A stretch of 64,000 nucleotides of DNA from Burkholderiales bacterium (GTDB taxonomy: Bacteria > Pseudomonadota > Gammaproteobacteria > Burkholderiales > Burkholderiaceae_C): contig JAECRL010000008.1 in NCBI GenBank assembly GCA_016000265.1, positions 1 to 64,000 of the forward strand, written 5' to 3'. The notes below the pieces were generated by a model. The model was not told the origin of the DNA and made no database searches. It saw nothing but the letters and a program-made list of their open reading frames with translations. The translations under genes were made by a program, and so were the position numbers. Below are positions 1-64,000 of the stretch, piece by piece (position 1 is the stretch's first letter; every line of letters begins with the position of its first letter).

Positions 1-1500
1 GTTGTAGTTGCCCGTGGCCGGATCGGCGCTGGGGTCATCGACCTTGGGCGGGTCGTTGACCGGCGTCACGCCGATGTTGATCGTGGACGTGACGGTGCCG
101 CCCTTGCCATCAGAGACGGTGACGGTGAATTTGTCGGAGCCGTTGAAGTCTTTGTTGGGGGTGTAGGTCCAGGTGCCGTCAGCGCGGACCACGACTGATC
201 CACTGGCTGGGTCGCTGCCCTTGGCGTAGGTCAGGGTGTCGCCATCGGCATCGGTGGCCTTGACCTGCCCGGAGACGGCGGTGTCCTCTTCTGTCGTGAC
301 GTTGTAGTTGCCCGTGGCCGGATCGGCGCTGGGGTCATCGACCTTGGGCGGGTCGTTGACCGGCGTCACGCCGATGTTGATCGTGGACGTGACGGTGCCG
401 CCCTTGCCATCAGAGACGGTGACGGTGAATTTGTCGGAGCCGTTGAAGTCTTTGTTGGGGGTGTAGGTCCAGGTGCCGTCAGCGCGGACCACGACTGATC
501 CACTGGCTGGGTCGCTGCCCTTGGCGTAGGTCAGGGTGTCGCCATCGGCATCGGTGGCCTTGACTTGCCCGGAGACGGCGGTGTCCTCTTCCGTCGTGAC
601 GTTGTAGTTGCCGGTGGCCGGATCGGCGCTGGGGTCATCGACCTTGGGCGGGTCGTTGACTGGCGTCACGCCGATGTTGATCGTGGACGTGACGGTGCCG
701 CCCTTGCCATCAGAGACGGTGACGGTGAATTTGTCGGAGCCGTTGAAGTCTTTGTTGGGGGTGTAGGTCCAGGTGCCGTCGGCGCGGACCACGACTGATC
801 CACTGGCTGGGTCGCTGCCCTTTGCGTAGGTCAGGGTGTCGCCATCGGCATCGGTGGCCTTGACTTGCCCGGAGACGGCGGTGTCCTCTTCCGTCGTGAC
901 GTTGTAGTTGCCGGTGGCCGGATCGGCGCTGGGGTCATCGACCTTGGGCGGGTCGTTGACTGGCGTCACGCCGATGTTGATCGTGGACGTGACGGTGCCG
1001 CCCTTGCCATCAGAGACGGTGACGGTGAATTTGTCGGAGCCGTTGAAGTCTTTGTTGGGGGTGTAGGTCCAGGTGCCGTCGGCGCGGACCACGACTGATC
1101 CACTGGCTGGGTCGCTGCCCTTTGCGTAGGTCAGGGTGTCGCCATCGGCATCGGTGGCCTTGACTTGCCCGGAGACGGCGGTGTCCTCTTCCGTCGTGAC
1201 GTTGTAGTTGCCTGTGGCCGGATCGGCGTTGGGGTCGTCAACCTTCGGCGGGTCGTTGCTGGGCAGCACGCTGATCTCGACCAGGGCGGTTGCGGTGCCG
1301 CCGCGGCCGTCCGAGACGGTCACCGTGAAACTGTCGGGGCCGTTGTAGTCCGGGCGCGGCGTGTAGGTGTAGCTGCCATCGGGGTTGACGACGACGGTGC
1401 CGTTTTGCGGGTCGCTGCCTTTGCCGAAGGTCAAGGCGTCGCCATCGGGGTCGCCGGCTTGAACCTGTCCCGAGACGGACTGGTCTTCGTTGGTGACCAG
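1..1500 (-). repeat. Tandem 300-bp coding repeat: four near-identical copies plus one diverged copy
   Basis: Copies at 1-300, 301-600, 601-900 and 901-1200 are almost identical; 601-900 and 901-1200 appear identical. 1201-1500 is a diverged unit of the same length. Each encodes a cadherin/VCBS-like 100-aa module. Confidence 0.95.
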
Positions 1501-2052
1501 GCTGTAGCGGCCGGTGGCGGGGTTGAAGTTGGCGTTGGGGGCGTCCTCGAACACCGGGGCGTCGTTGCCGTCATCGACCGGGGGCGTGGCGGCGACGTCG
1601 GCGCTCAGCCCGTCGTTCGCCGTGGCCACGCTGAAGGCCTGGGGCGTCACCACCTCGATGACGCGGTCCACGCGCAGGCCTTCGCCCATGGACGCACCGT
1701 CGCCACCCGTGAGGCCGGCGGCGGTCGCGGCATCTTCATCGCCGCGCTCGATCGCGCCGATGACGTCATCGAGGTCGCTGCGCGCAGCGAGGGCCGTCGC
1801 AGCCGGGCGCGTCGCCCTGGCGGGGGAGGGATCGGCTGCAGCCACCACCCAGTCGTGCGGTGTCGCGGCCTGGCCGTCGGCGCCCTGGATCTGAATCTGG
1901 GTTTGTGCGGACGCCAGGATCACGTCACCCGGGGCGACGTTGTCGCCGACCTTCAAGGCCTGTGCGGCGTCTTCGCCTTGTCGGAGCACTTTCGCTCGAC
2001 CCTGCAGGCTGGAAACAACACCGCTGGGGGCGACTGCGGACGACTTGGCCAT
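1..2052 (-). CDS. N-terminal part of a giant LapA-like type I-secreted adhesin (partial; runs off the left edge)
   Basis: Minus-strand frame is open from ATG at 2052 to position 1 (absent from the ORF track because it has no stop in the window). N-terminus reads MAKSSAVAPSGVVSSLQGRAKVLRQGEDAAQALKVGDNVAPGDVILASAQTQIQIQGADGQ, like the retention module of LapA-type adhesins, followed by ...DEDAATAAGLTGGDG... and 100-aa repeats VTTEEDTAVSGQVKATDADGDTLTYAKGSDPASGSVVVRADGTWTYTPNKDFNGSDKFTVTVSDGKGGTVTSTINIGVTPVNDPPKVDDPSADPATGNYN. SD-like AGAGG precedes the ATG. Type I transporter genes lie upstream on the same strand. Confidence 0.87.
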   Translation of the reverse strand, partial: MAKSSAVAPSGVVSSLQGRAKVLRQGEDAAQALKVGDNVAPGDVILASAQTQIQIQGADGQAATPHDWVVAAADPSPARATRPAATALAARSDLDDVIGAIERGDEDAATAAGLTGGDGASMGEGLRVDRVIEVVTPQAFSVATANDGLSADVAATPPVDDGNDAPVFEDAPNANFNPATGRYSLVTNEDQSVSGQVQAGDPDGDALTFGKGSDPQNGTVVVNPDGSYTYTPRPDYNGPDSFTVTVSDGRGGTATALVEISVLPSNDPPKVDDPNADPATGNYNVTTEEDTAVSGQVKATDADGDTLTYAKGSDPASGSVVVRADGTWTYTPNKDFNGSDKFTVTVSDGKGGTVTSTINIGVTPVNDPPKVDDPSADPATGNYNVTTEEDTAVSGQVKATDADGDTLTYAKGSDPASGSVVVRADGTWTYTPNKDFNGSDKFTVTVSDGKGGTVTSTINIGVTPVNDPPKVDDPSADPATGNYNVTTEEDTAVSGQVKATDADGDTLTYAKGSDPASGSVVVRADGTWTYTPNKDFNGSDKFTVTVSDGKGGTVTSTINIGVTPVNDPPKVDDPSADPATGNYNVTTEEDTAVSGQVKATDADGDTLTYAKGSDPASGSVVVRADGTWTYTPNKDFNGSDKFTVTVSDGKGGTVTSTINIGVTPVNDPPKVDDPSADPATGNYN

Positions 2053-2226
2053 GACAAACCTCTCGAGATGTAACTGCGCGATCAGTATCCCAGCCGAGCC
2101 CTCCCTGGTGAGCGTCGGGGCGGCCCCCTTCCGTGAACGATTCCATCCCCGCGGCGGAAACTTTCGGGTTTAGGGCGGGGCCCGCTCAGGGGCCACCCCG
2201 ATTCGGGCAGGCGCACGCAGCAAAAC

Positions 2227-2268
2227 GCCCGCCCCATCGGCTGATCGGATATCGGCCGGGGGGCGGGC
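2227..2268 (-). terminator. Candidate intrinsic terminator/attenuator between the transporter genes and the adhesin
   Basis: Minus strand GCCCGCCCC...GGGGCGGGC (9-bp stem) followed by GTTTTG. Arms at 2227-2235 and 2260-2268. T-run is short. Confidence 0.45.
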
Positions 2269-2338
2269 GCTCTGTAGGCAGGAGTTCACGCCTGGGCGGC
2301 GTGATGGGCACTTAAGTGAGGGGGGAGTCGGGCGCGGT

Positions 2339-3781
2339 TCAGCGCTCGCGCAGCGCGTGGCTTTGCGCCTTCAGAACCGGCTTGAGCAGGTAGGACATCA
2401 CGGTCTTCTTGCCCGTCAGCACGTCCACCTCGGCCGTCATGCCCGGGATGATGGGCATCTTGTCGCTGAAGTTGCGCTGCTTGGTGCGCACGCGCACGAC
2501 GTAGAAGGTGTTCTGGCCTCGCTCGTCGGTCACGGTGTCCGGGCTGATGTTCTCCACCACCGCGTCCAGGCCCCCGTAGATGCCGAAGTCGTAGGCCGTG
2601 AACTTCACGGTGGCGGCTTGACCCGGGTGGATGAAGGCGATGTCGCGCGGCTGGATCTTGGCCTCCAGCACCAGCGCGTCGTCCATGGGCACGACTTCGA
2701 CGATGTCCTTGCCCGGCGTGACGACGCCCCCCACCGTGTTGGCCAGCAGGCGCTGCACCCGCCCGCGCACCGGAGACTTCACCTGAGACTTGTCCACCTT
2801 GTCGGCCAGGGCCACGGCGCCTTCGTTGAGCGCGTTGAGTTTGCCCAGCACCTCCGAGAGCTCCTTGCGGGCCTCGTTGCGGAAAGACAGGTCGGTCTCC
2901 TGGATCTTGCGCGACGCCTCCGAGATCGCCGCCTGGATGCGGGCGATCTGGGCGCCGGCCTGCTCCATGTCGCCCCGGGCGCGGGTCAGGTCCCGCTCCA
3001 GGCGCAGCACGTCCACCTCCGAGACGGCCCCGGTGGCCAGCAGCGGTCGGGTCTTGCTGAGCTCCTGCTGAGACAGGTCCACGTTGCGCGCGGCCGAATC
3101 CCGGCGCGCACGCGCTTCGGCCTGTTCCTGGCGGCGCTGCGCCAGTTGCTGCTCGCTGATGCCCATGAGCGCTTCCTGCTCCGAGCGGCGCGAGTCGTAG
3201 AGCTGGCGCTCCTCGTCGACGATGCGCGCTTCTTCGCCGTCACCCGTGGCGGGCTCGGGCGGGTTGAAAGCGCGGCCCTCGGCCAGGGCCTTGAGCCGGG
3301 CGAGCTTCACGCGCAGGGCAAAGGCCTGGGCGGCGCTCTCGCGCACCCCGGAGGTCGCCCGCGTCTCGTCGATCTTCAGCAGCAACTGGCCGGCCTCCAC
3401 CACCTGGCCTTCCTTGACCAGGATCTCCGAGACCACGCCGCCGTCCAGCGACTGGATGACCTGCAGCTGCTTGGACGAAATCACCTTGGCCTCGCCCTTG
3501 GTGACCTCGTCGACCTGCGCCAGCGAGGCCCACACGATCAGGATCACGGTGACCAGCAAGGCCGCGCGCACCAGCTTCTGCGCGCGCTGCGTGCCGGCGG
3601 TGGACATCACCGCGTCGGCCTCCTGCTCGAAGCCCCGCATGCCTGCCGGCTCGGTCTCTTTCGGGGTGGCCAGCGGGCCGGTGATGCGGTCGAGCAGGGG
3701 GTCGGTGAGGGGCGCCACGCGTTTGCGTGCCGCCTCCAGCCCGTTGACGAGTTTCTGGCCGATGTTCAGCAAGGCGTTCAT
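2339..3781 (-). CDS. HlyD family type I secretion periplasmic adaptor (LapC-like)
   Basis: 480 aa; single N-terminal TM, long coiled-coil, HlyD C-terminal features (KSPVRGRVQRLLANTVGGVVTPGKDIVEVVP...). Directly downstream of the ABC transporter. Confidence 0.92.
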   Translation of the reverse strand: MNALLNIGQKLVNGLEAARKRVAPLTDPLLDRITGPLATPKETEPAGMRGFEQEADAVMSTAGTQRAQKLVRAALLVTVILIVWASLAQVDEVTKGEAKVISSKQLQVIQSLDGGVVSEILVKEGQVVEAGQLLLKIDETRATSGVRESAAQAFALRVKLARLKALAEGRAFNPPEPATGDGEEARIVDEERQLYDSRRSEQEALMGISEQQLAQRRQEQAEARARRDSAARNVDLSQQELSKTRPLLATGAVSEVDVLRLERDLTRARGDMEQAGAQIARIQAAISEASRKIQETDLSFRNEARKELSEVLGKLNALNEGAVALADKVDKSQVKSPVRGRVQRLLANTVGGVVTPGKDIVEVVPMDDALVLEAKIQPRDIAFIHPGQAATVKFTAYDFGIYGGLDAVVENISPDTVTDERGQNTFYVVRVRTKQRNFSDKMPIIPGMTAEVDVLTGKKTVMSYLLKPVLKAQSHALRER

Positions 3782-3801
3782 GGTGTGTTTTCCTTGCTTG
3801 A

Positions 3802-6000
3802 TCAGGATGCGCGCGCGATGCGGCCAGCCGACAGCGCCTGCATGATGCGTTCACGCGGGCCATCGGCCACGATCTTGCCCTGGTCGACCACGATGACGCG
3901 GTCCACGAACGACAGCATGGACGTGCGGTGCGTCACCAGCACCACCGTTTTGCCCTGACAGTGCGCCTGCATGCGCTGCGTCACCAGCGCCTCGGTCGAG
4001 AAGTCCATGGCGCTGGTCGGCTCGTCGAGCAACAAGATGGGGCTGTTGTGCAGCACCGCCCGCGCGATGCCCACGCTCTGGCGCTGTCCGCCCGACAGCA
4101 GCTCGCCGCGCTCGCCCACCTGCAGGTCGAAGCCCTGCGGGTGGCGCCTGACGAAGTCGCTGAGGCCGGCCGTGTCGACCGCCGCCAGGATCGCGTCGTC
4201 GGTGGCGTGCGGCATGCCGAAGGTGATGTTGTCGCGCAGCGAGCCGTAGAACAGCGTCACATCCTGGGCCACGTGGCCCATGTTGCGGCGCAGGTCGGCC
4301 GGGTCGAGCTGGCGCATGTCGATGCCATCGATCAGCACCGCGCCCCCCGTGGGCTGATACAGCCCCAGGATGAGCTTTTGCAGCGTGGTCTTGCCCGAGC
4401 CCACCTTGCCGATCAGCGCGACCTTCTCGCCCGGGTTGACCTTGAAGCTGATGTCATCCAGCGACGACTCCTGGCGGCCCGGGTAAGCGAACGAGACGTG
4501 GCGGAACTCGATCTCGCCTTTGAGCTCGGGCTGGTGGATGAAGGTCTTGTCGGCCGGTCGCTCCACCGGCTGCGCCATGATCTGCTCCAGCGACTCCATG
4601 GCCGTGCGCGCGCCCTGGTACTGCATCAGCAGGCCCACGATCTGGCCGGCTGGCGCCAGGGCCCGCCCGGCCAGCATGGTCGAGGCGATCAGGCCACCCA
4701 TCGTGAGCTGCTTGTCGGCGATCAGGTACACACCGATCAGCACGATGCACACCGAGACGAACTGCTGCAGCGTGGCCGTGCCGTACATCGCCGTCGACGA
4801 CAGCCCGCGCATGCGCACGTTGAGCGCGGCCAGGAACTGGTTGGCGCGCTCCCAGCGGGCCTGGATGACGCCCTCGGCGCCCTGGGTCTTGATGGTCTCG
4901 ATGCCCGTGAGGCTCTCCACCAGCGTCGCGTTGCGCTGTGCCGAAGCCTGGTAGGTGCTCTGCGACAGCTCATGCAAACGGTGCTGCAGCACGTAACCCG
5001 ACAGCACGATCAACCCGAAGACGAGCAGCACCGGCAGCACCAGCCACGGCGAGATCCAGGCCATGACCACGACGAACAGCAGTGCAAAAGGCAGGTCGAT
5101 CAGCGCCGTGACGGTGCTGGAGGCGATGAAGTCGCGCACCTGCTCGAAGCCGCGCAGGTTGGACGCGAACGAGCCCACCGACTGCGGGCGGTTCTCCAGG
5201 CGCATGCCCAGCACGCGCTCCATCAGCGTGGCCGAGATCTGCACGTCGATGCGCGCGCTGGCCTCGTCGACGAAGTGGCTGCGCAGCAGGCGGATGAACA
5301 GGTCGGCGCCCAGCACCAGCGTCACGCCGATGGCCAGCACCCACAGCGTCTCGACCGCGTGGTTGGGCACCACCCGGTCGTACACGTTCATGGAAAACAG
5401 CGGGAAGGCCAACGCAAACAGGTTGACCAGCAAGGCCGCCCACAGCACGTCGCGGTAGACGAAGCGCTGCGCCAGCACCGGTCCCCAGAACCAGTGACCC
5501 GAGCGCGTGGCCCGGGTGGCCGGCGTGCGCTCGTCAAAGCGGAAATGCGGGCGAGCCGACAGCACCACGCCCGTGTGGCGCTGCGTCAACTCATGCAGAG
5601 GCAGCTTGACCGCCCCCTGGCCTGTTTGCGGCAACAGCACCCGGGCCTGGCCCTGCTCGATGCCCAGCAGCACGCAGGCCTGATCGTGCTTGAGCAGCAG
5701 GATCACCGGCAGCGTGCTGGACTCGATCGCCTCGATCGGCGATCGCTGGATCTTGACGGCCAGGCCGGCCCGACTGGCCGCGCGCTCCACCAGGGACACC
5801 GGCAGCGTGCCCTTGTCCAGTGGCAAGCCCGCGGACAGCGATGCGCGCGAGGCCGAGACGCCGTGGAGGCGGCAGACCTCGATGAGGCAGTCCAGCAAGG
5901 GATCGGGTGCGATCAGGTCCTCGCGCAGCCGCGCGCTCGCAGCGGGGTCGGCCTCGGGGGCGGTGGAAGGAGGGGGCGGTGTGTCCAGGTGCGCGTTCAT
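3802..6000 (-). CDS. Type I secretion permease/ATPase with degenerate C39-like N-terminal domain (LapB-like)
   Basis: 732 aa; Walker A GKVGSGKTT, signature LSGGQRQ, Walker B ILLLDEP; N-terminal DPLLDCLIEVCRLHG C39-like region. Confidence 0.93.
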   Translation of the reverse strand: MNAHLDTPPPPSTAPEADPAASARLREDLIAPDPLLDCLIEVCRLHGVSASRASLSAGLPLDKGTLPVSLVERAASRAGLAVKIQRSPIEAIESSTLPVILLLKHDQACVLLGIEQGQARVLLPQTGQGAVKLPLHELTQRHTGVVLSARPHFRFDERTPATRATRSGHWFWGPVLAQRFVYRDVLWAALLVNLFALAFPLFSMNVYDRVVPNHAVETLWVLAIGVTLVLGADLFIRLLRSHFVDEASARIDVQISATLMERVLGMRLENRPQSVGSFASNLRGFEQVRDFIASSTVTALIDLPFALLFVVVMAWISPWLVLPVLLVFGLIVLSGYVLQHRLHELSQSTYQASAQRNATLVESLTGIETIKTQGAEGVIQARWERANQFLAALNVRMRGLSSTAMYGTATLQQFVSVCIVLIGVYLIADKQLTMGGLIASTMLAGRALAPAGQIVGLLMQYQGARTAMESLEQIMAQPVERPADKTFIHQPELKGEIEFRHVSFAYPGRQESSLDDISFKVNPGEKVALIGKVGSGKTTLQKLILGLYQPTGGAVLIDGIDMRQLDPADLRRNMGHVAQDVTLFYGSLRDNITFGMPHATDDAILAAVDTAGLSDFVRRHPQGFDLQVGERGELLSGGQRQSVGIARAVLHNSPILLLDEPTSAMDFSTEALVTQRMQAHCQGKTVVLVTHRTSMLSFVDRVIVVDQGKIVADGPRERIMQALSAGRIARAS

Positions 6001-6060
6001 GCGATGAGGGGTCGGATCACGTGGTTCAGCCCGTTCGAGACGGGCTCCCGGACGGCATGC

Positions 6061-6606
6061 TCAACGGATATCGGCGCAATGAACGGCAAATTGACCCTCG
6101 ACGCGATCTGCGAAGAAACGCTCCAGGGTCATGCGCACGGTCCGAAAGGCGAGGTCGTCCCAGGGGATCTCGTGCTGATGGAAGAGGCGGGCTTCCATGG
6201 TCTCAGGACCCGGCGAAAACGCCGTGTCCAGCAAGCGGGCGCGGTAAAACAGGTGAACCTGGCCGGCCGTGACCACGTTGATGATGCAGTAGAGGTCCTG
6301 CATCTCGATGTGCGCGCCGGCTTCTTCATCGGTCTCGCGAGCGGCGCCTTCCTGGGTGGTCTCGCCCAATTCCATGAAGCCCGCCGGCAGGGTCCAGAAG
6401 CCCTTGCGCGGCTCGATGTTGCGCTTGCACAGCAGCACCTGCTCGCCCCAGACGGGCAAGGTCCCCACCACGTTGAGCGGGTTGACGTAGTGGACGTGGT
6501 GGCAAGCGGGGCACACCGCGCGCTCGCGGTTGTCGTCGGCGGGCACCTTGTGCTCCACCGGCGTTCCACAGACTTGGCAGTGCTCGATTCGGCGAGAAAA
6601 CAGCAT
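6061..6606 (-). CDS. NUDIX hydrolase with N-terminal zinc-ribbon-like segment
   Basis: CxxC...CxxC (CQVCGTPVEHK...CPACHH) then Nudix box GFMELGETTQEGAARETDEEAG. Start taken at MLFSRRIEHC. Confidence 0.88.
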   Translation of the reverse strand: MLFSRRIEHCQVCGTPVEHKVPADDNRERAVCPACHHVHYVNPLNVVGTLPVWGEQVLLCKRNIEPRKGFWTLPAGFMELGETTQEGAARETDEEAGAHIEMQDLYCIINVVTAGQVHLFYRARLLDTAFSPGPETMEARLFHQHEIPWDDLAFRTVRMTLERFFADRVEGQFAVHCADIR

Positions 6607-6642
6607 GCATGCAGTGTAGGGCATGCCATGGAGCGCTCTGGC

Positions 6643-7236
6643 TCAGCGGGCGATGCAACTCAGCTTCGACACCCAAGGGGCGAAGGCCTCCAGCACCTGC
6701 AGGCGCTGTCCGTGATGGTGAAACAGCGAGTGACGCGCCCAGCGTGGGGGCGTGGGGGCGATCTGCTGCCACTGTCGACCCAGGTGGCGGTGCGCAGGCC
6801 CTCCCGAAGGCAGCACCAGGCCGCACAAGGGGCCTCGTCTGACCGCGTGGTGGCTGAACAGCAACTCGGCCAGCGGGCGCGTGCCCAGGCCGCGGATCGC
6901 CCGCCAGGGGCCTTTGACAGCGCGCACCGAAACGGTGCTCCTGGCCCAGACGGCGGCGCGCCCGTCGATGTGCAGCACCACCTCGCGCACGTGCCCAACG
7001 GAGCAGCCCAGCGCCTGGCGCTCCTGCGGCCACAGCTTGCGCGTCCCCTGGTCCAGCACCACGACGCTGACCGCACCGTGCAGCCTCAAGCGCGCCGTCA
7101 GCGAGCCCGGCGCGGCCAGCCATTGACGCAAGCGCGGCGCCGCGGGCTGGCGCGCACCGGCCTGGGCGCGGAGAAGGCGCGCGGTGCACACGCGGCGGTG
7201 CAACGAGCCGGGCACGGGGGTGGAGCGGGGTAGCAT
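6643..7236 (-). CDS. ubiC: Chorismate--pyruvate lyase
   Basis: Contains CSVGHVREVVLHIDGRAAVWARSTVSVRAVKGPWRAIRGLGTRPLAELLF, typical of UbiC. Start at MLPRSTPVPG. Confidence 0.8.
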   Translation of the reverse strand: MLPRSTPVPGSLHRRVCTARLLRAQAGARQPAAPRLRQWLAAPGSLTARLRLHGAVSVVVLDQGTRKLWPQERQALGCSVGHVREVVLHIDGRAAVWARSTVSVRAVKGPWRAIRGLGTRPLAELLFSHHAVRRGPLCGLVLPSGGPAHRHLGRQWQQIAPTPPRWARHSLFHHHGQRLQVLEAFAPWVSKLSCIAR

Positions 7237-7279
7237 GGGACGGGAATGATAGCGACCTGCCACCTTCCACCTGCTCACC

Positions 7280-8140
7280 ATGAACCTGCACCGAGCCCGC
7301 CCACCCGACTCCCCCTCAGAGCGTGCCCCCGAGCCGGCTTGGCCGCCAGGATGGGCGCAGCCCGATCTGGGCCCCCACGCCGTCGCCTGCCTGAGCGCCA
7401 GGCCTGGTGGCGTCAGCGTGCCTCCTTTCGATTCCTGCAACCTGGGCGACCATGTGGGCGACGACCCGGCGGCCGTGGCCCACAACCGCGCGGTCTTCGC
7501 CGGTCGGCTGCCCGCGCAGCCGGTCTGGCTCCATCAGGTGCACGGCAACCGCGTGCGCCGCGTCGGCCTGGCTGACGTGGGGGTGGCCCCCATCGAGGCC
7601 GACGGGGCGCTCACCACCGAGCCCGGCGTGGCCTGCGTGGTCATGGTCGCCGACTGCCTGCCCTTGCTGCTGGCCGCTCCGGAGGGCCGCGGGGTGGCGG
7701 CCTTGCACGCGGGCTGGCGCGGCCTGGCGGGCGAGGGCGCACCCTGCGTGGGCGGCCGAGGCATCGTGCAAACGGGGGTCGAAGCCTTGTGCGAGGCCAC
7801 CGCAGTCGACCCGCGCGACCTGCGCGTGTGGCTGGGGCCGTGCATCGGCCCCCGTCGCTTCGAGGTGGGGCCGGAGGTGTTGCGGGGTTTTGGCGCGGAG
7901 CCGACCCAGGTCCTGGGGGCGCCGTCGGCCCACCCGCGTTTCACGCCCGCAGGCGCCGCCGACGTGCCCGGCAAATGGCTGGCCGATTTGCCCGGCCTGG
8001 CGCACGATGCCCTCTCCGCCTTGGGCGTCACCCAGGTCAGCGGGGGGGCGTGGTGCACGGCCTCAGACGCCGCCCGCTTCTTTTCCTTCCGACGCGACGG
8101 GCGCACCGGGCGCCAAGCCGCTGCCATCTGCCTGCGCTGA
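7280..8140 (+). CDS. pgeF: Peptidoglycan editing factor PgeF / YfiH-type multicopper polyphenol oxidase family
   Basis: Motifs WLHQVHGNRV, VMVADCLPLLLA, ALHAGWRGLAGE, WLGPCIGP. Confidence 0.92.
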   Translation: MNLHRARPPDSPSERAPEPAWPPGWAQPDLGPHAVACLSARPGGVSVPPFDSCNLGDHVGDDPAAVAHNRAVFAGRLPAQPVWLHQVHGNRVRRVGLADVGVAPIEADGALTTEPGVACVVMVADCLPLLLAAPEGRGVAALHAGWRGLAGEGAPCVGGRGIVQTGVEALCEATAVDPRDLRVWLGPCIGPRRFEVGPEVLRGFGAEPTQVLGAPSAHPRFTPAGAADVPGKWLADLPGLAHDALSALGVTQVSGGAWCTASDAARFFSFRRDGRTGRQAAAICLR

Positions 8141-8356
8141 ATCGGCCATCTGGCGCGCATGCGCCTCGGCCTCCGCCCGACGCAAGGCCTTGCGCCGAGC
8201 TGGTGCGCCCATCAGGTACAGCACCAGTGCCAGCGGGCCCACGCCATAAAAGAGGAAGGTGATGACCGCCCCCAGCACCGTGCCCTGCGGGCTGGTGGCC
8301 TCGGCCAGCGCCATCATCAAGGTCACATAAATCCAAGCGATCGCAACGATCCACAT
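8063..8356 (-). CDS. Small membrane protein, unknown function
   Basis: 97 aa with two hydrophobic segments (MWIVAIAWIYVTLMMALAE...GTVLGAVITFLFYGVGPLALVLYLMG); convergent, overlaps the 3' end of pgeF by 78 bp. Confidence 0.6.
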   Translation of the reverse strand: MWIVAIAWIYVTLMMALAEATSPQGTVLGAVITFLFYGVGPLALVLYLMGAPARRKALRRAEAEAHARQMADSAQADGSGLAPGAPVASEGKEAGGV

Positions 8357-8541
8357 CTCACGTCATCCGGAAAAGGGTGGGGCGGGTCTGCACCGTGTTG
8401 ACGGTGCACAAAGCCATGTTGGAATGATGCCAAAGTGCAGGGCTGCCGCCTTCACTTTCTGAAAGCTGCAGTCAGAATACGGAAACACTTGCGGGTCAAG
8501 ATACCGGACCTGCTCCCAGCCGACACCGATCCAGGAGACAC

Positions 8542-10548
8542 ATGGCTGCATCCCCACGGTCGCGCACCCCGCGTGCGAAGACTGCACCCGACGCCCCCTC
8601 TTCGTCCGCGGCAGCGGGTGCCCCGGTCCGCAAGGCCCCGTCCAAGGTGGCTGGGAAGGTGGCTCGCAAAGTCGCCGCCAAGCCGGTCGTTGCCCAAGCG
8701 GCCGCCGAGGCCCCCAGTCGCTCCACCGCGCGGGCCAGCTCAGCGGCCGCATCGGCCACACCCAGCGGTGCCTCCGCTGCTTCGGCGTTCGGGCTGCCCT
8801 TCGATCTGCCTTTTGATCTCCCCTTCGGTCAGCCTTTCGGCCCCGCCTCGGCCAAGCCCTTCTTGCAAGCCATGCCCTCCCTGCGCATGCCCACCATGGG
8901 GCAGGCGGTCGAGGCCATGGGCCAGAGCCTGGGCGCCACATTGAAATCCCTGGCCGGCCTGAGCATCCCGCCCGAGCAACTCCAAGCCATCCAGGGCGAC
9001 TACCTGCAACAGGCCAGCCAGTTGTGGAACCAGGCGGTGAGCCAGCCCGAGCAGGTCAAGGTCGCTGACAAGCGCTTCGCCGCGCCCGAGTGGCAGCAGC
9101 ACCCTGGCAGCGCGTTCATGGCCGCGATGTACGTGCTCAACGCCCGCACCCTGCAGCGACTGGCCGACAACCTCAGCGGCGATGAGAAAGCCCGCCAGCG
9201 CGTGCGCTTCGCGGTGCAGCAATGGGCCGACGCGGCCTCGCCGGGCAACTTCCTGGCCTTCAACCCCGAGGCCCTGTCCAAGGCGGTGTCCACCCAGGGC
9301 GAGAGCCTGACCCAGGGCCTGCATCACCTGCTCAACGACATCCGCCAGGGGCACATGTCCCAGACGGACGAGAGCGTCTTCGAGGTGGGCGTCAACGTGG
9401 CCACGACCGCGGGCTCGGTGGTCTACGAGAACCCGTATTTCCAACTCATCGAGTACACGCCGCTGACGCCCAAGGTGCACGAGGTGCCCTTCCTGTTCGT
9501 GCCGCCGTGCATCAACAAGTACTACATCCTGGACCTGCAGCCCGACAACTCGCTGGTGCGCTACATGCTCTCGCAAGGCCACCGGGTGTTCATGGTCAGC
9601 TGGGTCAACGCCGACGACGACCTCGCCCAGTCGACCTGGGATGACTACGTCGAGCACGGCGTCATCAAAGCCATCGACGTGACCCGCGAGATCACCGGAG
9701 CCGACCAGGTCAACGCGCTGGGCTTCTGCGTGGGCGGCACCCTGATTGCGACGGCGCTGGCCACGCTGGCCGCGCAAGGCCGCAAGCCGGTGCGAAGCCT
9801 GACCTTGCTGACGACCTTCCTGGATTTCGTCAACACCGGCACGATGGACGTGTTCGTGGACGAGGCCATGGTGCGCATGCGAGAGATGACGCTGGGCCCC
9901 AACAGCCCGGCAGGCGGCGGCCTGATGCGCGGGGGGGAGCTGGCCACGACCTTCTCCTTCCTGCGTGCCAACGACCTGGTCTGGAACTACGTCATCGGCA
10001 ACTACCTCAAGGGTGAAATGCCCCCGGCGTTTGACCTGCTGTACTGGAACAGCGACAGCACCAACTTGCCAGGGCCGATGTACACCTGGTACCTGCGCAA
10101 CACCTACCTTGAAAACAAGCTCTGCCAGCCGGGCGCCGTGACCGTGTGTGGCGTGCCCCTGGACATGCGCCGCCTGGACATCCCGACTTTCGTCTACGGC
10201 TCGCGCGAGGACCACATCGTGCCCTGGGACAGCGCCTACGCGTCCACCCAGGTGCTCAGCGGCCCGACGACCTTCGTGCTCGGCGCATCGGGCCACATCG
10301 CTGGCGTGATCAACCCGCCTGAGAAGAAAAAACGCAGCCATTGGGTCAGTTCGGCACGCACCTTGCCTGCGACCGCGCAGGCCTGGCTGGACACCGCTCA
10401 GGAGCACCCCGGCAGCTGGTGGCCGGTGTGGTCTCGGTGGCTGGAGCAGCACGCCGGCACCCAAAAGGCCGCCCCCCGGCAGCCTGGCAACAAGCAACAT
10501 CCCGTGATCGAAGCAGCGCCTGGCCGATACGTCAAGCGCAAAGCCTGA
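8542..10548 (+). CDS. phaC: Class I polyhydroxyalkanoate synthase with basic low-complexity N-terminal extension
   Basis: 668 aa; lipase-like box GFCVGG; SD AGGAG just before ATG; followed by phaA and phaB. Confidence 0.95.
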
Positions 10549-10595
10549 AACCGGCCCGCCACAAGCGGGCCAGATCCTCGCATAGGAGCGTGAAC

Positions 10596-11774
10596 ATGTC
10601 TGACATCGTGATCGTTGCCGCGGCCCGCACCGCCGTTGGCAAATTTGGTGGAACCCTGGCCAAAACACCGGCGTCGGAATTGGGGGCGGTGGTCATCCGC
10701 GACCTGCTGCGCCGCAGCGGCCTGGCGGGCGACCAGGTCAACGAAGTGATCCTCGGTCAGGTGCTCCAGGCGGGCTGTGGTCAGAACCCGGCTCGACAGG
10801 CCGTCATCAAGGCCGGGCTGCCCCATGCGGTGCCGGCCATGACCATCAACAAGGTGTGTGGCTCGGGCCTCAAGGCGGTCATGCTGGCCGCACAAGCCAT
10901 CCGCGACGGCGACTCCGACATCGTGATCGCAGGTGGCCAGGAGAGCATGAGCTTGTCGCCCCACGTGCTGCCCAACTCGCGCGATGGCCAGCGCATGGGC
11001 AACTGGCAGATGGTCGACTCCATGATCAACGACGGCCTGTGGGACGTCTACAACCAGTACCACATGGGCATCACGGCCGAGAACGTCGCCAAGCTGCACG
11101 GCATCAGCCGCGAAGCCCAGGACGCCCTGGCCCTGGCTTCACAACAAAAGGCCGCCGCGGCCCAGGACGCAGGCAAGTTCAAGGATGAGATCGTGCCCGT
11201 CAGCATCCCCCAGAAAAAGGGCGATGCACTGGTGTTCGACGCCGACGAATTCATCAACCGCAAGAGCACCGCAGACGTGCTGTCTGGGCTGCGTCCGGCC
11301 TTCGACAAGGCCGGCTCTGTGACCGCGGGCAACGCCTCGGGCCTCAACGACGGCGCCGCCGCCGTGATGGTGATGACGGCCAAGCGCGCCGAGCAGCTCG
11401 GCCTGCCGGTGCTGGGTCGCATCGCGTCTTACGCCAGCGCAGGGCTGGACCCCGCCACGATGGGCATGGGCCCGGTGCCCGCCTCGCGTCGCGCGCTGGA
11501 GCGCGCCGGCTGGAAAGCCGCCGACCTGGACCTGCTGGAAATCAACGAGGCGTTCGCCGCCCAGGCCTGCGCCGTGCACCAGGAAATGGGCTGGGACACC
11601 AGCAAGGTGAACGTCAACGGGGGCGCCATCGCCATCGGCCACCCCATTGGCGCATCGGGCTGCCGCATCCTGGTCACGCTGTTGCACGAAATGGCGCGCC
11701 GTGACGCCCGCAAGGGCATCGCCTCCTTGTGCATCGGTGGCGGCATGGGCGTGGCCCTGACCATCGAGCGCTGA
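10596..11774 (+). CDS. phaA: Acetyl-CoA acetyltransferase
   Basis: [31 protein letters not shown]-terminal [19 protein letters not shown] and [10 protein letters not shown]. Confidence 0.95.
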
Positions 11775-11827
11775 CCCCTTTCGCCCTGAAACACATCTCT
11801 CACCCAATCCCAACAGAGGAGCATTTC

Positions 11828-12565
11828 ATGAGTCAAAAAGTTGCCTACGTGACCGGTGGCATGGGCGGCATCGGCACCGCCATTTGCCAGCGCTTGCACA
11901 AAGACGGTTTCAAGGTCATCGCCGGTTGCGGCCCGAGCCGCGACCACGCCAAGTGGCTCGATGAGCAAAAGGCCCTGGGCTACCACTTCTTCGCATCGGT
12001 GGGCAACGTGTCCGATTGGGATTCGACCGTGGAGGCCTTCAAGAGGACCAAGGCCGAGCATGGCCCCGTTGACGTGCTGGTCAACAACGCCGGCATCACC
12101 AAAGACGGCATGTTCCGCAAGATGACCAAGGGCGACTGGGACGTCGTGATCGACACCAACCTCAACAGCCTGTTCAACGTGACCAAGCAGGTCATCGACG
12201 ACATGGTCGACCGTGGTTGGGGGCGCATCGTCAACATCAGCTCCGTCAACGGCGAGAAGGGCCAGTTCGGCCAGACCAACTACTCGGCGGCCAAGGCCGG
12301 CATGCACGGCTTCACCATGGCCCTGGCGCAAGAAGTGGCCAACAAGGGCGTGACCGTGAACACGGTGTCGCCCGGCTACATCGGCACCGAGATGGTTCGC
12401 TCCATTCGCCCCGATGTGCTGGACAAGATCGTGGCCACCATCCCCGTCAAGCGCCTGGGCACGCCGGAGGAAATCGCCTCCATGGTGTCCTGGGTGTCCA
12501 GCGACGAAGCTGGTTTTGCCACGGGCGCCGACTTCTCGGTCAACGGTGGCCTGCACATGGGTTGA
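11828..12565 (+). CDS. phaB: Acetoacetyl-CoA reductase
   Basis: SDR fold (TGGMGGIG), NNAGIT, YSAAKAG catalytic motif; PhaB-like GCGPSR; follows phaA. Confidence 0.95.
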   Translation: MSQKVAYVTGGMGGIGTAICQRLHKDGFKVIAGCGPSRDHAKWLDEQKALGYHFFASVGNVSDWDSTVEAFKRTKAEHGPVDVLVNNAGITKDGMFRKMTKGDWDVVIDTNLNSLFNVTKQVIDDMVDRGWGRIVNISSVNGEKGQFGQTNYSAAKAGMHGFTMALAQEVANKGVTVNTVSPGYIGTEMVRSIRPDVLDKIVATIPVKRLGTPEEIASMVSWVSSDEAGFATGADFSVNGGLHMG

Positions 12566-12591
12566 TGCCTGAAGGCCCCTGGTGGACCTTG

Positions 12592-12631
12592 GAAACCCCA
12601 CGTGCCTCTGAGGAGGGCGTGGGGTTTTTTT
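12592..12631 (+). terminator. Intrinsic terminator of the phaCAB operon
   Basis: AACCCCACG (12594-12602) / CGTGGGGTT (12618-12626) stem followed by a T run. Confidence 0.88.
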
Positions 12632-12691
12632 CTGGCGTTCAGCCCGCCTGCTCTGTCTGCTCTCCTGTCAAGCCACCAAGTCGCCCAGCCA

Positions 12692-13003
12692 TCAGGCCAG
12701 GGCCTCTTGCTCCAGCACCAGCCGGTCCAGGGCGGCGCACACCTCTGCGAAGCGGCCGGTGATCACCGTGCGGCGAGCGTCTTGCGGGTCCACCGAGATG
12801 CGCACCGGGCGTTGTGTGGCCACTCGCAGCGATGACCCGCTGCGTGGTTGTCCGCCCCAAGGCGTGATGGGGCGGGGGCGAACCGGTTGTTGGGACGCCG
12901 GACGTTGTGCCGAGCCCGGCGTCGAGGCCGACGCCCCACCGGCCACCGCGAGGGCGCTGGTGTTGTGCCGGGCGGCGAAAGCACGTGCGAAATGGTGAAT
13001 CAT
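12692..13003 (-). CDS. Hypothetical protein
   Basis: 103 aa, MIHHFARAFAARHNTSALAVAGG...; convergent with phaB; no family recognised. Confidence 0.5.
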   Translation of the reverse strand: MIHHFARAFAARHNTSALAVAGGASASTPGSAQRPASQQPVRPRPITPWGGQPRSGSSLRVATQRPVRISVDPQDARRTVITGRFAEVCAALDRLVLEQEALA

Positions 13004-13143
13004 GTTGAACTCCGAGATGCTGATGAAGTTCGGCAGGATTCGTTTCAGAAAGCCACCTCGCGGGATCGTGCTCGGCGGCTGCCGGCACCAATGCCCGCCA
13101 CCCGCGTGGTGGCCGCCACAGGGGCCCCATGGGCCCCACTCAT

Positions 13144-13848
13144 TCAGTTCAGGACCTGGTTGCGGATGAGGCCAACCGCCAGCCCTTCGAGCTCGAAGTC
13201 GTCCGCGTCAGGGGACACCAGGATGGGTTCGAAATCGGGGTTCTCGGGCAGCAGTTGGATGCCCTGAGGGGTGCGCTGAAAGCGCTTGACCGTGACCTCG
13301 TCGCCCAGTCGGGCCACCACGATCTGGCCGTTGCGGGCCTCGCGGGTGCGGGCCACGGCCAGCAGGTCACCGTCGAGGATGCCGATGTCCTTCATGCTCA
13401 TGCCGCGCACGCGCAGCAGGTAGTCGGGCTTGCGCGCAAACAGGCTGGGCTCGACCGCGTACGTTTGCTCGACGTGTTCCTGCGCCAGGATGGGGTGCCC
13501 AGCGGCCACACGGCCCACCAGGGGCAGCACCAGCTGCTCCAGGCCAGGCAGTGCCAGGTTGAAGGGCAGGGTGCTGTCCGAGGGGTCGGTGCGGCGCCGG
13601 GTTTCATTGACGGTGCGCAGGGTGCCGGCCTTCAGCCGGATGCCGCGCGAGGTGCCCCCCACCAATTCGATGACGCCCTTGCGGGCCAGGGCCTGCAGGT
13701 GTTCTTCGGCGGCGTTGGCGGAGCGAAAGCCCAGTTCGGTGGCGATCTCGGCCCGGGTAGGTGGGGCACCGGTGCGCGCGATGCTGCGCTGGATCAACTC
13801 GAAGATCTGCTGCTGGCGCGGGGTGAGTTTGGGTTTATCGTCTGCCAT
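13144..13848 (-). CDS. lexA: LexA repressor
   Basis: [60 protein letters not shown] cleavage site context (VGRVAAGHP), catalytic Ser ([16 protein letters not shown]) and Lys (VTVKRF). Confidence 0.95.
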
Positions 13849-13888
13849 CGGAAACCCCGCTGTGCGGGCCACGAGATGAAGAAGGTGA

Positions 13889-13904
13889 CTGTCATTCTAT
13901 ACAG
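13889..13904. promoter_or_regulatory. LexA (SOS) box
   Basis: CTGTCATTCTATACAG: perfect CTGT-N8-ACAG, 40 bp upstream of lexA. Confidence 0.9.
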
Positions 13905-13906
13905 GG

Positions 13907-13922
13907 CTGTTCATTTGTCCAG
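13907..13922. promoter_or_regulatory. Second, imperfect LexA box
   Basis: CTGTTCATTTGTCCAG: CTGT-N8-CCAG, 18 bp centre-to-centre from the first box. Confidence 0.55.
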
Positions 13923-13970
13923 TGTTTTTGCGCCGCAAACTCACCCAGCCCCTCAGGTCAAGGGGGGCGC

Positions 13971-14975
13971 ATGTCGCGCGTGCTGATCCTCGCCACCGGG
14001 GGAACGATCGCTGGCACGGGCATCGACCCCCAGCGCAGTTGGGCCTACCAGGCCGCGCAACTGGGGGTGGATCAACTCGTTCAAGCTGTGCCGGAGTTGG
14101 TTGGTGAGTCCTTGGCCACGCGCCAGGTGGCGCAACTCGACAGCAAGGACATGGGCGTCTCGACCTGGCGGCTGCTGGCCCAGGCGTTGCAGGAGGCCAT
14201 GCGGGACCCGGCAGTCGACGCCATCGTGATCACGCACGGCACGGACACGCTGGAAGAAACCGCCTGCCTGTTGCACGCCCTGCACGACGGCTGCAAGCCC
14301 ATCGTTTTGACCGCGGCGATGCGCCCGGCCACGGCACCCGATGCCGATGGCCCACGCAACCTGCTGGATGCCGTGCGGGTGGCCCGCTCGGCTGCGCTGC
14401 GCGGCGAAGGCGGTGTGGCGGCCGTCCTGGCGGGTCGAACCTGGTCGGCCCGCGACGTGCGCAAGGCCCACAGCCACGCGATGGACGCTTTCGACGGGGG
14501 CGGGGAGCCGCCCTTGCGCGAAGGCGAGTCTTGGCCGGCCCCCATGGGCTGGGGCTGGGCGTGCCTGTCGGCCGCGCCGCCGCGCGTCGAGGTCATCACC
14601 AGCCACGCGGACGCCGATGGCTGGTTGGTGGACGCCGCCTTGCGGCACGCCGCATCGGCTGGTCCCCTCGATGGCCTGGTGGTGGCTGCGACCGGTCATG
14701 GCACGGTGCATCAGGGGCTGGAGGCGGCTTTGCAGCGCGCGCATCAGGCTGGCGTGGTGGTCTGGCGCAGCAGCCGGGTGGCGCGAGGGGGCGTTCAAGC
14801 GCGTGAAGGTGATGGCGAGTGCGATGGCCAGGGCGGTGCGGCCGCTGCGTGGCCAGCGGCTGGCTCGCTGACGGCCGCGCAGGCGCGCGTGATGCTCGTG
14901 CTGACGCTGCTGCGCCAGCGCCTTCAACCCCCTCAGCGCCCGCCCGAGACGTCGAGCATCGCACCCGCGGTGTAG
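13971..14975 (+). CDS. Asparaginase family protein
   Basis: MSRVLILATGGTIAGTG and AIVITHGTDTLEETA, both catalytic Thr motifs present. Confidence 0.92.
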   Translation: MSRVLILATGGTIAGTGIDPQRSWAYQAAQLGVDQLVQAVPELVGESLATRQVAQLDSKDMGVSTWRLLAQALQEAMRDPAVDAIVITHGTDTLEETACLLHALHDGCKPIVLTAAMRPATAPDADGPRNLLDAVRVARSAALRGEGGVAAVLAGRTWSARDVRKAHSHAMDAFDGGGEPPLREGESWPAPMGWGWACLSAAPPRVEVITSHADADGWLVDAALRHAASAGPLDGLVVAATGHGTVHQGLEAALQRAHQAGVVVWRSSRVARGGVQAREGDGECDGQGGAAAAWPAAGSLTAAQARVMLVLTLLRQRLQPPQRPPETSSIAPAV

Positions 14976-15682
14976 CTGGCGGCGTCGGACAGCAGCCAGG
15001 CGATGGCTTCGGCGACCTCGTGCGGCTGGGCTGCGCGGCCCATGGGCAACTGTGGCGCCATGCGCTGTGCGCGGTCCGGCTCGCCGCCGCTGGCGTGGAT
15101 GCCGGTGTCCGTGATGCCCGGTCGCACCGCCACCACGCGAACGCCTTCACCGGCCACCTCCTTGGACAGGCCGCTGGTGAAGACGTCCACCGCGCCTTTG
15201 CTGGCGGCGTAGTCCACGTAGAGGCCGGGCGAGCCGCTGCGCACGGCGCTGCTGGAGACGTTGACGATGACCCCACCCGACCCACCGTGCCGCTGCGACA
15301 GGCGCCGCACGGCCTCGCGTGCACACAACATCGTGCCCAGCACGTTGACCGCCAGCATGCGCTGCAGGCGCTCGGCGCTCATCTCATCAAGCCGCGCGGT
15401 GCGGTCGACGATGCCGGCGTTGTTGACCAGCCCGGTCAGCGGGGGCAGAGATTCATCCACCTTGGCGAACAGTTTGAGGACGTCGGCCTCGTGGGCGATG
15501 TCGGCTTGAGCGATGATGGCCCGCGGCGCACCCAGTTGCAGGCACTCGTCGGCGACGGCCTGGGCCAGGTCCGCGCGGTGCGCGAAATGGATGAGCAGCG
15601 AATGGCCGCGCTGCGCCAGCAGGCGGGCGGTGGCCGCGCCGATGCCCTGGCTGGCGCCGGTGATGAGGGTGACGTGTGGCAT
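14933..15682 (-). CDS. SDR family oxidoreductase
   Basis: TGASQGIGAATA, NNAGIV, YVDYAASKGAVD; convergent 43-bp overlap with the asparaginase gene. Confidence 0.9.
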   Translation of the reverse strand: MPHVTLITGASQGIGAATARLLAQRGHSLLIHFAHRADLAQAVADECLQLGAPRAIIAQADIAHEADVLKLFAKVDESLPPLTGLVNNAGIVDRTARLDEMSAERLQRMLAVNVLGTMLCAREAVRRLSQRHGGSGGVIVNVSSSAVRSGSPGLYVDYAASKGAVDVFTSGLSKEVAGEGVRVVAVRPGITDTGIHASGGEPDRAQRMAPQLPMGRAAQPHEVAEAIAWLLSDAASYTAGAMLDVSGGR

Positions 15683-15750
15683 GGCTTCACTTTACCTTCG
15701 CTTAACCTGACAGACTCAGTTTGTAAACGGATGCTTGAGACACTGACGGC

Positions 15751-16977
15751 ATGACGAGCGTGAACAAGAAAAAGCGATGGCTGTCGGGCTGGCGCCTGGC
15801 GGGGGGCGTGGTGGTGCTGGCCTTGATCGGCTGGGGCGTGAAAGTGAAGTTTTTCACCGCGCCGCCGGTGCCCGAGGTGATCACAGCCGCGGTGGAGCGC
15901 AGCGACCTGGAAGACACGGTCCTGGCCAGCGGCACCATCAAGGCCGAGCAGGAGGTGAGCGTGGGCGCGCAGGTCTCCGGTCAGATCAAGCGCTTGCACG
16001 TGGCCTTGGGGGACCCGGTTCGCCAGGGTCAGCTGGTCGCCGAGATCGACTCCACCACGCAGCAAAACACCTTGCGCAACGCCGAGGCCCAGGTGGCCTT
16101 GCTGCAGGCTCAGCAGCTGGCCAAGCAGGCCCTGTTCAAGCAGGCGGAGGTCGGCTTTCAGCGCAAGCAGGCGCTGTTCAAGCTGGATGCGGGCTCCAAG
16201 GCCGAGCTCGATGAGGCCGAGGCCACGCTGGCCACCACCCGCGCCGAGATCGCGGTGCTGCAGGCCCAGCTTCGCCAGGCCACCATCTCGGTGGACACGG
16301 CTCGCGTCAACCTGGGCTACACGCGCATCCTCGCGCCCATCGACGGCGTGGTGACGGCGGTCATCGCCGAGGAGGGGCGCACGGTCAACGCCTTGCAGTC
16401 GGCGCCAACCATCATCAAGCTCTCGCGCCTGGATCGCGTGCTGATCAAGGCCCAGATTTCGGAGGCCGACGTGGTGCGCGTGCAGCCGGGCCTGCCGGTT
16501 TACTTCACGGTGTTGGGCGAGCCGCTCAAGCGCTACGAGGCCAAGTTGCGCGCCATCGAGCCCGCGCCGGAGTCGGAGCAGACCGAGTCGAGCACCAAGA
16601 CCACCGCGACCACGTCGTCGACGGCCGCGGCCATCTACTACAACGGTTTGTTCGAGGTGCCCAACCCCGAGGGCAAGCTGCGCGTGGCCATGACGGCACA
16701 GGTCTTCATCGTGCTGGACAAGGCGGCCGATGCGCTGGTGATCCCGGCTTCGGCGCTGGGTCAGCGCGATCGCAAGAAGGGCACCCACGCCGTGCGTGTG
16801 CTGGAGGGCGAAGGTGACGCCAAGCAGGTGGTCAGCCGAGACGTGAAGATCGGCCTGAACAACCGGGTGCAGGCGCAGGTGCTCAGCGGCCTCAAGGAAG
16901 GCGAGCTGGTGGTGGTGGGTGAAGCCAATGGCAATGGGGGCGCAGCGGGCGCGCGCCGTGGCCCGGGCATGTTCTGA
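15751..16977 (+). CDS. macA: MacA-like periplasmic adaptor subunit
   Basis: 408 aa; N-terminal TM, barrel-sandwich hybrid motif ([30 protein letters not shown]); followed by macB. Confidence 0.9.
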
Positions 16978-18959
16978 TGGGCCGTGGTGATCCGATGAGC
17001 GCGACCCCGACGCAAGCCCTGCTGGAGGTCAGCGACCTGTGGCGTGAGTTCCCCTCGGGCGAGGGCACGGTGGCGGTGCTCAAGGGCATCAACCTGCGCA
17101 TCGAGGCCGGCGAGATGGTGGCCATCATCGGGGCTTCGGGCTCTGGCAAATCGACCCTGATGAACATCCTGGGGTGCCTCGACCGCCCCACGCGAGGCAG
17201 CTACCGCGTTGCTGGGCAGCCCACGGCCGACATGGCGCCCGATGACCTCGCGCGCCTGCGACGCGAGCACTTCGGCTTCATCTTCCAGCGCTACCACCTC
17301 ATGGGTGACCTGAGCGCGTTGGGCAACGCCGAGATCCCGTCCATTTACGCCGGGCGCGCGCGCAGCCAGCGCCACGAGCGGGCCCTGGCTTTGCTCAAGC
17401 GCCTGGGCCTGGAGGACCGCGCCGGGCACCGCCCCGGCCAGCTCTCGGGCGGGCAGCAGCAGCGCGTGTCCATCGCGCGAGCGCTGATGAACGGCGGCGA
17501 CGTCATTCTCGCCGACGAGCCCACGGGGGCGCTCGACAGCGTCAGCGGCGAGGAGGTCATGCGCATCCTGCAGGAGCTGCACGCCGACGGACACACCGTC
17601 ATCATCGTCACGCACGACCCGAAGGTGGCCGCGCACGCGCAGCGCATCATCGAGGTCGCCGACGGGCACATCGTGGCCGACCGCCGCACGGCCGAGGCGC
17701 CGAGCTCGACGGGGCGCGTGCGCCACGCCGAGGTGCTGCCCGAGGGCTCCTGGGCGGCCGCCTGGGGGCGCTTCACCGAGGCGTTCTCGATGGCCTTGCG
17801 CGCCATGGCGGGCCACCGCCTGCGCACCCTGCTGACCATGCTGGGCATCATCATCGGCATCGCGTCGGTGGTGTCGATGGTGGCCCTGGGCGAGGGCTCG
17901 CGCCAGCGCGTGCTCAAGGACATCTCGGCGATGGGCACGAACACCATCGACATCTACCCCGGCAAGAATTTCGGTGATCGCCAGGCGGGCCGCATCCGCA
18001 CCCTGGTGCCCGCCGACGCGCAGGCGCTGGCGCAGCTCAACTACGTCGACAGCGTCACGCCCAGCGTGAGCACCGGCGTGACGCTGCGCCGCGGCAACGT
18101 CGAGGCCTCGGCCAACATCGGCGGGGTGGGCGACCAGTTCTTCCGTGTCAAGGGCTACACCATCGCGCAGGGGCAGGCCTTCGACGCCGACAGCGTGCGC
18201 CGCCAGACGCAGGAAGCCGTCATCGACGTCAACACGCAAAAGGCGCTGTTCCAGCCCGGTGAGGACCCGCTGGGGCAGGTGCTGTTCCTGGGCAACGTGC
18301 CGGTGCGCGTGGTGGCCGTGACGGCGCCGCAGGAGAGTGGCTTCATGATGTCGGACAACCTCAACGTGTGGGTGCCCTACACCACGGCCATGCGCCGCCT
18401 GATGGGGCAGAACCACCTGCGCAACATCACGGTGCGCGTCAGCGACAGCGCCAACCCGGCGGCGGCGGAGCAGGGCATCGTCAAGCTGATCACGCAGCGC
18501 CACGGCTCGAAGGATTTCTTCGTGCGCAACAGCGACAGCATCCGCCAGACGATCGAGAGCACCACGCAGACGATGACGCTGTTGATCTCGTCCATCGCCG
18601 TGATCTCGCTGATCGTGGGTGGCATCGGGGTGATGAACATCATGCTGGTGTCGGTGACCGAGCGCACGCAGGAGATCGGTGTGCGCATGGCAGTCGGCGC
18701 ACGCCAGGCCGACATCCTGCGGCAGTTCCTCATCGAGGCGGTGCTGGTGTGCCTGCTGGGCGGCATCCTGGGCATCGCGCTGGCCCTGGGGCTGGGCGTG
18801 CTGTTCGACTACGTGGGCGGTGGCTTCAGCATGATCTATTCGACGGGCTCCATCGTCGCGGCCTTCGGGGTCTCCTCGCTGATCGGCGTGGTGTTCGGCT
18901 TCTTGCCCGCGCGGCGCGCGGCGCAACTGGACCCGGTCGATGCGCTCAGTCGCCAATGA
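16977..18959 (+). CDS. macB: MacB-like ABC transporter ATP-binding/permease
   Basis: Walker [27 protein letters not shown]-terminal FtsX/MacB TM region. 16995 is an alternative start. Confidence 0.94.
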
Positions 18960-19018
18960 GCCTCCTGTCGGCCTTCCCTGCGCTGCCCGCCTCGCCCCCC
19001 TCATCCCCCTCATCCGCC

Positions 19019-20404
19019 ATGACCTTGTACCGCCCCATTCCGCTCGCGCTCGCACTGGCCCTGGTCGCGGCGCTGACCCTGGCGGGTTGCGCCACGCCCT
19101 CGGCGCATGAACGCCCCGCCTTGAGCGTGCCCGCGCAGTTCACGCAAGGAACAGCCACCGATGCCGCCGTGGCAGCCGACCTGTCGCCCTGGTGGTTGGC
19201 CCTGGACGACGCCGCGCTGCCCGGCCTCATTGCCGACGCCTTGCGGCGCAACAACAACCTGGCGCAGGCGGCCATCCGCGTGCGACGAGCCCAACTGGTG
19301 GCCGATCAGGCCGCCAGCGACCGGCTGCCCGAGCTGTCGGTGCGCACCAACAGCTCGGCTTCACGCGCCCTGGACGGGGGGGCGACCACGCGCGTCAACA
19401 GCGTGACAGCGGGCGTGAGCTGGGAGGTGGACCTGTGGGGGCGCCTGGCTGCGCTGCGCAACGCCGCCGATTGGGAAGCCCAGGCCACCGAACAGGATCG
19501 CCAGGCCGCCGCCTTGGCCCTGGTGGGCACCACGGCCAACCTGCACTGGCAGGTGGCCTACCTGAACCAGCGTGTGCAGGCCAGCCAGCAGAGCATTGAT
19601 TACGCGCGGCGCACGCTGGAGCTGGTGCGGGCCCAGCACGGCACGGGTGCGGTCTCCGGGCTGGAGGTGGCGCAGGCGACGCAGTCCCTGGCCACCCAGG
19701 AGGCCGCCCACACCCAGTTCCTGCTGCAGCGCACGCAGGCCCGCAACGCCTTGGCCATCCTGTTCGATGGCCCGCCGGGTGTGGCCTTGAACGAGGCGCA
19801 GCGCCTGCCCGACGGGGCGCTGCCCGCCGTGCCCGCGGGCGTGCCCGCCGACTTGCTGACGCGTCGCCCCGATTTGCGCGCCGCCGAGTTGCGCCTGCGC
19901 AAAACGCTGTCACAGGTCGACGCCACGCGCAGCAGTTACTTCCCGGCGCTGACGCTCACCGGCAGCGTGGGCGGGTCGTCCACCGCGCTGTCCCAGGTGC
20001 TGGCCGACCCGATCGGCACCCTGGGTGCGGGCCTGATCCTGCCTTTCGTGCAGTGGCGTGACATGCAGCGCAACGTGGCCATCTCGCAAGCCGACCACGA
20101 GCTGGCGGTGGTGGGGTTCCGACAGAGCTGGTACACCGCCTTGTCCGACGTCGACAACGCCCTGGCGTCTCGCCTGCAGTACGAACAGCAGGGCCTGCGC
20201 CTGCAGGAGGCCGTGGTCGCCGCCCAGTCTGCCGAGCGCCTGTCCGAGGCGCGCTACCGCGCCGGCGCCGTGCCCTTGAAGACCTGGCTGGACGCCCAGG
20301 AGGCGCGTCGTCAGGCGGAAAACAGCCTGGCGCTCAACCGCCTCAACCGGCTCAACGCCCTCGTCGCGCTCTACCAGAGCCTGGGTGGCGGCCTGAGCGG
20401 TTGA
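19019..20404 (+). CDS. TolC/NodT-family outer membrane efflux lipoprotein
   Basis: Lipobox MTLYRPIPLALALALVAALTLAGC; OEP repeats; alternative start at 18956 overlaps macB. Confidence 0.9.
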   Translation: MTLYRPIPLALALALVAALTLAGCATPSAHERPALSVPAQFTQGTATDAAVAADLSPWWLALDDAALPGLIADALRRNNNLAQAAIRVRRAQLVADQAASDRLPELSVRTNSSASRALDGGATTRVNSVTAGVSWEVDLWGRLAALRNAADWEAQATEQDRQAAALALVGTTANLHWQVAYLNQRVQASQQSIDYARRTLELVRAQHGTGAVSGLEVAQATQSLATQEAAHTQFLLQRTQARNALAILFDGPPGVALNEAQRLPDGALPAVPAGVPADLLTRRPDLRAAELRLRKTLSQVDATRSSYFPALTLTGSVGGSSTALSQVLADPIGTLGAGLILPFVQWRDMQRNVAISQADHELAVVGFRQSWYTALSDVDNALASRLQYEQQGLRLQEAVVAAQSAERLSEARYRAGAVPLKTWLDAQEARRQAENSLALNRLNRLNALVALYQSLGGGLSG

Positions 20405-20458
20405 AGGGCTTGTGAGCAAGGGGGTGGCAGGCCGCATGTGTCGCGTTATGCTTCGCGC

Positions 20459-21145
20459 ATGATCACCGTTCACCACCTTGAAACCTCCCGTTCGCAGCGC
20501 ATTTTGTGGCTGCTTGAAGAGCTGGGGCAGCCGTACGACCTCAAGGTCTACAAGCGCCACCCGGTCACCAAACTCGCGCCCGCCGAGCTCAAGAAAGTCC
20601 ACCCTTTGGGCAAGTCGCCGGTGATCACGGACCGCGGGGAGGTGATCGCCGAGTCGGGCGCCATCCTGGAGTACCTCGTCGAGCAGTACGGCAAGCAGGC
20701 GCCGGGGGAGGCCGCCCGGCTGGTGCCCGCCGTGGGCACGCCCGAGCACCGCCAGCTGCGTTTCTGGATGCACTTCGCCGAAGGCTCCCTGATGAACTGG
20801 CTGGTGATGAAGCTGGTGTTCATGAGCATCCCGACGCAGCCCATGCCGTTTTTCGTGCGCCCGATCGCGCGCGAGTTGTGCAAGAAGGTCCAGCACAAGC
20901 TCATCGACCCGAACGTGGGCAGCGCCCTGGCCTTCATCGAAGACCACCTGGGGCGCCACACCTGGTTTGCCGGCGAGCACATCACCCTGGCGGATTTCCA
21001 GATGAGTTTCGCCGTCTCGGCGCTGATGTCGCGCGCCAACGCCGCGGGCTCTCACCCCAACCTGGCGGCCTACATCAAGCGCATGGAAAGCCGCCCCGCT
21101 TACCAGCGCGCCCTCGCCAAGGGCGGCCCGGTGGTCATGGGCTGA
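20459..21145 (+). CDS. Glutathione S-transferase family protein
   Basis: MITVHHLETSRSQRILWLLEELGQPYDLKVY; HPLGKSPVITD...ESGAILEYL. Confidence 0.9.
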   Translation: MITVHHLETSRSQRILWLLEELGQPYDLKVYKRHPVTKLAPAELKKVHPLGKSPVITDRGEVIAESGAILEYLVEQYGKQAPGEAARLVPAVGTPEHRQLRFWMHFAEGSLMNWLVMKLVFMSIPTQPMPFFVRPIARELCKKVQHKLIDPNVGSALAFIEDHLGRHTWFAGEHITLADFQMSFAVSALMSRANAAGSHPNLAAYIKRMESRPAYQRALAKGGPVVMG

Positions 21146-21155
21146 TGGTCAGGCC

Positions 21156-22175
21156 TCAGGCCCGGCTGCTGGCCAGGCGCAGCACATCGAGGTAGCTGGG
21201 CGCTTGCGGCACGCCCGCCTGCTCGCGCAGCCACTTGTGCATCAGGGGCAAGCGGTGAAAGGGCACCGAGGCCATCACGTGGTGCTCCATGTGGAAGTTC
21301 ACGTGCACCGGCGCCACCGTCATGCGCGCGAGCCAGCCCGCGCGGGTGGTGCGGGTGTTGACGAACATGTCCGCCGAGCGGGGCAGGCAGCCGTGCTCGG
21401 CCAGCGAGCGGATGCGCACGAACAGCGGCAGCACGTTCAGGTAGGCCACGACCCAGGCCCAATACAGCCAGGCGTGACCGGTCGCGGCCAGCAGGCCCCA
21501 CAGCGCTGCGTTGGTGATCAGCATGGGCCCCATGTTGCGTGCCGTGGTGGTGACGCGCTCGCCCCAGGTGCGACCGGTTTGCGGCAGGCGCTCGATGTGG
21601 TTGGCCACGGTCCACTTGAAGACGCCAGCGTCCATCATGAACAGGCCATAGAGCAGCTTCAGCCCAGTCAGTCCGGAGGCGTCGCGCAGCACCTTGCGCG
21701 CCAGCGAGGCGCGTGTCACCGGGTAGCCAGCGTGCAGGGAGAGGTCCGGGTCGTCTGGCGTGCCGGTGCGCGTGTGGTGCCCGAGGTGGTGCACCTTGTA
21801 CTTGGGCAGGTTCTGCCAGATGGGGCGCGCGCACAGCCAGTCGGTGAGCATGTCGTTGGCCCAGCGGGCCTTGAACAGGGTGCCGTGCGAGCCCTCGTGC
21901 TGCAGGATGGCCAGGCACAGTTGGCGCCCGCCGATGACGAGGGCCGCGAGGATGAAGGTCGTCACGCCGGGCCACATCGCCAGCACCGCGAAGGCCCCGG
22001 CGATGACGCCCCACGTCGAGGCGACGGCCCAGGCGCCCCACGCGTTGGAGCGGGTGGTCAGCACGGCCAGTTGTTCGGGTGTGAAGAGGTCTTTGAGCCG
22101 GCGTCGCGTGGCGGGGGGCAGGGTCGTGGGGGTGGCGCTTTCGATCGGGGGGGCGGGCCGGCTCATGGGGGTCAT
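21156..22175 (-). CDS. Fatty acid desaturase family protein
   Basis: His-box motifs HEGSHG, HHLGHH and HMEHH; multiple TM segments. Confidence 0.9.
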   Translation of the reverse strand: MTPMSRPAPPIESATPTTLPPATRRRLKDLFTPEQLAVLTTRSNAWGAWAVASTWGVIAGAFAVLAMWPGVTTFILAALVIGGRQLCLAILQHEGSHGTLFKARWANDMLTDWLCARPIWQNLPKYKVHHLGHHTRTGTPDDPDLSLHAGYPVTRASLARKVLRDASGLTGLKLLYGLFMMDAGVFKWTVANHIERLPQTGRTWGERVTTTARNMGPMLITNAALWGLLAATGHAWLYWAWVVAYLNVLPLFVRIRSLAEHGCLPRSADMFVNTRTTRAGWLARMTVAPVHVNFHMEHHVMASVPFHRLPLMHKWLREQAGVPQAPSYLDVLRLASSRA

Positions 22176-23038
22176 CCTTTGGCCCGCGAGGGCTTGCTTT
22201 TGGCGGTGAGGGGAGCGGTGGCAGGGGGCGGCGTGACCGGCTGGCGCAGCGAAGGCAGCAGCTGTTGCCAGATGCGGTGGCCGGCGGCGTCGAAAGCCAT
22301 CACGGTTTGCACGCAGGCGCGGCGCGCTTCGACGTCCACGAGGGGCGCCGGCAGCAGGGGGTCGAACACGATCTGGCGGATGGCCTCGTTGCCCAGCACG
22401 TAGCTCTCGCGCGCCGCGGTTTCGGCATCGAGCCGGTCGATCGAGGCCAACCAGCTTTCGAGCTTGTTGCGCGTGCGCACGTAGGCCTGGTTGAGCTTGG
22501 CACCCGACCACAGGCCGCGGGCACGCTGGTCGAGCTCGGGGTCGAGGTCGGTGGCCACGAAGACGGGTGCCTCCGTTTCCAGCCCCAGTTGTTGCAGGCG
22601 GACGCGGGCGGCCTGTGCGTGGCCGATGAGGTTGTCCGGGCGCACGTGCAGGCCTTCGCTGAGCGCTTGAAAGCCGGCCAGGGCCAGGGCACGTTCGCGG
22701 GCCCTGAGGGCGCTGCGATCGCTGCGCCCGAGGCCCGAGGTGCTGACCATGAGCCAGGAGCCCGACCACTCGCACACGCGCTGCTCGGCGTGGCGCCAGC
22801 TGGCGACGTCGGCGGCCACGGTGGTGGCCTGGGGCCCCAGCCGGTAGGCGCCGCGCCCGGCGGACTCGATCAGGCCGGCCGCGTTGAGCCGAACCAGGGC
22901 CACCCGCACGCTGTTTTCGCGCACACCGAACAGCTGCGCCGAGTTCACCGCGTCGCTGGCGCTCAAGGGCGCTCCGTCTGCGGCCAGCAGCAGGTTGAGG
23001 ATGAGGCTTTTGGGGGTGGGTGGCATGGTTTGTGACAT
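22172..23038 (-). CDS. PaaX family transcriptional regulator
   Basis: PKSLILNLLLAADGAPLSASDAVNSAQLFGVRENSVRVALVRLNAAGLIESAGRGAYRLGP. Stop overlaps the desaturase start by 4 nt. Confidence 0.83.
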   Translation of the reverse strand: MSQTMPPTPKSLILNLLLAADGAPLSASDAVNSAQLFGVRENSVRVALVRLNAAGLIESAGRGAYRLGPQATTVAADVASWRHAEQRVCEWSGSWLMVSTSGLGRSDRSALRARERALALAGFQALSEGLHVRPDNLIGHAQAARVRLQQLGLETEAPVFVATDLDPELDQRARGLWSGAKLNQAYVRTRNKLESWLASIDRLDAETAARESYVLGNEAIRQIVFDPLLPAPLVDVEARRACVQTVMAFDAAGHRIWQQLLPSLRQPVTPPPATAPLTAKSKPSRAKG

Positions 23039-23057
23039 CTGATTGTTGTAAATGCTA

Positions 23058-23072
23058 ATTCATGTAATGAAT
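23058..23072. promoter_or_regulatory. AT-rich palindrome in the divergent regulator intergenic region (candidate operator)
   Basis: ATTCAT-GTA-ATGAAT, perfect 6-bp arms, in an AT-rich patch between the PaaX and Crp/Fnr genes. Confidence 0.4.
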
Positions 23073-23162
23073 GGGTGTCAACCGGGCTTGCGCGAAATCA
23101 AATCCGCCCGAGGCGGGAGTTCCCAGAATGTCCACCCAGAGCACGAGAATCAGGAGCACGTG

Positions 23163-23864
23163 ATGGCACCAGCTCAGATCGATGGGGTGAGCGCCTTGCG
23201 CAACCTGCCCCTGTTTCAGGATGCACCGGCCTCGCTGTTGCGTCGCCTGCTGTCATCGGCCCGCCCGCTGGCCTTGGCCCGGGGTGAGACCTTGTTCAAG
23301 GCCGGTGAGCCCGCCGAGGGCATGTACGCCCTGGTCAAGGGGCAGATCAAGGTGTTCGCTCGGGCGGACAACGGTCAGGAGAAGGTCATCGAGGTGGTGA
23401 CGGCGCCCGCCTGCGTGGGCGAGTCGCTGTTGTGCGCCGAAGGCCGTGAGCCGCCGCGGGCGGTCGACCACGTCAGCCACGCCGCGGCCTTGAGCGAGGC
23501 CCTGGTGCTGATGTTGCCCCGCGAGGCCCTGATGCAGGAGATGGCGACGGACCCGACCCTGACGGTGCGCCTGCTGGCCGATGTGTCCGGGCGACTCAAC
23601 AGCCTGGTGCGCGACATCGAGGCCGTGACCCTGCACACCGCGGCTCAGCGCGTGGTGAGCTACCTGCTGCGCGCTCAGACCTGTGCAGCGGCCTCGTGCA
23701 CGGTGTCGCTGCCCGCCAGCAAAGGCACGATCGCCTCCTTGCTGTCGGTCACGCCGGAGCACTTCTCGCGCATCCTGCATGACCTGCAGGCGCGCGGCCT
23801 GATCTCGGTGCAGCGCCGCGAGATCGTCATCCCCGATGTGCAGCGCCTGGCCGCGTGCGTTTGA
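23163..23864 (+). CDS. Crp/Fnr family transcriptional regulator
   Basis: Cyclic nucleotide-binding-like domain (FKAGEPAEGMYALVKGQIKVF) plus HTH (SKGTIASLLSVTPEHFSRILHDLQARGLI). Confidence 0.9.
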   Translation: MAPAQIDGVSALRNLPLFQDAPASLLRRLLSSARPLALARGETLFKAGEPAEGMYALVKGQIKVFARADNGQEKVIEVVTAPACVGESLLCAEGREPPRAVDHVSHAAALSEALVLMLPREALMQEMATDPTLTVRLLADVSGRLNSLVRDIEAVTLHTAAQRVVSYLLRAQTCAAASCTVSLPASKGTIASLLSVTPEHFSRILHDLQARGLISVQRREIVIPDVQRLAACV

Positions 23865-23888
23865 AAAGCGGTCGACCGGCTTCTCGCT

Positions 23889-25772
23889 TCAAAGGGGCTG
23901 AGTGCGCATGTCCAGCCAACGCAGCGCCTCACCCGACACCAGTGGGCTCAGGCGGCGGCGCACCTCGGCGTGGTAGCCGTTGAGCCACTGCACCTCGTCG
24001 GCGCGCATCAGGCTCAGGTCGATGCAGCGGGTGTCGATGGGGCACAGGCTGAGCGTCTCGAACGCCAGGTAGCTGCCGTGCTCCGGCGTGCCGGGTTCGG
24101 CGTCGGGCAGGGTGGGGGCCACGGGCACGTTGAGCACCAGGTTCTCGATGCGGATGCCCCACTGGTTGGGCCGGTACAGGCCCGGCTCGATGGAGGTGAT
24201 CATGCCGGGCTGCATGGCCATGTCCGGGTTGGGCATGGCCTTGGAGATCGACTGCGGGCCCTCGTGCACGTTGAGGAAATAGCCCACGCCGTGGCCCGTG
24301 CCGTGCCCGAAGTCCAGCCCCTCGGCCCACAGCGGCGCACGCGCGATGGCGTCGAGCATGGGCGCGAGCGTGCCCAGCGGGAAGCGCGTGCGCGACAGGC
24401 CCAGCGTGCCCTTGAGCACCAGGGTGAAGTCGCGCTTCTGTGCGGCGCTGGGGGTGCCGATGGCCCACACGCGGGTGATGTCGGTGGTGCCGCCCAGGTA
24501 CTGCGCGCCGGAGTCGATCAGCAGCAGGCCGTCGGCCACCAGGCCTTGCGGCGTGCTGATCCACGAAAAGGATTCGGGCGTGGCGCGGTAATGGGGCAGG
24601 GCGCCGTTGGCGTTGAAGCCGGCGATGGTGGGGAAGCTCAGCGAGACGAAGCCGGGTTGCCGGGCGCGCTCGGCGGTCATGCGCTCGTCGATGGTCAGCT
24701 CGCTGACGTGCTCATGGCCCAGGGCGTGCTCCAGCCAGGCGTAGAAGGCGCACATGGCCGCGCCGTCGCGCTCCATGGCCTGGCGGATGTGGGCGGCTTC
24801 GGCGTCCGTCTTGCGGGACTTGGCCAGGGTGCTGGGGTTGATGGCCTCGATGACCTTGACGCCCTCCGGCACGGCCTCGCGCAGGCCCCAGGTGGTGCGC
24901 TTGGGGTCGAGCCACAGCGTGGCGTCGGTGGGCAGGGCGGCCGCGGCGGCGAGTGCGTGATCGTAGGGACGGCAGGCCACGCCGTCAGCGGCCAGGCGGC
25001 TGCCGAGTGCGGCATCGACCTTGCCCTCGGCCACGAACAGCTCGGCGCGATCGGGCGAGATCAGCAGGTGGCCCAGGAAGACGGGGTTGTACTCGACGTC
25101 GGATCCGCGCAGGTTCAGCAGCCAGGCCAGGTCGTCCACGGTGGCGACCCAGTGGTGGGTGGCACCGCGCTCGGCCAGCGCCCGGCGCACGGCGGCCAGC
25201 TTGTCGGCGCGCGAGGTGGTGGCGTGGGGCGGCAGGTGCTCGTACACCGGGGCCAGGGGCAGGCCGGGGCGATCGGGCCAGGCACCGGCGAGCACGTCGT
25301 CGCGGGTGTGCAGCCGCCAGCTGCCGCCTGTGGTCAGGGCATCGCGCAACTGCTGGGTCTGGGCCAGGCCCATGACGCTGCCATCTGCGGCCAGGGTGCG
25401 CCCCCCAGCCTCTGCCTGAGCCACATCCAATGAGCTCAGCCAGTCCACGTAGGCGGGCACGGGGGCGCCGTCCAGCTTGACCAGCTCGACGCCGGAGCCT
25501 GCCAGCTCGGCTTCGGCCTGCGTCCAGTAGCGGCTGTCGGTGAACAGCGCGGCGCGCTCGGCCGCAACCAGCAGCGTGCCCGACGAGCCGGTGAAGCCGC
25601 TGAAGTGCTCGCGGCCTTGCCAGCGCACCGGCAGGTACTCGGAGAGGTGGGGGTCGCTGCTGGGCAGCAGCGCGGCGTGCCAGCCTTGTGCGGCCAAGTG
25701 GGCGCGCAGGCGGGCCAGGCGTTCGCGGACGGGGAGGGCGGCGGTGTCGGGTGCGTTCACGGGCGGGTCCAT
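23889..25772 (-). CDS. Aminopeptidase P family (M24) Xaa-Pro aminopeptidase
   Basis: Creatinase N-terminal domains and M24 metal-site motifs (LLIDSGAQYLGGTTDITRVW, FGHGTGHGVGYFLNVHEGP, ITSIEPGLY). Confidence 0.93.
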   Translation of the reverse strand: MDPPVNAPDTAALPVRERLARLRAHLAAQGWHAALLPSSDPHLSEYLPVRWQGREHFSGFTGSSGTLLVAAERAALFTDSRYWTQAEAELAGSGVELVKLDGAPVPAYVDWLSSLDVAQAEAGGRTLAADGSVMGLAQTQQLRDALTTGGSWRLHTRDDVLAGAWPDRPGLPLAPVYEHLPPHATTSRADKLAAVRRALAERGATHHWVATVDDLAWLLNLRGSDVEYNPVFLGHLLISPDRAELFVAEGKVDAALGSRLAADGVACRPYDHALAAAAALPTDATLWLDPKRTTWGLREAVPEGVKVIEAINPSTLAKSRKTDAEAAHIRQAMERDGAAMCAFYAWLEHALGHEHVSELTIDERMTAERARQPGFVSLSFPTIAGFNANGALPHYRATPESFSWISTPQGLVADGLLLIDSGAQYLGGTTDITRVWAIGTPSAAQKRDFTLVLKGTLGLSRTRFPLGTLAPMLDAIARAPLWAEGLDFGHGTGHGVGYFLNVHEGPQSISKAMPNPDMAMQPGMITSIEPGLYRPNQWGIRIENLVLNVPVAPTLPDAEPGTPEHGSYLAFETLSLCPIDTRCIDLSLMRADEVQWLNGYHAEVRRRLSPLVSGEALRWLDMRTQPL

Positions 25773-25819
25773 CGCGGGCGTCGTGCCCGAGGCCCTGATG
25801 TTGCCACGCCCGCTGCGAA

Positions 25820-27328
25820 TCAGCTGGCGGCGGGCGGCGGCTTGGGCGCGTTCGCGACGTCTTGCACGCGCACCAGCACCGCATTGGGCTCCAGCGCGTG
25901 CGGGTCGGGGAAGACGCGGGCGTGACGCTGCGAGGTGAAGTAGGCCCAGGCCCAGTCCATCAGCACCACCATGCGGTTGCGAAAGCCGATCAGGAAGTAG
26001 ACGTGCACGAACAGCCAGAACAGCCAGGCCGAAAAACCGCTGAACTTCACCCGCTTGTTGATGTAGGGCAGGTCGATCATGGCCACCGCGGCGCGTTTGC
26101 CGATGGTCGCCAGCGAGCCGTAGTCGAAGTAGCGAAAGGCCTGAGGCTCCTGGCCTTTCATGCGACGCATGATGTTGAACGCAGCCTTGCGTCCCATCTG
26201 CTTGGCGCCGGGGCTCACGCCGGGCACGGCCGTGGGGTGCTGGGGGTCGAGGTAACTCCGGGCGCTGGCCAGGTCGCCGACCACGTGGATGTTGGGGTGA
26301 CCGGGGATCGTCAGGTCGGGCTGCACCACCACGCGCCCGGCGCGGTCCAGCTCGCAGCCGGTCGACTTGGCCAGCGACTTGCCCAGGGGCGATGCGGCCA
26401 CGCCCGCCGCCCAGATCACAGTGCGGGTGGGCAGGAAGTGGGACACCACCTTGCTGCTGCCGTCGGCCTGGGCCTCGTTGAGGTCGTAGTGGATGCCGAA
26501 GGCGGTGATGTTGGTCACCTTGGCGCCGGGCAGCACCTCGGCCCCCAGGCCTTCGAGCTGCTCCTGGGCGCGTTGCGAGAGGTCCTCCGTGAAGGCGCCC
26601 AGCACGCGCGGTGCGCCCTCCAGCAAGATGATGCGCGCCATGCGCGAGTCGATGCGGCGGAACTCGGTGCTCAGCGTGTGCTGGGCGATCTCGGCCATGG
26701 TGCCGGCCATCTCGACCCCGGTGGGGCCCGCGCCGACCACGGCGAACGTCAGCCACGGCTCGCGCCGGGTCGGGTCGGTTTCGCGCTCGGCCTGCTCGAA
26801 GGCGGTCAGCACGCGGCGGCGGATGGTGAAGGCGTCGCCCAGCGTCTTGAGGCCCGGTGCGTACTTGGCCCAGTCGTCGCGCCCGAAGTAGCTGTGCGTG
26901 GCGCCCGCGGCCACGATGAGCTGGTCGTAGTGCAGGTGCTCGCCGCCGTCCAGCACGATGCACGACGAGGCGGTGTCGATGGACGTCACCTCGCCCATCA
27001 GGACCGTGAGGTGCCCCTTGGCGATCTGCTTGCGCAGCACGTGGCGGATGGGGGCGGCGATGGCCGGCGCCGGCAGACCGGCCGTGGCCACCTGGTAGAG
27101 CAGGGGCTGGAACAGGTGGTGGTTGGTGCGATCGACCACGACCACGTCCACGTCGGCGTGTTCCAGCGCCTTGGCCGCCTCCAGTCCGCCGAAGCCGCAG
27201 CCGATGATGACCACGCGTTGCCGTTGCGCGCTCGCTGGGCGCACCTCCGTTCTGGCGGAAGACGGCGAGGCAGAGGACGCTGAGGATGCAGAAGAGGCGG
27301 AGCGGTCGTGAGGCTGCATGCGCGACAA
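25820..27328 (-). CDS. Type II NADH:quinone oxidoreductase family FAD protein
   Basis: RVVIIGCGFGGLEAAKAL; NHHLFQPLLYQVATAGL; VVGAGPTGVEMAG; C-terminal hydrophobic anchor. Confidence 0.92.
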   Translation of the reverse strand: MSRMQPHDRSASSASSASSASPSSARTEVRPASAQRQRVVIIGCGFGGLEAAKALEHADVDVVVVDRTNHHLFQPLLYQVATAGLPAPAIAAPIRHVLRKQIAKGHLTVLMGEVTSIDTASSCIVLDGGEHLHYDQLIVAAGATHSYFGRDDWAKYAPGLKTLGDAFTIRRRVLTAFEQAERETDPTRREPWLTFAVVGAGPTGVEMAGTMAEIAQHTLSTEFRRIDSRMARIILLEGAPRVLGAFTEDLSQRAQEQLEGLGAEVLPGAKVTNITAFGIHYDLNEAQADGSSKVVSHFLPTRTVIWAAGVAASPLGKSLAKSTGCELDRAGRVVVQPDLTIPGHPNIHVVGDLASARSYLDPQHPTAVPGVSPGAKQMGRKAAFNIMRRMKGQEPQAFRYFDYGSLATIGKRAAVAMIDLPYINKRVKFSGFSAWLFWLFVHVYFLIGFRNRMVVLMDWAWAYFTSQRHARVFPDPHALEPNAVLVRVQDVANAPKPPPAAS

Positions 27329-27466
27329 AAGGGAAGGCTGGGCGAAATGGCGACAGCCTGCACGCAGCAGGCCACCGACAGGGGGTTGGTGTTTATACCA
27401 GTGTGATCCAAACGGACCTGCCCATGCACCGTGTTTGTGCGCCCCTCGAACACGGGGAAATCGGCC

Positions 27467-29392
27467 TCAGGCGCTGAGCTGTTGCGCCAATGCGGGGCGA
27501 TGGGGCGTCAGCTCGCCCTCGGACAGCATGAAGCACCCTTTGCCCGCATGCTTGGCGGCGTACATGGCCGCATCGGCGCGCTGGCACAGGGACTCCAGGC
27601 TCTCGTTGGGCTCGAACAGCGCCGCCCCCAGGCTGGCCGCGGCCCGCACCGTCTCCCCGTTGATCTGGCAGGGCTGCGACAGCCGCTCCAGGATGCGTTG
27701 CGCGATGCGCCTGACCTCGATGGGGTGCCCCGCGCCTTCCAGGATGATGGTGAACTCGTCGCCCGACAGGCGGCAGACGAAGTCGGTGTTGCGCACCGCG
27801 GCCTCCAGTCGGGCGGCGACCTCGATGAGCAGGCGGTCACCCGCGGCGTGGCCCATCTGGTCGTTGATGGCCTTGAAGCCGTCGAGGTCCACGTACATCA
27901 CGGCCAGCGTCTGAGGCTGGCGCCGCGCACGCGCCATCGCCTGACGCAGCCGTTCGTTGAACACCCGGCGGTTGGGCAGGCCGGTGAGGCTGTCGCGGCG
28001 GGCCTGCTCGGCCAGTTCGCGCTGCTGTGCCTTGAGCACCGAGATGTCGCTGAGCACGCGGATGTGCTGCGTCACCCGGCGCGTTTCGTTGCGCAGCGTG
28101 CTCACGCTCAGCCACGTCTCCACCTGGCGGCTTTCGGCACCCGTTTGCAGGCACTCGCCCGACCAGCGGCGCCCGTTGCGCAGCGCTTCGTCCACGCCGG
28201 GCAGGTGGGTCTCCCGCAGGGGCGCCAGGCCCAGCAGCTCGGCGCTTTGCCCAACAGCCTGCTCCACGCCCAGGCCCATCATCTTGAGGAAGGCCGGGTT
28301 GACCATGACGACGCGGTCGACGGCGTCCGTCACCACCACGGCGTCGGCCGTCTCCTCGATCACCCGGGACGCCAGCTTGAGCTGCTCGGCGGCCTGGCGG
28401 CTCTCGGTCACGTCCAAGGCGATCGACAGGATGTGGTCGATTCGCCCGTCCACGCCATGCACGGGCGCCTTGATGAGGTCCACGAGCCGCTCGCCAGCGG
28501 GGGTGCGGTAGACGAGGTTGTTGAAGCGCAGGGTGCGCTGCAGCACCATCACCTCCTCGTCTTGCTGGTTGCCTCGCTGGGCCAGCTCGGCGGGCATGAC
28601 GTCTTCGGCGCGCCGCCCCAGCACCTGCTCGGGTGGCAAGCGCATGATCTCGGCGGCCTGGCGGTTCCAGACGATGTACTGGCCGCTGTTGTGCTCACGC
28701 ACGCTGCGGGCGTAGACCGCCATGGGCAGGCAGTCGACCGCGGTGCGGTAGAAGGTCTCTTGCTCGCGCAGGGCCTCCAGGGACTCGTGCACCTCGGTGG
28801 TGTCGCGCGAGACCAGCACGATGCCGTCGGGCAGCGGGATGATCTGGTGATGCAACCACCTCGGTGGCGTGTCCCCGTTGGGGGCGTGCACGGCTTGTTC
28901 GTCCACCTGGGATTGACCGCTGTCCCAGGCTTGCTGAACACGCTGGTGAAAGCTGCGGTGCTGGCCCTCGGGGAGCACGTCGTCGAGCAACTGGCCGGCC
29001 AGGGGGCGACCGTCGGTGCGAAGCAGGCGGTGCGCCTGGTGGTTCGCCTGCGTCACCTGGTAGCCCATGAAGCGGCCCATCAGGTCGCGGCGGTGTTGCA
29101 GCACCATGACGGCGTCCTGGCTGCCCGTCAGGCAGGCTTGCCAGGTCGCTTCACTGTGGGCGGCTTGAGCGAGGGCGCGGCGCATGCGGCCGTGCGCCCG
29201 CCAGCTCATCCAGCCGGAGGCGCCCGCCAGGCACAGGCCCGCGAACTGGATGGGAAGATGATGAGAGGACGTCAGCGCGAGCCCTGCTGCCAGGCAGGCC
29301 AGCGACACCAGCGCCGAAGCGGGGTGGGCCGGGTGGAGAGGGCTGGTGGGCGTCCCCATGCTCATCGACGACAAAAGCGACGACATGGACAC
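27467..29392 (-). CDS. PAS-containing diguanylate cyclase (GGDEF domain)
   Basis: 641 aa; PAS-like repeats; DSLTGLPNRRVFNERL and CRLSGDEFTIILEG active-site signature; N-terminal TM. Confidence 0.93.
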   Translation of the reverse strand: MSMSSLLSSMSMGTPTSPLHPAHPASALVSLACLAAGLALTSSHHLPIQFAGLCLAGASGWMSWRAHGRMRRALAQAAHSEATWQACLTGSQDAVMVLQHRRDLMGRFMGYQVTQANHQAHRLLRTDGRPLAGQLLDDVLPEGQHRSFHQRVQQAWDSGQSQVDEQAVHAPNGDTPPRWLHHQIIPLPDGIVLVSRDTTEVHESLEALREQETFYRTAVDCLPMAVYARSVREHNSGQYIVWNRQAAEIMRLPPEQVLGRRAEDVMPAELAQRGNQQDEEVMVLQRTLRFNNLVYRTPAGERLVDLIKAPVHGVDGRIDHILSIALDVTESRQAAEQLKLASRVIEETADAVVVTDAVDRVVMVNPAFLKMMGLGVEQAVGQSAELLGLAPLRETHLPGVDEALRNGRRWSGECLQTGAESRQVETWLSVSTLRNETRRVTQHIRVLSDISVLKAQQRELAEQARRDSLTGLPNRRVFNERLRQAMARARRQPQTLAVMYVDLDGFKAINDQMGHAAGDRLLIEVAARLEAAVRNTDFVCRLSGDEFTIILEGAGHPIEVRRIAQRILERLSQPCQINGETVRAAASLGAALFEPNESLESLCQRADAAMYAAKHAGKGCFMLSEGELTPHRPALAQQLSA

Positions 29393-29468
29393 CCCGACTG
29401 TGGAAGACTCAGTGTTGGGGATTTCGGATGCCTGTCGTTGAACTTGAGGTCAACGTGTGCGCCTGGCC

Positions 29469-29999
29469 TCAGGCGTGAGCGGGGCGGGGCACCTGCAGCG
29501 CCAGGAAGGTTTGTTGCAGCAGGCGGGCGTCCGCGCTGGCGCGGTGGCGTCGCGCCGTGCTGTTGCGCGCCAGGGCGAGCTTGACCTCGTGCCAGCGCGA
29601 GGCCTGGTCTTCGTTGAGCAGGGCGCGCAGGTTGTCCAGCTTGAACGAAGGGCTGCGGTCCGCGACCTCGTAGATGCGGCTGAGCCAGCTGAAATCGTGC
29701 GCCCAGGCGTCCGTGTAGATCGTCATGCCGCGCAATTGCTCGTTGAGCGCCTCGGCCACCTGCACCGAGCTGCGCCCGTGTTGCTGGAGCTGCTCGCGGG
29801 TGATGCCGTGGACCACCGCGGCGTTGGGGTCCCAGTGCTGCCAGTCGGGCTCGGGCCGGATCAGGCTGCACCAGGCGCGCCCCTGGGGCGTGATGAAGCC
29901 CACCTCGATCGGGTAGCTGCCGAGGCCGAAGCCCGAGGCCTCGATGTCCAGGATGGCAGGGGGCTCTGCCAGGTCGGAGGTGAGTTGCTGATTCGGCAC
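29469..29999 (-). CDS. DEDD-type 3'-5' exonuclease domain protein
   Basis: ILDIEASGFG (ExoI), VVHGITREQL, HRASADARLLQQTF (ExoIII). Confidence 0.8.
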   Translation of the reverse strand: MPNQQLTSDLAEPPAILDIEASGFGLGSYPIEVGFITPQGRAWCSLIRPEPDWQHWDPNAAVVHGITREQLQQHGRSSVQVAEALNEQLRGMTIYTDAWAHDFSWLSRIYEVADRSPSFKLDNLRALLNEDQASRWHEVKLALARNSTARRHRASADARLLQQTFLALQVPRPAHA

Positions 30000-30026
30000 G
30001 CGGGCCCCTTGTTTGATTGGTCTTGC

Positions 30027-31292
30027 CTATTCGGACATTCTGGCACCCCCATCGGGGTCATCGACTCCGGGTTTGAACGGTCTGCGTTCATCGAGTTCGC
30101 TCACGTGGTGGCGGATGCCAAGGCTTTCGCGACGCAAGAAATCGGCCACCGCCTCGCGCAAGCCGGGGTGGCCCAACCAGTGAACCGAGCGCGTGGGCTC
30201 GGGCAACAGCCCCCGGGCCAGCTTGTGCTCGCCCTGTGCGCCGCCCTCGAAGCGAAGGTAGCCGTGTGCGATGCACCAAGCCAGCGGCTGGTAATAGCAG
30301 GCCTCGAAATGCAGGCACGACACCGACGCCAGCGCGCCCCAGTACCGGCCGTGCGCCACGCGAGCGACCGGGTCGATGGCCAGCAGCGAGCAGGCGATGG
30401 GCCGCCCCTCGTGGTGCGCGATGAACAGCACCCAGGCGTGGGGAAGGTCCCGAGCCGCCTGGCGCCAGAACCCGTGGCTCAGGTAGGGGCGCTGGCCGTG
30501 TTCCAGGTAGGTCTGGGTGTAGCAGCGATGAAACAGGTCCCAGTCGCGCTCCGAGATCTCCGCCCCGACTCGGACCTCGAAGCTCACCCCGGCGTCGCGC
30601 ACCTTGCGCCGCTCCTGCTGGATCTTCTTGCGCTTGTCGCGCTGCAAGCAGGCCAGGAAGTCCTCGAAATCGGCGTAAGGCTGCGGTTGCCGGTTGCGCC
30701 AATGGAACTGGATGCCCTGTCGGACCAGCCAGCCAGCGTCTGCGGCCACCTCGGCCTCCGCCTCGGACAGGAACAGCAGGTGCGCAGACGACCAACCGTG
30801 CGCCTCGCACGCCCCGCGCAAGGCCGTCAGCAGCGCCTGTTGCACCGCGATGCGAGCCGCCTCACTCAACCCAGGGTGGGTCAGCAGACGCGTCCCCGGG
30901 ATGGGTGAAAACGGCACCGCCCCCAGCAGCTTGGGGAAGTAATGCCGCCCCTGCGGCCCCAGGGCCCGGTCGTGCGCGTCCGCCCAGGCCCAGTCGAACA
31001 CGTACTCCCCGTACGAGTGCGATTTGATGAAGGTCGGACAGGCTCCCACCAACCGCCCCGCCGCGTCTCGCAAGGCCAGCAGGTGGGGCTGCCACCCCGT
31101 GTCGGCGCAGGCGCTGCCGCTGTCGATGAAGGCCGACAGCAGCGCGTGCGTCAAAAAGGGGCTGGCGCCGTCCACCCCCTCCAGCAGGGCGTCCCAATCG
31201 GCGGCCTCGACCTCGCTCGGGTGGCCAAGCCACCGAACCGCGTGAGGCATCGCGCCTGGCACCGCCGCCGACGGCCCCGCTCCCGCTACCAT
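30027..31292 (-). CDS. GNAT/FemAB-like acyltransferase (peptidogalycan biosynthesis protein family)
   Basis: RDKRKKIQQERRKVRDAGVSFEVRVGAEI...GFWRQAARDLPHAWVLFIAHHEGRPIACSLLAID; start at MVAGAG avoids overlap with nadE. Confidence 0.82.
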   Translation of the reverse strand: MVAGAGPSAAVPGAMPHAVRWLGHPSEVEAADWDALLEGVDGASPFLTHALLSAFIDSGSACADTGWQPHLLALRDAAGRLVGACPTFIKSHSYGEYVFDWAWADAHDRALGPQGRHYFPKLLGAVPFSPIPGTRLLTHPGLSEAARIAVQQALLTALRGACEAHGWSSAHLLFLSEAEAEVAADAGWLVRQGIQFHWRNRQPQPYADFEDFLACLQRDKRKKIQQERRKVRDAGVSFEVRVGAEISERDWDLFHRCYTQTYLEHGQRPYLSHGFWRQAARDLPHAWVLFIAHHEGRPIACSLLAIDPVARVAHGRYWGALASVSCLHFEACYYQPLAWCIAHGYLRFEGGAQGEHKLARGLLPEPTRSVHWLGHPGLREAVADFLRRESLGIRHHVSELDERRPFKPGVDDPDGGARMSE

Positions 31293-31332
31293 GCTGGCTT
31301 GCGCACCCGCGCCCTCTGTGTGAACCCTGTCC

Positions 31333-33054
31333 ATGAATGCTGTGTCGTCTGCGGCCGCTCCCGCACCTGTGCTGAACGCGGCCTTGCTGCAATTCAACCC
31401 CACCGTCGGTGACCTGGGGGGCAACGTCCGCGCCATCGCCGACGCGGCTCGCCAAGCCTACGCCGAAGGCGCCCGCCTTGTCGTGACGCCGGAAATGGCC
31501 TTGTGCGGCTACCCGCCCGAGGACCTGCTGCTGCGCCCGGCCTTTCTCCACGCCTGTGAAGCGGCCTTGTCTCGACTCGCCGCTGAGCTGGCCGACCTCG
31601 CCGACCTGCACCTCGTCGTCGGCCACCCCCAGCGCTTGCAGGAAGACGCCACGCGCACGCGGTCCTGGCAGGTCCAGCGCCTGCTGAACGCCGCCAGCGT
31701 GCTCCACGGTGGCCGGGTGTGCGCCACTTACGCCAAGCGCGAGCTCCCCAACTACCAGGTCTTCGACGAGCGCCGCTACTTCGTCAGCGGCCGCGAGGCC
31801 GGCCTGGGCCCCGTGGTGGTCGACGTCAACGGCTGGCGCGTGGGCCTCCTGGTTTGTGAAGACGCCTGGTTTGAGGAGCCCGCGCAGGCGGCCGCCAGCC
31901 AGGGCGCGCAGGCCCTGGTGGTCCTCAACGCCTCGCCCTTCCACGCCGGCAAGTCCGCCGAGCGCGAGCAGCGCATGGCCGAGCGCGCGCGCCAGGTCGG
32001 CCTGCCGTTGCTCTACGCCCACCTCGTCGGCGGCCAGGACGAAATCGTCTTCGACGGCGCCTCCTTCGCGGTGGACGCCGCTGGCCGCGTCATGGCCCGC
32101 GCCCCCAGCTTCGAGCCCTGCACCTTGCACGTGCGCCTGCACGCCAACGGCCTGGCCGGCGCGCAGCTCGCTGGCAGCATGGCCGCGCCCCTCTCGCCCG
32201 AGGCCGAAATCTGGCAGGCCCTGGTCACCGGCGTGCGCGACTACCTGGGCAAGAACGGCTTCCCCGGTGCCATCATTGGCCTCTCGGGCGGCATCGACTC
32301 GGCCCTGGTGCTGGCCATCGCGGTCGACGCCCTGGGCGCCGACAGGGTCCGCACCGTGATGATGCCCTCGCCCTACACGGCCGACATCTCCTGGATCGAC
32401 GCCCGCGACATGGCCGACCGGCTGGGCGTGCAGCACGACGAGATCGCCATCGCGCCCGAGTTCGAGGCCTTCAAGGCCTCGCTGGCGCCGCTCTTCGCGG
32501 GCCGAGCCGAGGACACCACCGAAGAAAACATCCAGGCCCGCATCCGCGGCACCCTGCTCATGGCCCTGTCCAACAAGACGGGCGCCATCGTGCTGACCAC
32601 CGGCAACAAGAGCGAGATGGCCACGGGCTACTGCACGCTCTATGGCGACATGGCCGGCGGCTTCGCCGTCATCAAAGACCTGGCTAAAACGCTCGTTTAC
32701 CGCCTCTCGCGCTGGCGCAACGCCCAGGCGGTGGCCGCGGGCCAGGTCGAGCCCATCCCCGATCGCATCATCACCCGCCCGCCTTCGGCCGAGTTGCGCC
32801 CCGACCAGACCGACCAGGACAGCCTGCCCGAGTACGACGTGCTCGACGCCATCCTGGAGCGCTACATGGAGCTCGACCAGTCCATCGAGCAGATCGTGGC
32901 CGCCGGCTTCGATCGGGCCGACGTGGACAAGGTCACCCGCCTCATCAAGCTCAACGAATACAAGCGCCGCCAGGCGCCCATCGGGGTGCGCATCACGCAC
33001 CGCTCGTTCGGGCGCGACTGGCGCTATCCCATCACGTCGCGCTTTCGCGCGTGA
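31333..33054 (+). CDS. nadE: Glutamine-dependent NAD+ synthetase
   Basis: N-terminal nitrilase-like glutaminase (ALCGYPPEDLLL, YAKRELPNYQVFDERRYF, VCEDAW) and C-terminal synthetase (IIGLSGGIDSAL, TGNKSEMATGYCTLYGDMAGG). Confidence 0.96.
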   Translation: MNAVSSAAAPAPVLNAALLQFNPTVGDLGGNVRAIADAARQAYAEGARLVVTPEMALCGYPPEDLLLRPAFLHACEAALSRLAAELADLADLHLVVGHPQRLQEDATRTRSWQVQRLLNAASVLHGGRVCATYAKRELPNYQVFDERRYFVSGREAGLGPVVVDVNGWRVGLLVCEDAWFEEPAQAAASQGAQALVVLNASPFHAGKSAEREQRMAERARQVGLPLLYAHLVGGQDEIVFDGASFAVDAAGRVMARAPSFEPCTLHVRLHANGLAGAQLAGSMAAPLSPEAEIWQALVTGVRDYLGKNGFPGAIIGLSGGIDSALVLAIAVDALGADRVRTVMMPSPYTADISWIDARDMADRLGVQHDEIAIAPEFEAFKASLAPLFAGRAEDTTEENIQARIRGTLLMALSNKTGAIVLTTGNKSEMATGYCTLYGDMAGGFAVIKDLAKTLVYRLSRWRNAQAVAAGQVEPIPDRIITRPPSAELRPDQTDQDSLPEYDVLDAILERYMELDQSIEQIVAAGFDRADVDKVTRLIKLNEYKRRQAPIGVRITHRSFGRDWRYPITSRFRA

Positions 33055-33074
33055 CGGCAGTCGTGCTTAAATAG

Positions 33075-33494
<420 letters not shown>

Positions 33495-33517
33495 CCCCTT
33501 CAGACGTTTCAGGTGCC

Positions 33518-34132
33518 TCAGGTGCCTGACAAGACGCCACCCTCGCCAGCGGCCTGCTGATCGGGTGGCGTTTGCGTTTTCAGGCGGGCCGACTCGTTGG
33601 CCAGGCCGTCGAGCAGGCGGCTGACGTCGGTGTCGACCTGCAGCAGCGCCTTCACGTCCGGCCACAGGAACCCATCGTCGTGGCTGCGCTCGATGAAGCC
33701 CAGCAACTCATCGTAGTAGCCGCCCACGTTGAGCAGGCCCAGGGCCTTGTGGTGGTAGCCCAGCTGGCGCCACGTCCACACCTCGAAGATCTCCTCCATG
33801 GTGCCGATGCCGCCGGGCAAGGCGATGAAGGCGTCCGACTGCATCGCCATCTTGTGCTTGCGCTCGTGCATGCTGTCGACCACCTGCAGCTCGGTCACGC
33901 CACCGTGTCCCAGCTCCCGCTGGATCAGGCGCTCCGGGATGACGCCGATCACGCTCGCGCCATGCGCCAGTGCCGCGTCCGCCACCGCGCCCATCAGGCC
34001 GGTGCTGCCGCCGCCGTACACCAGCCGCCAGCCTCGCTCGCCGATCTGCTTGCCCACCTCGCGGGCGGCGGCCAGGTGGGCCGGATCGAGTCCGTTGCGG
34101 GAGCCGCAGTAAACACAGATGGACAGCGTCAT
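33518..34132 (-). CDS. LOG family (TIGR00730) Rossmann-fold protein
   Basis: SICVYCGSRNG; VYGGGSTGLMGAVADAAL; ALPGGIGTMEEIFEVWTWRQLG (PGGxGTxxE). Confidence 0.93.
   Translation of the reverse strand: MTLSICVYCGSRNGLDPAHLAAAREVGKQIGERGWRLVYGGGSTGLMGAVADAALAHGASVIGVIPERLIQRELGHGGVTELQVVDSMHERKHKMAMQSDAFIALPGGIGTMEEIFEVWTWRQLGYHHKALGLLNVGGYYDELLGFIERSHDDGFLWPDVKALLQVDTDVSRLLDGLANESARLKTQTPPDQQAAGEGGVLSGT
33534..33575 (+). terminator. Intrinsic terminator after the P-II gene, inside the 3' coding end of the convergent LOG gene
   Basis: ACGCCACC (33534-33541) / GGTGGCGT (33564-33571) stem followed by TTGCGTTTT. Confidence 0.6.
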
Positions 34133-34157
34133 GGGGGAATTCAGCAAGCAGGTGAGG

Positions 34158-34715
34158 TCAGGCGGGCAGGTCGTCGCGGTGATCGATGACCCGGGTGCGG
34201 CAGATGAGGTCGTGCAGGAACTGCTGCTGAGGCAGCAGGCGCGTGAGGGCCATGTACAGCAGCGCCCACACCAGCATGCCCCCGAAGATCAGCCGCCCCT
34301 GGTGCCAGCCGGCCAGCCAGCCGGCGGCCCAGGCGGGCATGAACCACAACCAGGACAGCAGGAAGCGCATCAGCGCCTGCCAGGGGGAGACGGGACGACC
34401 GTCGGCCGACAGCAGTCGCACCTGCCAGGTCTTCATGGCCAGGGTCTGGCCGCCGTGGGTCCAGAACCAAATGAAGTAGAGCGCCAGGGCCGCGAACTGC
34501 GCCGCCATCATGCCTTCGCGGCCACGCATGGCGTGGAGCTGTCCCACCGAGATGCTGTAGGCGGCGCCGACCGCCGCCACCAGACCGAAAAGCAGCACGC
34601 CCTCGTAAATGAAGGCCGCCATGCGGCGACGCAGGGGGGCAGCGGGGCCTTGCGCACGCGCAGCCAATTCGGCCGCGGACAGTCCGCCCTGGGACGGGAG
34701 CTTGAAAACCGACAT
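34158..34715 (-). CDS. RDD family membrane protein
   Basis: LRRRMAAFIYEGVLLFGLVAAVG...HGGQTLAMKTWQVRLLSADG, typical RDD layout. Confidence 0.85.
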   Translation of the reverse strand: MSVFKLPSQGGLSAAELAARAQGPAAPLRRRMAAFIYEGVLLFGLVAAVGAAYSISVGQLHAMRGREGMMAAQFAALALYFIWFWTHGGQTLAMKTWQVRLLSADGRPVSPWQALMRFLLSWLWFMPAWAAGWLAGWHQGRLIFGGMLVWALLYMALTRLLPQQQFLHDLICRTRVIDHRDDLPA

Positions 34716-34831
34716 GAAGTGGGAGGTGGGAGCCAGCGTCGAACGATACACCAGGGCGGGCCGACCGGGCCCACCGCGGCGACCGAGTTGGCCCCAACCG
34801 ACAGCGTGCTGCCGCTGCGGCGCTCAGGCGC

Positions 34832-35668
34832 TCAGGGGCGCCCGACGCTGGCGGGCAGCGGCGACATGGCCGCCCCTTGTGCCCCGGTTCGAGGCAGCAG
34901 GGTGACCGGGTCGACGAAGTCGCCCGAGGCGCTGATCTTGGGCAGGCCCGCCTGCTGGTGCAGCGGAGGCGAGGGCGCGCGCGTGACCAGGTTCGTGGTG
35001 GCGCCGGTGCCGGCCTTGACCAGGGCCGGGGCAACCACGGTGGGGCGGGTGCCCGTCGCCGTCACCGTGTTGGGCACCACGTTGGACTTGCGCGGCGCGT
35101 TGCTGGACGGCGCGCTGCGTTTGGCGTGGTAAGCCTGACCGGCTTCCCGGGGCCCGGCCACGCTGTCGGACAGCGCCACCGGTTGCGAGCGGCGCTTGGC
35201 CTGGCGGCCGAGGTCGCGCTTGTCCTCTTCAGACAAGGCCTGGTACTGGGCCCACTTTTGTTGCCGCTGGTCGGCGGGCAACTGGCGGGACTGCTGGAAG
35301 CGCAAGCGCGCCTCGCCGCGCTGGTGCGAGGGCAGCGCGGCCCATTGCGTCATGCGCTCCTGAATGCGGGCTTTCTCCGGGCCGCTCAGCTGGTCGAAGC
35401 GGCGCGCCACCACGACCCACTTTTCGCGGCTGGAGGCGGGCAGGTGCGACCACTGGGCCGCGAGCGGGGCGAGGGCCTGGCGTTGAGCGGGTGTCAAGGC
35501 CGACCAGTCGTGGCTGGTGCCGAAGGCCTGCTGAGAGGGCGAGTGCGAGGGAGGTTGGGCGCCGCCCTGACCGGAGGCCGCCGGTGCCGCCCACGCGCCC
35601 CAGGCCAGCGTCGCAGCCAGGGTGGCCGCAACGATGCGGCGCATCGGTTGGAGTGGGCTCAGCGTCAT
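34832..35668 (-). CDS. DUF3106 domain-containing protein
   Basis: Signal peptide; repeats of LTPAQRQALAPLAAQWSHLPASSREKWVVVARRFDQLSGPEKARIQERMTQWAALPSHQRGEARLRFQ. Confidence 0.8.
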   Translation of the reverse strand: MTLSPLQPMRRIVAATLAATLAWGAWAAPAASGQGGAQPPSHSPSQQAFGTSHDWSALTPAQRQALAPLAAQWSHLPASSREKWVVVARRFDQLSGPEKARIQERMTQWAALPSHQRGEARLRFQQSRQLPADQRQQKWAQYQALSEEDKRDLGRQAKRRSQPVALSDSVAGPREAGQAYHAKRSAPSSNAPRKSNVVPNTVTATGTRPTVVAPALVKAGTGATTNLVTRAPSPPLHQQAGLPKISASGDFVDPVTLLPRTGAQGAAMSPLPASVGRP

Positions 35669-35682
35669 GTCGGTTGGGGCGT

Positions 35683-36303
35683 TCAGGGGGTGGCCTCGGC
35701 CGGCTCGGTGTCGGTCGTGACCAGGTCGCCATCGGCTTCGGGGATGGGCTCGTCCAGCGGGCGGGCCGGGGTGCGGTCGTCGCTGCGCAGGAATTCTTCG
35801 AAACCCGGGTCGGCGTAAGCGTCGGGGGGCAGGTCGTCGCTGAGGATGGCGGTGTCGATGTCGGCGGCCGCTTCGACTTTTTCCTGACTGTGGAAGCTGT
35901 GAACCAGCCACAGGCCGGCGGCCAGCGCCACGATGGGCAGCGCCGAGGCGATGCGCCAGCGCCAGGCCACGGGGCCATCGTCCAGGTTGCGCCCGTGTGA
36001 AGGCTGGCGCGCGTGCTCGGCCTCGTTCCAGCCGCCCAGCACCGCCGCACCCTGAGTGTTCACGCCCGCGACGGTGCTGCCGCCCGCGGTGGCGAGTGCC
36101 TGCTCACCGGCCACGGCCAAGCCCAGCCGGGCCTCGCGCGCGGAGCGAACCGCCTGCTCGCGTGCCACGCGCAGGCGTTCGGTGATGTCGTGGGGCAAGG
36201 CCTGCGCGCCGTCGTCCAGGCGCGCGGTCAGGCGCATGGCGAAGCGGGCCTCAAGGGCCGCGCGCCGGGCGTCGGTCAGCGGTGGGGTGGAGCGGGTTTT
36301 CAC
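35683..36303 (-). CDS. DUF3619-like membrane protein (putative anti-sigma factor)
   Basis: GTG start overlaps the stop of the upstream sigma factor gene by 4 nt; N-terminal cytoplasmic domain (ALEARFAMRLTARLDDGAQALPHDITERLRVAREQAV) and single TM (IASALPIVALAAGLWLVHSF). Confidence 0.7.
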   Translation of the reverse strand: MKTRSTPPLTDARRAALEARFAMRLTARLDDGAQALPHDITERLRVAREQAVRSAREARLGLAVAGEQALATAGGSTVAGVNTQGAAVLGGWNEAEHARQPSHGRNLDDGPVAWRWRIASALPIVALAAGLWLVHSFHSQEKVEAAADIDTAILSDDLPPDAYADPGFEEFLRSDDRTPARPLDEPIPEADGDLVTTDTEPAEATP

Positions 36304-36884
36304 AATGTGATTCCTCGGGCGTGCAGGGCCTTGGACAGCGCCTGCACGGCCCGCGAGCAATGGGTTTTGACGCTCCCCTCGGAGCAACCCATGGCGGCGG
36401 CCGTCTCGGCTACATCCAGTTCCTCCCAGTAACGCAACAGAAACGCTTCCCGTTGACGCGCTGGCAGCTTGCTGATTTCTTCTTCGATCTGTCCCAGTGT
36501 TTCGGCGCGGCTGACCTGAACTTCAGCGGCCTCCGTGCTCGTGTCCTCGACGTCCAGGGCTTCGAGCAAGTCGAAGTCGCCATCTTCGCCGCCCGCGGCC
36601 GCTTCGAGGTCCCCCATGTTGGTGAACACCGCGTTGCGCACCTTCTGGCGGCGAAACCAGTCCAGGGTGGCGTTCGAGAGGATGCGCTGAAACAGCATCG
36701 GCCACTCGTTGGTCGGGCGGTCGGCGTAGCTCTGCGACAGCCGGATCATGGCGTCCTGCACGATGTCCAGGGCCGCGTCGTCCTGGCGGACGGCGTAGAC
36801 GGTGCGCTTGAAGGCGCGCGACTCCACCGCCTTGAAAAAGGCATTGAGTTCGTCGTCGCGCGAAGGACTGGGCAGGGGCGTCAA
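36300..36884 (-). CDS. ECF-type RNA polymerase sigma factor
   Basis: Region 2 (ALDIVQDAMIRLSQSYADRPTNEWPMLFQRILSNATLDWFRRQ) and region 4 (LPARQREAFLLRYWEELDVAETAAAMGCSEGSVKTHCSRAVQAL). Confidence 0.92.
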   Translation of the reverse strand: MTPLPSPSRDDELNAFFKAVESRAFKRTVYAVRQDDAALDIVQDAMIRLSQSYADRPTNEWPMLFQRILSNATLDWFRRQKVRNAVFTNMGDLEAAAGGEDGDFDLLEALDVEDTSTEAAEVQVSRAETLGQIEEEISKLPARQREAFLLRYWEELDVAETAAAMGCSEGSVKTHCSRAVQALSKALHARGITL

Positions 36885-36970
36885 GAGCGGGGGCGAGCGG
36901 ATGCCGCAGGAAGTGCGTTGGTTTTGGCCGCGGGCATTATGGCATTGGGGCCTTTGCCGCGCCCGCGCGC

Positions 36971-36998
36971 TTGAATTGCCTCTCAGGGGTGCGATAAT
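36971..36998 (+). promoter_or_regulatory. Candidate sigma-70 promoter for ilvBNC
   Basis: TTGAAT (36971-36976), 16-bp spacer, GATAAT (36993-36998). Confidence 0.55.
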
Positions 36999-37145
36999 GT
37001 TCGTTTTGCGCCATCTCGATCTGGCCTGAGTCTGATGCGCCCACCGGCGTCAGTGGCAGGCCGCGCACGCTCCAAATCCGCCTCACAAGGGCGAGCACAC
37101 GGCCATCCGTGGTCGCAGTGCTGCTGTCCTGGCTCTCCCGAGCCG

Positions 37146-37175
37146 CGACGGTGTAGAGGGGCACCGATCGTTTTT
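37146..37175 (+). terminator. Terminator-like hairpin in the ilvB leader (candidate attenuator)
   Basis: CGACGGTG (37146-37153) / CACCG-a-TCG (37062-37070 equivalent arm at 37162-37170) followed by TTTTT at 37171-37175. Confidence 0.5.
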
Positions 37176-37206
37176 CGTTAGAGAAATTCGGAAAGGTTCT
37201 TCCATC

Positions 37207-38955
37207 ATGGAAATGTCTCAAGCTGCCATCGCCCACACCGGCGAGGTCCTCAACGGCTCTGAAATCCTCGTGCGCTGCCTGCAGGCCGAGGGCGTGAAGT
37301 TCATGTGGGGCTACCCGGGTGGCGCCGTCCTGTACATCTACGACGCGCTGTACAAGCAGGACACGATCGAGCACGTTCTGGTGCGCCACGAACAAGCCGC
37401 CGTTCACGCGGCCGACGGCTATGCCCGCGCCACCGGCGACGTCGGCGTGGCCCTCGTCACCTCCGGTCCCGGCGTGACCAATGCCATCACCGGCATCGCC
37501 ACGGCCTACATGGACTCCATCCCGATGGTGATCATCACGGGTCAGGTGCCCACGCCGGCCATCGGCCTGGACGCCTTCCAGGAGTGCGACACCGTCGGCA
37601 TCACCCGCCCCATCGTCAAGCACAACTTCCTCGTCAAGGACGTGGCCGACCTGGCCTCGACCATGAAGAAGGCCTTCCACATCGCCCGCACCGGCCGTCC
37701 TGGCCCCGTGGTGGTGGACGTGCCCAAGGACGTCTCGCTCAAGACCACCGCCTTCCACTACCCCGAGTCGGTGGAAATGCGCTCGTACAACCCCGTGCGC
37801 AAGGGCCACGGCGGCCAGATCCGCAAGGCCGTGCAGCTGCTGCTCAACGCCAAGCGCCCCTACATCTACACCGGTGGCGGCGTGATCCTGGGTGAAGCCT
37901 CGAACGAGCTGCGCGAACTGGTCAACATGCTGGGCTACCCCAGCACCAGCACCCTGATGGGCCTGGGCGCGATCCCCGCGTCCGACAAGACCTTCCTGGG
38001 CATGCTGGGCATGCACGGCACGTACGAAGCCAACATGACCATGCAGAACGCCGACGTGGTGATCGCCGTGGGCGCCCGCTTCGACGACCGCGTGATCGGC
38101 AACCCCAAGCACTTCGCCCAGGTCGAGCGCAAGATCATCCACATCGACATCGACCCGTCGTCGATCTCCAAGCGCGTGAAAGTGGACATCCCCATCGTGG
38201 GCGACGTCAAGGACGTGCTCATCGAGATGATCGCCCAGATCAAGGAGTCCACCACCCGTCCAGACGCCAACGCGCTGGCCTCGTGGTGGAACCAGATCAA
38301 CGAGTGGAAGAAGCGCGACTGCCTGAAGTTCAAGACCTCCGACGAGGTCATCAAGCCGCAGTACGTGGTGCAAAAGCTGGCCGAGCTGACCGCCGGCACC
38401 GACTACTACATCACCTCGGACGTGGGTCAGCACCAGATGTTCGCGGCCCAGTACAGCAAGTTCGAGGAACCCCGTCGCTGGATCAACTCCGGTGGCCTGG
38501 GCACCATGGGCGTGGGCCTGCCCTACGCCATGGGCATCAAGCTGGCCAAGCCCGACGCCGATGTGTTTTGCATCACCGGCGAAGGCTCCATCCAGATGTG
38601 CATCCAGGAGCTGTCGACCTGCAAGCAGTACAACACCCCGGTGAAGGTGCTGTCGCTGAACAACCGCTACCTGGGCATGGTGCGCCAGTGGCAACAGCTG
38701 GACTATGGCAGCCGCTACTCGCATTCCTACATGGACGCGCTGCCCGACTTCGTCAAGCTGGCCGAGGCCTACGGGCACGTGGGCCTGCTGATCGAGCGTC
38801 CGTCTGACGTGGAAGGCGCTTTGCGCGAGGCCATCAAGCTCAAGGACCGCTCGGTGTTCCTGGACATCCGCACCGACCCCACCGAGAACGTGTGGCCGAT
38901 GGTGCAGGCCGGCAAGGGCATCTCCGAGATGCTGCTGGGTTCGGAAGACCTCTGA
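37207..38955 (+). CDS. ilvB: Acetolactate synthase large (catalytic) subunit
   Basis: GYPGGAVLYIYDAL; RHEQAAVHAADGYARATG; TPP motif GEGSIQMCIQELSTCKQYN. Could be named ilvB, ilvI or ilvG. Confidence 0.96.
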   Translation: MEMSQAAIAHTGEVLNGSEILVRCLQAEGVKFMWGYPGGAVLYIYDALYKQDTIEHVLVRHEQAAVHAADGYARATGDVGVALVTSGPGVTNAITGIATAYMDSIPMVIITGQVPTPAIGLDAFQECDTVGITRPIVKHNFLVKDVADLASTMKKAFHIARTGRPGPVVVDVPKDVSLKTTAFHYPESVEMRSYNPVRKGHGGQIRKAVQLLLNAKRPYIYTGGGVILGEASNELRELVNMLGYPSTSTLMGLGAIPASDKTFLGMLGMHGTYEANMTMQNADVVIAVGARFDDRVIGNPKHFAQVERKIIHIDIDPSSISKRVKVDIPIVGDVKDVLIEMIAQIKESTTRPDANALASWWNQINEWKKRDCLKFKTSDEVIKPQYVVQKLAELTAGTDYYITSDVGQHQMFAAQYSKFEEPRRWINSGGLGTMGVGLPYAMGIKLAKPDADVFCITGEGSIQMCIQELSTCKQYNTPVKVLSLNNRYLGMVRQWQQLDYGSRYSHSYMDALPDFVKLAEAYGHVGLLIERPSDVEGALREAIKLKDRSVFLDIRTDPTENVWPMVQAGKGISEMLLGSEDL

Positions 38956-39148
38956 TCGCTCACTGAACCCCGAACACCCCGACGCCTGGCCGACCCAGGC
39001 TGCCACGGACGGTCGCTTGCCGGTGACCGCATCAGGTGGCAGACCGAAGCGGCCGGGTGAGCTGAAACACACCGAACTTCATCGAACCGCAGGCCACGGC
39101 GCCGGGGTTACCGCCCCGATGACCCAGGAGCCTGCCAGGACGATCAAC

Positions 39149-39640
39149 ATGAAACACATCATTGCCCTGCTGCTGGAAAACGAAGCCGGCGCCCTGTCCC
39201 GCGTGGTCGGCCTGTTCTCGGCCCGCGGCTACAACATCGAGAGCCTGACGGTGGCCACCACCGAAGACCCCTCGCTGTCGCGCATGACCATCGTGACCAC
39301 CGGCTCCGACGACATCATCGAGCAGATCACCAAGCACCTCAACCGCCTCATCGAAGTGGTCAAGGTGGTGGACCTGTCCGAAGGCCCGTACACCGAGCGC
39401 GAGCTGATGCTCATCAAGGTGCGCGCCGTGGGCAAGGAGCGTGAGGAGATGAAGCGCATGGCGGACATCTTCCGCGGCCGCATCATCGACGTCACCGACA
39501 AGACCTACACCATCGAACTGACTGGCGACGCGGCCAAACTCGATGCCTTCATCGAGGCGATCGACCGCGCTGCCATCCTTGAAACCGTGCGCACCGGGAC
39601 CAGCGGGATCGGGCGTGGCGAGCGCATCTTGCGCGTCTGA
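39149..39640 (+). CDS. ilvN: Acetolactate synthase small (regulatory) subunit
   Basis: MKHIIALLLENEAGALSRVVGLFSARGYNIESLTVATTEDPSLSRMTIVT (ACT domain). Could be named ilvN or ilvH. Confidence 0.95.
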   Translation: MKHIIALLLENEAGALSRVVGLFSARGYNIESLTVATTEDPSLSRMTIVTTGSDDIIEQITKHLNRLIEVVKVVDLSEGPYTERELMLIKVRAVGKEREEMKRMADIFRGRIIDVTDKTYTIELTGDAAKLDAFIEAIDRAAILETVRTGTSGIGRGERILRV

Positions 39641-39691
39641 AGACCCCCCGGTCTTTGAACTTCCCGCTTGCTTTTTGAACCCTGTGCCTGA

Positions 39692-40747
<1,056 letters not shown>

Positions 40748-40770
40748 TCTGAATTGATCTGATCTTCAGG

Positions 40771-40808
40771 CAGGCCGCGAGGGGCGACTCTCGCGGCCTG
40801 TTTGCTTT
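40771..40808 (+). terminator. Intrinsic terminator after ilvC
   Basis: CAGGCCGCGA (40771-40780) / TCGCGGCCTG (40791-40800) followed by TTTGCTTTT. Confidence 0.8.
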
Positions 40809-42335
40809 TCAGGGCGCCGACCAGCCGCCGCCCACGGCCTTGTAGAGCGCCACCGTGACGAGGGCGCGTGCGGCTTCGGCCTGGATGAGCTCGTCTTCGC
40901 GCTGCAGGGCGTTGAGCCGGGCTTCGATGGCGCCTTGCAGCAGGCCGTTGCCTTCGTCGAAGAGGCGCTGGGCGTGGCGTGCGCCTTGGTTGGCGGTTTG
41001 CCAGGCGGCGCGCAGTTGGTCGGAGCGCTGGTCCAGGGCCCGGCGGGTGCCGTAGGCGTTCTCGACGTCTTCGAGGGCGGTGAGCACAGCTTGCTCGTGC
41101 TGGATGACGGCGGCGTCGAGCTGGGCGTCGCTGGCTCGGATGCGGGCTCGGATGCGCCCGGCTTCGAAGATGGGCAGGTACAGGCCCGCGCCCCAGGAGC
41201 TGAAGCGTCCCGAGGCGCCCAGGTCGCCGATTTCGATGCGGCCATCGTTGGCCAGGAAGCCGACGTAAAAGCGCGGCAGGAGGTCGGCCTTGGCGCTGCC
41301 GAGTTGGGCGGCTCGGGCGCGCACCAGTTGCGCGGCCCCGCGCACGTCGGGACGGCGCTCCAGCACGTCGGAGGGCAGCACGGTGGGCAGCCTGGCTGGG
41401 ATGGCGCTGCCATCGGCAGGGGCCGTGGCGGTGGGGGCCGGCAGGCTCGGCGGTGGCTCGGGTGCCTGGCCGGTCAGCACGGCCAGGCGACGCAGGCGCG
41501 ATTGCAGCAGGGTCTGCAGCGGGGTGGTGCCGCTGCGCAGGGCCTGCACTTGTGCGCTCACGCGGTCGACGTCGTAGCGCGTGGCCTGGCCGGCATCGAA
41601 GCGACCCTGGGCGTAGCGTTGCAGGCGCTCGCCTTCTGCGAGGGTGCGCGCCAGCACGTCGATGCGGCGCTCCAGGCTGCGGGCTTCGATGTAGTTGCCG
41701 GCGATGTCCCCGGCCACCATCAGTTGCGCGGCGTGCAGGCGCTCTTCGTGGGCCAGGGCGGCGCTGCGGGCGGCTTCGGCGTCGCTGCGGCGAGACCCGA
41801 AGAGGTCGACCTCCCAGGTGGCCGCGAAGCCGTATCCGCTGTAGGTGCTGATGGGCAGCTTGGGCACATCGGGCGTGGGCAGTTGGATGGCGGGCAGCGG
41901 AGGCAGGGGCAGGCCGGCGATGGACGATGGGGGCTGCACCGAGTGGGGTGCTTGCACGCCGGCCTCGTTGTGCTGGGTGCGGCCTGCGTAACCCAAGGCG
42001 GCCAGGGTGGGGTAGAGGGCCGATTCGGCCTGGGTGACCACGGCGCGGGCCTCGCGCACGCGGGCGGCGGCGAGGCGCACGTCGGCGTTGGCTTGGAGGC
42101 CTTTGTCAATCAGCGCACGCAGGGTGGGGTCGGGTAGGTTGAGCCACCAGCGGGCCAGGTCGATGTCGGGGGCTGCGGTGGCCGAGGAGTCGCCACCGAC
42201 CTGAGTGAAACGCTCGGGTGTGCGAATGCCGCTGTCGGGCACGTCGACGCGGATGGTGGTGCAGGCGCCGAGTGTGAGCAGGAGGGCGAGGGCGCGGACG
42301 AGGGCGCTCAGGCGCCGGGGGGAAGGCAGTTCCAT
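40809..42335 (-). CDS. NodT-family efflux outer membrane subunit
   Basis: Lipobox-like LLLTLGACTTI; YAATWEVDLFGSRRSDAEAARSAALA; VLERRPDVRGAAQLVRARAAQLGSAKADLLPRF. Confidence 0.92.
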   Translation of the reverse strand: MELPSPRRLSALVRALALLLTLGACTTIRVDVPDSGIRTPERFTQVGGDSSATAAPDIDLARWWLNLPDPTLRALIDKGLQANADVRLAAARVREARAVVTQAESALYPTLAALGYAGRTQHNEAGVQAPHSVQPPSSIAGLPLPPLPAIQLPTPDVPKLPISTYSGYGFAATWEVDLFGSRRSDAEAARSAALAHEERLHAAQLMVAGDIAGNYIEARSLERRIDVLARTLAEGERLQRYAQGRFDAGQATRYDVDRVSAQVQALRSGTTPLQTLLQSRLRRLAVLTGQAPEPPPSLPAPTATAPADGSAIPARLPTVLPSDVLERRPDVRGAAQLVRARAAQLGSAKADLLPRFYVGFLANDGRIEIGDLGASGRFSSWGAGLYLPIFEAGRIRARIRASDAQLDAAVIQHEQAVLTALEDVENAYGTRRALDQRSDQLRAAWQTANQGARHAQRLFDEGNGLLQGAIEARLNALQREDELIQAEAARALVTVALYKAVGGGWSAP

Positions 42336-42347
42336 GGTGAAGCGGGG

Positions 42348-44090
42348 TCAGCTCTGTTTGACGTGGTGGCCGGGTGCGTTGGGCAGCCGCTGCCGGTGGC
42401 CGGGCACGCCCATCGGCGGTGGGGCCTGGCGGGCGCCGGAGTGATCGGCCAGCCAGGCCTGCCAGGTGGGCCACCAGGAGCCTTCGGTGTGCGGCACCTC
42501 GGCCTGCCAGCGCTCGGGGGCAACGTAGGCTTCGGTGACCGGGCGGTGGTGCACCTGGAAGTGGCGCCCCTTGTGCCCGGGCTCGCTGACGATGCCGGCG
42601 TTGTGGCCGCCACTGGTGAGCACGAAGGTGATGTCCAGCGGCAGCAGGTGCAGTTTGTAGACGGACTTCCAGGGCGCGACGTGGTCGGTCACGGTGCCCA
42701 CGGCGAAGCAGGGCACGCGGATGTCGGTGAACCAGATGGGCCGGCCATCGACTTCGTAGCGGCCGCTGGCGAGTTCGTTGTGCAGGAAGAGTTTGTGCAG
42801 GTACTCCGAGTGCATGCGGTAGGGCATGCGGGTGGTGTCGGCGTTCCAGGCCATCAGGTCGTTGGGGCGGTCGCGCTGACCCAGCATGTAGTTCTTGAGT
42901 GCGCGAGACCAGATCAGGTCGTCGGCGTGCAGCAGCTGGAAGGTGCCGGCCATCTGCGAGCCCTTGAGGTAGCCCTGTTGCGCCATCATCGACTCGATGA
43001 GTTCGACCTCGCTCTCGTTGATGAACATGAGCAGCTCGCCCGCTTCGGTGAAGTCGCCTTGCGCGGCGAACAGCGTCATCGAGGCGAGGCGATCGTCTTT
43101 TTCGCGGCCCATGGTGGCGGCGGCGATCATCAGCAGCGTGCCCCCCAGGCAGTAGCCGGTGGCGTGCACCTTCTGACCAGGCACGATGCGGCCGATGGTG
43201 TCGAGCGCGGCCATCACGCCGTTTTGTCGGTAGTCGTCCAGGCCTTTGCAGCGGTCGTCGGCGGTGGGGTTCTTCCAGGAGATCATGAACACCGTGTGAC
43301 CCTGGTCGACCAGGTGCTTGACCAGCGAGTTGTGCGGCGCCAGGTCCAGGATGTAGTACTTCATGATCCAGGCCGGCACGATGAGCACCGGCTCGGGGTG
43401 CACGGTCTCGGTCGTGGGGCTGTACTGGATCAGCTCGATGAGGTCGTTGCGAAAGACGACCTTGCCCGGGGTGATGGCCACGTTTTCGCCGGGCTTGAAG
43501 GCTTCCGCGCCCGCGGGGGGCAGGTCGCGCGCGGTGCGCTGGAGGTCGTCGGCCCAGTTCATGGCGCCGCGCACGAGGTTCATGCCGCCTTCTCGGGCCG
43601 TCGTCGAGATGACCTCGGGGTTCAGCCAGGGGATGTTGGCCGGGTTGAAAACGTCCAGCCATTGCCGCGCGGCGAAGGCTGCGATGTCTTCGTGTCGGTG
43701 GTTCAGGCCCGGCACGCCGTGGGTGGCGCGGTGCCAGGCTCGCTCGAGGATGTGAAAGCCCTGGGCGTAGGCGTTGAAGGGCCACTGTTGCCAGGCCTCG
43801 CTGGCAAAGCGCCGGTCGGGGACCGACGTGGGTTGCCCTTGCGCGCCGGTGCTGAGCTGCGGGTTCTTGGGGTCCCCCGTGGCCGCCTGCAGGTCGTCGA
43901 CCGTTTGCTTGATCAGGTCGAGTTGTTTGCCCGGTGAGATCAGCAGGTGCGAGAGCCAGTCCAGGTAGACCAGGGTGGTCTGGATGGGGGAGATGCCGCT
44001 CATCAGCTGGCCGATGTCGCCGTGCACCTGGCGGTCCAGTGCGCGGACCCAGTCGTTCCAGCTCATGTCCTTGGGTGTGCATTCGCTCAT
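42348..44090 (-). CDS. Second PHA synthase (PhaC-like)
   Basis: 580 aa; lipase-like box GYCLGG; NDLIELIQYSPTTETVHPEPVLIVPAWIMKYYILDLAPHNSLVKHLVDQGHTVFMISWKNP; C-terminal GGHNAGIVSEPG. Confidence 0.92.
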   Translation of the reverse strand: MSECTPKDMSWNDWVRALDRQVHGDIGQLMSGISPIQTTLVYLDWLSHLLISPGKQLDLIKQTVDDLQAATGDPKNPQLSTGAQGQPTSVPDRRFASEAWQQWPFNAYAQGFHILERAWHRATHGVPGLNHRHEDIAAFAARQWLDVFNPANIPWLNPEVISTTAREGGMNLVRGAMNWADDLQRTARDLPPAGAEAFKPGENVAITPGKVVFRNDLIELIQYSPTTETVHPEPVLIVPAWIMKYYILDLAPHNSLVKHLVDQGHTVFMISWKNPTADDRCKGLDDYRQNGVMAALDTIGRIVPGQKVHATGYCLGGTLLMIAAATMGREKDDRLASMTLFAAQGDFTEAGELLMFINESEVELIESMMAQQGYLKGSQMAGTFQLLHADDLIWSRALKNYMLGQRDRPNDLMAWNADTTRMPYRMHSEYLHKLFLHNELASGRYEVDGRPIWFTDIRVPCFAVGTVTDHVAPWKSVYKLHLLPLDITFVLTSGGHNAGIVSEPGHKGRHFQVHHRPVTEAYVAPERWQAEVPHTEGSWWPTWQAWLADHSGARQAPPPMGVPGHRQRLPNAPGHHVKQS

Positions 44091-44126
44091 GGGGTGCTCC
44101 AGGTGTGCGCTGAGGGTGTCAAGGCA

Positions 44127-45254
44127 TCAGCCCTGGCGCGCCAGCATCGAACGGAATCGCGACAACGCGATGAAGAGGAAGGCCGCGCCCGCGACCGAGA
44201 CAGCGAGCAGTTGCGGCCAGACGATGTCCAGGCCCGCGCCGCGGTACAGCACGGCGTGGGTGAGCTTGACGAACTGCGTGGTGGGCGAGACCTGCACCAC
44301 ACCTTGCATCAACTCGGGCATGCTTTCAACCGGCGTGGCCGCGCCCGAGAGCAGGTACAGCACCACGTAGACCGGCGCCGCCAGCAGGCCGAACTGTGGC
44401 ATGGACGAGGTGACCGTGGCCAGCAGCACGCCCAGCGAGGTCACGGCGAACAGGTACGCCGCGGTGCCCACCAGGAACAGCGCCACCGAGCCCAGCAGCG
44501 GCACGCCCAGCCAGCCCTGCACCACGAACATCAGCGACAGCCACACCGCCAGCAGGATCACGCCGCCATTGGCCAGGATCTTGGCCAGCGCGATTTCAGA
44601 CGGGCGCACCGGCATCACCAGCAGGTGCTCGATGGTGCCGTGCTCGCGCTCGCGGATGACGGCCGCGCCCACCAGGATGATGGCCAGCACCGTGATGTTG
44701 GTGATGATGAGCATCACCGAGGTGAACCAGTGCGACTGGTTGTTGGGGTTGAACGCGAGGTGGATCACGGGTTTGGCGGGCAGCAGGCTGTCGATGCCTT
44801 GCTGGTGGAAGAAGCCCAGCACCTCCTGCAGGAAGATTTCGTTGAGGTAGGCCACGCCCAGGCCGGCCTGCGTCATGGCCGTGGCGTCCACCGTGACCTG
44901 CACGGCGGGCGACCGACCGGCCAGCACGTCGGCCTCGAAGTGTGGCGGCACGTCGATGACGAAGATGACGTCGCCTCGGTCGAGCGCCGGGCCGGCCTGC
45001 TGAGCCGAGATGTCGCGCGGTGGCTGGAAATAGGGCGGCCGGATCGCGTCGCGCAGGCGCATGGACAGCGCCGACTGGTCGGCATCGATCCAGCCCACCG
45101 AGGCGTGCGAGACCTCGGCCTTGACGCCCTTGGCCGTCGTGTAGACCGAGATGGTGAAGGCAAACAGGATGAGCGAGACCAGCGGCACGTCGCCCAGCAG
45201 GCTGCGCAGCTCCTTGGCGGACAGGCGAGCGACGTTGAGCAGCCATTGCTTCAT
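44127..45254 (-). CDS. ABC-2 type permease (YhhJ-like)
   Basis: 375 aa; N-terminal TM, large periplasmic loop, REREHGTIEHLLVMPVRPSEIALAKI motif, C-terminal TM bundle. Confidence 0.9.
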   Translation of the reverse strand: MKQWLLNVARLSAKELRSLLGDVPLVSLILFAFTISVYTTAKGVKAEVSHASVGWIDADQSALSMRLRDAIRPPYFQPPRDISAQQAGPALDRGDVIFVIDVPPHFEADVLAGRSPAVQVTVDATAMTQAGLGVAYLNEIFLQEVLGFFHQQGIDSLLPAKPVIHLAFNPNNQSHWFTSVMLIITNITVLAIILVGAAVIREREHGTIEHLLVMPVRPSEIALAKILANGGVILLAVWLSLMFVVQGWLGVPLLGSVALFLVGTAAYLFAVTSLGVLLATVTSSMPQFGLLAAPVYVVLYLLSGAATPVESMPELMQGVVQVSPTTQFVKLTHAVLYRGAGLDIVWPQLLAVSVAGAAFLFIALSRFRSMLARQG

Positions 45255-45258
45255 GTGT

Positions 45259-48078
45259 TCACGCCTCCTGCTTGCGCACGGCCAGCCGCGCCAGCGCCAG
45301 GTAGCCCAGCCCGAACGCCAGCAGCGCTGCGTACATCGGACCGAAGCTGTCGAAGCTCAGGCCTTTGGTGAAGCTGCCCAGGCTGATGAGCTGAAACCAA
45401 GAAGCCGGGAAGCCCTGGCCCACCCACAGCGCCGCCCCGGTCAGCGTGGACACCGGGTAGAGCAGGCCCGAGAAGTTGATGGAGGGGATCAGGCAGACGA
45501 TGGCCGTGGCGAAGGTGGCCGCCACCTGCGACTTCAAAAAAGCCGAGATCAGCAGGCCCAGGGCCGTGGTCGCAAAGACGAAGCACAGCGCGCCCAGGCT
45601 CAACGCGAAGAAATTGCCTTTGAGGGGCACCTGCAGCAGCACGATGGTCAGGAACACCAGGCTGAGGTAGCTCAGCATGGCCAGCCCGATGTAGGGCAGC
45701 TGCTTGCCGACCAGGAACTGCCCGACGCTCGCCGGCGAAGCGTAGAGGTTGAGGATGGAGCCCATTTCCTTTTCACGCACCACGCCGAGTGCGGTCAGCA
45801 TGGCCGGGATGATGATCAGGCACAGCATCAGCAGCCCGGGCGTGGAGGCGTAGATGCTGCGGAAGGATTGGTTGTACGAGAAGCGCGGCTCCAGCCGAGC
45901 GGGCAGGGCGGGTGCTTTCAGGCCGGGGGTCTCTTGCGCGAATCGCATCGCATGCTCCAGCAGGATGCCGCGGGCGTAGCCGCGCACGTTCTCGGCGGTG
46001 AAGGTCTGGGCGCCGTCGATGTACAGCGCCACGTCGGGCCGCCGCCCCCCCACCAGGTCGCGCCCGAAGCCCGGTGGGATCTCGATCACCATCACCACCT
46101 GGTGCGCGCGCAGCAGGTCGTCGCCCTCCTGCAGCGTCTGCACCGAGCCCGACCTCGGGTGACGCTGAAAGTGGCGCGAGCCCTCGAAGTGCTCGATCAA
46201 CTGCCGGCTGTCGTGCGTCTGGTCGCGGTCGAGCACGGTGAAGCTGGCTTTCTGGATGTCGAAGGAGATGCTCCAGGCCGCCGTGACCAGCAGGATGATC
46301 GGGCCCAGCAGCGCGAACGTCAGGCGGATGCGGTCGCGCTGGAGCTCCAGGGTTTCGCGTCGAGCGAAGGCCCAGGTGCGCGCCCACCAGTCCAGCAGCG
46401 TGCGTTCTCGCGCTGAGCGCGCCGTGCGCTTCGAGGGGGGCGAGGCGCTCGGTGGGTCGGTGGTGTTCGTGGCTGGGGCGTTCAACGCCGCCGGCGTGCG
46501 AGCCGTTGCCGCGGCCTGGGCCGCCTGCACGGTGCTGTCCGCCGCCTGCAGGTGTGCCACGAAGGCGTCTTCGAGCGAGGCCGCGTTTTGCGCCGCCTGC
46601 AACTCCCGTGGCGAGCCCACCGCCAGCACCCGCCCGCGGTGCATGAGCGAGATGCGGTCGCAGCGCTCGGCCTCGTTCATGAAGTGGGTCGACACGAAGA
46701 TGGTGACCCGCTCCTGGCGCGAGAGCTGCACGAGCTGGCGCCAGAAGAGGTCGCGCGCGGCCGGGTCCACGCCCGAGGTCGGCTCATCGAGGATCAGCAC
46801 CTCGGGCTGGTGCAGGCAGGCCGCAGCCAGCTGCAGCCGCTGGCGGATGCCCAGCGACAGCTCATTCGGCCGGGCCTCGGTGTGTTCGATCAAATCAAAG
46901 CGCCGCAGGGCATCGGCGATGGCGTGCTCGGCGGCGTCGCCTTCCATGCGGTAGAGGCGCGCGTGCAGCACCAGGTTCTGCCGCACGCTGAGCTCGTTGT
47001 ACAGCGAGAAGGCCTGCGACATGTAGCCCACCTTCATGCGCGTCTCCAGGTTGCGCGGGTCGATGGGGGCGCCCAGCAACTGCGCCGAGCCCGAGCTGAT
47101 GTCCAGCAGCCCGGTGAGCATCTTCATGGTCGTGGTCTTGCCGCAGCCGTTCGAGCCCAGGAAGCCGAAGATCTCGCCACGTTCGATGCGAAAGCTCACG
47201 TCGTCCACGGCCACGAAGTCACCGAATCGTCGCGTCAGGCCCGTGGCCTCGATGGCGGGGGGGCCATCTGTCGCAGGGCGAGGCGGGATGCACAGCGGCT
47301 CGGCGCTGCCTCGGTCTGCTTCTGGCAAGAGGTCGATGTAGGCGGCTTCCAGCGTGTGCTGCGGCGTGCGGGTCAGCACGTTCTCGGTGCGGTCGAACAC
47401 CAGCACCCGGCCGGCGTTCATGGCCACCAGGTGCTCGAAGTGCTCGGCCTCTTCCATGTAGGCCGTGGCCACGATCACCGTCATGCCGGGGCGCTCGGCC
47501 CGCAAGGCCTCGACCAGGGCCCAGAACTGCCGGCGAGACAACGGGTCCACGCCCGTGGTGGGCTCGTCGAGGATGAGCAGGTCGGGGTCGTGCACCAGCG
47601 AGCAGCACAGGCCGAGCTTTTGCTTCATGCCGCCTGACAACTTGCCCGCCGGCCGGTCGCGAAAGGGCGCCAGGCCCGTGGCGTCGAGCAGGCGCTGGAT
47701 GCGCGCCTCGCGCTCGGCCGCGCCTTGCCCGAACAGCCGCGCAAAGAAGTCGACGTTTTCGGTCACCGACAGCGTGGGGTAGAGGTTGCGACCCAGGCCC
47801 TGCGGCATGAAGGCCACGCGCGGCGACAGCCGGGCGCGAGCCTTTGCATCGGACAGGTCTTCGCCCAGCACCTGCACGCGGCCATGCTGGATCACCTTGA
47901 CGCCCGCGATGACCGACAGCAGCGTCGACTTGCCGACGCCATCGGGCCCCACCAGGCCGATGGTCTGGCCCGCGGGCAGCCTCAGGCTGACGTGGTCGAG
48001 CGCCCGCGTGCGCCCGTAGAGGTGCCGCAGGTCCTGCACGTCGATGGCGATGGTGGCGCTGTTCATGCCGGGGTGCAT
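45259..48078 (-). CDS. Fused ABC transporter with two ATPase domains plus ABC-2 permease (RbbA/YhiH-like)
   Basis: 939 aa; two Walker A motifs (GPDGVGKST, GSNGCGKTT), two signature/Walker B regions (LSGGMKQKLGL...ILDEPTTG; LSLGIRQRLQL...ILDEPTSG), C-terminal ABC-2 permease with VVREKEMGSILNLYASPAS. Confidence 0.93.
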   Translation of the reverse strand: MHPGMNSATIAIDVQDLRHLYGRTRALDHVSLRLPAGQTIGLVGPDGVGKSTLLSVIAGVKVIQHGRVQVLGEDLSDAKARARLSPRVAFMPQGLGRNLYPTLSVTENVDFFARLFGQGAAEREARIQRLLDATGLAPFRDRPAGKLSGGMKQKLGLCCSLVHDPDLLILDEPTTGVDPLSRRQFWALVEALRAERPGMTVIVATAYMEEAEHFEHLVAMNAGRVLVFDRTENVLTRTPQHTLEAAYIDLLPEADRGSAEPLCIPPRPATDGPPAIEATGLTRRFGDFVAVDDVSFRIERGEIFGFLGSNGCGKTTTMKMLTGLLDISSGSAQLLGAPIDPRNLETRMKVGYMSQAFSLYNELSVRQNLVLHARLYRMEGDAAEHAIADALRRFDLIEHTEARPNELSLGIRQRLQLAAACLHQPEVLILDEPTSGVDPAARDLFWRQLVQLSRQERVTIFVSTHFMNEAERCDRISLMHRGRVLAVGSPRELQAAQNAASLEDAFVAHLQAADSTVQAAQAAATARTPAALNAPATNTTDPPSASPPSKRTARSARERTLLDWWARTWAFARRETLELQRDRIRLTFALLGPIILLVTAAWSISFDIQKASFTVLDRDQTHDSRQLIEHFEGSRHFQRHPRSGSVQTLQEGDDLLRAHQVVMVIEIPPGFGRDLVGGRRPDVALYIDGAQTFTAENVRGYARGILLEHAMRFAQETPGLKAPALPARLEPRFSYNQSFRSIYASTPGLLMLCLIIIPAMLTALGVVREKEMGSILNLYASPASVGQFLVGKQLPYIGLAMLSYLSLVFLTIVLLQVPLKGNFFALSLGALCFVFATTALGLLISAFLKSQVAATFATAIVCLIPSINFSGLLYPVSTLTGAALWVGQGFPASWFQLISLGSFTKGLSFDSFGPMYAALLAFGLGYLALARLAVRKQEA

Positions 48079-48082
48079 GCAC

Positions 48083-49093
48083 TCAGCGGGCCGGTGCCGA
48101 CGCAGGCCCCTGCTGCGGCAACTTCACGCTCAGGGACGGTGGCCAGGGGCGGCGGCTGTCGTCGCGCACGTGCCCGTAGCCGGTCAGGCCGGCTTTGACG
48201 TGAGGCGCGTAGCGACCTGCGAGCTCGCTGGCCACCTTGAGCTTGACGCGGAACACGAGCTTCTCCCGCTCGGAGGCGGTCTCCACGTACTTGGGCGTGA
48301 ACTGCGCCTCGGAGGCCACGAAAGAGACCACCGCCGGGATGACGAACTGCGGCGCCGCGTCCAGCACGATGCGGGCCTCGTCGCCCAGCTTCAGCTGGCC
48401 TGCGACGTCGGTGGGCAGGAACACCGTCATGTGCACCTCGGAGGTGTTGAGCAGCGTGGCCACGCGCCCGCCAGACGGGATGACCGAGCCCGGCTCGACC
48501 ACGCGGTACTCGATGCGACCGGCCACCGGGGCGCGCAGCACCAGGTCGTCGAGCGCCACGTTGATGCGCTGGATCTGGGCCTCGGCCTCGCCACGGGCTG
48601 CGGTGGCTTCGCCGATCGCGGCGGTGGCGACCTGGATGCCCGCGCGCTCGCCGTCGCGTTGGGCCGTGCGGCGCTCGACCTCGGCGCCCGAGACCAGCGC
48701 GTCTTGCTTGAGCCGCGTGGCGTGGTCCAGCTCCAGCTGGGCGATGCGCGCCTGCACCCGCCGCACCTCGGTTTCGGCACCGGCGCGTTGCATGGCCTGA
48801 GTCGCCCGTTCTCGGGCGGCCTCCACCGCAACGCGCTGGGCCAGCAGGTCCGTCGGGTCTTGCCGGGCGATGACGTCACCAGCCTGAACCCAGTCGCCTT
48901 CGCGCACGGGCAGCTCGATGACCCGACCCGGGTACTTGGCTGCGATTTCGATGCGTTCGACCTCCACGCGCCCGTTGCCCCGGTGGATGCCGTCCGGCAG
49001 TCGATCGCGCTGTGAGTTCATCCACCAGGCCAGCCCGGCGGCGGCGAGGATCAGGCTGGTCAGGACAGCCCAGGTCAGTCTTGGGTATTTCAT
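48083..49093 (-). CDS. HlyD-family secretion/membrane fusion protein (YhiI-like)
   Basis: MKYPRLTWAVLTSLILAAAGLAWW; AAKYPGRVIELPVREGDWVQAGDVIARQDP; next to the ABC fusion gene. Confidence 0.92.
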   Translation of the reverse strand: MKYPRLTWAVLTSLILAAAGLAWWMNSQRDRLPDGIHRGNGRVEVERIEIAAKYPGRVIELPVREGDWVQAGDVIARQDPTDLLAQRVAVEAARERATQAMQRAGAETEVRRVQARIAQLELDHATRLKQDALVSGAEVERRTAQRDGERAGIQVATAAIGEATAARGEAEAQIQRINVALDDLVLRAPVAGRIEYRVVEPGSVIPSGGRVATLLNTSEVHMTVFLPTDVAGQLKLGDEARIVLDAAPQFVIPAVVSFVASEAQFTPKYVETASEREKLVFRVKLKVASELAGRYAPHVKAGLTGYGHVRDDSRRPWPPSLSVKLPQQGPASAPAR

Positions 49094-49215
49094 GCGCGAG
49101 GGGACGATGCCGGAAGGAAAGGCGACACGTCAGCGTCGCATCCGCCCACCTGCGCGTCAATTGCTCGCCTTGATGTGAATCAAGCCTCTTCGCAAGATGA
49201 CTGCGCGCAACGGTC

Positions 49216-49728
49216 TCAGCTTGCGCGTGTCATGAACGTGGCTTGCGGCCCGAAGCTGTGCAGGCTGGCGGGGCGCTCCGGTGCCGTCGGGCTGACGTCC
49301 TGAAAACCGTGCCTTTGCCAGAAAGGCACCGAACCTTGCACCGCGACCAGTGCCAGGCTGCTCAGGCCCCGTTGCCGTGCGCCCAGGCTCGCCTGCTCGA
49401 TCAGCCTGGCTGCGGCGCCGCTGCCTCGCAAGGCGGGGCCCACCGCCAGGTCATGGAGGTAGAGCGAGGTCGCATGTGGTGGCCGCCGCCAGTCTCCCTG
49501 GTGCAGGGCGGGCAAGGCACCGGCGGCCACGGGCAGGCTGACGAGGTAGGCCTCGACGGGCCCGCTGGCGCCGCCGCTCGCTCGCTCGATCACCCAGCAG
49601 GTGTCGGGGCACTGACTCAGTTTGGAGCGGAACGCCGATTCGGGCTCGTGGTAGTCGGGTTGATAACAACCCATTTGCACCGCCAGGACCCCCGGCAGGT
49701 CCCGCTCGGTCATGAGGCGAAGGATCAT
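49216..49728 (-). CDS. GNAT family N-acetyltransferase
   Basis: MILRLMTERDLPGVLAVQ...LYLHDLAVGPALRGSGAAARLIEQASLGARQRGLSSLALVAVQGSVPFWQRHGF. Confidence 0.87.
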   Translation of the reverse strand: MILRLMTERDLPGVLAVQMGCYQPDYHEPESAFRSKLSQCPDTCWVIERASGGASGPVEAYLVSLPVAAGALPALHQGDWRRPPHATSLYLHDLAVGPALRGSGAAARLIEQASLGARQRGLSSLALVAVQGSVPFWQRHGFQDVSPTAPERPASLHSFGPQATFMTRAS

Positions 49729-49855
49729 GTCCGCCAGTCTAGCCGCGCCACCCGGATCGGGTGGGGCTTGGTAGTAATCCGGACGCCCTCGCACGCTGCG
49801 AATCTGGAGGCGGCGGTATGCTGCACGCTCCCCGTTTTCTCTCACCGAGTTCCCG

Positions 49856-50593
49856 ATGATCACCATTGAAAAAAGCAAGTCCTGGCAAGGTGTGGCCCTG
49901 GTGGCTGCCCTGGTCGCGGCCGGTGGCCTGGCCTATTGGGCGTTTGCCCCGCAGGGTGAGGGTGGCCCGGATGGCGCCGCATCGGGGGCTGCGGGTGGCC
50001 TGTGGTCGGGCTGGTCGGCGGCTTCGGGGGCCGATGCGGCCTCGTCGCAGGCTGGCGGGTCCTTGCTGGCCGATGCCCGCCTCAGTGGCGTCGCACCCGA
50101 AGACCAGGCGGCCCTGGAAGCCTCGCTCAAAGGTCACCCCAACGCCAAGGTCGAAGCGCAGCGCATCGTCCAGTACCTGAAGTACCAGCGGTCTTTCGAG
50201 ACCTGGCAGAGCCTGGATGAGCAAAAGGACGCCCGTCAGCGCAGCGTCATGGCCCAGAACCTCATGAACGAATTGCCGGATCGCCTCAAGGCCGGCGAGT
50301 TCACGCTGATGGAGGCCGCCTTGATGGGCTCGGTCCTCATCGCCGAGGCCGAGTCGGACGAAGCCCGCCGCAACCAGCGCGTCGAGGCCTGGCAGGCTCA
50401 GTTGCCCACCCTGGTGCCCAACTACGAGGACGAGGCGCGCATGGCCGCGCTCAACCGCGAGACGGAGTACATGCGCCGGCGCGCCACCGCATTTGGTGAA
50501 TGGCAAGCCAGCAGCGACCCGGCTGCGCGAAGCCCGGCCAAACTGGATCAGGCGATGGAAGACATCCGCCGCGCCTACAACAGCGGCAACTGA
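49856..50593 (+). CDS. Hypothetical membrane-anchored protein
   Basis: 245 aa, N-terminal TM, Gly/Ala/Ser linker, helical C-terminal domain; no family recognised confidently. Confidence 0.65.
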   Translation: MITIEKSKSWQGVALVAALVAAGGLAYWAFAPQGEGGPDGAASGAAGGLWSGWSAASGADAASSQAGGSLLADARLSGVAPEDQAALEASLKGHPNAKVEAQRIVQYLKYQRSFETWQSLDEQKDARQRSVMAQNLMNELPDRLKAGEFTLMEAALMGSVLIAEAESDEARRNQRVEAWQAQLPTLVPNYEDEARMAALNRETEYMRRRATAFGEWQASSDPAARSPAKLDQAMEDIRRAYNSGN

Positions 50594-50601
50594 GGCCCTG
50601 A

Positions 50602-51507
50602 TCAACCCCCCACCTGGCGCAGCACCGCGATCCACATCGGCACGGTGACCATGCCCAGCAAGGTCGACACCGTGATCAGGCCCGCCACGAACGGCCCGTG
50701 TCCGCCCATGCGAACGGCCAGCACGTAGGCGCTGGACGCGGTGGGCAAGGCCCCGAAGGCGACCAGGATGGCGCGCTGGGTGTCGGGCAAACCCAGCGCC
50801 CAGCCCAGGCCGATGGCCGCCAGGGGCAGCACCAGGTGCCGGATGACCAGCAAGCTGGCGGCCAACCCCGGGGCGGCGGTCAGGCCCGTCAGCTTGAGGC
50901 CGGCCCCCACGGCCAACAGACCCAGGGGCAGGGCGGCTTGCCCGATGCGGCTCACCGTCTCCACGCCCCAGGAGGGCAGCGGCAAGCCCAGCACCCGCAC
51001 CGTCAGCCCGGCCAGCGTGCCGATGATCAGCGGGTTGCGCGCGATTTCCATCCAGGTGTTGTGCCCGCCGTGCCGAGCCAGGCTCCAGACCGCCCCCGCG
51101 TTGCACAGCGGCACGCACAACGCGATCAGGATCGCGATCAGCGCCACGCCCTCGGCGCCCAACAGGCGGTCAGCCAGCGCCAGCGCGATGTAGGAGTTGA
51201 AGCGAAACGCCACCTGCGCCCCGCTGGCGTGCATGCGCGCGTCCACCCCCGGCCCGTGCCGCAGCAGGGTCGCCAGCAGCAGCCCCAGCAGGCACAGCGC
51301 CACGCCCGCGCCGGCCAGCGTCGCCGCGTCGCCGGGCTGCAGCGGGCTGCGCACGATCGACGCAAACAGCAGCGCCGGGAACAGCAGGTGGTAGACCAGT
51401 CGTTCCACCACGTCCCAGGTGGGGCGACCGAAGGCCGTGAAGCGGCAAAGGAGGAATCCGCCCAAAATCAGCAGGAAGTCGGGCAGCAAGAGCAAGGGGT
51501 CCAACAT
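50602..51507 (-). CDS. AEC family transporter
   Basis: About 10 TM segments; LLLLPDFLLILGGFLLCRF...NPLIIGTLAGL...FGALPTASSAYVLAVRMGG. Confidence 0.9.
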   Translation of the reverse strand: MLDPLLLLPDFLLILGGFLLCRFTAFGRPTWDVVERLVYHLLFPALLFASIVRSPLQPGDAATLAGAGVALCLLGLLLATLLRHGPGVDARMHASGAQVAFRFNSYIALALADRLLGAEGVALIAILIALCVPLCNAGAVWSLARHGGHNTWMEIARNPLIIGTLAGLTVRVLGLPLPSWGVETVSRIGQAALPLGLLAVGAGLKLTGLTAAPGLAASLLVIRHLVLPLAAIGLGWALGLPDTQRAILVAFGALPTASSAYVLAVRMGGHGPFVAGLITVSTLLGMVTVPMWIAVLRQVGG

Positions 51508-51612
51508 GATGTTTACCAGCCTATCGCTTTGCGCTTGAATTTCGAGTGTGGAACCCCACATGCTGTCGAGTTCAAGCCGGTTTCGACGATTCTGACCACG
51601 GGACACACCTGC

Positions 51613-52239
51613 ATGCTGACCTCCACGCGGCGCCTGAGCGCCTTCCGCCACCTGGCCATGGCCGCCGTGCTGAGCTTGCTGGCCGGCCTCGTTTGCGCCC
51701 CCTCGGCGGTGCAGGCTGCGCCGGCTTCGCTGGAAGGCCAGCAGTTTGACGACACCCTGGTGCTGTCCGACCGCACCTTGCGCCTCAACGGCCTGGGCCT
51801 GCGGGGCGTGGCCTGGGTCAAGGCCTTCGTCGCCGGCCTGTACCTGACCGCCCCCACGCGCGACGCCGTTCAGGTGCTGACCATGCCCGGCCCCAAGCGC
51901 CTGCGCCTGAAGATCATGCTCCAGGCCCCCAGCCACGAGTTGACGCGCTCGCTGACCAGCCGCATCGCGCGGCACGAACCCGAGGCCGTCCAGGCCCAGC
52001 TCGGCACGCGCCTGGAGCGCCTGGCCAGCCACATCGACAGCATCGGCGACCTCCAGGTGGGCGACACCATCGACCTCGACTTCGAGCCCGATGCCGGCAC
52101 GGTGGTGCGCATCAACGAGCGCCGCATCGGACAGCCGGTGGCGGGCGACGACCTCTACCGCGCGGTGCTCAAGATCTTCGTGGGCGAGCACCCCGCCGAC
52201 AAACGCATGAAGGAAGGCCTCCTGCGTGGGGGAGTCTGA
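51613..52239 (+). CDS. Chalcone isomerase-like family periplasmic protein
   Basis: Signal peptide; LEGQQFDDTLVLSDRTLRLNGLGLRGVAWVKAFVAGLYL; GDDLYRAVLKIFVGEHPADKRMKEGLL. Confidence 0.87.
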   Translation: MLTSTRRLSAFRHLAMAAVLSLLAGLVCAPSAVQAAPASLEGQQFDDTLVLSDRTLRLNGLGLRGVAWVKAFVAGLYLTAPTRDAVQVLTMPGPKRLRLKIMLQAPSHELTRSLTSRIARHEPEAVQAQLGTRLERLASHIDSIGDLQVGDTIDLDFEPDAGTVVRINERRIGQPVAGDDLYRAVLKIFVGEHPADKRMKEGLLRGGV

Positions 52240-53158
52240 CGCCGCGCCCGCGATGGACGCGCTGGAGGCGGGCCCCTCGCTGGCCCGCTTCCTCGACGTC
52301 ATCTGGCTCGAAGACGGCCTGAGCGCCAACACCCTCGCGGCCTACCGGCGCGACCTGGCCGCCTTGTCGACCTGGTTGCGCGAGCACAGCGACGGCGCGC
52401 GCACCCTCGTCGAGGCCAGCGAGGACGACCTCCAGGCTTACATGGCCGCCCGCCACAGCGCCTCGCGCCCCTCATCCGTCGGCCGGCGCCTGAGCGTTTT
52501 CCGGCGCTTTTTCCGCTGGGCGCTGCGCGAGAACCTGCGCCCCACCGACCCCACTGTGCGCATGGACGCGCCGCGTCAGCGCATGCGCCTGCCCGGCACC
52601 GTCACCGAAGACCAGGTCGAGCGCCTGCTGGCGGCCCCCGACGTGCACGAGTCCCTGGGTCTGCGCGACCGCGCCATGCTGGAGCTCATCTACGCCAGCG
52701 GCCTGCGCGTCAGCGAGCTGGTGGGCTTGCGCACCGTGCAGGTCAGCCTGCAAGACGCCGTCTTGCGCGTGACCGGCAAAGGCAGCAAGGAGCGCCTGGT
52801 GCCCTTCGGCCAGGAAGCCGGCGCGTGGCTGCAGCGCTACCTCAGCGAGTCGCGCTCACGCCTGCTGGGCGAGCGCACCAGCGAAGACCTGTTCGTCACC
52901 ACGCAAGGGCAGGGCATGTCCCGCCAGATGTTCTGGAAGCTGATCCGCAAGTACGCGCTCATGGCCGGCATCACCCAGCACCTGTCGCCGCACACCCTGA
53001 GGCACGCCTTCGCCACCCACCTGCTCAACCACGGTGCCGACCTGCGCGTGGTGCAGATGCTGCTGGGCCACGCCGACATCTCGACCACGCAGGTCTACAC
53101 CCACGTTGCCCGCGAGCGACTGCGCCAGCTGCACGCCCAGCACCACCCGCGCGGCTGA
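52226..53158 (+). CDS. xerD: Tyrosine recombinase XerD
   Basis: GLSANTLAAYRRDL; YASGLRVSELVGLR; HTLRHAFATHLLNHGADLRVVQMLLGHADISTTQVYTHV. Overlaps the upstream gene by 14 bp. Confidence 0.95.
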   Translation: MGESDAAPAMDALEAGPSLARFLDVIWLEDGLSANTLAAYRRDLAALSTWLREHSDGARTLVEASEDDLQAYMAARHSASRPSSVGRRLSVFRRFFRWALRENLRPTDPTVRMDAPRQRMRLPGTVTEDQVERLLAAPDVHESLGLRDRAMLELIYASGLRVSELVGLRTVQVSLQDAVLRVTGKGSKERLVPFGQEAGAWLQRYLSESRSRLLGERTSEDLFVTTQGQGMSRQMFWKLIRKYALMAGITQHLSPHTLRHAFATHLLNHGADLRVVQMLLGHADISTTQVYTHVARERLRQLHAQHHPRG

Positions 53159-53188
53159 TGGCCGCTCGCCGCGTTCGGGGGCCGCGCC

Positions 53189-54022
53189 TCAGTCCAGGCC
53201 CAGCAAGAACGCCATTTCCTCGTCGGTGAAGCCCGCCGCTTTGCGCGCCGCCTCGTTGAACGGCGGTCGCAGGCGAGGGGCCTCGTGGCGCCGCACCAGC
53301 TCCGGGTACAGCGCTTGCGCGTCCAGCCCGCGCTCGCGGCAGAGGTGGTGGAACCAGCGGTTGCCGATCGCCACGTGCCCGATCTCATCGCGCAAGATCA
53401 CGTCCAGGATGCCTACGGCCACGAGGTCACCCGCGCGCCTGAGCTTGTCCTGGATCAGCGGCGTCGCGTCCAGGCCGCGGGCCTCCAGGGTGCGCGGCAC
53501 CAGGGCCATGCGGGCCACCACGTCGCCCTGGGTCTTCTCGCACATGCTCCACAGGCCGTCGTGCGCGTCGAAGTCACCGTAGTCGAAACCCAGGCTGCGC
53601 AGGTGGTCGCGCAGCAAGCCAAAGTGCAGCGCCTCTTCCGAGGCCACCTGCAGCCAGTCGCGCAGGTGGCCTTGGGGCATGTCGGCGAAGCGCCAGGCCG
53701 CGTCCAGCGCCAGGTTGATGGCGTTGAACTCGATGTGGCAGATGGCGTGCAAAAGCGCCGCGCGCCCCTCCAGCGTGAACGGGCTGCGCGAAGGCACCTC
53801 TTTGGCCGGCACCAGCCGGGGGCGGGCCGGGCGCCCGGGCATGGCCTGCGCCTGGGCCGCGCTCAGCTCGATGACCTCGGCGCGTTCTGGCTCGCTCAGC
53901 AGCGGGGCGGCGTGGGGTGCATCGCCGGGGGGCAGCGCGTCGAACAGCGCCCGCGCCCGTTCGGCCTTGCGCCCCGGGTCGGGCTCCAGCAGAACGTCCA
54001 GGGCCTGGTGTCGCAGCGACAT
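53189..54022 (-). CDS. Ferritin-like DUF455 family protein
   Basis: HAICHIEFNAINLALDAAWRF...ASEEALHFGLLRDHLRSLGFDYGDFDAHDGLW...RDEIGHVAIGNRWFHHLC (diiron-type E/ExxH motifs). Confidence 0.87.
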   Translation of the reverse strand: MSLRHQALDVLLEPDPGRKAERARALFDALPPGDAPHAAPLLSEPERAEVIELSAAQAQAMPGRPARPRLVPAKEVPSRSPFTLEGRAALLHAICHIEFNAINLALDAAWRFADMPQGHLRDWLQVASEEALHFGLLRDHLRSLGFDYGDFDAHDGLWSMCEKTQGDVVARMALVPRTLEARGLDATPLIQDKLRRAGDLVAVGILDVILRDEIGHVAIGNRWFHHLCRERGLDAQALYPELVRRHEAPRLRPPFNEAARKAAGFTDEEMAFLLGLD

Positions 54023-54029
54023 GCCGGCC

Positions 54030-54920
54030 TCACTCGTGCCAGCTGACCCAGCCGAAGTGAGCCGTCACCAAAATCAGCACCCCGAAGGCGATGCGGTACC
54101 AGGCAAAGGGCACGAAGGTGTGGCTGGAGACGTAGCGGATCAGCCAGCGCACGCACACCCAGGCCGACAGGAAGGCGAACACCAGCCCGGTGGAGAACAG
54201 CGGCAGGTCGTCCATCGACAGCAGCGCGCGCTCCTTGTAGAGGCTGTAGGCGCCCGCACCCACCAGGGTCGGGATGCCCAGGAAGAAGCTGTAATCCGTG
54301 GCCGCCTTGCGCGACAGGCCCATCAGCATGCCGCCGATGATGGTCGCGCCCGAGCGGCTGGTGCCCGGCACCATCGCCAGGCACTGGATGAGGCCGACCT
54401 TGATGGCGTCGGACAGCGACATGTCGTCCACCGTGGCCACGCGCGATTGCGGCTGACGCGCAGCGATGCGCTCGGCGATCAGGATGATGAAGCCGCCGAC
54501 GATGAAGGTGGTGGCCACCACCGTGGGCGTGAACAGGTGCGACTTGATCAACTTGCCCACGGCCAGCCCCGCCACCACGGCGGGCAGGAAGCCGACGATC
54601 ACGTTGAGCGTGAAGCGCCGGGCCTGCGGGTCGGAGCCCAGGCCCGAGACCGTGTCCTTGATGCGTTGCAGGTAGACCAGGATGACCGCGAAGATGGCGC
54701 CCGTCTGGATCGCGATCTCGAAGACCTTGGCCTTCTCGGACCCTGCCGAGCCCGCGAAGTCCATCATCGTGTTGGCCAGGATCAGGTGCCCGGTGCTGGA
54801 GATGGGCAGGAACTCCGTCAGGCCCTCCACGATGCCCATGAGCGCGGCTTTGAAGAACAACACCAGATCCACAACGGTCTCCTGATCGACTGGGCCGGCG
54901 GGGCCGGCAGGAGCGCGCAT
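54030..54920 (-). CDS. uppP: Undecaprenyl-diphosphate phosphatase
   Basis: [52 protein letters not shown]. Start uncertain. Confidence 0.95.
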
Positions 54921-55000
54921 CTTAGGTCCTGCCCATCGGCCAGGCGGGCCATTGGCCCACCCCGCCCCAGGGACAGGGGGGCTTGTCTACACTGCACCAC

Positions 55001-56557
55001 ATGTCTGTGTCTTCGCCCCTCGCTCCGCCCGCGGCCCCTGGCTGGTGCCCCCCTGACGACGCCTGGCTCAATCGCTTCGCCCGGCTCCATCAGGACGCCC
55101 ACGCGCGCCTGAACGTGCCTTTGGGCACCCCGCAGGAGGGCGACCCGCTCCCCAGCCCGCGCTGGGTGGCCACCTGCGAGGCCTTGGCGCGCGACATGGG
55201 CTGGCCCGCCCACTGGGCCAACGACACCGCCCTGCAGGTGCTCAGCGGCAACGCCACCTGGCCCGGCATGGCGCCCCTGTCCACCGTGTACTCCGGCCAC
55301 CAGTTCGGCCAGTGGGCCGGGCAGTTGGGAGACGGGCGGGCCCTGTTGCTCGGGGAAATCGACTCGCCCATCGGCCCGCAGGAGCTGCAACTCAAGGGCG
55401 CTGGCGCGACACCGTATTCGCGCCGGGGCGATGGCCGCGCGGTCCTGCGCTCGTCCATCCGCGAGTTCCTGTGCTCCGAAGCCATGCACGGCCTGGGCAT
55501 CCCCACCACGCGCGCGCTGGCGCTGACGGCCTCGCCTGAGCCCGTGCGCCGCGAAACCATGGAGACCGCCGCCGTCGTCACCCGCGTGGCCCCCAGCTTC
55601 ATCCGCTTCGGCCACTTCGAGCACTTCGCGCACAGCGGCCAGCCGCGTCACCACGAGGCGCTGGCCGCGCTGCTGGACTTCGTGCTCACGCACCACTTTC
55701 CGCACCTGCTGGGCCACGACCAGCCCGCGCTGGCCTTGCTCGACGAGGTCGTCACCCGCACCGCCGACCTGATGGCCCAGTGGCAGTCGGTGGGCTTTTG
55801 CCACGGCGTGATGAACACCGACAACATGTCCATCCTGGGCCTGACCATCGACTACGGGCCCTTTGGCTTCCTCGACGCCTTCGACCCGGGCCACATCTGC
55901 AACCACTCCGACACGCAAGGCCGCTACAGCTGGAACAACCAGCCCCAGATGGGCTACTGGAACCTGCGCGCGCTGGCCCAGGCCCTCGCGCCGCTGGTGC
56001 CCGGCGCCGACGAAGACGTCCAGCCCCTGGTCGACGTGCTCCAGCGCTATGAAGCGCGCTTCCCCCAGGCCATGACCGGGCGCTGGCGCGCCAAGCTGGG
56101 CCTGCGCGCCGAGCAGCCGGGCGACGGCGAGCTGGCCGTGGACTGGCTGCGCCTGATGGACGCAGGCAAGGTCGACTTCACCATCGCGTTTCGCCGCCTG
56201 TGCGGGTTCGCGTCGCAAGCGCTGCCGTCCGACCCCGCCAACGCCCCGGTGCGCGACCTCTTCCTGGACCGGGCCGCCTTCGACGCCTGGGCCGAGCGCT
56301 ACCGCCAGCGCCTGATTGCCGAAGCCAGCGTGGACGCCGAGCGCGCCGAACGCATGCGCGACGTCAACCCCGTCTACGTGCTGCGCAACCACCTGGCCGA
56401 GGGCGCCATCCGCCAGGCGCAGCGCGGCGACTTCAGCGAGGTGCAGCGCCTGCACCGCCTGCTGCAGACCCCCTTCGTCGAGCAAGCCGGCTGCGAGGCC
56501 GACGCCGACTTCCCGCCCGCCTGGGCCCAATCCATCGAGGTCTCCTGTTCATCATGA
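55001..56557 (+). CDS. selO: SelO/YdiU family protein adenylyltransferase
   Basis: [91 protein letters not shown]. Confidence 0.95.
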
Positions 56558-56967
56558 GCGACGCCACCGCCCCCCCCGTCCAGAAGACCGATGCCGAATG
56601 GCGCGAGCAACTCAGCCAGGCCGAGCCGCTGGCTTATCGCGTCACGCGGCACGCCGCCACCGAGCCGCCTTTCAGCGGGCGCTACTGGGACCACTTCGAG
56701 AAGGGCTCCTACCAGTGCGTCTGCTGCGGCGTCAAACTCTTCGAGTCCGACACCAAGTTCGACGCGGGCTGCGGCTGGCCCAGCTACTGGCAACCCGCCG
56801 CTGGTGACCTCATCGAGTACGTGCGCGACACCACCCACGGCATGATCCGCACCGAGGTCCGCTGCAAGAACTGCGGCGCGCACCTGGGCCACGTCTTCGA
56901 CGACGGCCCCCAGCCCACCGGCGAGCGCTATTGCATCAACTCCGCCGCGATAGACTTCCGCCCATGA
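56554..56967 (+). CDS. msrB: Peptide-methionine (R)-S-oxide reductase
   Basis: [63 protein letters not shown] overlap with selO. Confidence 0.95.
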
Positions 56968-57614
56968 AAATCTTCTTTGACCTCCTGCCCGTCATCCTGT
57001 TTTTCGCCAGCTTCAAGTGGGCCGAGGGACACAAAGAGGCCGTCTCGCAGTGGCTCACCCAGCACCTGGGTTTCGCCGTCTCCGGTGGCGTCGTGGGGGC
57101 CACCGAGGCGCCCGTGCTGCTGGCCACCGTGGTGGTGGTCATCGCCACGGTGCTGCAGATCGTCACCCTCAAGGCGCTGCGCAAGCCGGTGGACAAGATG
57201 CTGTGGGCCGGGCTGGTCATCGTCGTCGTGCTCGGCGGCCTGACCCTGTGGTTCCACGACGAGACCTTCATCAAATGGAAGCCCACCGTCATCTACTGGC
57301 TGATGGGCACGGGCTTCCTGGTCACCGAGGTGATCCTGGGTCGCAAGATGCTGCGCCAGATGATGGGCGGCCAGATTTCGGCCCCCGACGCCGTCTGGCG
57401 CAAGCTGGGCTGGGCCTGGGTGCTGTTCTTCGCCTTCATGGGCGTGCTCAACCTGCACGTGGCCTTCAACTACCCGCTCGACACCTGGGTGAGCTTCAAG
57501 ATGTGGGGCAGCCTGGGCCTGACGCTGGTGTTCACGCTGGCCCAGGGGCTCTACCTCAGCAAGCACATGGAGGCCGCCGAGCCGGCCGCCCCCGGCAACG
57601 CATCCGGTCAGTGA
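56964..57614 (+). CDS. yciB: Septation protein A / YciB family inner membrane protein
   Basis: [73 protein letters not shown] overlap with msrB. Confidence 0.94.
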
Positions 57615-57622
57615 GGCCCCGC

Positions 57623-57922
57623 ATGTCTTTCGAGCCCGTCACCGCCACCGAGATGGACGCCGTGCTGCGCGCCGCCCTCTCGCCCGAATCCCTCGCCGTG
57701 CAGGACGACACGGCCTCCCACGCCGGTCACGCCGGCCACAGCGGGGCGCCCTTCGGCACCCATTTCTCGCTGCGCATCCGCGCATCCTGCTTCAACGGTT
57801 TGTCACACGTTCAGCGGCATCGCCTTGTGTATGATGCCCTGCGCGACCTCATGCCCCGGGGCATCCATGCCCTGGCCATCCAGGCCGAGCCGACCTCCGC
57901 TTCGACACCCGTGTCATCCTGA
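57623..57922 (+). CDS. BolA family protein
   Basis: THFSLRIRASCFNGLSHVQRHRLVYDALRDLMPRGIHALAIQA. Confidence 0.9.
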   Translation: MSFEPVTATEMDAVLRAALSPESLAVQDDTASHAGHAGHSGAPFGTHFSLRIRASCFNGLSHVQRHRLVYDALRDLMPRGIHALAIQAEPTSASTPVSS

Positions 57923-57948
57923 CTTCACACCCAAGCGCTCTGCTCAAC

Positions 57949-58773
57949 ATGAAGACTTCCCGTACCGCCCTGGCTGCCTTGCTGGCCGCATCGCTGTCGC
58001 TGGCCGCCCCGCTGGTCTCGGCTCAGAACATCGCCATCGTCAACGGCAAGGCCGTGCCCAAGGCGCGCGTCGACGCCATGATCGACCAGATCATCAAGTC
58101 GCCCCAGCAGCCCGGCCAGCCCCCGGTCACCAAGACGCCCGACCTGGAGCAGAAGGTGCGCGACGAAATCGTGCTGCGCGAGATCTACATCCAGGAAGCC
58201 GAGCGCCGCGGCCTGCAAGGCTCGGCCGACTACAAGACCCAGATGGAGTTCGCGCGTCAGTCCATCCTGATCCGCGCCCTGTTCACCGACATCGAAAAGA
58301 AGATCGGCACGACCGACGCGGAGGCCCGCGCCGAGTACGACAAGATCAAGTCGGCCAACGGCGACAAGGAATACCGCGCTCGCCACATCCTGGTCGAGAA
58401 GGAAGAAGACGCCAAGGCCCTGATCGCCCAGATCAAGGGCGGCGCCAAGTTCGAAGACCTGGCCAAGAAGAACTCCAAGGACCCGGGCTCCGCTGAAAAT
58501 GGCGGCGACCTCGACTGGGCCAACCCCGGCAACTACGTGCCCGAATTCTCCGCGGCCATGACCAAGCTCGAAAAGGGCCAGGTCACCGACACCCCGGTGA
58601 AGTCGCAGTTCGGCTATCACATCATCAAGCTGGAAGACCTGCGCCCCGTGCAGTTCCCCGCCTTCGAAGACGTCAAGGCCCAGATCATCCAGCGTCAAAA
58701 CCAGGTCAAGGTCACCAAGTTCCGCGAGGACCTGAAGTCCAAGGCCAAGACCGACTACAAGTTCAGCAACTGA
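57949..58773 (+). CDS. Parvulin-type peptidylprolyl isomerase (periplasmic)
   Basis: Signal peptide; EYRARHILVEKEEDAKALIAQIKGGAKFEDLAKKNSKDPGSAENGGDLDW...SQFGYHIIKLED. Confidence 0.94.
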   Translation: MKTSRTALAALLAASLSLAAPLVSAQNIAIVNGKAVPKARVDAMIDQIIKSPQQPGQPPVTKTPDLEQKVRDEIVLREIYIQEAERRGLQGSADYKTQMEFARQSILIRALFTDIEKKIGTTDAEARAEYDKIKSANGDKEYRARHILVEKEEDAKALIAQIKGGAKFEDLAKKNSKDPGSAENGGDLDWANPGNYVPEFSAAMTKLEKGQVTDTPVKSQFGYHIIKLEDLRPVQFPAFEDVKAQIIQRQNQVKVTKFREDLKSKAKTDYKFSN

Positions 58774-58832
58774 TGCAATGGGCGGCCCGCGGTGGCCGCC
58801 TCCCCGGCTGACCCATGCGTCCGCGCATGAGC

Positions 58833-58874
58833 AAACAGGCAGGCGATCTCGTGATCGGCCTGCCTGTTTTGTTT
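58833..58874 (+). terminator. Intrinsic terminator after the PPIase gene
   Basis: AAACAGGCAGGC (58833-58844) / GCCTGCCTGTTT (58858-58869), followed by TGTTT; works on both strands. Confidence 0.85.
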
Positions 58875-58899
58875 GGGGTGACGCGTGTCCCCAGACCGG

Positions 58900-59628
58900 T
58901 CAGGCGGGTTTGCGAAACACCAGGTCCCACACGCCGTGGCCCAGCCTCAGGCCGCGGTTCTCGAACTTGGTGAGCGGGCGGTAGGCCGGTTTCTCGGCGT
59001 AGCCCTCGGCCGTGTTGACCAGGCCGGGCTCGGCCGACAGCACCTCCAGCATCTGCTGGGCATAAGGTTCCCAGTCGGTGGCGCAGTGCAGGTAGCCACC
59101 GGGTGCGAGGTGTGCCAGCAGATCCTGAACGAAGGCGGGCTGGATCAGGCGGCGCTTGTGGTGGCGCTTTTTGTGCCACGGGTCGGGGAAGAAGATGTGG
59201 ACCCCCGCCAGCGACGCCGCCGGGATCATGTGCTTGAGCACCTGCACCGCGTCGTCCTGCACGATGCGCAGGTTGCTCAACTGGCGCTCGCCGATGTGCT
59301 TGAGCAGGGCGCCCACGCCCGGCTCGTGCACCTCGCAGCCGATGAAGTCCGTCTCGGGCAGCACCTCGGCGATCTTGGCCGTGGCGTCGCCCATGCCGAA
59401 GCCGATCTCCAGCACCACGGGGGCCTGGCGGCCGAACACCTCCTGGAAGTCGAGCAGCCGCTCGGTGTAGGGCAGCACGAAGCGTGGTCCCAGGTCAGCC
59501 AGGGCGCGCGCCTGGCCTTCGGTGGTGCGGCCGGCTCGCATCACGAAACTGCGGATGCTGCGGGGGTGGGCCACCTCGGGTGGTTGGCTGCCCTCGGGTG
59601 GGCAGTCGGTCTCGGAATGCGAAGTCAT
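58900..59628 (-). CDS. trmB: tRNA (guanine-N7-)-methyltransferase
   Basis: [38 protein letters not shown]. Confidence 0.95.
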
Positions 59629-59790
59629 GTCGCCATTTTAGGGCTGCGGGTCTTCGCTGAGGCCGGATCGCGGGGCTGTGCAGCTTGCCCGTGAACTAAT
59701 TGACCGCCTCGGCCTTCGACTGGAAACAGGCTGTGTTTCAGGCGTTTCATTCTGCGATCCTCATCTCAACGAATCGAACTGGAGCACCGC

Positions 59791-60549
59791 ATGGCATCGA
59801 TCACCCACACATCCCGTCACTTCCTGGTGGCCGCTGGCCTGGTTGGTGCCTCGTTCGGGGCTCAGGCCCTGAACCTGACGATCCCGACGACGCTGATCGA
59901 CGCCGAGTCGGTTTTCAGCTTCAACACGGACACTTCGGACCTGATGAGCAGCATGGGCGTGGGCGTGTCCGCTTTGGGCAACACCCGGCAGTTGGGCGGA
60001 GGCGGCTGGAACTTCATGATGCCGGTGACGCAGGTCACCCTCAACGCGTCGATCTTCTCCTTGAGCCTGGACCCGGTGTCGGGGTTCGCTTCAGGCTCCG
60101 GCTTGCTGATCAAGAGCGAAACCGGTGCGTTGTCGCTGGCCAATTTCGGGCTCGACTTCAAGCGCAACGTGCTCACCGCTGACTTGGCGACAGCCCAGGG
60201 CACGCAAAAGACCTTCGATGTTTTCGCTTTCAACGTGGCGGAAAACCTGCACCTGTCCACCAGCGGCGGGCTGTCGATGAAGATGAACCTCACCGACATG
60301 ATGCTCACCGCGGGCGCCCAGACGCAGTTCGCGTCAGCCCTGCAGCTCGAGGAGTACGCGGTCGCCGTGTTGCCCATGCTGAACTTCGGCTCCCTGTCGG
60401 TCGACATCTCGCCGATGCTGCGCCTGGGCTTGTCTGACAAGTCGCTGACAGCGCCCGTGCCGGAATTGCCACCCCTGGCCATGTTGGCGCTGGGTTTGGC
60501 CGGCATGGCCTTCGTGTCTCGCCGTCGCTTGTCGATGCTGGAGCGCTGA
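59791..60549 (+). CDS. Secreted protein with PEP-CTERM-like C-terminal sorting signal (PEL variant)
   Basis: N-terminal signal peptide (HFLVAAGLVGASFGAQAL); C-terminus APVPELPPLAMLALGLAGMAFVSRRRLSMLER = proline/acidic motif + hydrophobic helix + Arg cluster. Confidence 0.7.
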   Translation: MASITHTSRHFLVAAGLVGASFGAQALNLTIPTTLIDAESVFSFNTDTSDLMSSMGVGVSALGNTRQLGGGGWNFMMPVTQVTLNASIFSLSLDPVSGFASGSGLLIKSETGALSLANFGLDFKRNVLTADLATAQGTQKTFDVFAFNVAENLHLSTSGGLSMKMNLTDMMLTAGAQTQFASALQLEEYAVAVLPMLNFGSLSVDISPMLRLGLSDKSLTAPVPELPPLAMLALGLAGMAFVSRRRLSMLER

Positions 60550-60604
60550 AGCCTGCATGATGCGAGCGAATCACCCGCGTGATGCCGCTAGAATGACATC
60601 CATC

Positions 60605-60678
60605 GCGGGTGTAGTTCAATGGTAGAACGCCAGCTTCCCAAGCTTGATACGTGGGTTCGATTCCCATCACCCGCTCCA
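60605..60678 (+). tRNA. tRNA-Gly (anticodon CCC)
   Basis: GCGGGTG/CACCCGC acceptor stem, GTTC/GAAC D stem, anticodon loop TTCCCAA, T arm GTGGGTTCGATTCCCAT, encoded CCA. Confidence 0.95.
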
Positions 60679-60685
60679 GATGCAC

Positions 60686-60713
60686 AACGGCCGGTCACTT
60701 GACCGGCCGTTTT
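60686..60713 (+). terminator. Intrinsic terminator after tRNA-Gly
   Basis: AACGGCCGGTC (60686-60696) / GACCGGCCGTT (60701-60711) with TTT tail. Confidence 0.88.
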
Positions 60714-60729
60714 CATGGGCGCGTCGCTT

Positions 60730-61740
60730 TCACGCTCCGGGCTTGGGCACCGGGCCGCTGACGGGCTCCATCAGCAGGCCCGACCAGTGCAGCGGCGCCG
60801 TGGTGCGTCGCTTGGCGTCGATGTCCTGGTAGATGTAGGTGGCTTGCTGCTCGCTGAGGCCCAGGCGTTCGGCCAGTTGGGCGGGCGGCAGGCCCTGGTT
60901 GACATGCCACAGCGCCACGTCCATCTCCTTGTAGGGCAGGGCGTAGTAGAACTCGTCCTGTCCCTGGCTGAGGCTGTAGGTGTCGGTGGTGGGCGTGGCG
61001 TTGCAGATGACGTCGGGCAGGCCCATGTGGCGGGCCAGCGCGTACACCTGGCTCTTGTAGAGGTGGGCAATCGGCTTGAGGTCGGCCGAGCCGTCGCCGT
61101 TTTTCACGAAGAAGCCCTGGTCGTACTCCACGCGGTTGGGCGTGCCCACCACGGCGTAGTTCAGGCGGTCGGCGTGGAAGAACTCCAGCGTCTTGCGAAT
61201 GCGCTGCTTGAAGTTCGTGGCCGCCACGATCTGCAGGTACTCGCGCAGGCCCAGGCGCTGCTCGTGCAGGGGGCCGTTGCCCGGCTCCTGCACCACGAGT
61301 TTGAAGTGGTTGATCTGGCCTGCGGTGCCACCGGCGATGACGATCTTGTTCTTCCAGCCTTCGCCGTAGGCCGGGTACACGGCGCGGATGGCCTCGTCAC
61401 GCCAGCGGTAGCAGCCGATGGCCTCCAGCGTGGGGGCGATGTCTTCGATGGTGTAGCGGATGCCCAGGTGCTCGGCCAGCAGCTTGCCCTTGACCACGCT
61501 CTCCGACGACGAGTCGCGCTCGGGCATCAGCAGGCCGAAGACCTTGTCCGGCCCCAGCGCCTTGACCGCCAGGGCGGCGCAAACCGAGCTGTCGATGCCG
61601 CCCGACATGGCCACCACCAGGCCGCGTCGGCGCAGGTGCTGACGCATCAGTTCGCGGATTTTTTCGGTGGTGCGGGTGATTTCTGCGTCCCGGTCGAACG
61701 GCAGCAGTTGGTCGATCAGGGCGTCGATGTCTTTGCGCAT
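60730..61740 (-). CDS. Ammonia-type NAD(+) synthase-like protein (ATP-PPase fold)
   Basis: 336 aa; GLVVAMSGGIDSSVCAALAVKAL; VVGTPNRVEYDQGFFVKNGDGSADLKPIAHLYKSQVYALARHMGLPD; no glutaminase domain. Confidence 0.88.
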   Translation of the reverse strand: MRKDIDALIDQLLPFDRDAEITRTTEKIRELMRQHLRRRGLVVAMSGGIDSSVCAALAVKALGPDKVFGLLMPERDSSSESVVKGKLLAEHLGIRYTIEDIAPTLEAIGCYRWRDEAIRAVYPAYGEGWKNKIVIAGGTAGQINHFKLVVQEPGNGPLHEQRLGLREYLQIVAATNFKQRIRKTLEFFHADRLNYAVVGTPNRVEYDQGFFVKNGDGSADLKPIAHLYKSQVYALARHMGLPDVICNATPTTDTYSLSQGQDEFYYALPYKEMDVALWHVNQGLPPAQLAERLGLSEQQATYIYQDIDAKRRTTAPLHWSGLLMEPVSGPVPKPGA

Positions 61741-61786
61741 GGGCTGGCCTGGTGCGGTGAGGTCGTTGGAGTAAGGGCGCGTCGGC

Positions 61787-63352
61787 TCAGGCTTGGCCTG
61801 GGTGCGCCGGGATGAGGTGCTTCTGGATCTTGCCGGAGGCGGTGCGGGGCAGCGCGTCGAAGCAGTCCACCTGGCGCGGCATCTTGTAGAGCGGCAGGCG
61901 CTCGCGGCAGGTGCGCAGGATGTCGCGCGTCAGGGTGCTGGCTTCGGGGGCATCGAGGGCGGGCACCACGCAGGCGCGGATGACCTCACCCAGCAAGGTG
62001 TCGGGCATGGCGAGCACGGCGCATTCCTGCACGCCGGGCACCAACTGGATGACCTGCTCGATTTCCTGCGGTGCCACGCGGTGCGCGCCCACTTTGATGA
62101 TGTCGCGGCTGCGGCCGTGCAGGAACAGGAAGCCTTCGTCGTCCAGGTGGCCGATGTCGCCCGTGCGCAGCCAGCCGTTTTGCAAGGTTGCGGCGGTGTC
62201 GTCCGGGGCTTGCCAGTAGCCTTGCATGACGTTGTCGCCTTGAGCGCAGACCTCGCCCACTTCCCCGCAGGGCAGGCGTGCGCCATCGGGGCCCAGCACA
62301 CGCAGGCGCACGCCTGGCAGGGGCCGCCCCACCGAGCCGCGCTTGCGCAGGCGTTCAGGGGCGGGCAGGGTGGTCAGGCGCGAGCAGGCCTCCGTCTGGC
62401 CATACATGACCCAGAAGCCGACCTGGGGCAGCAGGGCGCAGAAGGCGTCGATGCGGGCCGGGTCCATGGGGCCGCCCGCCTGGGCCACGTAGCGCAGCGA
62501 GCCCAGGTTCGCGCCGGTGATCTGCCCCCGCTCCAGCAGCAGGTAGTAAGACGAGGGCACGCCGTGGAAAGCCGTGACGCCGCATTGCGCCATGCGCTGC
62601 GTGATGCGCTGCGGGTACATGAAGCTGTTTTCCAGCACCAGCGTGGCCCCCAGCGTGAGGTGTGTGTGCAGCACCGAGCCGCCGTAGGCGTAGTGGAAGG
62701 GCAGCACGCACAAGGTGACGTCGTCGGCCTGCATGGGCAGGCTGGCCTGCACGGCAGCGACGTTGGCGGCGAGGTTGGCGTGGCTGAGCATGACGCCCTT
62801 GGGCTGTCCCGTCGTGCCGGAGGTGAAGATCAGCGCCGCCGTGGAGGAGCGGTCCGTGGCGAGGGGGGCGTCACAAGGGGGCTCGGCAGTCGGCTCGGCC
62901 AGCCAGGCGTCCAACTCGAACGCGGCCACGCCGCTGCGCCCCCATTCGTCCTTCTGCGCGGCGAAAGCCGGGTCGAGCAGAGCCAGTCGGGCCCCGCACT
63001 GGTGGCCCAACGCGATGAGGTCGGGCAGCTTGAGCGCCGGGTTGAGCGTGGCGGTGACGCCGCCGGCCCACCAGGTCGCGTAGATGGCGGCGGCCAGTTC
63101 GGCGCGGTTGTCCATCACGATGACCACGGGCTCGCCGGGCTGGATGCGGCCGCGGAGCCCTTGCCCGATGCGCTCGACCCAGGACCAGAGCTGGGCGTAG
63201 GTGGTGCGGCGCTCGCCTTCGACGAAGGCGGTGTGTGCGCCGCGCGTGCGCGCGACGTGCTCCAGTTGGGCCAACAGCGGCCGAGGCGCAGGCGCACCCG
63301 GGCTCGCTTCGTTCCGCATTGAGGTGAGTTCAACGGTCAACGACATTTCCAT
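61787..63352 (-). CDS. AMP-forming acyl-CoA synthetase/ligase family protein
   Basis: AALIFTSGTTGQPKGVMLSHANL; MYGQTEACSRL; GWLRTGDIGHLDDEGFLFLHGRSRDIIKVGAHRVAPQEIE; RTASGKIQK. Confidence 0.94.
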   Translation of the reverse strand: MEMSLTVELTSMRNEASPGAPAPRPLLAQLEHVARTRGAHTAFVEGERRTTYAQLWSWVERIGQGLRGRIQPGEPVVIVMDNRAELAAAIYATWWAGGVTATLNPALKLPDLIALGHQCGARLALLDPAFAAQKDEWGRSGVAAFELDAWLAEPTAEPPCDAPLATDRSSTAALIFTSGTTGQPKGVMLSHANLAANVAAVQASLPMQADDVTLCVLPFHYAYGGSVLHTHLTLGATLVLENSFMYPQRITQRMAQCGVTAFHGVPSSYYLLLERGQITGANLGSLRYVAQAGGPMDPARIDAFCALLPQVGFWVMYGQTEACSRLTTLPAPERLRKRGSVGRPLPGVRLRVLGPDGARLPCGEVGEVCAQGDNVMQGYWQAPDDTAATLQNGWLRTGDIGHLDDEGFLFLHGRSRDIIKVGAHRVAPQEIEQVIQLVPGVQECAVLAMPDTLLGEVIRACVVPALDAPEASTLTRDILRTCRERLPLYKMPRQVDCFDALPRTASGKIQKHLIPAHPGQA

Positions 63353-63430
63353 GCAGTCTAGGGGGATTCGGCGCCATCGTGAGGCGCTTATCATCGATCC
63401 AGGGTACTCAATTCGAGGGGGTGAAGGCTC

Positions 63431-64000
63431 ATGTGCGGTATCGCAGGTGTGCTGGATTGGCGCGGGCTGGCCAATTCGGCGTGGTCGCCTGCCCCAGCCT
63501 TGCTGGCCGAGATGGCGGCAACCCTTCATCACCGAGGCCCCGATGGTCGCGGCTTCCTGTCACGTCCCGCCGTGGGGCTCGCGCACACGCGCCTGGCCAT
63601 CGTGGACCTGGCGGGTGGCGATCAGCCCATCTTCAACGAGGACGGCCGCATCGCGGTGGTCTTCAATGGCGAGATCTTCAACCACGTCGAGTTGCGCGCC
63701 GAGTTGCAGGCGCAAGGGCATCGCTTTGCCACGCGATCCGACACCGAGGTCATCGTCCACCTGTACGAGCAGCACGGCGACGACTTCGTGCACCACCTCA
63801 ATGGGCAGTTCGCCATCGCCTTGTGGGACGGTCGGGACGACGCGCGCCAGCGCCTGCTGCTCGTGCGCGACCGCGTCGGCATCGCGCCCTTGCACTACCG
63901 ACTGGCGGCCCACGAAGGCGAGCACCAACTGGTCTTCGGCTCCGAAGCCAAGGCCATCCTGGCCGCCATGCCTCAGGCGCCTGAGGTCAACCGGCGGGCG
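63431..64000 (+). CDS. Asparagine synthetase-like class II glutamine amidotransferase (partial; runs off right edge)
   Basis: MCGIAGVLDW with Cys2 nucleophile; HHRGPDGRG; RLAIVDLAGGDQPIFNEDGRIAVVFNGEIFNHVELRAELQAQGHRFATRSDTEVIVHLYEQ. SD-like GAGGGGG upstream. Confidence 0.93.
   Translation, partial: MCGIAGVLDWRGLANSAWSPAPALLAEMAATLHHRGPDGRGFLSRPAVGLAHTRLAIVDLAGGDQPIFNEDGRIAVVFNGEIFNHVELRAELQAQGHRFATRSDTEVIVHLYEQHGDDFVHHLNGQFAIALWDGRDDARQRLLLVRDRVGIAPLHYRLAAHEGEHQLVFGSEAKAILAAMPQAPEVNRRA

Follow-up and report, generated by a model that had tools for sequence, protein, structure and literature searches.

A NAD-synthetase paralogue in a conserved carrier-protein gene cassette of a Burkholderiales bacterium

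At the right edge of the stretch of Burkholderiales DNA analysed here (64,000 nucleotides, below called the window), a NadE-like ATP pyrophosphatase is encoded next to an AMP-forming acyl ligase and an AsnB-like amidotransferase. On balance we favour, by a narrow preference, the reading that these genes make up the left part of a cassette that is conserved and exchangeable and includes a neofunctionalised NadE paralogue, and that an amidated and acylated building block is its most likely product. Both the cassette and the conclusion that the NadE paralogue is not a housekeeping enzyme have good support. The parts are ordinary; it is their combination that is unusual, and it is very constant.

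The four-gene cassette and its neighbours

The core cassette consists of the genes for the AsnB-like protein, the carrier protein ACP1, the AMP ligase and the NadE-like protein (Table 1). The reading frames, domains and strands of the three genes at the window edge, the Cys2 of the amidotransferase and its exit from the window are all as first described. The gap between the two divergent genes, given as 78 bp in the preliminary description, is short indeed, but its exact length is 111 nt from start to start (ligase ATG at 63319), or 75 nt from the alternative ligase ATG at 63355. The NadE-like gene and the ligase gene are 46 nt apart.

Table 1. Features of the cassette and its surroundings.
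Feature	Position	Strand	Remarks
Canonical glutamine-dependent NAD synthetase	31333..33054	+	same window, outside the cassette
NadE-like ATP pyrophosphatase, NAD-synthetase paralogue, PRK00876 subfamily	60730..61740	-	336 aa
AMP-forming acyl ligase	61787..63319	-	AMP-binding and C-terminal domain; predicted acyl-ACP synthetase for ACP1
Divergent intergenic region, ligase / AsnB-like gene	63320..63430		presumed shared promoter region, from position only
AsnB-like class II glutamine amidotransferase	63431..64000 in window, gene end 65446	+	N-terminus MCGIAG, Cys2 present
ACP1	65468-65722 (contig, right of window)	+	DSTG phosphopantetheine site
KAS III ketosynthase	65734-66813 (contig, right of window)	+	
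ACP2	66810-67064 (contig, right of window)	+	WDSMG carrier motif
GNAT protein	67086-68252 (contig, right of window)	+	
LpxO-like lipid A hydroxylase	68264-69193 (contig, right of window)	-	438 bits, cut-off 500

To the right of the window an acyl carrier protein, glycosyltransferases or exosortase genes had been predicted. The first of these expectations was correct, as ACP1 and ACP2 are found together with a KAS III and a GNAT protein; the others failed, with no glycosyltransferase or exosortase seen among the ORFs called to 118 kb (annotated in part). The catalytic Cys, His and Asn of the KAS III are in place in an alignment to solved FabH-type enzymes. The flank is not made up of housekeeping genes only: ACP1, KAS III, ACP2 and GNAT precede the LpxO-like gene, beyond which lie an aldehyde dehydrogenase gene and then alaS. 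The LpxO-like gene is kept in congeners both with and without the cassette.

In a set of 56 loci, dereplicated at 90% identity and with at least 6 kb of flank on both sides, the AMP ligase and ACP1 lie beside the NadE-like gene in every locus, and an AsnB-like gene is also found within 7 kb of it in 52. This recurrence indicates that the arrangement in the window, where the genes for the AsnB-like protein, ACP, AMP ligase and NadE-like protein are adjacent too, is not a chance neighbourhood. That the genes form one biosynthetic unit, as the preliminary description had it, is thus strengthened, since the four-gene arrangement recurs elsewhere and an ACP is present here. The gene order varies: the ACP can stand on either side of the ligase, and NadE first or last. 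Distances between the cassette proteins are only moderately correlated (0.48-0.67), and we give these correlations no weight.

The cassette is spread over alpha-, beta- and gammaproteobacteria and Myxococcota, with carriers that include Sinorhizobium, Mesorhizobium, Azospirillum, Shinella, Steroidobacter, Pseudoxanthomonas, Thiodiazotropha, Methylobacter and myxococcal MAGs. Nothing relevant to the four-gene set was found in the literature searched. In one congener (G748, locus L188) the nadE-ligase-asnB-acp1 block is missing, while kas3-acp2-gnat, lpxO, the PEP-CTERM-like gene described below and trmB are in place; in other congeners the whole stretch is missing. The four genes are therefore gained and lost together; KAS III, ACP2 and GNAT make up a second, separable unit.

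Several further observations concern the surroundings of the cassette. A protein of 252 aa and of secreted type, whose tail is PEP-CTERM-like (PVPELPPLAMLALGLAGMAFVSRRR), is encoded at 59791-60549 of the window; it has weak matches, to PEP-CTERM families only, and in congeners its gene adjoins the site whether the four genes are there or not. Another member of the genus (G609, L081) carries a methyltransferase-type cassette with different flanking genes, which suggests exchange between versions. In three Pseudoxanthomonas-like loci (L147, L136 and L067) two conserved genes stand between the AsnB-like gene and ACP1: one for a second methyltransferase and one, on the other strand, for a protein of about 400-440 aa that resembles a PQQ-dependent sugar dehydrogenase. 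Just downstream of the cassette in L163 (11760-13913) a long protein has an exosortase-A-type hydrolase domain (TIGR03100, below cut-off), and similar genes are found near the cassette in several other loci.

Acyl loading and the ligase switch

Acyl-ACP loading is the only cassette step with experimental support, which comes from homologues in S. meliloti and would apply to the window by analogy. The cassette of S. meliloti 1021 is located at 1450586-1455388 of pSymB, and its ligase is the only AMP-binding gene of that replicon, so the cassette pair should be SMb20650/SMb20651. In the sections of PMC7232532 on this pair, SMb20650 is the pSymB ligase, co-transcribed with the ACP SMb20651; holo-SMb20651 is acylated in E. 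coli when SMb20650 is expressed, while SMb20650 does not enable fadD mutants to grow on oleate and shows no oleoyl-CoA-forming activity. The pair is treated there as ligase and ACP only, the text of those sections not including asnB and nadE. The S. meliloti genes thus belong to the same cassette as those of the window, with the ligase in the same position and acylating the ACP (PMC7232532, same sections). The two ligases differ, however, in type: that of S. meliloti has Asp at position 235, that of the window Ala.

The first step is also like that of the Dlt system, in which a stand-alone ligase, DltA, loads D-Ala on the small carrier DltC for surface modification. This is an analogy and not membership: DltB and DltD were not seen here, and the match to DltC is weak (24.8 bits, cut-off 68).

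Position 235 is numbered after the Asp235 of NRPS adenylation domains, to which we take it to correspond by motif alignment. The cassette ligases split into two clades, and a PrmC/HemK-like methyltransferase (best score against TIGR03534 199.7 bits, cut-off 199.1) is found inside or close to 31 cassettes, which all belong to one of these clades. Asp is found at position 235 in 33 of the 102 cassette ligases, and 31 of the 33 are accompanied by the methyltransferase, a count that is not phylogenetically independent: under parsimony the ligase tree needs 4-5 changes, and the NadE and AsnB trees 10-14. The methyltransferase is absent from the other 69, which have Gly, Ser, Ala, Asn, Thr or Cys at this position. 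Position 301 switches with position 235, being Thr in 33 of 33 and Ala in 69 of 69. No column that follows the switch was found in the alignments of NadE, AsnB or ACP1. The simplest reading is a constant AsnB-like/NadE-like core to which the ligase supplies an acyl arm that can be interchanged.

The switch of ligase and methyltransferase gives a direct prediction of the substrate type. As the window ligase has Ala in place of the Asp that marks amino-acid activation, an acid other than an alpha-amino acid is predicted here, with KAS III, ACP2 and GNAT as the further arm.

In the pathway that we propose the ligase would adenylate a carboxylic acid and load it on ACP1, as others have shown for the S. 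meliloti homologues. The AsnB-like protein, with ammonia derived from glutamine, would form an amide on a carboxylate of a core molecule, and the NadE-like protein, an adenylating synthetase without glutaminase, may form another; this role would make it a neofunctionalised NAD-synthetase paralogue. This core molecule is probably shared by all cassette versions. In the Asp235-type arm the PrmC-like methyltransferase is predicted to N-methylate an amide, while processing of the acyl group and its transfer are the steps predicted for KAS III, ACP2 and GNAT in the window-type arm. The end product would most likely be an amidated, acylated building block, and in several lineages it may go into an exported polysaccharide, which is the weakest step. 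In its widest form the proposal is tentative: a widespread carrier-protein pathway may have recruited a NAD-synthetase paralogue as a dedicated enzyme for amide formation, and would combine a constant AsnB/NadE core with interchangeable acyl arms (an amino acid and N-methylation, or other acids and KAS III/GNAT), by which a surface glycan or metabolite is diversified.

Surface glycan or small molecule

A role in surface glycans is suggested by the neighbours of the cassette in some lineages, not by the window genome. With markers for sugar transferase, chain length, export, kinase and deacetylase, at least two XrtA-type EPS genes were found within about 10 kb in 24 of 105 loci; EPS genes flank the cassette in many gammaproteobacterial loci, and in Sinorhizobium the cassette methyltransferase adjoins lipopolysaccharide-biosynthesis and GumC genes. 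No EPS genes were seen beside the window cassette, and for the window genome such a role might apply by analogy. According to the relevant part of PMC7468200, the AsnB-type enzymes WbpS/WbqG and PGN_1234 of P. gingivalis amidate sugar acids of surface glycans. They are of the same type as the window protein; however, that part describes no dedicated ACP, ligase or NadE paralogue for them (PMC7468200).

Alternatively the product could be a soluble small molecule or lipid (an osmolyte like N-acetylglutaminylglutamine amide, an aminolipid, a siderophore or an antibiotic) rather than part of a glycan, which we regard as possible but somewhat unlikely. The AsnB-like protein is related to the NAGGN amidotransferase family, although its 324.9 bits against TIGR03104 miss the cut-off of 570. 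Further, ACP1 weakly resembles the ACPs of ornithine lipid and cispentacin, and many loci, including that of the window, are without EPS genes nearby. The LpxO-like hydroxylase that adjoins here could also speak for a lipid, but it stays in congeners that lack the cassette, and the gammaproteobacterial loci flanked by EPS genes speak against a small molecule.

The NadE-like and AsnB-like proteins

The NadE-like protein belongs to the subfamily of the NF002048/PRK00876 profile (469.6 bits, cut-off 313) and has a single-domain NAD_synthase fold without the glutaminase domain. The PP-loop (SGGIDSS), the N-x-K-x-R motif and the GDG motif of the P2-loop are kept. About 56 positions hold a fixed residue that is absent from all of the four ammonia-type enzymes used for comparison, one of them E. 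coli NadE, and there is an extra insertion at approximately residues 109-168 with invariant G109, C110, Y111, R114, W129 and K132. The AlphaFold model (mean pLDDT 88) shows a NAD-synthetase fold with extra strands from the insertion, and its best PDB matches are ammonia-dependent NAD synthetases and an NMN synthetase. Sequence and predicted structure are compatible with a changed substrate, and also with NaAD or a similar dinucleotide.

With the ammonia-dependent NadE and the Francisella NMN synthetase this protein has the fold, and presumably the adenylation chemistry, in common. It differs from them in being rare, in its insertion and fixed substitutions and in being locked to a carrier-protein cassette. 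In PMC3376133 the NAD-synthetase family is sorted by the arrangement of the glutaminase, and neither the classification section nor a term search of that paper gave a paralogue of this kind.

Could it then be another functional NAD (or NMN) synthetase, one that adds to the local NAD supply and has only loosely related neighbours? The name of the NCBIfam subfamily, NAD(+) synthase, the conservation of the catalytic motifs and of a large part of the nucleotide site, and the NMN synthetase among the fold matches are in line with this. The genomic context, however, argues against the NAD synthesis implied by the PRK00876 name. The protein is not the sole NAD synthetase, as the canonical glutamine-dependent enzyme is encoded in the same window, and another NAD synthetase is present in all 20 other carriers tested; this indicates that the NadE-like copy does not serve the NAD supply. 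Further, the subfamily is sparse: it is found in 11 of 151 genomes of the family, thus absent from 140 of these relatives, in 15 of 398 genomes of the phylum sample and in one of 14 control genomes (Methanosarcina acetivorans). Together with the insertion, the fixed residues and the ligase and ACP that adjoin it at each of the 56 loci, this makes a second NAD synthetase quite improbable. A specialised rather than NAD-making protein, as first proposed, is what it looks like, given the separate synthetase in the genome.

It is very improbable that the AsnB-like protein is a plain cellular asparagine synthetase placed here by chance. It is the only large and strong Asn_synthase match in the window genome and passes the broad TIGR01536 cut-off (454 bits, cut-off 267), but it falls far below that of the E. 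coli-type AsnB model (PRK09431, 302.8 bits, cut-off 499), is linked to ACP and ligase in the 52 loci mentioned above and is absent, like the rest of the four-gene block, from the congener G748.

Exosortase A systems (TIGR03098, TIGR03108) are alike in having a ligase and an AsnB-type amidotransferase in EPS clusters, and membership in them had been raised in the preliminary description. These two families are the second-best matches of the cassette proteins; however, the window ligase reaches 287.8 bits against TIGR03098 (cut-off 592) and the amidotransferase 383.5 bits against TIGR03108 (cut-off 817; the S. medicae copy has 442.9), so that both cut-offs are missed by half. The three exosortases of the window genome are all below the XrtA cut-off (TIGR03109) and lie on other contigs (C6, C9). 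XrtA above cut-off was found in none of 24 sampled carriers, in 3 of 20 further carriers chosen partly for their EPS neighbours, and in 38 of 140 non-carriers of the family. That the cassette is an XrtA accessory module is accordingly mostly refuted and the least probable of the explanations, even though some loci lie among XrtA-type EPS genes and a neighbouring gene here has a weak PEP-CTERM-like tail: XrtA is absent from most carriers, and the constant partner is the NadE paralogue.

For the model symbiont S. meliloti, the orphan carrier protein SMb20651 gains a full set of candidate partner genes. If the proposed role of the NadE-like protein is true, many environmental and symbiotic bacteria would have an enzyme with the NAD-synthetase fold that acts outside NAD metabolism, and since it is annotated as NAD(+) synthase, genome annotations and metabolic models would miscount it.
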